Part shown: piece by piece, positions 1-33,359 of the stretch
Layout: each line of letters starts with the position of its first letter
Numbering within the stretch: position 1 is the first letter of the stretch
From: an uncultured Bacillota bacterium
GTDB taxonomy: Bacteria > Bacillota_I > Bacilli_A > Erysipelotrichales > Erysipelotrichaceae
Assembly: GCA_949299585.1 (NCBI GenBank)
Contig: CASGCC010000004.1
Location: 1 to 33,359 of the forward strand
DNA length: 33,359 bases
Direction: 5' to 3'
Position numbers and translations under genes: made by a program
The notes under the pieces: generated by a model
The model's database searches: none
What the model was told of the DNA's origin: nothing
Seen by the model: the letters and a program-made list of their open reading frames with translations, nothing else

Positions 1-67
1 AGCATTTCATCGGCGAATATAGCTATGCTTGCCATAGTGAAACTAGCAAGTTGCCAGGTTATCCTTT
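1..67. other. Tail of an upstream unit, not identified
   Basis: This stretch precedes a terminator. On the plus strand one frame stops at 20-22, which would suit the end of a coding region about 45 bases before the terminator. The frame beginning at base 3 is open to 104 but runs through the terminator, so it is a less likely gene. I recognise no product or RNA here. Confidence 0.25.
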
Positions 68-97
68 ACACCAGGGTTTATTCTCTGGTGTTTTTTT
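68..97 (+). terminator. Rho-independent terminator of the upstream unit
   Basis: The arms ACACCAG (68-74) and CTGGTGT (85-91) pair perfectly and can extend by a G-T and a G-C pair, followed by seven T (91-97). It lies only six bases before the Shine-Dalgarno site of the next gene. No promoter is visible after it, so the HAD gene downstream is probably expressed by read-through. Confidence 0.8.
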
Positions 98-113
98 GTT
101 ATAGGAGGATCAT

Positions 114-767
114 ATGATCAAAGCAATCTTATTTGATTATGATGGTACATTGTCAAATAGACTATTAAGTGCCTACCGTAAGTATCAAGATGTCGTTAAA
201 CAGCTATTTCCAGATCTGCCTTGCGATTCCATCGAATTTGAGGGCATCGTACAACGCATGATGACATGGGATGAATACGGAACGATTGCCAAAAGCCATG
301 TCTATGAACAATTGTCTGCAAAATATGATCTTGATCTTGATATTGATCATTGGGTCAAAGAATGGTATGACACCTTTCACTTATTTAATGTCTTACAAGA
401 TGATTGTCATGAAGTACTTGAAAGACTTCATCAACGCTATAAGATCGGATGCATCACCAATGGACCGGTAGATACGCAAATGTTAAAGCTTGAACATACA
501 CAGGTAATCAAACATTTTGATGTTTGCTTGATATCTAAAGCAATTGGCATTGATAAACCTGACCCTCGTATTTTTGAGCTAGCTGCTCAAAAGCTAGGAC
601 TTCGATGCGACGAGATTGCTTACGTTGGAGATAATTTTTATGCCGATGTAGTTGGAGCCATGCGCTGTGGCATGATGCCGATTTGGTTCTTTACTGATCA
701 AAAACGAATAAGTGATATACCGGTTAAGCGCATATATGAATTTAGGGAATTATTGGATATATTTTAA
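114..767 (+). CDS. HAD-superfamily phosphatase (subfamily IA type)
   Basis: A 217-residue haloacid dehalogenase-like hydrolase that probably removes phosphate from a small phosphorylated metabolite or nucleotide in the cytoplasm; the substrate cannot be read from sequence. All four HAD motifs are visible: DYDGTL with nucleophile D8 and acid/base D10, the ITNG segment with T115, K148 in the DKPDP segment, and GDNFYAD near 172-178. A helical cap of about 60-70 residues sits between motifs I and II, as in subfamily I. The start is set by AGGAGG at 103-108. It follows a terminator closely and ends in a bidirectional terminator shared with the convergent hydrolase. A YjjG-type nucleotidase is one possible identity. 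Confidence 0.85.
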   Translation: MIKAILFDYDGTLSNRLLSAYRKYQDVVKQLFPDLPCDSIEFEGIVQRMMTWDEYGTIAKSHVYEQLSAKYDLDLDIDHWVKEWYDTFHLFNVLQDDCHEVLERLHQRYKIGCITNGPVDTQMLKLEHTQVIKHFDVCLISKAIGIDKPDPRIFELAAQKLGLRCDEIAYVGDNFYADVVGAMRCGMMPIWFFTDQKRISDIPVKRIYEFRELLDIF

Positions 768-797
768 AAGCCATGAGGATAATTACTCATGGCTTTT
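766..797. terminator. Bidirectional terminator between convergent genes
   Basis: A perfect 12-bp inverted repeat: 766-777 pairs with 786-797 around an 8-base loop, with A and T runs on the two ends. It therefore works for the HAD gene on plus and the hydrolase on minus. It overlaps both stop codons: 765-767 on plus, and 783-785 (in the loop) on minus. Confidence 0.85.
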
Positions 798-1439
798 CTT
801 TATAAAATATAAGATATCATCGATGACATAATCTTTGCAGCTTTTATCATCTAAAAGGCGATGCTGGCCTCCAGAAAATGTAATTAGCATCTTCTCTTTA
901 GCAGGAATTTTTTTCATAAGCTTATAGCTGCTAGAAACATTGATTACCTCATCTTCCGCGCAGTGCAATAATAAGCAGGGGATCTTGATGCGTTCTACGC
1001 AGCTTTTGGTATTATCTACCAGTTCGCGAAAGCAATCCTTGAAAGCTTGGGGAATAGCTTGCGATTTATTGCGCTTAAAGATATAATCGATAACATTATC
1101 GATATTCATATAATCATAGGCGCATGCCAACAGGATGACCTTGCTTACCTTGGCTTTATTGGCTAGATAACTAGCAATGATCCCGCCCATGGAAAAACCG
1201 ATCAAAATGATTTGATCATAGTCATTTTGAATATTGTTGATGACCTTCTCGGCATTGAAGATCCAATTGCCCCACTCGACATCGCTGGGGTTATCAAGAT
1301 CAAATAATTTAGGGATAAATACCTTATAACCTGCCTTTTCTAGGGGCACAAGAAGATTTGAGAACTCTTTTGGGCCTCTTAGCCCAAAGCCATGGATACA
1401 AACCACAGCACTATTTGCCTTTTTTTGGAATATTTTCAT
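783..1439 (-). CDS. Small alpha/beta hydrolase (carboxylesterase/lipase-like)
   Basis: A 218-residue serine hydrolase of the alpha/beta fold, probably an esterase or lipase acting in the cytoplasm; the substrate is unknown. The oxyanion-hole HG is at residues 16-17, the nucleophile S83 sits in GFSMGG (81-86), the acid is D163 in a CAEDEV segment, and the catalytic histidine is H193 in GGQHR. There is no signal peptide. The length suits the minimal fold with a small lid. The ATG lies six bases after a strong -10 box, with no Shine-Dalgarno site upstream, so the message looks leaderless. No credible downstream start exists before the first core strand. Confidence 0.85.
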   Translation of the reverse strand: MKIFQKKANSAVVCIHGFGLRGPKEFSNLLVPLEKAGYKVFIPKLFDLDNPSDVEWGNWIFNAEKVINNIQNDYDQIILIGFSMGGIIASYLANKAKVSKVILLACAYDYMNIDNVIDYIFKRNKSQAIPQAFKDCFRELVDNTKSCVERIKIPCLLLHCAEDEVINVSSSYKLMKKIPAKEKMLITFSGGQHRLLDDKSCKDYVIDDILYFIKKSHE

Positions 1440-1445
1440 ATATTA

Positions 1446-1474
1446 ATTATAATATTTCCATAAAATTTAGTCAA
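1446..1474 (-). promoter_or_regulatory. Sigma-A promoter of the hydrolase gene
   Basis: Read on the minus strand: TTGACT (1469-1474), a 17-base spacer, TATAAT (1446-1451). The -10 box is only six bases from the ATG at 1439, so the predicted transcription start falls on or beside the start codon. Confidence 0.75.
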
Positions 1475-1540
1475 AAAAATGGTAATTTTCCATACAGAAA
1501 AATGTTTAGGAAAAAAGTGTGAAAAACCTTAAAAAAAGGC

Positions 1541-1569
1541 TTGCAATAGGAACATTTTAATAGTATTAT
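1541..1569 (+). promoter_or_regulatory. Sigma-A promoter of the S10 super-operon
   Basis: TTGCAA (1541-1546), a 17-base spacer, TATTAT (1564-1569). The predicted start is near 1576, giving an untranslated leader of about 120 bases before rpsJ. It is the only strong promoter seen before the terminator at 15242, so it probably drives the whole ribosomal cluster. Internal promoters cannot be excluded. Confidence 0.75.
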
Positions 1570-1575
1570 ATATAG

Positions 1576-1690
1576 GCATTCGCGCGGACATGGGAGGTTG
1601 CTGGCACACTGAGACACGTTGTCACAGAGCGATAACCAGGTAATTCACATCGAGCGAACTATCCGCAGGATAGATGAAAACAAGGAGGAA
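1576..1690 (+). promoter_or_regulatory. 5' leader of the S10 operon, candidate cis-regulatory RNA
   Basis: About 120 untranslated bases lie between the promoter and the rpsJ start. A perfect hairpin (CTATCC, GCA loop, GGATAG) occupies 1659-1673, just before AAGGAGG at 1682-1688. A short GACA/TGTC hairpin lies near 1613-1623. A frame that joins rpsJ is open from TTG at 1619, but it has no ribosome binding site and the extra residues do not match S10. Ribosomal protein leaders often bind a product of their own operon (L4 in E. coli); which protein, if any, binds here is unknown. Confidence 0.45.
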
Positions 1691-1696
1691 AATTTC

Positions 1697-2008
1697 ATGG
1701 CAAAAAATTCAGTAAGGATTCGTTTGAAAGCTTACGAACATCGTAATCTAGATGCAGCAAGCGAAAAGATCGTTTCAACTGCAAACAATCACGGTGCAAA
1801 AAAGATCGTTGGTCCAGTTCCACTACCAACTGAAAAACAAGTGGTAACCGTTTTAAGAGCTGTTCACAAATATAAAGATTCTCGTGAACAATTCGAAATT
1901 AGAACACATAAACGTTTGATCGAAATCATCGGACCTAGCGCAGAAACAATCGAAGCATTGAGCCGTTTGGATCTACCTAGTGGAGTTGATATCGAAATCA
2001 AGCTTTAG
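1697..2008 (+). CDS. rpsJ: 30S ribosomal protein S10
   Basis: A 103-residue small-subunit protein of the 30S head that also pairs with NusB in antitermination complexes. The sequence from [19 protein letters not shown] through the GPVPLPT loop matches the family and the length is normal (102-104). The start is the ATG at 1697, eight bases after AAGGAGG; an in-frame TTG at 1619 would add 26 residues foreign to S10 and lacks a Shine-Dalgarno site. It is the first gene of the super-operon. Confidence 0.97.
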
Positions 2009-2032
2009 TAGAAAAGGAGAAAAAGAACACGT

Positions 2033-2719
2033 ATGAAAGGTATATTAGGTCGTAAACTTGGCATGACCCAAGTGTTTACAGCTGAAGGCCAATTGATTCC
2101 TGTTACAGTAGTTGAATGTACACCAAACGTCGTACTTCAAAAGAAAACTGTTGAGAACGATGGATATGAAGCTGTTCAGTTAGGTTTTGAAGATGTTAAA
2201 GAAACAAGAGCTAACAAAGCTGAATTAGGTCACGCTAAAAAAGCAAACACAGGCGCTAAGAAATTCATCCGCGAAATTAGAGGTAACGGCATGATGGATC
2301 TTGAAGTTGGCGCTGAAGTAAAAGTTGATATCTTTTCCGCTGGTGATATCGTAGATGTAACTGGTGTATCAAAAGGTAAAGGCTACAAAGGAACAATCGT
2401 TAGAAACAATGCAACTATTGGCCCTAAATCACACGGTGCTGGTCCTAGCCACCGCAGCGTTGGTTCATTAGCTACAACTGGTAGAAATAACGGTCGTATC
2501 GAAAAGAACACACCAATGCCTGGACATGAAGGCTGCTACACCACTACAAATCAAAATTTAGAAATTATCAAAGTTGATGCTGAAAACAACTATATGTTGA
2601 TCAAAGGAAACGTACCTGGACCTAAAAAGGCTATGGTCATCGTTAAAACAACAGTTAAAGGTGTGAAGAACGTTGCACCAAAAGAGTTGTTAAGCTACGA
2701 AACAAAGGAGGTTAAATAA
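2033..2719 (+). CDS. rplC: 50S ribosomal protein L3
   Basis: A 228-residue protein that nucleates 50S assembly and reaches the peptidyl-transferase centre with a long loop. It opens with [15 protein letters not shown], typical of L3. The loop is visible around [12 protein letters not shown], and MPGHEG follows. It is about 20 residues longer than the usual 205-210 because of a C-terminal tail after GVKNV. The stop overlaps the rplD start by one base, so translation is probably coupled. Confidence 0.97.
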
Positions 2720-3348
2720 TGCCAAAGATGGATATTTATAACCTAGAGGCCAAAGTAGTTGGCTCTATGGAGTTAGCTGATGCAGTATTTAACATCGAAC
2801 CTAACACTCAGGCAATCTTTGATGCAGTATTGTTACAGCAAGCTAGCATGCGTCAAGGAACTCATAAGACCAAGACTCGTACGGAAGTATCTGGAGGCGG
2901 CAAAAAACCTTTCAGACAAAAAGGTACTGGTCGTGCTAGACAAGGTAGTACACGTGCTACCCAATGGAGAGGCGGCGGTATCGCATTTGGACCTACTCCA
3001 AGAAGCTATGGTTTCAAATTGAACCGTAAAGTTAGAAGATTGGCTTTAAGATCTGCTTTGAGCAGCAAGGTTGCATCAAACAATGTAACTGTATTGGAAA
3101 ACATCAAATTTGAAGAAATCAAGACGAAGAAATTCGTAGAAGTTATGAAAGCATTCAACTTCGAAAGAAAAACTTTGTTCGTAGTTGATATCGAAGAAGA
3201 ATTTGACAATGCTTTCTTGTCAATGAGAAACATTCCAAATGCAATGATGCTTACTGTTGAAACATTAAATGTATACGACATCGTTAATGCTGATCAAGTA
3301 GTAATTACCAAAGCTGCAGCTGAAAAAGCACAGGAGGTATTTGCATAA
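2719..3348 (+). CDS. rplD: 50S ribosomal protein L4
   Basis: A 209-residue protein lining the exit tunnel. The basic tunnel loop is clear: GTGRARQGSTRATQWRGG near residues 70-90. In E. coli L4 also represses its operon by binding the S10 leader; whether that holds here is unknown. AAGGAGG lies eight to fourteen bases upstream, inside rplC, and each end overlaps the neighbour by one base (TAATG). Confidence 0.97.
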   Translation: MPKMDIYNLEAKVVGSMELADAVFNIEPNTQAIFDAVLLQQASMRQGTHKTKTRTEVSGGGKKPFRQKGTGRARQGSTRATQWRGGGIAFGPTPRSYGFKLNRKVRRLALRSALSSKVASNNVTVLENIKFEEIKTKKFVEVMKAFNFERKTLFVVDIEEEFDNAFLSMRNIPNAMMLTVETLNVYDIVNADQVVITKAAAEKAQEVFA

Positions 3349-3635
3349 TGTCAAACGCAAGAGACATCATCATCCGTCCTATCATCACTGAAAAAACGAT
3401 GAAATTAATGGACAGTGATAATAAAGTAACATTTGAGGTTGCTAAGGGTACCAATAAGACAGCTATCCGTCAGGCAATCGAAGAGATCTATAACATCAAA
3501 CCTGTATCGGTCAATGTTGTTAATGTTCGTCCTAAGACAAAACGTGTTGGTAAATACGTTGGTAAGACAAGCGCTTATAAAAAAGCTATCGTTAAATTAC
3601 CTGAAGGACAAGATATCGAATTATTCGGTAAATAA
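3348..3635 (+). CDS. rplW: 50S ribosomal protein L23
   Basis: A 95-residue protein at the tunnel exit, the docking site for trigger factor and SRP. It shows the family opening (IIRPIITEKTMKL) and the NVRPKTKRVGKYVG loop. The start overlaps the rplD stop by one base. A 61-base gap, the longest inside the S10 part, follows it. Confidence 0.97.
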   Translation: MSNARDIIIRPIITEKTMKLMDSDNKVTFEVAKGTNKTAIRQAIEEIYNIKPVSVNVVNVRPKTKRVGKYVGKTSAYKKAIVKLPEGQDIELFGK

Positions 3636-3696
3636 GATCTAAAGATATCGGAGGAAGTCGCTATCTCCGGAAAATTGCGAAAGGAAGGAAAAAATA
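3636..3696 (+). promoter_or_regulatory. Intra-operon spacer with a small hairpin
   Basis: The gap holds a short hairpin (CGGAG at 3649-3653 with CTCCG at 3665-3669) and then the ribosome binding site AAGGAAGG before rplB. There is no T-run, so it is not a terminator. It might tune translation or processing between rplW and rplB, or be neutral. Confidence 0.25.
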
Positions 3697-4530
3697 ATGG
3701 CTATTAAAAAATATAAACCAACGACACCTGGTCGTCGTGGCATGAGCACATTGGTAAATGAAGAAATTACTAAAAGTACTCCTGAACGTTCATTGTTAGC
3801 TCCTTTAAAATCTAAAGGTGGACGTAATAACAATGGTCGTATCACGACTCGTCATCAAGGTGGCGGTCATAAACGTCAATATCGTATCATTGACTTTAAA
3901 CGTAACAAAGACAATATCCCTGCAGTAGTTGCTGCAATTGAATACGATCCAAATCGTAGTGCTAACATTGCTTTATTGCACTATGTTGATGGTGAAAAAA
4001 GATACATCATCGCTCCAAAAGGCTTAACTGTTGGAACGAAGGTCGTTTCTGGCGAAAGCTGCGATATCAAAGTTGGTAACGCTTTGGAAATGAAAAACAT
4101 CCCTGAAGGTACAGTAGTTCACAATGTTGAATTAACTCCAGGCAAAGGTGGACAATTAGCAAGATCTGCTGGATGTTCTGCACAGATCCTTGGTATGGAA
4201 GGCAGATATGTAACGATCCGCTTATCTTCTGGTGAAGTTAGAAAAGTATTGAACAACTGCCGTGCAACGATCGGTACAGTTGGTAATGAAGATTATAATC
4301 TAGTTAATATCGGTAAAGCTGGTAGATCTAGATGGATGGGTATCCGTCCTACCGTTCGTGGTTCGGTTATGAACCCTTGCGATCACCCTCATGGTGGTGG
4401 TGAAGGCCGTACTCCTATCGGACGTAAGTCTCCAATGACACCTTGGGGCAAAAAGGCTATGGGTATCAAAACTCGTAAAACTAAGAAACAATCTTCTAAG
4501 TTGATTGTTAGAGGCCGTAACGGTAAATAA
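3697..4530 (+). CDS. rplB: 50S ribosomal protein L2
   Basis: A 277-residue protein needed for subunit joining and peptidyl-transferase activity. It shows the N-terminal TPGRRGMS segment, the [12 protein letters not shown] segment, and the conserved C-terminal [13 protein letters not shown] region that carries the histidine important for activity. The length is normal. It is preceded by AAGGAAGG and followed by rpsS after 16 bases. Confidence 0.97.
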
Positions 4531-4546
4531 GGAAGGGAGAAAGTAA

Positions 4547-4816
4547 ATGACACGTAGTTTAAAAAAGGGTCCGTTCTGTGATGAACATTTAATGAAAAAA
4601 GTTGATGCCTTAAACGCTTCTGGTAAAAAAGAAGTTATCAAGACTTGGTCACGTAGATCAACTATTTTCCCTAGCTTTGTTGAACACACATTTGCAGTTC
4701 ACAATGGTAAAGAACATGTTCCTGTATATGTAACAGAAGATATGGTAGGACATAAGCTTGGTGAGTTTGTGGCTACTCGTAAATTCGGTGGACATGGCGA
4801 CGATAAGAAAGCATAA
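4547..4816 (+). CDS. rpsS: 30S ribosomal protein S19
   Basis: An 89-residue 30S head protein that forms a complex with S13 and contacts the A-site finger. The opening [15 protein letters not shown] and the C-terminal [16 protein letters not shown] are diagnostic. It has a close Shine-Dalgarno site (GGAAGGGAG) and normal length. Confidence 0.97.
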
Positions 4817-4833
4817 GAAAAGGAGATAAAAAG

Positions 4834-5166
4834 ATGGAAGTTAAAGCAGTAGCAAAGACCGTACGCATCGCTCCTCGTAAAGTAAGACTTGTGCTAGATC
4901 TTGTTAGAGGAAAAGATGCTCAAGAAGCATTGGCAATTTTGAAATTTACACCTAACCATGCAGCTGCCGAAGTTAGCAAGGTTGTAAAATCAGCTGTTGC
5001 GAATGCAAAAAACAATCATCAATTAGATGAAAACAAATTATATATCAAAGCATGTTACGCAGACGAAGGCGTTACGATGAAACGTTGGATGCCTCGTGCA
5101 AAAGGTAATGCTTCACAAATTCTAAAAAGAACCAGCCACATCACGGTAGTGGTTGCAGAAAGATAA
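4834..5166 (+). CDS. rplV: 50S ribosomal protein L22
   Basis: A 110-residue tunnel protein. It shows the conserved [18 protein letters not shown] segment, and the tunnel hairpin ends in [20 protein letters not shown], the region where macrolide-resistance changes occur in other bacteria. No such change can be judged here. The neighbours rpsS and rpsC are within 20 bases. Confidence 0.97.
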
Positions 5167-5181
5167 GGAAGGGAGTTCAAT

Positions 5182-5979
5182 ATGGGTCAAAAAGTAAGTC
5201 CAATTGGTATGCGTGTTGGCGTAATTCGTGATTGGGAATCAAGATGGTACGCTAACGATGCAGATTATGGCACATTATTAAATGAAGATATCAAGATTCG
5301 TGAATTTATCTTTAAACAACTAAAAGACGCATATGTTTCTAGAGTAGAAATCGAACGTACTTCTAAGAACAATGTTAAAGTTATCATTCGTGCAGCAAGA
5401 CCTGGCGTAATCGTTAGCAAAGATGCTGAAGGAAAAGATAAGATTCAAGGCTTGAAGAATAAATTAAGCAAATTAACAAAAGGTAAAGAAGTTAAGATCG
5501 ACATCGTTGAAGTTGCAAACCCTGATCTAGATGCTCACTTGGTAGCAAGAAAGATCGCTGAAGGTTTGGAACAACGTCAATCTTTCCGTATCTGCCAAAA
5601 GAAAGCTATCCAACAAACGATGAGATCTGGTGCTAAGGGTATCAAAACTTTGGTATCTGGACGTTTAGGTGGAGCTGATATTGCTCGTGGTGAAGGTTAT
5701 TCAGAAGGTATCGTTCCTTTGCATACCTTAAGAAGTGATATTGACTATGCATGGTATGAAGCTGATACGACATTTGGTAAGCTAGGCGTTAAAGTATGGA
5801 TCTGCCGTGGTGAAGTTCTTCCTGGTGAAATGGTTAAAGAACCTGAAGCAGTTAAACATGCACCAAATAACCGCAGAAATCGTTATGATCGTCGTCCTCG
5901 CAACCAAAGACCTAGAGTTGAAGCTAAGCAAGCTGAAGCAAAAGCTGAAGCTCCTGCTGTCGCTGAAGGAGGTAATTAA
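5182..5979 (+). CDS. rpsC: 30S ribosomal protein S3 with an extended C terminus
   Basis: A 265-residue protein of the mRNA entry site, with helicase activity together with S4 in other bacteria. The body (residues 1 to about 212) has the [21 protein letters not shown] opening split by normal family spacing, a KH domain, and the [10 protein letters not shown] segment. About 45 further residues follow, first rich in Arg/Asn and then a run of Ala, Glu and Lys ending in GGN. B. subtilis S3 is 218 residues. Such low-complexity tails are likely disordered. Confidence 0.96.
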
Positions 5980-5981
5980 TT

Positions 5982-6401
5982 ATGTTGATGCCTAATAGAA
6001 CTAAATATAGAAGACCTCATAGATTAAGCTATGAAGGTAGATCAAAAGCTGGTCGTGAGATCGTTTTTGGTGAATTCGGCTTGGTTGCTGAAGAAGGCGC
6101 TTATATTTCTAACCGTCAGATCGAAGCAGCCCGTGTTGCTATGACACGTTATATGAACCGTGGTGGTCAAGTATGGATCAAGATCTTCCCTCACTTGGCA
6201 ATCACTAAAAAACCACTTGAAGTACGTATGGGATCAGGTAAAGGTGCTCCTGAAGGATGGGTAGCAGTAGTTCAACCTGGTAGAGTTATGTTCGAAATTG
6301 GTGGCGTTAGCGAAGAAGTTGCTAGGGAAGCTTTGAGACTTGCTCAGCACAAGCTACCAATCAAAACAAGATTTGTTAAGAAAGGACAGGAGGCAAAATA
6401 G
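5982..6401 (+). CDS. rplP: 50S ribosomal protein L16
   Basis: A 139-residue protein near the A-site tRNA. The opening [14 protein letters not shown] fits the family, so the ATG at 5982 is preferred over the in-frame ATG at 5988; AAGGAGG lies at 5966-5972. The central [16 protein letters not shown] segment is typical. Two bases separate it from the rpsC stop. Confidence 0.97.
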
Positions 6402-6403
6402 TA

Positions 6404-6604
6404 ATGAACGTTAAAGAAATTCGTGATAAGAGCAATGAAGAACTAGCTCAAGAAATTACTTCTTTAAAAGAAGAACTATTCAACCTTCGTTTCCAACAAG
6501 CTACAGGACAATTAGAAAATCCTGCTAGAATGCGCGAAGTTAAGAAAACTATTGCTAGAATCAAGACAGTAATCACTGAGCGTGAGCTTAGTGAAGTTAA
6601 ATAG
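6404..6604 (+). CDS. rpmC: 50S ribosomal protein L29
   Basis: A 66-residue two-helix protein at the tunnel exit beside L23. The [26 protein letters not shown] core (two adjoining conserved segments) is unmistakable. It starts two bases after rplP, with AGGAGG inside the rplP end. Confidence 0.97.
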
Positions 6605-6618
6605 AAGGAGGACTAAAA

Positions 6619-6879
6619 ATGGAAAGATCTAAACGTAAAGTTTTACGTGGAACTGTTGTTTCAGATAAAATGGATAAGACAATTACTGTTGAAATCACAA
6701 CACATAAGAGTCATCCTTTATATTCAAAACGCGTTAAATATTCTAAGAAATTTAAAGCTCATGATGAAAACAATGAAGCTAAGATCGGTGATATCGTTGA
6801 GATCATGGAAACTCGTCCATTGAGCGCAACCAAAAGATACCGTCTAGTTAAGATTGTTGAAAAAGCTGTAATTCTATAA
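6619..6879 (+). CDS. rpsQ: 30S ribosomal protein S17
   Basis: An 86-residue OB-fold primary binding protein of 16S rRNA. It shows [15 protein letters not shown] and, near the C terminus, [14 protein letters not shown]. It has a strong Shine-Dalgarno site (AAGGAGG) and normal length. Confidence 0.97.
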
Positions 6880-6902
6880 GCACGATAAGGAGGAAGGTCA
6901 AG

Positions 6903-7271
6903 ATGATTCAAAACGAAAGTAGATTAAGAGTCGCTGATAACACCGGTGCTAAGGAATTATTGGTTATCCGTTGCTTAGGCGGCAGCAAAAGAAAAAATGC
7001 AAACATCGGTGATATCGTTGTTTGTGCGGTCAAACAAGCAGCACCTGGCGGAAGCGTTAAAAAAGGTGATGTAGTTAAAGCCGTAGTAGTTAGAACCGTA
7101 TATGGAATCAGAAGAGAAAATGGTTCATATATCAAATTCGATGATAACGCAGCTGTAATCATCAAAGATGACAAGACCCCTAAAGGAACTCGTATCTTTG
7201 GTCCGGTTGCTCGTGAATTGCGTGATAAAGATTTCATGAAAATTGTATCTTTAGCACCAGAAGTACTGTAG
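6903..7271 (+). CDS. rplN: 50S ribosomal protein L14
   Basis: A 122-residue protein of the subunit interface, contacting 16S rRNA and Rsf[19 protein letters not shown] at the start and the [13 protein letters not shown] segment near the end are hallmarks. It is preceded by AAGGAGG with good spacing. Confidence 0.97.
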
Positions 7272-7290
7272 GAAAAGGAGTGGTCATAAG

Positions 7291-7614
7291 ATGAAAATTA
7301 AAGTAGGCGATAAAGTAAAAGTGATCACTGGTCACTACAAAGGTACTATCGGCGAAGTAAAAGCCGTTGGTCATAAAAGCGAAAAGGTCATTGTTGAAGG
7401 CGTAAATATCATTAAAAAACATATCAAACCTACTCAACAAAATCCTGATGGGGGCATCGTTGAACAAGAAGCTCCAATCCATGTTTCTAATGTTATGATC
7501 TATGATGGCAGATCAAAAAAGGTAGGCCGTGTAGGTTATAAATTCGAAGACGGAAAGAAGATCCGTATCAATAAGAAAACTGGTAAAGAAATCAAAGGAG
7601 GTAAGAAGAAATAA
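7291..7614 (+). CDS. rplX: 50S ribosomal protein L24
   Basis: A 107-residue assembly-initiating protein with an N-terminal KOW motif ([20 protein letters not shown], residues 4-23). A C-terminal basic tail ([13 protein letters not shown]) follows. Its stop overlaps the rplE start by one base, with AAGGAGG just upstream. Confidence 0.97.
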
Positions 7615-8153
7615 TGAACCGCCTTCAAGAAAGATATAAGACAACAGTTATCCCTGCGTTGACTAAAAAGTTCAACTATACAACTGTTATGCAATGTCCA
7701 AAAATTGAAAAAGTTGTTGTAAACTGGGGCGTTGGTGATGCAATCAGCAATCCTAAAGCTTTAGATGAAGCTGTTGCAGAATTAACTGCAATCGTTGGTC
7801 AAAAACCAGTTGTTACCAAAGCAAAAAAATCAATTGCAAACTTCAAATTACGTGAAGGTATGCCAATTGGTTGTAAGGTAACATTGCGTGGTGAAAAGAT
7901 GTATGAATTCTTAGATAAATTATTCAATATCTCTTTGCCTCGTGTTCGTGACTTCCGTGGTGTAAGCAATACGGCATTCGATGGTCGTGGAAACTACACT
8001 TTGGGTGTTAAGGAACAATTGATTTTCCCTGAAATCAATTATGATAAAGTTAACCGTGTCAGAGGTATGGATATCGTTATCGTAACCACTGCTAAAACAA
8101 ATGATGAAGCGCATGCATTATTAGCTGAAATGGGCATGCCATTCGCTAAGTAG
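7614..8153 (+). CDS. rplE: 50S ribosomal protein L5
   Basis: A 179-residue protein that binds 5S rRNA and contacts P-site tRNA and S13. It shows the [10 protein letters not shown] segment (normally NMGVG in many species), [14 protein letters not shown], and the conserved [11 protein letters not shown] segment. Normal length. It is coupled to rplX by a one-base overlap. Confidence 0.97.
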
Positions 8154-8165
8154 GAGGACAAATAA

Positions 8166-8351
8166 ATGGCTAAGACATCAATGAAAGTTAAACAACAACG
8201 TCCTCAAAAATTCTCTACAAGAGAATATACAAGATGTGAACGTTGTGGTCGTCCACATTCTGTACTAAGAAAATATAAACTATGCCGTATCTGCTTCAGA
8301 GAATTGGCTTATAAAGGTCAAATTCCTGGAGTTAAAAAGGCTAGCTGGTAA
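8166..8351 (+). CDS. rpsZ: 30S ribosomal protein S14, zinc type
   Basis: A 61-residue S14 of the short zinc-binding type, with Cys at 24, 27, 40 and 43 (CERC and CRIC) and the C-terminal [11 protein letters not shown]. The short C+ form is usual for the spc operon of Firmicutes. AGGAGG lies nearby. It is sometimes named rpsN. Confidence 0.96.
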
Positions 8352-8366
8352 GGAGGAGGTTAATTT

Positions 8367-8768
8367 ATGAATATGACTGATCCAATTGCAGATATGCTTA
8401 CAAGAATTAGAAATGGTGTTCAAGCTCATCATGAAGCTGTTGAAGTGCCAAGTTCTAAAGTTAAGGTTGAAATTGCAAGAATCTTAAAAGAAGAAGGTTA
8501 TATCACTAACTATAAGCTAGAAGGTGAAACTTCTGCTGAAAAGAAGATTGTTATCACATTAAAATATGGTCCACATGATGAAAAAGTAATCAGTGGCATC
8601 AAGAGAATCAGTAAACCTGGTTTAAGGGTTTATACAAAAGCTAATTCAATTCCTCGTGTATTGAACGGTTTAGGAATTGCGATTATTTCTACTTCACAAG
8701 GTTTGATGACTGATAAAGAAGCTAGAGCAAAACAAGCAGGCGGCGAAGTTGTCGCTTACGTATGGTAA
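8367..8768 (+). CDS. rpsH: 30S ribosomal protein S8
   Basis: A 133-residue primary binding protein of the central domain of 16S rRNA; in E. coli it represses the spc operon. It opens with [15 protein letters not shown] (after MN), and ends with the [20 protein letters not shown] segment. The start is set by AAGGAGGAGG. Normal length. Confidence 0.97.
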
Positions 8769-8791
8769 TTTAAGACGAAAGGAAATAGAAA

Positions 8792-9337
8792 ATGTCACGT
8801 ATCGGAAATAAAGCGATTACCATTCCTGAGGGCGTTGAAGTTGTCGTAGCTCCAGGTAATGAGGTGACTGTAAAAGGTCCTAAGGGAACTTTAACACGTC
8901 AATTTAGCCCATTATTAACTATCGAAGTTAAGGATGGCGTATGTAATGTTGTTCGTCCAAATGATGAAAAACATGTTAAACAATTACACGGAACAACTCG
9001 TGCTTTGATTCACAACATGGTTGAAGGTTGTCACCAAGAATTTACTCGTGAATTAGAAGTAGTTGGTATCGGTTTTAGAGCAGCTGTAAGCGGAAAGAAA
9101 TTAACCTTGAACGTTGGTTATTCTCATCCAGTTGAATTTGAAATCGAAGACGGCTTAACTGTTGTTTGTCCATCTGCTACTGAAATCAAGATCAGCGGTA
9201 TCGATAAACAGCGCGTAGGTGAGTTTGCTGCAAACGTTAGAGCAACTCGTAAACCTGAACCATACAAAGGTAAAGGTATCAAATACAAAGGTGAACATAT
9301 CCGCCGTAAAGAAGGTAAAACGGCTGGTAAGAAATAG
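8792..9337 (+). CDS. rplF: 50S ribosomal protein L6
   Basis: A 181-residue protein at the factor-binding region of 50S. It opens MSRIGNKAITIPEGV and carries GPKGTLTR; the C-terminal repeat domain ends with RKPEPYKGKGIKYKGE, the family signature. Normal length and a good Shine-Dalgarno site. Confidence 0.97.
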   Translation: MSRIGNKAITIPEGVEVVVAPGNEVTVKGPKGTLTRQFSPLLTIEVKDGVCNVVRPNDEKHVKQLHGTTRALIHNMVEGCHQEFTRELEVVGIGFRAAVSGKKLTLNVGYSHPVEFEIEDGLTVVCPSATEIKISGIDKQRVGEFAANVRATRKPEPYKGKGIKYKGEHIRRKEGKTAGKK

Positions 9338-9352
9338 GAAAGGAGATAAACT

Positions 9353-9709
9353 ATGCTTAAGAAAACAAATAAGAATCAAGAAAGACAACGTCGTCACGCT
9401 CGTGTTCGCAGAAAAGTTAGTGGAACTCCTGAATGTCCTAGACTTAATGTGTTCAGATCTAACAGTCACATCCATGTTCAAGTTATCGATGATGTAAACC
9501 AAACTACTTTGGCTAGCGCATCAAGCGTAGATATGAAATTAGCAAATGGCGGTAACATCGAAGCAGCTAAGGCTGTAGGTGCTGAAATTGCTAAAAGATG
9601 TGCTGAAAAGAACATTACAACCGTTGTATTTGACCGTGGTGGTTATGTATACCATGGCCGTGTCCAAGCTTTAGCAGATGCTGCTAGAGAAGCTGGACTT
9701 AAATTCTAA
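9353..9709 (+). CDS. rplR: 50S ribosomal protein L18
   Basis: A 118-residue protein that delivers 5S rRNA. It shows [20 protein letters not shown], and near the end [20 protein letters not shown], both diagnostic. Preceded by AAAGGAG. Confidence 0.97.
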
Positions 9710-9723
9710 GGAAGGAGCAAAAA

Positions 9724-10236
9724 ATGGAACGTAAACCAAGAAGAGTACGTGAAGAAAAAGAATTCGAAGAACGTGTCGTTGTCATTAATCGTGTCAGCAA
9801 AACGGTAAAAGGTGGACGCCGTATGCGCTTCTCTGCCTTAGTTGTTGTTGGAGATAGAAAAGGTCGCGTTGGTTATGGACTTGGCAAAGCTAATGAAGTA
9901 CCTGATGCAATCAAAAAAGCAGTTGAAGCTGCTAAGAAAAATGTCTTCAGAGTTAAATTAGTAGACAAGGGAAGAACGATCCCTCACGAAGTAACAGGTG
10001 TCTATGGTGCTGGTGAAGTTTTCTTAAAACCAGCTGCTGAAGGTACTGGAGTTATCGCTGGTGGTGCTGTTCGTGCAGTTTTAGAACTTGCAGGTATCAC
10101 TGACGTTCTTTCTAAATGTATCGGTTCACGCCGCCCAATCAACGTTGTTCATGCAACCGTTGCTGCTTTACAAGATCTAAAAACTGTTGAAAGCGTAGCT
10201 AAATTGCGTGAAAAGAAAACAACGGAAATTAGATAA
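9724..10236 (+). CDS. rpsE: 30S ribosomal protein S5
   Basis: A 170-residue protein important for decoding accuracy. It has a double-stranded RNA-binding-like N domain with VVNRVSK-type sequence (here [15 protein letters not shown]), the [14 protein letters not shown] loop where spectinomycin-resistance changes map in other species, and the C-terminal [10 protein letters not shown] segment. The gene that follows in Bacillus, rpmD, is missing here; rplO starts 17 bases after the stop. Confidence 0.97.
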
Positions 10237-10252
10237 GGAGGAACACACTTTT

Positions 10253-10693
10253 ATGAAATTAGAAGAATTGAAATATACTGAAGGTGCTCGTTCTGTAAGA
10301 AAGCGTATTGGTCGCGGACATGGATCTGGCACTGGTAAAACTAGTGGTAAAGGTCATAAGGGTCAAAATGCAAGATCTGGTGGCGGAGTTGCATTAGGAT
10401 TCGAAGGTGGACAAACACCTCTATATAAGCGGATTCCAAAGCGTGGATTTACTAACTATACACGCAAAGAATATGCTATCATTAATGTGGAAAGTTTAAA
10501 TGCATTTGAAGATGGTGCTGTTGTAAACTTTGAAACATTGAAAGAAGCAGGAATGCTAAAGAAACAATTAGACGGCTTTAAAGTATTAGGCTGTGGTGAA
10601 TTGACCAAGAAATTGACAGTTCAAGCTAATAAATTCTCAGCTACTGCCAAAGAAAGCATAGAAAAAGCAGGCGGAAAAGTAGAGGTGATCTAA
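10253..10693 (+). CDS. rplO: 50S ribosomal protein L15
   Basis: A 146-residue late-assembly protein of 50S. It shows [21 protein letters not shown] (split by normal family pattern) and [18 protein letters not shown]. The start is the ATG at 10253, after AAGGAGG at 10235-10241; the longer open frame upstream lies inside rpsE and reads as unrelated residues. rpmD is absent between rpsE and this gene. Confidence 0.96.
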
Positions 10694-10694
10694 T

Positions 10695-11978
10695 ATGATC
10701 CAAACCTTTTTAAACTTGTTTAAAAACAAGGAGATTAGAGGTAAGATCTTATTCACACTTGCAATGTTATTTATCTATAGCCTGGGATCAAGCATACCGG
10801 TTCCAGGCGTAGATGCTGATTTGTTATCAGCTAGTATCGGAAGTAATTCAATCTTGAATATGATGAATCTGTTAGGCGGAGGTACCTTGGAAAGATTAAG
10901 CATCTTTGCCATGGGTGTTGGGCCATATATCACAGCTTCGATCGTTATTCAATTATTGAGCATGGATGTTATTCCATATTTGTCAGAACTTTCAAAGTCT
11001 GGACAAACAGGCAGGGTTAAATTAGATAAGATAACTCGTTATTTAGGAGTTGTTTTGTCATTTATCCAGTCCTTTACGATGGTCATGAGCTTTGATAATT
11101 TATATCATGTCATGACTGCCAATGATATTGGTACATATCTTTATACGGCTACAGTATTAACCGCAGGAACGATGTTCTTGCTATGGATCGGTGATAGGAT
11201 AAGTCAAAAAGGTATCGGAAATGGTATTTCGATCATCATCTTCGCAGGTATCGTTTCGAACATGCCTTTCAACTATGCTCAAGTTTATAATGTATTGGTT
11301 GATACCAGCAATCAAACAGCGATGTTTAATGGTTTGATCCAATTCGTATTATATTTGATCGTCAACTTATTGATCATCATCTTGGTCGTAATAATGCAGC
11401 TAGCTGTTAGAAAGATCCCGATTCAATATACCAATAGTTCAGTTGCTCATGCCAATAACAATATGAATTTCTTACCGCTGAAAATAAACTCAGCAAGCGT
11501 TATTCCTGTTATCTTTGCTCAAGCAATCATAACATCACCTCAAATTATTTTGAGCTTTATCAATCAGGAGGCATATCAGAGCTTAAGTAACTTCTTAAGC
11601 TTGAGCAAACCATTCGGTTTGGCTTTGTATGCCGTGCTTACTGTCTTATTTACTTTCTTCTATACCAATATGCAGGTTAATCCTGATCAGATTGCTGAAA
11701 ATCTAAATAAATCAGGAGCTTATATCCCAGGCGTTAGACCTGGTAACGAAACCAAAGAATATTTGAAGAAAGTATTGAATAGAATTACCGTATTAGGTGC
11801 TATCGCCTTGATGGTAATTGCAGTAATTCCATATTTGTTGCCAATGGTAACAAGTTTACCTGCATCGACATCATTAGGTGGTACCGGAATCATAATCGTC
11901 GTTGGTGTTGCGATGGAAACGATGTCTCAATTAAAAGGACAACTTACGCAGAAGCAATATCACGGATTTTTAAAATAG
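10695..11978 (+). CDS. secY: Preprotein translocase channel subunit SecY
   Basis: A 427-residue polytopic membrane protein with about ten hydrophobic segments, the channel of the Sec system that exports unfolded proteins with SecA and inserts membrane proteins with SRP. Visible family marks are GSSIPVPGVD in the first loop, the LNLLGGG-like plug area (here MNLLGGGTLERLSIFAMGVGPYI split over two segments), RISQKGIGNGIS, and QVNPDQIAENL followed by GAYIPGVRPG. It is typical in length and place in the spc operon, one base after rplO. Confidence 0.97.
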   Translation: MIQTFLNLFKNKEIRGKILFTLAMLFIYSLGSSIPVPGVDADLLSASIGSNSILNMMNLLGGGTLERLSIFAMGVGPYITASIVIQLLSMDVIPYLSELSKSGQTGRVKLDKITRYLGVVLSFIQSFTMVMSFDNLYHVMTANDIGTYLYTATVLTAGTMFLLWIGDRISQKGIGNGISIIIFAGIVSNMPFNYAQVYNVLVDTSNQTAMFNGLIQFVLYLIVNLLIIILVVIMQLAVRKIPIQYTNSSVAHANNNMNFLPLKINSASVIPVIFAQAIITSPQIILSFINQEAYQSLSNFLSLSKPFGLALYAVLTVLFTFFYTNMQVNPDQIAENLNKSGAYIPGVRPGNETKEYLKKVLNRITVLGAIALMVIAVIPYLLPMVTSLPASTSLGGTGIIIVVGVAMETMSQLKGQLTQKQYHGFLK

Positions 11979-11987
11979 GGGGTCATT

Positions 11988-12638
11988 ATGAATATTTTGA
12001 TCATGGGACCTGCCGGAAGCGGTAAAGGAACAATGTCTGAATATATCGTATCCGAATATAAAATTCCGCATATTTCGACAGGCGATATGTTAAGGGAAAA
12101 TGTTAAGAATCAAACAGAGCTTGGGAAACAAGCTAAAATATTGATGGATCAAGGTAAGCTTGTTCCAGATGAAGTTGTTAACGGTATGGTTAAAGAACGT
12201 TTGCAACAGGCTGATTGCCAAAATGGTTTCTTGATGGATGGTTATCCAAGAACCTTAAATCAAGCTGAAGCTCTAGAAGCCATTTGCCAAGAGCTTAATA
12301 AGCCAATTGAAAAGGTAATCAACTTGGAAGTAGACTTTGATGCTTTAGCAGATCGCATAACCGGAAGAAGGGTATGCAGCAATTGTAAAGCAACTTATCA
12401 TATCAAGAATAATCGACCAAAAGTTGATGGTATATGTGATCATTGTGGTGCAAAACTTGTACAAAGAAGCGATGATACCGTTGAACAGCTGAAAGTTCGC
12501 TTGAGCGAACATGAGAAAAATACGAAACCTGCTTTAGATATGTACACTAAAAAAGGAATCGTAGTTAATATTGATGCTAGCCAAACGCCAAATGAAGTTT
12601 GGAACAGCATCAAGGATGCTTTAGGTAAGGCTTCTTAA
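11988..12638 (+). CDS. adk: Adenylate kinase with zinc-binding LID
   Basis: A 216-residue enzyme that interconverts ATP + AMP and 2 ADP in the cytoplasm. It has the P-loop GPAGSGKGT (7-15), the AMP-binding segment STGDMLRE, and DGYPRT (84-89). The LID carries four cysteines at 130, 133, 150 and 153, as in Gram-positive zinc forms. It starts ten bases after secY, with GGGGG before the ATG. In Bacillus map follows; here it is absent. Confidence 0.97.
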   Translation: MNILIMGPAGSGKGTMSEYIVSEYKIPHISTGDMLRENVKNQTELGKQAKILMDQGKLVPDEVVNGMVKERLQQADCQNGFLMDGYPRTLNQAEALEAICQELNKPIEKVINLEVDFDALADRITGRRVCSNCKATYHIKNNRPKVDGICDHCGAKLVQRSDDTVEQLKVRLSEHEKNTKPALDMYTKKGIVVNIDASQTPNEVWNSIKDALGKAS

Positions 12639-12644
12639 CGAATA

Positions 12645-12695
12645 AAACATTAGCGTTTATGGTAAGCACATGCTTACCATAAATGTGCGATGTTT
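12645..12695. repeat. Long inverted repeat upstream of infA
   Basis: A perfect 13-bp inverted repeat with a 2-base centre (12656-12668 with 12671-12683) forms a strong hairpin. Outer arms AAACAT (12645-12650) and ATGTTT (12690-12695) can extend it past an unpaired bulge. No T-run follows, so it is not a terminator. It sits exactly where map lies in related operons, and ends just before the infA ribosome binding site, so it could be a processing site, a translational control element or a scar of gene loss. Confidence 0.7.
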
Positions 12696-12710
12696 AGAAA
12701 GGATATTTTA

Positions 12711-12929
12711 ATGGGAAAACAAGATGTCATTGAAATTGATGGAATTGTTGAGGATACACTTCCTGATGCAAAATTTAAGGTGAAATTAGAGAATGGTCAT
12801 GTAATTCTTGCTCACGTTGCTGGTAAAATCCGTATGAATTACATTCGCATTTTACCGGGAGATAGAGTTACTGTAGAAATTTCACCATATGATCTAACAC
12901 GTGGGCGTATAACATACAGACATAAATAG
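12711..12929 (+). CDS. infA: Translation initiation factor IF-1
   Basis: A 72-residue OB-fold factor that binds the 30S A site during initiation. It shows [36 protein letters not shown] and ending RITYRHK, all family standards. The ATG at 12711, seven bases after AGAAAGGA, is the start; an in-frame ATG at 12690 lies in the hairpin arm and would add seven non-family residues. Confidence 0.96.
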
Positions 12930-12953
12930 AAAGAGTCTTGGAGGTAAGAACAC

Positions 12954-13070
12954 ATGAAAGTAAGACCATCAGTCAAACCAATTTGTGATAAGTGTCGTAT
13001 TATCAAGCGCAAAGGTACCGTTATGGTAATTTGTGAAAACCCTAAGCATAAACAAAGACAAGGAAACTAA
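12954..13070 (+). CDS. rpmJ: 50S ribosomal protein L36
   Basis: A 38-residue zinc-ribbon protein, easily missed because of its size. It begins [14 protein letters not shown] and has the metal ligands C11, C14, C27 and H32, so it is the zinc-binding (C+) form. It has GGAGG upstream (12940-12944) and lies between infA and rpsM, its usual place. Confidence 0.96.
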
Positions 13071-13090
13071 ACTAGGAGGATTTAAAGAAT

Positions 13091-13456
13091 ATGGCTCGTA
13101 TAGCTGGTGTAGATATTCCACGCGATAAACGTGTAGTGGTATCACTAACTTATATCTATGGAATTGGATTAGCAACAAGTAAAAAAGTATTAGCTGATTG
13201 TGGAATCAGCGAAGATATCAGAGTAAAGGATCTAACTGATGAACAAGAAACTTTGATCCGTCAACATATCGATCAGATCAAGGTTGAAGGTGATCTTCGT
13301 CGTGAAACCCAATTAAACATCAAGCGTTTGATGGAAATCGGATGCTACAGAGGAATTCGTCATAGAAGAGGACTTCCTGTGCGCGGACAACGTACAAAAA
13401 CTAATGCTCGTACACGTAAAGGACCACGTCGTACGGTAGCTAACAAGAAGAAATAA
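13091..13456 (+). CDS. rpsM: 30S ribosomal protein S13
   Basis: A 121-residue 30S head protein that bridges to L5 of the 50S and touches P-site tRNA. It begins [16 protein letters not shown], has YIYGIG, and the basic tail [25 protein letters not shown] lies upstream. Typical length. Confidence 0.97.
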
Positions 13457-13478
13457 GCGGTAGGAGGATAAATTAATT

Positions 13479-13868
13479 ATGGCAACTAAAACAACTGCAC
13501 GTAAAAAACGTGTGCGTAAGAATATAGCTAAAGGTACTGCTCATATCCATTCAACATTTAATAACACTATCGTGACTATTACTGATGAAAAAGGAAATGC
13601 AGTAGCTTGGTCTAGTGCTGGTGCATTAGGTTTCAAAGGTTCTCGTAAATCAACTCCATATGCAGCACAAATGGCTGCTGAAGCAGCTGGTAAAGCAGCA
13701 GTTGATCACGGAATGAAGACAGTAGAAGTTAATGTTAAAGGACCTGGTCCAGGTCGTGAAGCTGCTGTTAGATCATTACAAACAGCTGGTTTGGAAATTA
13801 CAGTAATCAATGATGTAACTCCAATTCCACATAACGGATGCCGTCCACCAAAAAGACCACGTGGTTAA
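13479..13868 (+). CDS. rpsK: 30S ribosomal protein S11
   Basis: A 129-residue platform protein at the mRNA exit site. It shows [39 protein letters not shown] and the C-terminal [13 protein letters not shown]. Normal length and spacing to rpsM and rpoA. Confidence 0.97.
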
Positions 13869-13891
13869 TCAACCCATAAGGAGGGAATTGA

Positions 13892-14851
13892 ATGCAAAAA
13901 TTTGAACGTGCACACTTTGAAGTAAAAGAATACGTTGAATCAGATAATTATGGTAAGTTCGTGCTTGAACCTCTTGAAAGAGGTTTTGGTACGACGATTG
14001 GCAATGCTTTAAGAAGAGTATTACTATCATCATTACCAGGAGCTGCTGTTTTCTCGATCAAAGCTGATGGAGTATATCATGAATTTACGACCATTGCCGG
14101 CGTAAGAGAAGACGTAGCCATGATCGTTCTTAACATCAAAGATCTAATCATGAAGATCGAAGATGATGAAATTTATACGTTGAGAATTTCTGCTAAAGGA
14201 CCTTGCACGGTAACAGCCGGTGACATCATCTGTCCTGAAAGCGTCGAAATCTTAAATAAAGATCATGTAATTGCTCATGTTGAAAAAGATGGAGTATTGG
14301 AGATGGAATTGAAATGCCGTAACGGCCGCGGATATGTCAGCAGCGACGGCAACAAACAATTATATCAAGGATCTTCTACAAGCATTGGAACGGTTTACAC
14401 CGATTCAATCTATACGCCAATCAAACGTGTTGCTTATGAAGTAGAGCCAACGCGTGTAGGTCAAGATGCAAAATATGACCGTTTGATCATGGAAATTTAT
14501 ACAGATGGTTCAATTACTCCTCAGATGTCAATTTCATTGGCTGCAAGAATCCTGATTGATCACTTAGATATCATCACAAGTGTGCGTGAAGAAGTTAATG
14601 ATATTGATTCAATCATGAAAGAATCAAATGGCGAGGTTGTACATAAGACCCAATCAATGATGATTGAAGACTTAGACCTGTCAGTTCGTTCTTATAACTG
14701 TTTGAAACGTGCAGGTATCCAAACAGTAGATGAATTAACGCAAAAAACAGAAGAAGAAATGATGCGTGTTCGTAATCTTGGAAAGAAATCAATGAAAGAA
14801 GTCAAAGAAAAGATTACCGAATTAGGCTTGAGTTTCAAAGCTTTTGAATAA
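13892..14851 (+). CDS. rpoA: RNA polymerase subunit alpha
   Basis: A 319-residue core subunit. The N-terminal assembly domain (to about residue 230) has FVLEPLERGFGTTIGNALRR, and the C-terminal DNA/activator-binding domain (about 255-319) has LDLSVRSYNCLKRAGI and RNLGKKSMKEVKEKI. There is no rpsD before it, as is usual in Firmicutes. AAGGAGGG sets the start. Confidence 0.97.
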   Translation: MQKFERAHFEVKEYVESDNYGKFVLEPLERGFGTTIGNALRRVLLSSLPGAAVFSIKADGVYHEFTTIAGVREDVAMIVLNIKDLIMKIEDDEIYTLRISAKGPCTVTAGDIICPESVEILNKDHVIAHVEKDGVLEMELKCRNGRGYVSSDGNKQLYQGSSTSIGTVYTDSIYTPIKRVAYEVEPTRVGQDAKYDRLIMEIYTDGSITPQMSISLAARILIDHLDIITSVREEVNDIDSIMKESNGEVVHKTQSMMIEDLDLSVRSYNCLKRAGIQTVDELTQKTEEEMMRVRNLGKKSMKEVKEKITELGLSFKAFE

Positions 14852-14872
14852 TAGAGAAAGGAATTATGTAAG

Positions 14873-15235
14873 ATGTGGAATCGTAAATTTGGTAGAAATG
14901 CCGACCATCGTAAAGCAATGCTAAGAAATATGGCTACATCAGTTATCTTATATGGCAAGATCGAAACAACTGAAGCTAAAGCAAAAGATCTACGTAGCGT
15001 TGTTGATAAAATGATCACTTTAGGTAAGAAAGGTGATCTTCATTCTAGAAGACTTGCTGCTAGCTATATTCGTAATGTTGTAGCTGATGAAGAAACTTGT
15101 CAGACAGTTCTTCAAAAGCTATTCAATGAAGTAGCTCCTAAATATAAGGACCGCAATGGTGGTTATACCCGCGTTGTTAAGACTGGCAATCGTCGTGGTG
15201 ATAATGCGCCAATGGCTTATATCGAATTAATCTAA
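14873..15235 (+). CDS. rplQ: 50S ribosomal protein L17
   Basis: A 120-residue protein near the tunnel exit. It shows [17 protein letters not shown] and, later, [24 protein letters not shown], the standard ends of the family. It is the last gene of the super-operon, followed directly by a strong terminator. Confidence 0.97.
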
Positions 15236-15241
15236 AATAAG

Positions 15242-15272
15242 ATACAGCACCATCATGGTGCTGTATTTTTTT
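15242..15272 (+). terminator. Terminator of the ribosomal super-operon
   Basis: A perfect 11-bp stem (ATACAGCACCA at 15242-15252 with TGGTGCTGTAT at 15256-15266), a TCA loop and seven T (15266-15272). It starts seven bases after the rplQ stop. Confidence 0.93.
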
Positions 15273-15282
15273 GGTTTATCTT

Positions 15283-15290
15283 GTTATAAT
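15283..15290 (+). promoter_or_regulatory. Extended -10 promoter for the lipoprotein genes
   Basis: TGTTATAAT has the TGn extension and a perfect TATAAT (15285-15290). The -35 position falls in the terminator T-run and is poor, which is acceptable for an extended -10 promoter. The predicted start near 15297 excludes the in-frame ATG at 15291 as the translation start. Confidence 0.6.
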
Positions 15291-15311
15291 ATGGCTGTTA
15301 TAGGTGATATG

Positions 15312-16496
15312 ATGCGAAAAATTTTGTTTATACTGATATTATTGTTAACAGGCTGTACGCAAGAAAGCATCCAGCCTACGGAAATAAGCGTTGAAAAAAA
15401 AGAAGTAGACAGTACTTACCGATATCTTGATCAGTATTTGGATAGTTTTATCTTTAATGGCACCCAGCTACTAACAAGTTATGAAGGTAAGGATATTACC
15501 TGGGAAATTGTGGAAGGAAAAGCTGCCATCGAAGAAGGAAAACTGCTAAAACCAGAAGATGCTGCAGAATATGAACATATCATCTTAAAAGCGATCATTG
15601 ATGATAAGCAATATGAGTTTGGCAATATTTGCCTTTTGGATGATCTGCATGGCTATTTGATCACATATTTTTCTAATGATGATGAGAGCCTAAAGTTGGC
15701 TTATACATATGATGGCTTGCTTTGGTTTGAGCTTAACGATCAGCAAAGCGTATTAAAGCCAACGATCGGAACAAGATCGTTGCGCGATCCTAGCGTGGTA
15801 CGTAATAAAGATGGCGGCTTTTATCTTTTAGCAACCCAAGGCTATGATACCGATAGCATTTATGTCTGGGACACCGAAGACTTTGTAGAATTTAAAAATG
15901 AGCGATTATTAAAAGTAAATGCTAGCAGCAAAGACTTGGCGCTAAGCGAAAAACAAGCATGGGCGCCGGAAGGATTTTATGATCGTATCATTGATAAATA
16001 TGTGATATACTGGAGCTCGCCTACGGATAATGGCATGTATTATAACTATTCAAATGATCTAAATGATATTAGTTATCCTAAATTATTATTAGATCCCGGC
16101 TTTACGGTAATTGATGGAACGATATATAAAGATGGATATGATTACAATATCGTTTTAAAAGATGAACGTGAGCCGATGGAAGAATATAGTCGGCTATTCG
16201 TAGGATATAGTGATACTGATTACCTAGGCTTTGATAAGTTTAATATGGATTATATTACCGGTCATCAAAGCGAAGGCCCTTTTATCATTGATCGAGGATA
16301 TAGCTGTATCTTATATTATGATGATTATACTAGGATGCAGTTCAAAGCTTTATGGTTTCAAAATTTTCGAGATCATGATTTTGCCGATATAACCCATGAA
16401 ATGGTTAGTTCTATAACCAATGTCAAGCATGGCAGTGCCATAGCATTGACATATAAAGAATTTGAAAGGTTTAGTGATATATATGAAATTGATTAA
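15312..16496 (+). CDS. Lipoprotein with a GH43-like propeller domain
   Basis: A 394-residue predicted lipoprotein: basic start, hydrophobic core and lipobox LLTGC with C15. After about 80 residues that look like a beta-sandwich, residues from about 105 on resemble the five-bladed propeller of GH43/GH32-type hydrolases: RDPS (D159), WAPE (E220), IDGT (D268) and SEGP (E321, placed like the general acid). It may cleave arabinose- or xylose-containing glycans at the cell surface; the substrate is not readable. The start is ATG 15312 (or 15309), after AGGTG; upstream starts would bury the signal peptide. Its end overlaps the next lipoprotein gene by 14 bases. Confidence 0.65.
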   Translation: MRKILFILILLLTGCTQESIQPTEISVEKKEVDSTYRYLDQYLDSFIFNGTQLLTSYEGKDITWEIVEGKAAIEEGKLLKPEDAAEYEHIILKAIIDDKQYEFGNICLLDDLHGYLITYFSNDDESLKLAYTYDGLLWFELNDQQSVLKPTIGTRSLRDPSVVRNKDGGFYLLATQGYDTDSIYVWDTEDFVEFKNERLLKVNASSKDLALSEKQAWAPEGFYDRIIDKYVIYWSSPTDNGMYYNYSNDLNDISYPKLLLDPGFTVIDGTIYKDGYDYNIVLKDEREPMEEYSRLFVGYSDTDYLGFDKFNMDYITGHQSEGPFIIDRGYSCILYYDDYTRMQFKALWFQNFRDHDFADITHEMVSSITNVKHGSAIALTYKEFERFSDIYEID

Positions 16497-17511
16497 GATG
16501 CTGTTTAGCATATCGCTGTTGATTGGTATGGCGGCATGCAGCCAGCAAAAAATAGATAGCTCCTTATATGCAACATTTCAACAGGCTTACGATAAAGCTG
16601 GAACATTAGCTAATTATCATAATGATGCGCAATCGTTGCTGGTGATCGATGACGAATTAGAGTACAAGGTATCAACAGCTAGCGATTATGATGATGGTCA
16701 GGCAATGATCAGCAGCACGACCTATATTGATGGCGAAAATATGGGAACATCATCAATTTATATCGTGGATGGAAATATTTATTATGACAATTTGGATGGT
16801 AGCAAGACCTATACCGAATTTTCCAGTGATCTTAGCAATATGAACGATCTTTATTTTACGATCGAAGATATTTCTTCGCTTGTTGGGGATACGGACAAGA
16901 TGACGATCGTATTAAATGATGAAGCTTGTGCGAATATCTTAAATCAAAACGGCTTAGATGTTACAGAAGTTAAAAAGCTAGAGAATGAACTGATCGTAGA
17001 GCTAAACGATGGTATGTTAAGCTCGCAGCATTTAACGATTGATTATACGATAACTAGCGGTAATATCGAATATAGCGGAAAATATGAATATGAGAGCTCT
17101 TATTCAGCTATCGATCAAACAACCTTAGCGTTGCCTGATGATTTTAGTTTGTATATCGATCTTGCTGAGCTGAAAGAAGATATGACCTTGGAAGAATTTA
17201 AATATGCCTTGATCGAACAGCTTGGTTATGCGATCGATGATTATGGACAGTATGTTTTAGATTTTAATGGCAATGAGAGCTATATCTTTGATTTTAATAA
17301 TGATCTTTTTACTTATATCAAAGGTCAAAGCGCTTATACTTATAACTGGCAAAGCAATGTCGGTGGTTACAATGCATGTACCTATGATTTTAGCAATGCG
17401 CAAAGCTTGGGAACATGTTCAGAAACCGAATTGACCAAGATCGAAGAAGCAAAGGTTAGTTATCTTGCTGAGCTTTCTTTTGTAGGAATAAATGAGATGC
17501 CAAAGGCATAA
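16483..17511 (+). CDS. Lipoprotein of unknown function
   Basis: A 342-residue predicted lipoprotein: MKLIKM start, hydrophobic core and lipobox GMAAC with C19. The mature part is acidic and rich in Tyr, Asp, Ser and Asn, with repeated short beta-like segments, and looks like a surface-exposed domain. I do not recognise a family. The ATG at 16483 overlaps the GH43-like gene by 14 bases, so the two are likely co-translated and may act together. A TTG at 16462 is a weaker alternative start. A clear AAGGAGG of the next gene follows the stop, with no terminator between. Confidence 0.7.
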   Translation: MKLIKMLFSISLLIGMAACSQQKIDSSLYATFQQAYDKAGTLANYHNDAQSLLVIDDELEYKVSTASDYDDGQAMISSTTYIDGENMGTSSIYIVDGNIYYDNLDGSKTYTEFSSDLSNMNDLYFTIEDISSLVGDTDKMTIVLNDEACANILNQNGLDVTEVKKLENELIVELNDGMLSSQHLTIDYTITSGNIEYSGKYEYESSYSAIDQTTLALPDDFSLYIDLAELKEDMTLEEFKYALIEQLGYAIDDYGQYVLDFNGNESYIFDFNNDLFTYIKGQSAYTYNWQSNVGGYNACTYDFSNAQSLGTCSETELTKIEEAKVSYLAELSFVGINEMPKA

Positions 17512-17522
17512 GGAGGAAAAAG

Positions 17523-17786
17523 ATGCGGGCAATAATATCAGTAGTAGGAAAGGATCGACCAGGGATCTTGGCTTTTGTAGCCAAAGAGTGTGCTGATCGC
17601 AATGCAAATATCGTAGAAGTTTCACAGACCGTATTAAGCGAGATGTTTACGATGATCATGGTATGCGAGGTCGTTAATGAAGGGTTTGCGGATTTTATCG
17701 ATATACTAGAGCAGAAAGGCCAACAGCAAGGCTTGAGCATCCACGTGATGCATGAAGACATCTTCAATGCCATGCATAAGATATAG
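17523..17786 (+). CDS. ACT domain protein (UPF0237 family)
   Basis: An 87-residue single ACT domain, about 80 residues of which show the GKDRPGILAFVAKECADRNANI pattern (two adjoining segments) typical of amino-acid-binding ACT folds. The UPF0237 family is commonly encoded just before UPF0210 proteins, as here (10-base gap). It is presumably a small-molecule sensor for its partner; ligand unknown. AAGGAGG sets the start. Confidence 0.85.
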   Translation: MRAIISVVGKDRPGILAFVAKECADRNANIVEVSQTVLSEMFTMIMVCEVVNEGFADFIDILEQKGQQQGLSIHVMHEDIFNAMHKI

Positions 17787-17796
17787 GTGAAACATT

Positions 17797-19155
17797 ATGA
17801 TCAATACAAATAATATCTTGGAAACGATCCATATGATCGATGAAGAAGATCTTGATATTCGAACCATCACCATGGGAATATCTTTGCTGGATTGTGCCGA
17901 TAAGGATATCGATGTTGCATGTGCAAAAATTAAGAAAAAGATCATGACGCTGGCAAAGGATCTGGTAAAAGTTGGCGATGATATCAGCAAAGAATATGGA
18001 ATACCTATCATCAATAAACGCATCAGCGTTACGCCGATCAGCCTTTTGCAAAGCGTTAGCGGAGGAAATTGTGTCAAATATGCTTTGGCATTGGATGAAT
18101 GTGCAAAGGCGCTTAATGTTAATTTTATCGGCGGCTATAGCGCATTGGTACAAAAAGGAATGACCAAAGGCGAAAAAGAATTGATCGAAAGCATCCCGGA
18201 AGCTTTGAAATTAACGGAACATGTTTGTGCAAGCGTCAACGTAGGTTCTACCCGTGCAGGTATCAATATGGATGCCGTGGAACTAATGGGCAGGATCGTT
18301 CATCAAGCGGCTGAAATTACCAAAGATCAAAATTGTATGGGAGCTTGCAAGCTAGTTGTTTTTTGCAATGCGGTCGAAGATAATCCTTTTATGGCAGGAG
18401 CATTCCATGGCATTAGTGAACCTGAGGTCGTTATCAACGTTGGGGTTAGCGGTCCTGGTGTGGTACGCAGCGCTTTAGCTAAGGCGGGTAAAGATAAATC
18501 GATGGATGAATTGGCAGAGATCATCAAGAAAACAGCCTTTAAGATTACCCGTATGGGCCAATTAGTTGGCAATTTAGCGAGTGAACGTTTAAATGTTCCT
18601 TTTGGTATCGTTGATCTATCTTTGGCACCAACACCTGCAATTGGTGATTCTGTTGCCTATATCTTAGAAGAAATGGGATTGGAACAATGTGGAGGCCCAG
18701 GAACTACCGCATGTTTGGCCATGCTTAATGATGCGGTAAAAAAAGGCGGGGTCATGGCTAGCAGCTCAATCGGTGGTTTGAGCGGAGCTTTTATTCCGGT
18801 AAGCGAAGATGCGGGAATGATCGCGGCTTGCAAATCACAAGCCTTGAAGCTAGAAAAGCTGGAAGCAATGACCGCTGTTTGCTCGGTAGGATTGGATATG
18901 ATCGTTGTTCCTGGCGATACGACCCCAGCAACCATTTCTGGTATCATTGCGGATGAAGCAGCGATAGGGATGGTCAACAGCAAGACCACAGCAGTAAGGA
19001 TCATTCCTGCTATTGGTCATGATGGTGAAGAAGAGCTGGAATTTGGCGGTTTATTAGGAAGCGGACCGATCATGCCTATCAGCAAGATCAAGTGCGATGT
19101 GATGATCAAACGCAAAGGAAGGATCCCTGCACCATTGCAGAGCTTGAAAAATTAA
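17797..19155 (+). CDS. UPF0210 (PFL) family protein
   Basis: A 452-residue cytoplasmic protein of the UPF0210/DUF711 type, related in fold to glycyl-radical enzymes although I see no radical-domain function stated for it. Conserved-looking segments are [33 protein letters not shown], and [20 protein letters not shown]. The biochemical role is not established. It follows the ACT gene (GGTGAAA before the ATG), and its stop overlaps the next start by one base. Confidence 0.85.
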
Positions 19156-19721
19156 TGGATATCAAGGAATACGCTCATGAGCATCATGTACCGATCATGC
19201 TTGATGACGGCTTGGCATTTTTGTTAGACTATATCCAAACACATGGCATCAAAACGATATTAGAGATCGGAACAGCGATTGGCTATAGCAGCATGCAGAT
19301 GGCAAAGCTGGATAAGGATATCAGGATCGATACTTTAGAAATCGATCCGCAGATGTATGAGCTTGCCAAGGAAAATATCCAGAATAATCATTTAGCTGAT
19401 CAAATTACTTGTTATCTAACAGATGCTTTAGCATTTAGGACGGATAAACATTATGATCTGATCTTTGTTGATGCCGCTAAAGGAAAATATCGCCGTTATC
19501 TGGAATATTTTTTAGCAAACAGCGATCTGTTTATCTTTGATAACCTTGAATTTCATGGTATCGTTGATGATCCTTCGCTTACGCATAACCGCAATACCCG
19601 AAGCTTGGTAAAAAAAATTAGGACCTTTAGGGATGAGATCCTTAAAGATCCTAAATATCATTGTGAATATCACAAAGATATAGGTGATGGCATCTTAGTG
19701 CTTAAACCTATTCGATATTGA
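19155..19721 (+). CDS. trmR: SAM-dependent O-methyltransferase, TrmR (YrrM)-like
   Basis: A 188-residue Rossmann methyltransferase. The opening EYAHEHHVPIM and motif I ILEIGTAIGYSS match B. subtilis YrrM/TrmR, which methylates 5-hydroxyuridine at position 34 of tRNAs. FVDAAKGKYRRYLEYF (motif II region) and FDNLEFHG follow. The start at 19155 is a TAATG overlap with the UPF0210 stop; an ATG at 19092 in the same frame would add 21 residues that only reuse the upstream gene. Its 3' end overlaps the convergent ACT gene by 14 bases. The function is inferred from resemblance. Confidence 0.8.
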   Translation: MDIKEYAHEHHVPIMLDDGLAFLLDYIQTHGIKTILEIGTAIGYSSMQMAKLDKDIRIDTLEIDPQMYELAKENIQNNHLADQITCYLTDALAFRTDKHYDLIFVDAAKGKYRRYLEYFLANSDLFIFDNLEFHGIVDDPSLTHNRNTRSLVKKIRTFRDEILKDPKYHCEYHKDIGDGILVLKPIRY

Positions 19722-20139
19722 TCAAACTGGCGTTTATGACGCCTTTTATTTTTGTCAGTTCATCGATGATCAGCGTCAGTTCGGTTTGTAGCTTGCTGAT
19801 ATCAAGGCTAATATTGACATTAGCGATATTATTTACTGGCAAAGATTGGGATATCGTAAGGATATTGGCATTTGCTGCGCTTAAAGCATTTAAAACATTA
19901 GATAAATTTCCTTGTTCATTTTTTAAAGCTAAGGAAATGACGGCTTTTTGACTGGTATTCTTATTAGGCAGAAATACCAGATCTTTATATTTATAATAAG
20001 TAGAACGTGATATCGCAAACTTCTGACAAGCATCTTTAACATTATCATTAGGATGCTGATGAAGATATTCACGCACCTTTATTACGGTCAAAAAACATGG
20101 CGGTAATATCGAACTATGAACGATCAAAAATTCATTCAT
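19708..20139 (-). CDS. HTH-ACT regulator of threonine genes (UPF0735, PheB/ThrR-like)
   Basis: A 143-residue protein: an N-terminal helix-turn-helix-like part (residues about 18-52, with CQKFAISRSTYYKYKD) and a C-terminal ACT domain (about 65-143, with NEQGNLSNVLNALSAANANI). This layout matches the UPF0735 family, named PheB in Bacillus and, from memory, ThrR for a threonine-pathway regulator. Its start overlaps the thrB stop by four bases (ATGA), so it is the third gene of thrC-thrB-ACT. The inferred role is feedback repression of the divergent threonine promoters, with threonine or a related amino acid bound by the ACT domain. Confidence 0.75.
   Translation of the reverse strand: MNEFLIVHSSILPPCFLTVIKVREYLHQHPNDNVKDACQKFAISRSTYYKYKDLVFLPNKNTSQKAVISLALKNEQGNLSNVLNALSAANANILTISQSLPVNNIANVNISLDISKLQTELTLIIDELTKIKGVINASLINIE
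19729..19753 (+). terminator. Terminator after trmR
   Basis: GGCGT (19729-19733), loop TTATG, ACGCC (19739-19743), then TTTTATTTTT. The hairpin lies within the 3' end of the ACT gene on the other strand. Confidence 0.6.
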
Positions 20140-21002
20140 GATAGTTCGGTAATTTCGTATCCTTTATAATCGATGGAAAGATCGATGATACGGTATGCTC
20201 CATTGATTTCGTCTTGGATCGCTTCAGAAAAATTGGAAAAGTTAGATATTACCAAGCATGTAGGACCTGAGCCACTGATCATAAAGGCACAAGCTTGATT
20301 TTTGAAGCAGATATCTGCCATCTTATCATAATCTTTGATCAAGTTTTTGCGATATGGCTGATGCAGTAGATCGTGGCAGGCATCACGCAAAAGTTCACGA
20401 TCGCCTACTTTCAAAGCATAGGTTAGCGCAATAGTATGCGATATATTGTATACGGCATCATGCAGCGGTACCTCAGCTGGTAAAGCTTTGCGGCATTCTT
20501 TGGTATCCGTCTTATAGTCAGGAATGATAGCAGTAAAGTGAAAGTTTGGGCTGATATCCAATGATAAGGCCTGAACGCTGCGTTCACTAAAAGCGGTCGT
20601 AAGTCCACCGTAAATGCATGGTGCAATATTATCGGGATGGCCTTCGATATCTACGCATATCCTAAAAATTTCATCTTTGGAAAGAATGCTGCCATGCAGA
20701 TAATTTGCTGCTAAGGCTCCGGCGCTTATAAGGTTAGCGCTGCTGCCTAATCCTCGGGAAATGGGAATATGGCAGTCAAAGATCACATGGCATTTATCAA
20801 AAACATTCAAAGTTTTGCAGACGGTTTGATAGCCAATATAAAATAAATTGTTTTCGTTATTGAACTCTGGGGGACATCCTTCGATCCATAAATGATCGCT
20901 TTGTTCGACCTTAAAGGTATTGTAAAGGGAAAGTCCGACGCCTAAGGTATCAAAACCTGGGCCAAGATTAGCGCTGCTGGCGCATACTTTTATCTGGATC
21001 AT
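20136..21002 (-). CDS. thrB: Homoserine kinase
   Basis: A 288-residue GHMP kinase that phosphorylates L-homoserine with ATP, the step before threonine synthase. The ATP motif P80-xxx-GLGSSAN is clear, the N-terminal SSANLGPGFDTLG is diagnostic, and the C-terminal SGSGPTC motif is present. The start overlaps thrC by four bases (ATGA), with AAGGAGATG upstream. Normal length. Confidence 0.93.
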   Translation of the reverse strand: MIQIKVCASSANLGPGFDTLGVGLSLYNTFKVEQSDHLWIEGCPPEFNNENNLFYIGYQTVCKTLNVFDKCHVIFDCHIPISRGLGSSANLISAGALAANYLHGSILSKDEIFRICVDIEGHPDNIAPCIYGGLTTAFSERSVQALSLDISPNFHFTAIIPDYKTDTKECRKALPAEVPLHDAVYNISHTIALTYALKVGDRELLRDACHDLLHQPYRKNLIKDYDKMADICFKNQACAFMISGSGPTCLVISNFSNFSEAIQDEINGAYRIIDLSIDYKGYEITELS

Positions 21003-22471
21003 TTTATCATCTCCTTAATGTTGTTGATTATCACCTGAATACCTTGATCTTTGGTGATGATCTGATGATGGTTGAGTGGTAGATCTTGTAAATTCTTTAA
21101 GTTTGCGGGTATTGGTTCATCAGTTAAAGAAGCTAATGTCGTTATATAGTCAAAATCATCATCTTTCTTGCAAGAAGGATCAATGGCTTGACATACATCT
21201 TTGGCAAATTTGTAAGGACTAGCGGTAGCAACAGCGATCGTAGGTAATTTGCCAAATTCGCTGGCAGCCGCATATGCAATTGCGGAATGAGGATCTAAGC
21301 AATGCTTGGTTTTGATATACAGCTTTTTGATCTGCTGCTTCGTCATTTCATCATCAAAGGTATAAGCAACAAAGTTTTCTTGTAATTGCTCAAAGATCGT
21401 TGGATCGACCGTATAATGTCCTTGTTCCTTAAGCTGTTGCATATAATTTCTAACGCTTTGATCATCATGATTGCTTAAGATAAATAATAAGCGCTCGATA
21501 TTAGAAGATATCAGGATATCCATAGAAGGAGATATCGTCTTATGAAATTCGCGGCGGCTATCATAGTGCCCGGTTTTGATAAATTCAGCTAAGACGTCGT
21601 TGCGATTGGTAGCTACGATCAGCTTGTCAATAGGCAAGCCTAGCCTTTTAGCAATGAAAGCAGCTAGGATATTGCCAAAATTTCCACAAGGCACGCTGAA
21701 ATTGATCTTATCATTCATCTTGATGGTGCCGTTGTTGACTAGCTGTAAATAGCTCCAGACATAATAAATGATCTGTGGCACTAACCGTCCGATATTGATG
21801 CTGTTGGCACTGCTTAGTTGGATGCTTTGATTATCTTTCAGGCTTTGGTCGTCAAAACAGTCCTTTACGATTTTTTGACAGTCATCAAAATTTCCCTTAA
21901 CTTGAATGACGTTTGTGTTCTTGCCGGATGTGCTCAGCATTTGTTGGGCTTGGATATATGAGACATTTTCTTGGGGAAAGAAAACCGTGATATAAGTATT
22001 TTTCACATCTTTGAAACCTTCTAAGGCAGCCTTTCCGGTATCGCCGCTAGTTGCGCATAAGATATAGATCTGTTTGTTTATCTGCTGTTTTTGATAAGCG
22101 CATGTCAATAAATAAGGAAGGATGGTCAAGGCCATATCTTTAAAGGCACAGGTAGGTCCATGATATGTTTCTAAAACATGAAGTTGGCCATACTTTTGAA
22201 GCTTAACACATTCTGGAACATCAAATTTGCTATCATAAGCTTGCTGAACGCATGCTTCGATCATCTTTTCATCCAGATCATCAAAAAAATGTTTGATCAA
22301 GACCTTAGCTAATTGCTGGTAATTAAGCTTTTGCCAAGCTTCTAGATCAAATTTAGAGACTTCATCTAATTTGAAACAATATAAGCCTTGATCAGCTGCC
22401 ATCCCTTTGATGATAGCTAAAGAAGGAGATACTTTTTCGTTGATATTGCGGGTGTTATATAAATTTGGCAT
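20999..22471 (-). CDS. thrC: Threonine synthase
   Basis: A 490-residue PLP enzyme converting O-phosphohomoserine to threonine. The PLP lysine is K111 in CAFKDMAL; ATSGDTGKAALEGF binds the cofactor phosphate; and NSINIGRLVPQIIYY is typical. This is the longer class resembling the E. coli/yeast form, rather than the shorter Bacillus ThrC of about 350 residues. It is the first gene of the minus-strand operon, with AAGGAG before the ATG and a promoter in the 83-base gap to hom. Confidence 0.93.
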   Translation of the reverse strand: MPNLYNTRNINEKVSPSLAIIKGMAADQGLYCFKLDEVSKFDLEAWQKLNYQQLAKVLIKHFFDDLDEKMIEACVQQAYDSKFDVPECVKLQKYGQLHVLETYHGPTCAFKDMALTILPYLLTCAYQKQQINKQIYILCATSGDTGKAALEGFKDVKNTYITVFFPQENVSYIQAQQMLSTSGKNTNVIQVKGNFDDCQKIVKDCFDDQSLKDNQSIQLSSANSINIGRLVPQIIYYVWSYLQLVNNGTIKMNDKINFSVPCGNFGNILAAFIAKRLGLPIDKLIVATNRNDVLAEFIKTGHYDSRREFHKTISPSMDILISSNIERLLFILSNHDDQSVRNYMQQLKEQGHYTVDPTIFEQLQENFVAYTFDDEMTKQQIKKLYIKTKHCLDPHSAIAYAAASEFGKLPTIAVATASPYKFAKDVCQAIDPSCKKDDDFDYITTLASLTDEPIPANLKNLQDLPLNHHQIITKDQGIQVIINNIKEMIK

Positions 22472-22481
22472 GATAAACTCC

Positions 22482-22510
22482 TTGTTTTATGTGCATATTA
22501 ATGATACTAT
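22482..22510 (+). promoter_or_regulatory. Promoter of hom-lysC-asd
   Basis: TTGTTT (22482-22487), a 17-base spacer and TACTAT (22505-22510). Its -10 box overlaps the -10 box of the divergent thrC promoter by two bases, so the polymerases would compete. Confidence 0.5.
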
Positions 22511-22529
22511 GTTTGCTATAGGAATACAA
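22501..22529 (-). promoter_or_regulatory. Promoter of thrC-thrB-ACT
   Basis: Read on minus: TTGTAT (22524-22529), a 17-base spacer and TATCAT (22501-22506). An alternative upstream pair TTGATA/TATAGC with 16 bases is weaker. Confidence 0.5.
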
Positions 22530-22536
22530 GTGTATT
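22523..22536. promoter_or_regulatory. Candidate operator between hom and thrC
   Basis: AATACA-AG-TGTATT is a perfect 6+6 inverted repeat around two bases. It covers the -35 box of the thrC promoter and lies just after the hom -10 box, so one bound regulator could block both. The HTH-ACT gene in the same operon is the natural candidate. Inference only. Confidence 0.4.
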
Positions 22537-22554
22537 TATCAAGAGGACACAACT

Positions 22555-23634
22555 ATGAAAATTGGAATATTAGGATTTGGCGTCGTAGGACAAGGCGTCT
22601 ATGAATTGTTAAAGGATAAGCATGATATCGTTAAGATATTAGCTTTGCAGCATGAAGCAAACGACATTTTTTGCGATGATATCACAGCTGTTTTGCAGGC
22701 TGATATCGATTGTATGATCGAATGCTTGCCCGATATAGAGATTGCATATGATTATCTAGCAGCAGCTTTGAAAAAAGGCATCAGGGTCATTACCAGCAAT
22801 AAGGCTATCATGGCAAGGCACTATGAAGCGCTGCTAAGCTTAGCTTTAGAACATGATACTACGATTTCTTTTGAAGCCAGCGTAGCAGGAGGCATTCCGA
22901 TCATGCATCGCTTGCAGGATATGAAAGAATATGATCAGATCCAGATGGTCGAAGGTATCTTGAATGGCACGACGAATTATATCTTAGATAGCATCTTCAC
23001 TAAGAACATCACTTATCAGCAAGCTTTGAAACAAGCACAAGAATTAGGGTATGCCGAAAAAGATCCTGCTAGCGATATCTGTGGCCGTGATGTTGGCTAT
23101 AAAGCTGCTTTGCTGTATAACACGATATTTGATGCTAATGTCGCATTGAAAGACATTTTTATAAAAGGTATCGAATATCTCGATGAAGAAGCCTTGGCAT
23201 TTGCCAATAGGCAAGATAAGGTCATTCGGTTAATTGGCCATATCGATCAAAACAACGTATTTGTTTTGCCATTTTTTATTGGCAAGGACCATATCTTGGC
23301 AAATATCAAAGAGAATAATAATTGTGTGATGATCAGATCACAAAATATGGCTAGCGCATATGATATCGGTCAAGGAGCAGGACGTTTTCCTACGGCAAGT
23401 GCGATATGCTTGGATGTAAGTAGACCTTTGCGCAATCGGATCATCAATAAAGCGACGATCAAAAATGAACAAAGATATCAGTTTTATTTAAGCAAGCAAA
23501 TGATCGATCAACAATTTATCGCTGAATATGCAGGCCAAGGCTGCATTACTCAACTGTTAAGCATCGATGAATTAGCGCAGATCGTAAAAGATCAGCAAGT
23601 CTTTATAGGAGGTATATATGATCAAAGTTGCTAA
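22555..23634 (+). CDS. hom: Homoserine dehydrogenase, short form
   Basis: A 359-residue NAD(P)-dependent enzyme making L-homoserine from aspartate semialdehyde. The Rossmann motif GFGVVGQG is at 7-14; TSNKAIMARH and ASVAGGIPIMHRLQD follow, then EGILNGTTNYIL and the DPASDICGRDVGYKAAL segment with the catalytic-type lysine. It lacks the C-terminal ACT domain of the 430-residue Bacillus form, so feedback control may rest elsewhere. It has AAGAGGA before the ATG, and its end overlaps lysC by 17 bases. Confidence 0.93.
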   Translation: MKIGILGFGVVGQGVYELLKDKHDIVKILALQHEANDIFCDDITAVLQADIDCMIECLPDIEIAYDYLAAALKKGIRVITSNKAIMARHYEALLSLALEHDTTISFEASVAGGIPIMHRLQDMKEYDQIQMVEGILNGTTNYILDSIFTKNITYQQALKQAQELGYAEKDPASDICGRDVGYKAALLYNTIFDANVALKDIFIKGIEYLDEEALAFANRQDKVIRLIGHIDQNNVFVLPFFIGKDHILANIKENNNCVMIRSQNMASAYDIGQGAGRFPTASAICLDVSRPLRNRIINKATIKNEQRYQFYLSKQMIDQQFIAEYAGQGCITQLLSIDELAQIVKDQQVFIGGIYDQSC

Positions 23635-24954
23635 ATTTGGCGGTTCTAGCGTGGCGGATGCCACCCAATTTGCCAAGGTAAGAAATATCATCCAAGCTGA
23701 TCCTGATCGGCGTTTTATCGTGGTGAGCGCATGCGGTAAAAGTCATGATGAAGATCATAAGGTTACCGATCTGTTATATCTTTGCCATGCTCATCTAAAA
23801 TATGGCGTTTCATATGAATCGCTGATGAAAATGGTCGAAGAAAAATATCGTAAGATCCATCAGCAGCTGCAGATAAGGCTGGATATCGATAAGGAATTTG
23901 CCAGCATTCGTAAGCTGATGGATAAAAATATCGACCTTGATTATTTGGTATCACGCGGGGAATACCTTTGTGCGAAGATGATGGCAGACTATCTGGATGC
24001 TGAATTTATTGATGCCAAGGATCTTTTAGCGTTCGACTATGATGGCAGCTTAAATTATGCTAAGATCAAAGCTAAGTTAGATGAGCATTTAGGAAAAGGC
24101 AAAAGACTAGTGATTCCCGGCTTTTATGGCAGCTTTCCCAATGGCAAGATCCATTTGATGTCGCGAGGTGGCAGCGATGTGACCGGTGCGATCATCGCTA
24201 ACGTGCTCGATGCGGACATTTACGAGAATTTTACCGATGTTCCCGGCATCATGATCGCCGATCCGCGTATCGTGAAAGATCCTAAAGTCATCAAGCGCAT
24301 TACCTATAATGAATTGCGAGAAATGAGCTATATGGGTGCGAACGTTTTGCATGAAGAGGCAATATTTCCGGTCAAAAGCAAGCATATTCCGATCCATATC
24401 TTGAATACCAATGATCCTAAGGCTAGCGGTACCTTGATCGTTGAAAATTGTGATGAACTAGATAAAAATGATGATCCATATCCGATAACCGGTATAACCG
24501 GCCGACAAAACTTTAGCGTTATCAACATCGTCAAAAGCCATAGTTCCAATGAAGTAGGGGTCTTGGCCAAAGCACTGAGCATCGTTAGCAGGTATAATGT
24601 CAGCGTAGAGTCGGCGTAGAGTCGGTACCTAGCGGCATAGATTCTTTTTCGATCGTCATGGATACCAGCAAGGTTGAACATTGTATCTATGAAATGATGG
24701 TAGAATTAAAGAATGAATTAGCCTTGGATAGCGTTAGTCTTTCGGAAAATATTTCCATGGTCGCTGTTGTTGGCCGTAAGATGAAAGACGCTAAAGGCTT
24801 TTCGGGAAAACTGTTTGCGCAATTAGGCAGCAATGATATCAATATTCGTTTGATCAGCCAAACAGCTGATGAGATCAATATCATCGTTGGGGTCATGAAT
24901 AAAGATTTTGCCAAAACGATCAATTGTATTTATGAAAAATTTATTGGAGCGTGA
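23618..24954 (+). pseudogene. lysC: Aspartokinase gene split by an 11-bp tandem duplication
   Basis: This encodes aspartate kinase, the first step to lysine, threonine and methionine. Part one (23618-24619, 333 residues) has KFGGSSVADATQF and SRGGSDVTGA and the whole kinase domain, then stops at TAG 24617-24619 inside the first ACT domain. The second part (about 24626-24954) continues the same protein in another frame (VPSGIDSF, then the second ACT domain). A perfect tandem repeat of CGTAGAGTCGG (24604-24614, 24615-24625) explains it: removing one copy restores about 441 residues, normal for the family. The gene may be inactive, produce an unregulated kinase, revert by slippage, or be a sequencing artefact. 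Confidence 0.9.
24604..24625. repeat. Perfect 11-bp tandem duplication in lysC
   Basis: Two back-to-back copies of CGTAGAGTCGG. Eleven is not a multiple of three, so the reading frame shifts and the stop at 24617-24619 is met at once. Confidence 0.95.
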
Positions 24955-24959
24955 AAAAG

Positions 24960-25937
24960 ATGAAAATAGGAATATTAGGAGCTAGCGGTGCGGTTGGCAG
25001 ACAAATGATCCAATGCTTGGAAGAAAGACAGTTACCGATAGAAGAAATAAGATTTTTTGGCTTTGGCAGCGTAGGCCAAGAAATTACCTTCAAAGATCGA
25101 CGATATAAGATCGAAAAACCATATTTTAACGGTTTAGATGTCATCTTAGGAGCAGTGTCTAGCGATATTGCCAAAGGATACATAGCTGATATCAAAGCAT
25201 CAGGAGCCTTATTTATTGATAATAGCTCAGCTTTTCGCCATGATGCAGAAGTACCTCTGGTCGTCCCTCAGATAAATAAAGAAGATATCGTAAATCATCA
25301 TGGCATCATAGCTAATCCTAATTGCTCAACGATCATCACTTTGATGGCGGTGCAAGCAATCAATAAGTTAAGTCCGGTAACTGCCATCAATGCCGTTACC
25401 TATCAAGCGGTTAGCGGAGCCGGGGCCAAGGGCTTAGAAGAGCTGAATGCTGAGACCGTTGCTTTTTGCCAAGATGGGAAGGTCGAACGCAAGTCTGATG
25501 TCTTCAACTATCCGATCTTATTTAACTGCATCCCGCAAATTGGTGATATTGGCAGCGATGGCTACACCAGCGAAGAATTAAAAATGGAAAAAGAAGCTCG
25601 CAAGATCATGCATATCGCTGATCTAAAGGTTAATTGTACCTGCGTGCGGGTACCGGTTGCTAGGTCGCATAGCATTGCCGTTACGGTCTATACCAAAGAT
25701 CGTTTAGAGCTAGCACAAGTTGAATTAGCCTTTTCCAATAGCGAAGGTTTGATATATTTAAAGAATGAGCTGCCTATGCCTTTGGTAGCAAGCAATCGTG
25801 ATGAAGTGTTCGTTGGCCGCTTACGTAAAGATCGGATCTTTGCAAATGGCATCACGTTCTTTGTTTGCGGTGATCAAATTCGTAAAGGTGCAGCCACAAA
25901 TGCCATAGAAATATTGGAGCATTTTTTAAAGTTGTGA
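24960..25937 (+). CDS. asd: Aspartate-semialdehyde dehydrogenase
   Basis: A 325-residue NADP enzyme reducing aspartyl phosphate to aspartate semialdehyde. GASGAVGRQ (7-15) binds cofactor, C122 in ANPNCST is the nucleophile, and the CVRVPVARSHS segment carries the conserved substrate-binding residues and the catalytic-type histidine. The ATG at 24960 has GGAG ten bases upstream; a GTG at 24951 in frame has it too close. It follows lysC by five bases, so lysC disruption could affect its translation. Confidence 0.92.
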   Translation: MKIGILGASGAVGRQMIQCLEERQLPIEEIRFFGFGSVGQEITFKDRRYKIEKPYFNGLDVILGAVSSDIAKGYIADIKASGALFIDNSSAFRHDAEVPLVVPQINKEDIVNHHGIIANPNCSTIITLMAVQAINKLSPVTAINAVTYQAVSGAGAKGLEELNAETVAFCQDGKVERKSDVFNYPILFNCIPQIGDIGSDGYTSEELKMEKEARKIMHIADLKVNCTCVRVPVARSHSIAVTVYTKDRLELAQVELAFSNSEGLIYLKNELPMPLVASNRDEVFVGRLRKDRIFANGITFFVCGDQIRKGAATNAIEILEHFLKL

Positions 25938-25943
25938 TACAAT
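25914..25943 (+). promoter_or_regulatory. Candidate promoter for the small anchored protein
   Basis: TTGGAG (25914-25919), 18 bases, TACAAT (25938-25943). It overlaps the end of asd. The spacer is one base longer than optimal. Confidence 0.4.
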
Positions 25944-25969
25944 AAATAAATAGAAAAAGAGGTATCCGT

Positions 25970-26464
25970 ATGAAAAAAAGAGGAATCGTTTTATCGGTAT
26001 TGGCATTAGGCGGCGCCGTTGCTTATATGGTCGCAAAGAATCTTAAAAAACAAAAAGAATACGAAGAAGTAACATATGTCAGCATCCAAGATGATGATGA
26101 CGATGATGAAGAAGATATATTTGATGAAAAGATCAATGAACTGCATGAGATATATCCATATCTATCCAAAAAATTTATTGATGGCATTTATAAAGAACAA
26201 GCTAATTTTAACAATAAATATCATGGGAAGATCAAATTAGAACATATCATCGTCTTTGACGATGAAAATGATGCAAATATCTTCTTAGATGTTTGCGATG
26301 ATAACGACTATGAAGTGGAGAAGGATGGCTTGAAAGTTCAGGTCAATAGTTATTTTGAAAATGAAAATGGCCGGATCATGAGTGACATCCTTAGCGTAGC
26401 CAATCAGGCAAATAGCTTGATGGGCGCATATCTTGGCTATCGTTTAGAGGTTGAAAAGTTATAG
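25970..26464 (+). CDS. Membrane-anchored acidic protein of unknown function
   Basis: A 164-residue protein with a basic start, one hydrophobic segment (about 5-21), a KNLKKQKEYEE linker and a run of acidic residues (DDDDDDEED, about 41-49), then a mixed soluble domain of about 110 residues. The topology suggests a single N-terminal anchor or uncleaved signal. I recognise no family. AGAGGTA precedes the ATG. Its stop lies inside its own terminator loop. Confidence 0.7.
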   Translation: MKKRGIVLSVLALGGAVAYMVAKNLKKQKEYEEVTYVSIQDDDDDDEEDIFDEKINELHEIYPYLSKKFIDGIYKEQANFNNKYHGKIKLEHIIVFDDENDANIFLDVCDDNDYEVEKDGLKVQVNSYFENENGRIMSDILSVANQANSLMGAYLGYRLEVEKL

Positions 26465-26479
26465 TTTCAACCTTTTTTT
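26449..26479 (+). terminator. Terminator after the anchored acidic protein
   Basis: GGTTGAAA (26449-26456) pairs with TTTCAACC (26465-26472), followed by seven T. The stop codon of the preceding gene is in the loop. Confidence 0.88.
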
Positions 26480-26495
26480 AAAGCGTTATTTATTA

Positions 26496-26501
26496 TATAA
26501 T
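26496..26501 (+). promoter_or_regulatory. Candidate -10 box for the ECF transporter operon
   Basis: A perfect TATAAT lies 23 bases before the ecfA1 start. The -35 position falls in the terminator T-run and is weak, so the call is tentative. Confidence 0.4.
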
Positions 26502-26524
26502 TAATAGGCTATGGAGTGATGTAT

Positions 26525-27352
26525 ATGGAATGTATCAAAGTTAAAGATCTTGCGTATTCTTACGATGGAGAAAATTATGCCGTAAAAAATGTCTCTTTTA
26601 ATATCCAAAGAGGCAGCTATACAACGATCATCGGTCATAATGGCAGCGGTAAAAGTACGATTGCTAAATTACTGATTGGCTTATTGGAAAAAAATCAAGG
26701 AAACATCGAGATCGAAGGCTTAGAATTGAATATGGAAAATATCTATAAGATCCGCAATAAGGTTGGTATCGTTTTTCAGAATCCTGATAATCAGTTTATT
26801 GGCTCAACCGTAAGGGATGACATTGCTTTTGGCTTAGAAAATCATTGTGTTCCCCAAATACAGATGGATTCAATTATCGAAGAATTTGCAAAAAAAGTAA
26901 ATATGAGCGAATTTTTAGATAGCGAGCCAGGACACTTATCAGGCGGACAGAAGCAGCGGGTTGCGATTGCCGGGGTCTTGGCCATGCATCCGGATATCAT
27001 CATTTTTGATGAATCGACCAGCATGCTAGATCCTCAAGGGAAAGACGAGATCAAAAGATTTATTTATCAGTTGCATCAAAATAAGCAGCTTACCATCATT
27101 TCCATTACTCATGATATCGAAGAAGTATCAGTTAGCGATGATGTCATCGTCATGAATGATGGCAATATCATCATGCATGGTAAACCGGAAGAAGTTTTGC
27201 TTAATGATAAAAAACTGATCGATATCAAGTTGGATGTACCTTTTAGCATCAAATTAAGCCTAGCTTTAGCCAAGCAAGGCATAAAGATCGAAAAACAATT
27301 AAGCTTAGAAAAGGTGGTGGACGCGATATGCCAATTAGATTTGAAAAAGTAA
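26525..27352 (+). CDS. ecfA1: ECF transporter ATPase EcfA1
   Basis: A 275-residue ABC ATPase that, with EcfA2 and EcfT, powers vitamin or metal uptake via exchangeable S-components encoded elsewhere. Walker A GHNGSGKST, Q-loop GIVFQNPDNQFIG, signature LSGGQKQRV, Walker B IIIFDESTSMLDP and H-loop ITHD are all present. The ATG at 26525 has GGAG (26513-26516) at good spacing; an ATG at 26519 is too close. It overlaps ecfA2 by 25 bases. Confidence 0.93.
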   Translation: MECIKVKDLAYSYDGENYAVKNVSFNIQRGSYTTIIGHNGSGKSTIAKLLIGLLEKNQGNIEIEGLELNMENIYKIRNKVGIVFQNPDNQFIGSTVRDDIAFGLENHCVPQIQMDSIIEEFAKKVNMSEFLDSEPGHLSGGQKQRVAIAGVLAMHPDIIIFDESTSMLDPQGKDEIKRFIYQLHQNKQLTIISITHDIEEVSVSDDVIVMNDGNIIMHGKPEEVLLNDKKLIDIKLDVPFSIKLSLALAKQGIKIEKQLSLEKVVDAICQLDLKK

Positions 27353-28182
27353 GTCATGTTTATAGCGATGGTTCACCATTTACTTATGCTGCTTTAAAAG
27401 AAATCGATCTTGAGATAGCTGAAGGTAAATTAACAGCGATCATCGGAGCAACCGGCAGCGGTAAATCAACGTTGGTACAGCATTTGAATGCTTTGCTATT
27501 GCCTAGCAATGGTAAAGTAGAAGTTTTGGATCGCATCATATCCAGTGATGAAAAACCAACCAAATTAAAATCATTACGTAAGGATGTTGGCCTAGTTTTC
27601 CAATTTCCAGAGTATCAATTATTTGAAGAAACGATCCTTAAAGATGTGGCATTTGGGCCAAAGAATTTTGAATTTACGGAAGAAGAAGCTAACGCTAAGG
27701 CTAAAAAAGCTTTGGCTATGGTTAATATCGATCCTAGCTATTATGAAAAAAGTCCATTGGATCTAAGCGGTGGACAAAAACGAAGAGTAGCGATCGCCGG
27801 GATCTTAGCGATGGATCCTAAGATCATCGTTTTAGATGAACCAACGGCTGGTCTTGATCCCCAAGGCGCCAAATCGATGATGGAACTATTTAAAGAGCTA
27901 AATACCAAATATGGCAAAACGATCATTATCGTTTCGCATGACATGGAACATGTATTCAATTATTGTGATGATGTCGTCGTATTAGAGCATGGCAGCGTTA
28001 GGTGCCATCTTAGCGTAGATCAATTTTTCAAAGATAGCAAATGGTGTGAAGAATTACATATCATCCCGCCATTTGTGATCCAAGCCAAACAGATGTTGAA
28101 AGCAAAAGGCATTGAAATCATGGCCGATGTAAAAACGGTTGATGATCTAGCATATGAGATTGCAAAGAAGGTGAAAAAATAA
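27328..28182 (+). CDS. ecfA2: ECF transporter ATPase EcfA2
   Basis: A 284-residue ABC ATPase with Walker A GATGSGKST, Q-loop GLVFQFPEYQLFEET, signature LSGGQKRRV, and Walker B IIVLDEPTAGLDP with VSHDMEHV. It starts inside ecfA1 after GGTGG and ends in a one-base TAATG overlap with ecfT, so the three subunits are translationally coupled. Confidence 0.93.
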   Translation: MPIRFEKVSHVYSDGSPFTYAALKEIDLEIAEGKLTAIIGATGSGKSTLVQHLNALLLPSNGKVEVLDRIISSDEKPTKLKSLRKDVGLVFQFPEYQLFEETILKDVAFGPKNFEFTEEEANAKAKKALAMVNIDPSYYEKSPLDLSGGQKRRVAIAGILAMDPKIIVLDEPTAGLDPQGAKSMMELFKELNTKYGKTIIIVSHDMEHVFNYCDDVVVLEHGSVRCHLSVDQFFKDSKWCEELHIIPPFVIQAKQMLKAKGIEIMADVKTVDDLAYEIAKKVKK

Positions 28183-28979
28183 TGGGAAGCTTTACATTAG
28201 GAAAATATTTGCCGCTAAATTCTTGTATCCATAAGCTTGATCCGCGGGCTAAGATCATTGCTATGCTTATTGTTTTGATCGCTATCTTCTTGCCGGCTGG
28301 TTGGCTGGGCTATGGCTTGATAGCTTTATGCGTCGTTAGCTTGATCTTTTTAGCTAAGCTTTCATTGAAATTTGTGCTTAAAGCCATGAAGCCAATGATG
28401 TTCATGATGGTTTTCTTGTTAGTTGTCAATATCTTTGTAATAAAGACCGGTTTTGTGATCATTAGCTTAGGCAGCTTTGCGATATATAGCGATGCTTTTA
28501 TTCAAACCTTGTATATCGTCGTACGTTTGGTATTGATGATCATGATCACGACAGCATTAACGGCTACGACAAAACCATTAGACCTGACATTAGGCATTGA
28601 AGATCTATTAAAACCTTTTGCTAGATTTAAAGTTCCTTCGCATGAGATCGCCATGCTGATCAGCATTGCTTTGCGATTTATTCCTGATCTGATCGAGGAA
28701 ACTCAAAGAATAATGAAGGCGCAGACCTCACGTGGTGTAGATCTAAAAGAAGGTAAGCTTAAAGAAAAGATCATGGCAATCTTATCTTTGATCGTTCCGC
28801 TATTTGTTTCGGCTTTCCAAAGAGCTGAAGATCTAGCTAATGCCATGGAGGCAAGAGGCTATGCACCAGGCGCTGCTAGGACCAGATATAAAGTGTTAAA
28901 GATGGAACGTAACGATTATATCTTATTAGCTGCAAGCGGTGTTTTGGTGGTTGCTTTGATCGTTTTGGCGATTCTATGA
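28182..28979 (+). CDS. ecfT: ECF transporter transmembrane subunit EcfT
   Basis: A 265-residue integral membrane protein with several hydrophobic segments. The two coupling motifs appear as TSRGVDLKEGK and MEARGYAPGAART; each carries the Ala/Ser-Arg-Gly core that contacts the ATPases. It overlaps truA by four bases (ATGA). Confidence 0.93.
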   Translation: MGSFTLGKYLPLNSCIHKLDPRAKIIAMLIVLIAIFLPAGWLGYGLIALCVVSLIFLAKLSLKFVLKAMKPMMFMMVFLLVVNIFVIKTGFVIISLGSFAIYSDAFIQTLYIVVRLVLMIMITTALTATTKPLDLTLGIEDLLKPFARFKVPSHEIAMLISIALRFIPDLIEETQRIMKAQTSRGVDLKEGKLKEKIMAILSLIVPLFVSAFQRAEDLANAMEARGYAPGAARTRYKVLKMERNDYILLAASGVLVVALIVLAIL

Positions 28980-29920
28980 TACGTTATAAATGTACACTGA
29001 TGTATGATGGTACCAATTATAATGGTTTTCAAAGCCAGATAAATGGTACATCGATCCAGGATGAAGTCGAAAAGGTCTTAGCAAAGATCTGCGATCAACC
29101 GATCAAGATCGTTGCCTCGGGCAGGACCGATGCTAAGGTGCATGCATATGGTCATGTCTTTCATTTTGATACCGATAGACATATGAGCATCTATAAGTTT
29201 AAATATGCGATCAATGGTCTTTTGCCCAAAGATATCCAGATAACTGAAATGGAAGAAGTCGATGAATTGTTCCATGCCCGTTATTGTGTGGCAAGCAAAC
29301 AATATGATTATCTTATCAAAACTGGAGATTACGATGTTTTTTGGCGTAATTATAGCTGTTATGAAAGATATCCGCTGGATATCGAATTAATGAGAAAAGC
29401 TAGTCGGCTTTTTATTGGGAAACATGATTTTACTAGTTTAAACGCTAGCCCATTAAGTGAATTTCCTGATCAAAGACGTTTTATCGAAAAGATCGATATT
29501 TATCAAGAGGATGATATCATCCGGATGAGCTTTATTGGTGAAGGATTTTTGCGTTATATGGTAAGGATGCTTAGTGCTTGTTTAATCGAAGTTGGTAAAA
29601 AACGTTTGACCATCGAAGAATTAAAAAAGATCATGGATAAAAAAGATAAGCAAGCCGCGCGCTTTAATGCACCAGCACAAGGCTTGTACTTGATGAAGGT
29701 CAATTATTTTAAGATGATCTATGATGGAGATAATTTTATCATTCGTGAACAGGTAGCAAAAGATCAACAAGAGCTATCAGGCAAATGGATCATTGCTTCT
29801 CGTCAGGATAATCGGGCAATTGGTTATCTTGACAAGACCGTTAATTGGCTTATAGATGATCCTATATGTAAGGATGAATGGCAGCAAAAAGCTAAGGAAA
29901 AAATTAATTTTGATAAATAG
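28976..29920 (+). CDS. truA: tRNA pseudouridine(38-40) synthase TruA with C-terminal extension
   Basis: A 314-residue enzyme that isomerises uridines 38-40 of tRNAs. The catalytic D52 sits in ASGRTDAKVHA; YDGTNYNGFQ opens the fold and FLRYMVRMLSACLIEVGK closes the C domain. The usual length is about 245; the last 65 residues or so (after LMKVNYFKM) are an added domain with no motif I know. The start overlaps ecfT by four bases, as in other Firmicutes. It terminates at a hairpin. Confidence 0.92.
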   Translation: MIRYKCTLMYDGTNYNGFQSQINGTSIQDEVEKVLAKICDQPIKIVASGRTDAKVHAYGHVFHFDTDRHMSIYKFKYAINGLLPKDIQITEMEEVDELFHARYCVASKQYDYLIKTGDYDVFWRNYSCYERYPLDIELMRKASRLFIGKHDFTSLNASPLSEFPDQRRFIEKIDIYQEDDIIRMSFIGEGFLRYMVRMLSACLIEVGKKRLTIEELKKIMDKKDKQAARFNAPAQGLYLMKVNYFKMIYDGDNFIIREQVAKDQQELSGKWIIASRQDNRAIGYLDKTVNWLIDDPICKDEWQQKAKEKINFDK

Positions 29921-29960
29921 CGTTTAAGCCGATAAATATAGGCTAAAATGCTATTTTTTT
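29918..29960 (+). terminator. Terminator after truA
   Basis: A 13-bp stem (29918-29930 with 29941-29953) containing one G-T pair and one A-A mismatch, followed by seven T. It overlaps the truA stop codon. Confidence 0.85.
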
Positions 29961-29962
29961 GC

Positions 29963-29991
29963 TTGACGAAAATAAACAATTATGAGAGAAT
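29963..29991 (+). promoter_or_regulatory. Promoter of rplM-rpsI
   Basis: TTGACG (29963-29968), a 17-base spacer ending in a TGn extension, then GAGAAT (29986-29991). The predicted start is near 29998. Confidence 0.65.
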
Positions 29992-29996
29992 TGTAG

Positions 29997-30039
29997 ACGG
30001 CAACTTATGCCAAGTGTAGCCCCGGAAACTACATTGGTT
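29997..30039 (+). promoter_or_regulatory. L13-type ribosomal protein leader
   Basis: Two hairpins occupy the short leader: GGCA/TGCC (29999-30002 with 30008-30011), and CCAA-g-TGTAG pairing with CTACATTGG (30010-30019 with 30029-30037). They share two bases, so they compete. Place and size agree with the L13 leader known in Firmicutes (Rfam L13_leader), thought to bind L13 for autoregulation. I could not run a covariance search. Confidence 0.65.
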
Positions 30040-30054
30040 AAGGAGGAAAAATAA

Positions 30055-30492
30055 ATGCGTCAGACAACGATGGCAAAACCAAGTGAAGTTGTTCGTCAAT
30101 GGTATGTTGTTGATGGAACAGGATGTACATTAGGACGTCTAGCTAGTGAAGTAGCTGCAGTATTAAGAGGTAAACATAAACCAACTTATACCCCTAATGT
30201 TGATTGCGGTGATTATGTAATCATTATCAATGCTGATAAGATCCAGATCACAGGTGATCAAGTTAACAAAAAGAATTACTACAGTCACTCTATGTATCCA
30301 GGTGGATTACGCACAAGATCTACTGGTGTTATGAGAACTCAATACACGGTTGAATGGGTTGAAAAAGCTGTTCATGGTATGCTTCCTCATACACGTTTAG
30401 GTGATGTTATGCGTACTCATTTATTTGTTTATACTGGTAGTGAACATCCACATGCAGCTCAAAAACCAGTTGAGTTGAAGATCAAAGGTTAG
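30055..30492 (+). CDS. rplM: 50S ribosomal protein L13
   Basis: A 145-residue early-assembly protein. WYVVDGTGCTLGRLAS, GKHKPTYTPNVDCGDYV and GMLPHTRLG are the family signatures. AAGGAGG at 30040-30046 sets the ATG at 30055. Paired with rpsI, 14 bases downstream. Confidence 0.97.
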   Translation: MRQTTMAKPSEVVRQWYVVDGTGCTLGRLASEVAAVLRGKHKPTYTPNVDCGDYVIIINADKIQITGDQVNKKNYYSHSMYPGGLRTRSTGVMRTQYTVEWVEKAVHGMLPHTRLGDVMRTHLFVYTGSEHPHAAQKPVELKIKG

Positions 30493-30506
30493 AAAGGTAG
30501 AGCAAT

Positions 30507-30914
30507 ATGGCAGGTAAAAAGAAAACAAATGTAACTTACGTCGGAACAGGTCGTCGTAAATCTTCAGTTGCTCGTGTCTTTATGACTACAGGAACTGGTG
30601 TAATTACTGTAAATGGTAAGAGCTTAGAAGACTATCTTCCATTAGCAACTTTGCGTATGGAAGTTATGGCACCACTTGAATTAACTGAAACTGCAAGCCA
30701 ATTTGATATCAAGATCAATGTTTGCGGTGGTGGTACAACTGGTCAAGCAGGTGCTATGAGACATGGTATTTCTCGTGCTTTGTTGGAAGCTAGTGCAGAC
30801 TATCGTCCAGCTTTAAAAGCAGCAGGATTCTTAACAAGAGATTCTCGTGCTAAAGAACGTAAGAAATATGGTTTAAAAGGTGCAAGAAGAGCTCCACAAT
30901 TCTCAAAACGTTAA
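30507..30914 (+). CDS. rpsI: 30S ribosomal protein S9
   Basis: A 135-residue protein whose C-terminal tail touches P-site t[34 protein letters not shown] and the final RRAPQFSKR are standard. The last coding bases (from 30898) and the terminator after them have a degenerate copy at 32556-32637, on the far side of a two-gene accessory module. Confidence 0.97.
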
Positions 30915-30984
30915 TCAATTTTATCGTCAAGAGACAATCAAAGAAGTATTTAGACTTTGTGAGAAGTTTGAATACTTCTTTTTT
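30898..30984. repeat. Left flank repeat: rpsI tail plus terminator
   Basis: The left copy of a bipartite direct repeat. The rpsI tail 30898-30916 matches 32556-32574 at 18 of 19 bases, and the hairpin from 30942 resembles that at 32594 at roughly nine bases in ten. The 20-25 bases between are more diverged, with a 6-base length difference. It could be an attachment-site-like left boundary of the accessory module. Confidence 0.7.
30941..30984 (+). terminator. Terminator after rpsI
   Basis: A 17-bp stem (30941-30957 with 30964-30980) allowing two G-T pairs, a 6-base loop, and a T-run to 30984. Confidence 0.85.
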
Positions 30985-31009
30985 CTTTTAGAATGAAAAA
31001 AAGATATAA

Positions 31010-31080
31010 AACTTATTTAAGTCATATGATATATATAAGTTGCTATTGAACTTGTTTAAGTAATATGATATAAATAAGTT
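31010..31080. repeat. Twin palindromic operators before the HTH-DUF3990 gene
   Basis: Two 32-bp direct copies (31010-31041 and 31049-31080), identical at 29 of 32 bases and seven bases apart. Each is itself a palindrome: arms of AACTTATTTA type at one end and TAWATAAGTT type at the other, with one mismatch each. The second copy covers the promoter -10 box. This is the expected layout for autorepression by a dimeric HTH protein binding two sites. Confidence 0.75.
31046..31074 (+). promoter_or_regulatory. Promoter of the HTH-DUF3990 module
   Basis: TTGAAC (31046-31051), a 17-base spacer ending in TGA (TGn extension) and TATAAA (31069-31074). The predicted start near 31081 leaves only about ten bases of leader, with AGGTG at 31081-31085 as the ribosome binding site. 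Confidence 0.7.
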
Positions 31081-31090
31081 AGGTGATGTT

Positions 31091-31945
31091 ATGGATTATG
31101 ATTTTGCGGATGATTTAAAAGCAATAAGAGAAATATTAGGTTATACTCAATCTGAAATGGCTGAACAATTAGGAGTAGAGCAGGTAACTATTTCGAGAAA
31201 TGAGCTTCATAAAACAAAGCCTTCGAATCAATTGCTAGAACGAGTATATAATTTTGCTTTTGATAAAAACATACAATTAAATCGATTAAAAGAAATGTTA
31301 TGGATAGAAAAATTACCTTCTAATCATAAATTATTGTTTCATGGAGCTAAAGGGATTATAGAAAGACCATTAAGTGTACATGTAGGAAGAATAAACAATG
31401 ATTTTGGACAAGGGTTTTATACTGGAGAAACATATGCTCAGGCGATATCATTCGTCTCTGGGTTTAAAGATTCATCAGTTTATTATTTAGATTTTGATAA
31501 TCAAAATCTAAAAAGTAAAGAGTATTTTGTGGATCAAGAATGGATGATGACAATAGCATATTATCGAGGCGCTTTAGATGATTATAAGAATCATAAAATT
31601 GTTCAAAAAATAATAAAGGGCTCAAGGAATTGTGATTATATTATTGCACCAATAGCCGATAATCGTATGTTTAAAATTATTGATTCTTTTATCCAAGGAG
31701 AAATAACAGATGAACAATGTAAACATTGTCTAGCTGCTACGAATCTAGGAAAGCAGTATGTTTTTGTGAGTGATTTGGCTATTTCTCAATTAAAAATTGT
31801 AGAACATGTATATCTTTCTGATAATGAGAAAAACTATTATAAAAAGATTCGGAGCTCTGATTCTAAACTTGGAGATGATAAAGCAAAATTAGCAAGAAAA
31901 GAATATAGAGGAAAAGGTAAATATATTGATGAGATTTTATATTAA
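31091..31945 (+). CDS. HTH-DUF3990 fusion protein, putative ADP-ribosyltransferase-like toxin
   Basis: A 284-residue protein. Residues about 9-57 are an XRE-type helix-turn-helix (GYTQSEMAEQLGVEQVTISR). From about 80 the sequence matches the DUF3990 pattern: FHGAK (83-87), DFGQGFYTGETYAQA (104-118), a CDYIIAPIADNRM segment (181-193), a helix with QGEITDEQ, and KQYVFVSD (221-228). DUF3990 is distantly like ADP-ribosyltransferases; I infer, but cannot show, such activity. The C-terminal 45 residues are Lys-rich. It has its own promoter and twin operators, and a partner gene 18 bases after its stop. Base use is AT-rich and unlike its neighbours, with a single GATC across the two genes. Confidence 0.7.
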   Translation: MDYDFADDLKAIREILGYTQSEMAEQLGVEQVTISRNELHKTKPSNQLLERVYNFAFDKNIQLNRLKEMLWIEKLPSNHKLLFHGAKGIIERPLSVHVGRINNDFGQGFYTGETYAQAISFVSGFKDSSVYYLDFDNQNLKSKEYFVDQEWMMTIAYYRGALDDYKNHKIVQKIIKGSRNCDYIIAPIADNRMFKIIDSFIQGEITDEQCKHCLAATNLGKQYVFVSDLAISQLKIVEHVYLSDNEKNYYKKIRSSDSKLGDDKAKLARKEYRGKGKYIDEILY

Positions 31946-31963
31946 ATGGATAAGGTGAAAATA

Positions 31964-32449
31964 ATGCGAAAAATGGATAAAGATGGTTTGTTATTGTGTG
32001 ATTTACAAGGAAATGCATTTGAGCTTTCTATTGAACTAACATCAACGAGTTCGGAAATCTTTATGCGAAGATTTATGAATAGTAAAGTGGCAAAAATGAT
32101 AGATGATGAAAGCATTTTACAGATGAATTTACAACCAAAAGATATAATTAAACGAGTAGAAGAAGAATATAAAGAATCGAAATACGGGTCAGTAAAATAT
32201 ACAAAAAACGAAATGTATTGGATAGGATATTTGTATAGATATTTTTCATATACGTATGAATTATCATCAACTCGAATCTATAAAATTGTAAAGCCAAAGG
32301 AATTGCGAGAGTTATTTTTACCATATCATACACTTAGCCCTGAACAGGCTATAGAACGTATATTAGAGGCAAAAGGTATGATTTTAAACTTGGAAGATGA
32401 AATAAATAGACAGTTTGAAATCTATAAAAGAATAAGAGGGAATCGTTGA
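31964..32449 (+). CDS. Unrecognised partner of the DUF3990 protein, candidate antitoxin
   Basis: A 161-residue soluble protein with no signal or membrane segment. It is mixed-charge, predicted mostly helical, with aromatic-rich centre YTKNEMYWIGYLYRYFSYTY and a conserved-looking LFLPYHTLSPEQAIERILE segment near the end. I recognise no family. The ATG at 31964 has AAGGTG six bases upstream and is preferred; an ATG at 31946 directly after the preceding TAA adds six residues. It is in operon with the HTH-DUF3990 gene, which supports a role as antidote or cofactor. Confidence 0.6.
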   Translation: MRKMDKDGLLLCDLQGNAFELSIELTSTSSEIFMRRFMNSKVAKMIDDESILQMNLQPKDIIKRVEEEYKESKYGSVKYTKNEMYWIGYLYRYFSYTYELSSTRIYKIVKPKELRELFLPYHTLSPEQAIERILEAKGMILNLEDEINRQFEIYKRIRGNR

Positions 32450-32593
32450 CATTAAATCTTAATATAATTTAAATGAAATTGGCAATAAGTTGTTTTGGCA
32501 ATGTAACACGTATGCAACAAAACCGCTCTAGAATCCTTATTTTATCGTACCTAGGAATTCTCAAAATGTTAATCGGTATATTGAGAAGATCAG
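32450..32593. other. Non-coding right edge of the module
   Basis: No convincing gene. The open frame on plus from 32473 reads through the terminator at 32594 and lacks a ribosome binding site. The stretch includes the degenerate rpsI tail copy at 32556-32574 (AATTCTCAAAATGTTAATC). The sequence between 32450 and 32555 has no motif I know and may be the remnant of a larger element. Confidence 0.5.
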
Positions 32594-32637
32594 AGAAGTA
32601 TTTATACTTTGCAAGAAGTTTAAATACTTCTTTTTTT
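32556..32637. repeat. Right flank repeat: degenerate rpsI tail plus terminator copy
   Basis: The right copy of the bipartite repeat at 30898-30984. The copied rpsI stop (TAA) is kept but the Arg codon before it reads Cys. Its order (rpsI tail, then hairpin, then T-run) repeats that of the left flank. Confidence 0.7.
32594..32637 (+). terminator. Terminator after the module, copy of the rpsI terminator
   Basis: AGAAGTATTTATACTT (32594-32609) pairs with AAGTTTAAATACTTCT (32616-32631), a 6-base loop between, then seven T. It has about nine in ten bases in common with the hairpin after rpsI. Confidence 0.8.
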
Positions 32638-32643
32638 ATAATT

Positions 32644-32675
32644 TCCCTCATTTTCTATCAATAAGGGATTTTTTT
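32644..32675 (+). terminator. Second terminator before the HTH-membrane gene
   Basis: TCCCTCATT (32644-32652) pairs with AATAAGGGA (32660-32668) with one C-A mismatch, followed by seven T. It stands in tandem with the preceding terminator. Confidence 0.6.
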
Positions 32676-32726
32676 AATGCTAATAGTAGTGTATCTTATT
32701 TTTATAAAATATATGGAGGATTATCG

Positions 32727-33185
32727 ATGAATCAGATAGTGATCGGTAAGTTTATCGCAGAACGGCGAAGGGAAAAAAATTATACGCAAGAACAGTTAGA
32801 GCAAATACTAGGAATTTCAAATAAAACCATTTCGAAGTGGGAAACAGGCAAATGTATGCCAGATTATGCGATCGTAAAAAATCTATGTGATGCATTAGAA
32901 ATAACAATCGCAGAGCTTTTAGAAGGGAAAAAAGCAGATGAAGCTATGTCAATTTGCCATGAAGAGCAGATGTTAGATCTGATAAAAAGGATGCAAGAGC
33001 TCGAAAAACAAAAAGATATGCAATACGCTATTATGCTGATAATCATGGGGGTTGCTTTACAAGCATTATCTTATGCCTTTGAAGGATCGCCGCTAAAAGA
33101 TTTTTTGTCGGGATTATTTTTAGGCTTATCAGTAGCGGAAATGTTGGTTGGTTTATATGCCATAGGCAAGATATCAAGAAGATGA
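32727..33185 (+). CDS. XRE-family regulator with two C-terminal membrane segments
   Basis: A 152-residue protein. Residues about 6-63 form an XRE helix-turn-helix (NYTQEQLEQILGISNKTISKWETGK). A coiled-coil-like stretch (about 78-98) leads to two hydrophobic segments (about 100-116 and 124-145). It is probably a membrane-tethered DNA-binding protein that senses an envelope signal. GGAGGA lies upstream. No paired transporter is seen in the window. Unlike the neighbouring module, it contains several GATC sites. Confidence 0.75.
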   Translation: MNQIVIGKFIAERRREKNYTQEQLEQILGISNKTISKWETGKCMPDYAIVKNLCDALEITIAELLEGKKADEAMSICHEEQMLDLIKRMQELEKQKDMQYAIMLIIMGVALQALSYAFEGSPLKDFLSGLFLGLSVAEMLVGLYAIGKISRR

Positions 33186-33196
33186 TAAAGGTATTT

Positions 33197-33224
33197 AAAA
33201 AGCCTGATCGATCAGGCTTTTTTT
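33197..33224 (+). terminator. Terminator after the HTH-membrane gene
   Basis: AAAAAGCCTGA (33197-33207), loop TCGA, TCAGGCTTTTT (33212-33222) and further T. The stem is perfect. Confidence 0.9.
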
Positions 33225-33233
33225 GTATTAGAA

Positions 33234-33256
33234 AACCACGTCATAGTGATGTGGTT
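33234..33256 (+). promoter_or_regulatory. Hairpin between terminator and next leader
   Basis: AACCACGTCA (33234-33243) pairs with TGATGTGGTT (33247-33256) around TAG, with one G-T pair. No T-run, so not a terminator. Role unknown; it could be part of the leader or overlap its promoter. Confidence 0.4.
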
Positions 33257-33281
33257 CAATAAAGCTTTAGCGATGATTAAA

Positions 33282-33343
33282 TCCTATTGTGCTAGACTAT
33301 TTATGAGCCTGCCAGCTTATAAATAACTTACACAATAGGAGGA
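33282..33343 (+). promoter_or_regulatory. Structured leader that sequesters the next ribosome binding site
   Basis: TCCTATTGTG (33282-33291) pairs perfectly with CACAATAGGA (33331-33340), covering half of the Shine-Dalgarno site AGGAGGA (33337-33343). Inside is a second 11-bp hairpin (33298-33308 with 33315-33325, one G-T pair) around the loop CTGCCA. Such nested stems are seen in ribosomal protein leaders, small riboswitches and thermosensors. I cannot assign a class. Confidence 0.55.
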
Positions 33344-33350
33344 CATTAAA

Positions 33351-33359
33351 ATGAATAAT
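33351..33359 (+). CDS. Start of an unidentified gene, cut by the window edge
   Basis: Only the codons for Met-Asn-Asn are present, seven bases after AGGAGGA. Nothing about its function can be read. Confidence 0.6.

Follow-up and report, generated by a model that had tools for sequence, protein, structure and literature searches.

A perfect 11-bp tandem duplication in lysC of an uncultured Erysipelotrichaceae bacterium: recent frameshift mutation or assembly error

Does the interrupted aspartokinase gene of this uncultured Bacillota bacterium (Erysipelotrichaceae) record a mutation of the living organism, a switch, a shortened but active enzyme, or a fault of assembly? The gene, lysC, lies in a stretch of 33,359 nucleotides, hereafter the window (GenBank assembly GCA_949299585.1, contig CASGCC010000004.1, positions 1 to 33,359), in which a sequence-only reading had reported a perfect 11-bp tandem duplication. 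We confirm the duplication and find that the event is of an ordinary kind, either a recent short-duplication frameshift or an assembly error. Literature searches retrieved no directly relevant paper.

The duplication and the interrupted lysC frame

The 11-mer CGTAGAGTCGG is present in two adjacent and perfect copies at 24604-24625 (Table 1), and the identical run extends one base further left, from 24603. It occurs nowhere else in the window, nor in any of 100 shuffles, and is hence unlikely to have arisen as a chance match. The duplication shifts the reading frame that opens at the ATG at 23618, and translation would end after 333 codons at a TAG within the second copy. The kinase domain is encoded in full upstream of this stop, as residues 1-263 match PF00696 from end to end (profile positions 1-234 of 234, E = 6e-40). 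The best match among solved structures, the 446-residue 3tvi_A, spans residues 2-331 of the truncated product (E = 6e-98) and residues 4-330 of the 3tvi chain, which places the cut within ACT1, the first of the ACT domains. Downstream, a different frame is open up to 24954 and encodes the C-terminus of a normal aspartokinase, ACT_9 domain included, and the open reading frame 24658-24954 holds the ACT domain; the stop at 24617-24619 thus keeps the C-terminal ACT domains out of the frame of the kinase domain. The earlier description of a frameshifted gene that retains its kinase domain and loses most of its ACT region is therefore accurate.

The gene belongs to a threonine cluster in which hom, lysC and asd follow one another, an order shared by most of 29 related loci that were compared. 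The other pathway genes in the lineage of the window (hom, asd, thrB, thrC) are undamaged and remain under constraint; the pathway is thus not decaying elsewhere in that lineage, which weighs against a real null mutation of lysC. Within the genus, hom diverges far faster than its neighbours: its identity to the congener G005 is 57%, while lysC reaches 85% and thrB 79%.

Table 1. Features of the lysC locus and the surrounding threonine cluster (window coordinates)
Feature	Position	Strand	Remark
Small ACT-domain protein	19708..20139	-	Probably regulatory; conserved in cluster
thrB-like GHMP kinase (homoserine kinase)	20136..21002	-	
thrC, threonine synthase	20999..22471	-	
hom, homoserine dehydrogenase	22555..23634	+	Overlaps lysC start
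lysC, aspartokinase, truncated frame (333 aa)	23618..24619	+	Full amino-acid-kinase domain and start of ACT1
CGTAGAGTCGG copy 1	24604..24614	+	
CGTAGAGTCGG copy 2	24615..24625	+	Contains in-frame TAG 24617-24619
Rest of lysC, shifted frame, ACT_9 domain	24620..24954	+	First ATG at 24658
asd, aspartate-semialdehyde dehydrogenase	24960..25937	+	Directly after lysC stop; listed ORF starts at GTG 24951

Single-copy relatives and the age of the event

The closest comparison is provided by the sister species G003, an uncultured Erysipelotrichaceae MAG whose locus (L031) shares 94% DNA identity with the window over 9 kb. Its lysC is open over 444 codons and contains the 11-mer once, at one substitution from CGTAGAGTCGG; the 11-bp duplication is the sole gap in the 9-kb alignment. 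A second congener, G005 (L032), likewise has one copy and an open lysC frame (444-451 codons in the two congeners). Across 65 related loci, none is stopped at the duplication site and 64 are full-length to the natural stop at about 440 codons, the 65th (L094) running off its contig. Identity to G003 is itself a mosaic over 22400-26200, at about 99% in 23000-23700 and 25300-25700 but only 82-92% within portions of hom and lysC, a pattern of sequence identity that suggests recombination.

Codon differences between the window and G003 date the event. In the N-terminal part of lysC, 56 of them are synonymous and 9 non-synonymous, and in the cut-off C-terminal part the counts are 25 and 0; on the window's own branch, with G005 as outgroup, the corresponding ratios are 28:3 and 9:0. 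The usual signs of pseudogene decay are thus absent from lysC, as the cut-off part has accumulated neither a replacement nor a further indel. Judged from these counts, the ACT region is fully constrained up to the duplication event. Since the cut-off part holds 25 synonymous differences and no non-synonymous one, the duplication is either very recent or an assembly error, in agreement with the sequence-only reading, which had seen no other damage in the frame.

Recent mutation or assembly error

We consider it an even chance that the duplication is a real and very recent null mutation of lysC. A single 11-bp tandem duplication would have arisen in the strain's only lysC, through a replication slip or a template switch at a 1-bp microhomology, and would have shifted the frame into a stop midway through the first ACT domain. 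Most likely the product would misfold or fail to form the ACT-based dimer, leaving a null or nearly null allele, and the strain would import threonine from its surroundings. We infer the loss of enzyme activity and the strain's tolerance of it, as well as the reality of the duplication in the living strain. Short tandem duplications are ordinary spontaneous null mutations in bacteria. No hairpin that might have provoked this one is found at the site (no notable fold, z = +1.4), and Rfam yields no match in the window to a T-box or other RNA element.

No second aspartokinase gene, which the sequence-only reading had proposed to look for, was found in the draft genome, whose only two AA_kinase genes are lysC and a 251-codon frame resembling UMP kinase. 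A search of the same genome for DHDPS (dapA) and DapB (dapB) also returned nothing, and the lysine branch appears to be absent. Given this result and the location of the gene in the threonine cluster, lysC most likely serves threonine and not lysine. The proposed role at the entry step to lysine, threonine and methionine consequently most likely stands for threonine, through the cluster, and appears to fall away for the lysine branch.

Two congeners, G001 (99% complete) and G004, are without lysC, asd and thrC at the conserved cluster; the site lies mid-contig in both, where hom, thrB and the flanking genes to either side are retained, and the three missing genes were not found by search elsewhere in either genome. 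Loss of the pathway is therefore tolerated in the genus, which would make a null lysC plausible where threonine is available to the strain. The retained genes in G001 (L167, contig C21, 5145-7649) and G004 (L168, contig C219, 3483-5975) are hom, thrB and that of the ACT protein, which leaves homoserine dehydrogenase and homoserine kinase without their upstream or downstream enzymes. G002 was considered as a further case of pathway loss and rejected: its thrC sits at a contig end, so the missing hom, lysC and asd may be merely unassembled.

It is also quite possible, although we place it short of an even chance, that the duplication is an assembly artefact and that the organism itself carries the 11-mer once and makes a normal enzyme. 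Such a duplication could be produced if two contig ends sharing about 12 bases were joined without collapse of their overlap, or by an out-of-register merger of two strain variants. This explanation is consistent with the state of the assembly, a fragmented draft of 205 contigs that is 89% complete and the only genome representing its species, and with a gene that is fully constrained on both sides of the duplication, bears no other damage and contains the only indel in 9 kb. A systematic join error should, however, leave a crop of similar duplications, and no other perfect, non-triplet duplication of at least 11 bases was detected in 403 kb of the same genome, which supports a real mutation. 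The survey covered sampled stretches amounting to about a quarter of the genome; when 400 kb of the sister species is included, the lysC repeat remains the sole perfect tandem duplication outside low-complexity sequence with a non-triplet unit of at least 11 bases, and the one other tandem unit of at least 11 bases across the two samples is a 12-mer. It also weighs against an artefact that short tandem duplications are a natural kind of mutation.

The frequency of split genes was compared with the sister assembly over about 111 kb of aligned coding sequence, with about 120 genes in each direction. Clearly split genes number two in the genome of the window (lysC and the gene of an M32-type peptidase) against zero in the sister assembly. 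This difference lacks significance and is as compatible with natural pseudogenes as with a slightly poorer assembly. The peptidase (L126, 2329-3815 on contig C21) has about 496 codons and a HEIGH motif, resembles carboxypeptidase Taq and is split across two frames by a one-base difference from G003 in a poly-A run.

Other readings and comparison with known systems

The sequence-only reading had left open whether the product is dead or free of feedback control. Of the two, a dead product is the more likely, and it is unlikely that the 333-residue protein is an active, feedback-free aspartokinase. The complete kinase domain and the removal of most of the effector-binding ACT region are what such an enzyme would require, but the cut within ACT1 seen in the 3tvi match leaves half a domain, an end that would usually be unstable.

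The proposal of a reversible, phase-variable switch by slippage between the copies finds no support among the relatives, and we give it very little weight. Two perfect adjoining copies could in principle contract to one; such low-rate reversion is nevertheless common to every short tandem duplication and hence is no evidence for a switch. The repeat comprises two copies only, the size of any duplication mutation, with no recurrent array, and neither a repeat nor a frameshift occurs at the site in the 65 related loci or in G003 and G005, so that a tract kept in relatives with varying copy number is not observed. For the same gene to be a contingency locus in amino-acid synthesis, with a reversible, slippage-driven threonine auxotrophy, a real duplication would have to be present at intermediate frequency in the population, which is very improbable. 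Expression in two pieces or by recoding, through reinitiation at the ATG at 24658, a -1 frameshift or an 11-base hop, is the least credible reading of all, since, despite the ACT domain in the downstream open reading frame, no strong start signal or ribosome-binding site is seen by eye ahead of 24658, no slippery heptamer precedes the stop, no notable fold is present, and the arrangement is absent from relatives.

By itself, the event is of little consequence. If the duplication is real, it would capture threonine synthesis at the onset of its loss in a single lineage, within a genus where other species no longer carry lysC, asd and thrC in the same conserved cluster. If it is an artefact, it illustrates how one duplicated stretch in a draft assembly can give a prototroph the appearance of an auxotroph.

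The locus can be set against three known systems. With the LysC class of aspartokinases represented by 3tvi (446 residues) and E. coli AKIII (2j0w), it shares (i) the kinase domain, (ii) the first part of ACT1 and (iii) ACT_9, the last of these downstream in another frame; it differs from that class in that the 11-bp duplication breaks the frame after 333 codons. Like phase-variable contingency loci with coding repeats, lysC carries a tandem repeat within its coding sequence whose unit is not divisible by three, but it has two copies only, none in relatives and no variation seen, and it is a metabolic gene. The third comparison is with short tandem-duplication frameshift mutations in bacteria, with which it has in common two perfect copies, a broken frame, the lack of other damage and a single copy in all relatives; the lysC duplication, if real, shows no difference from this class.
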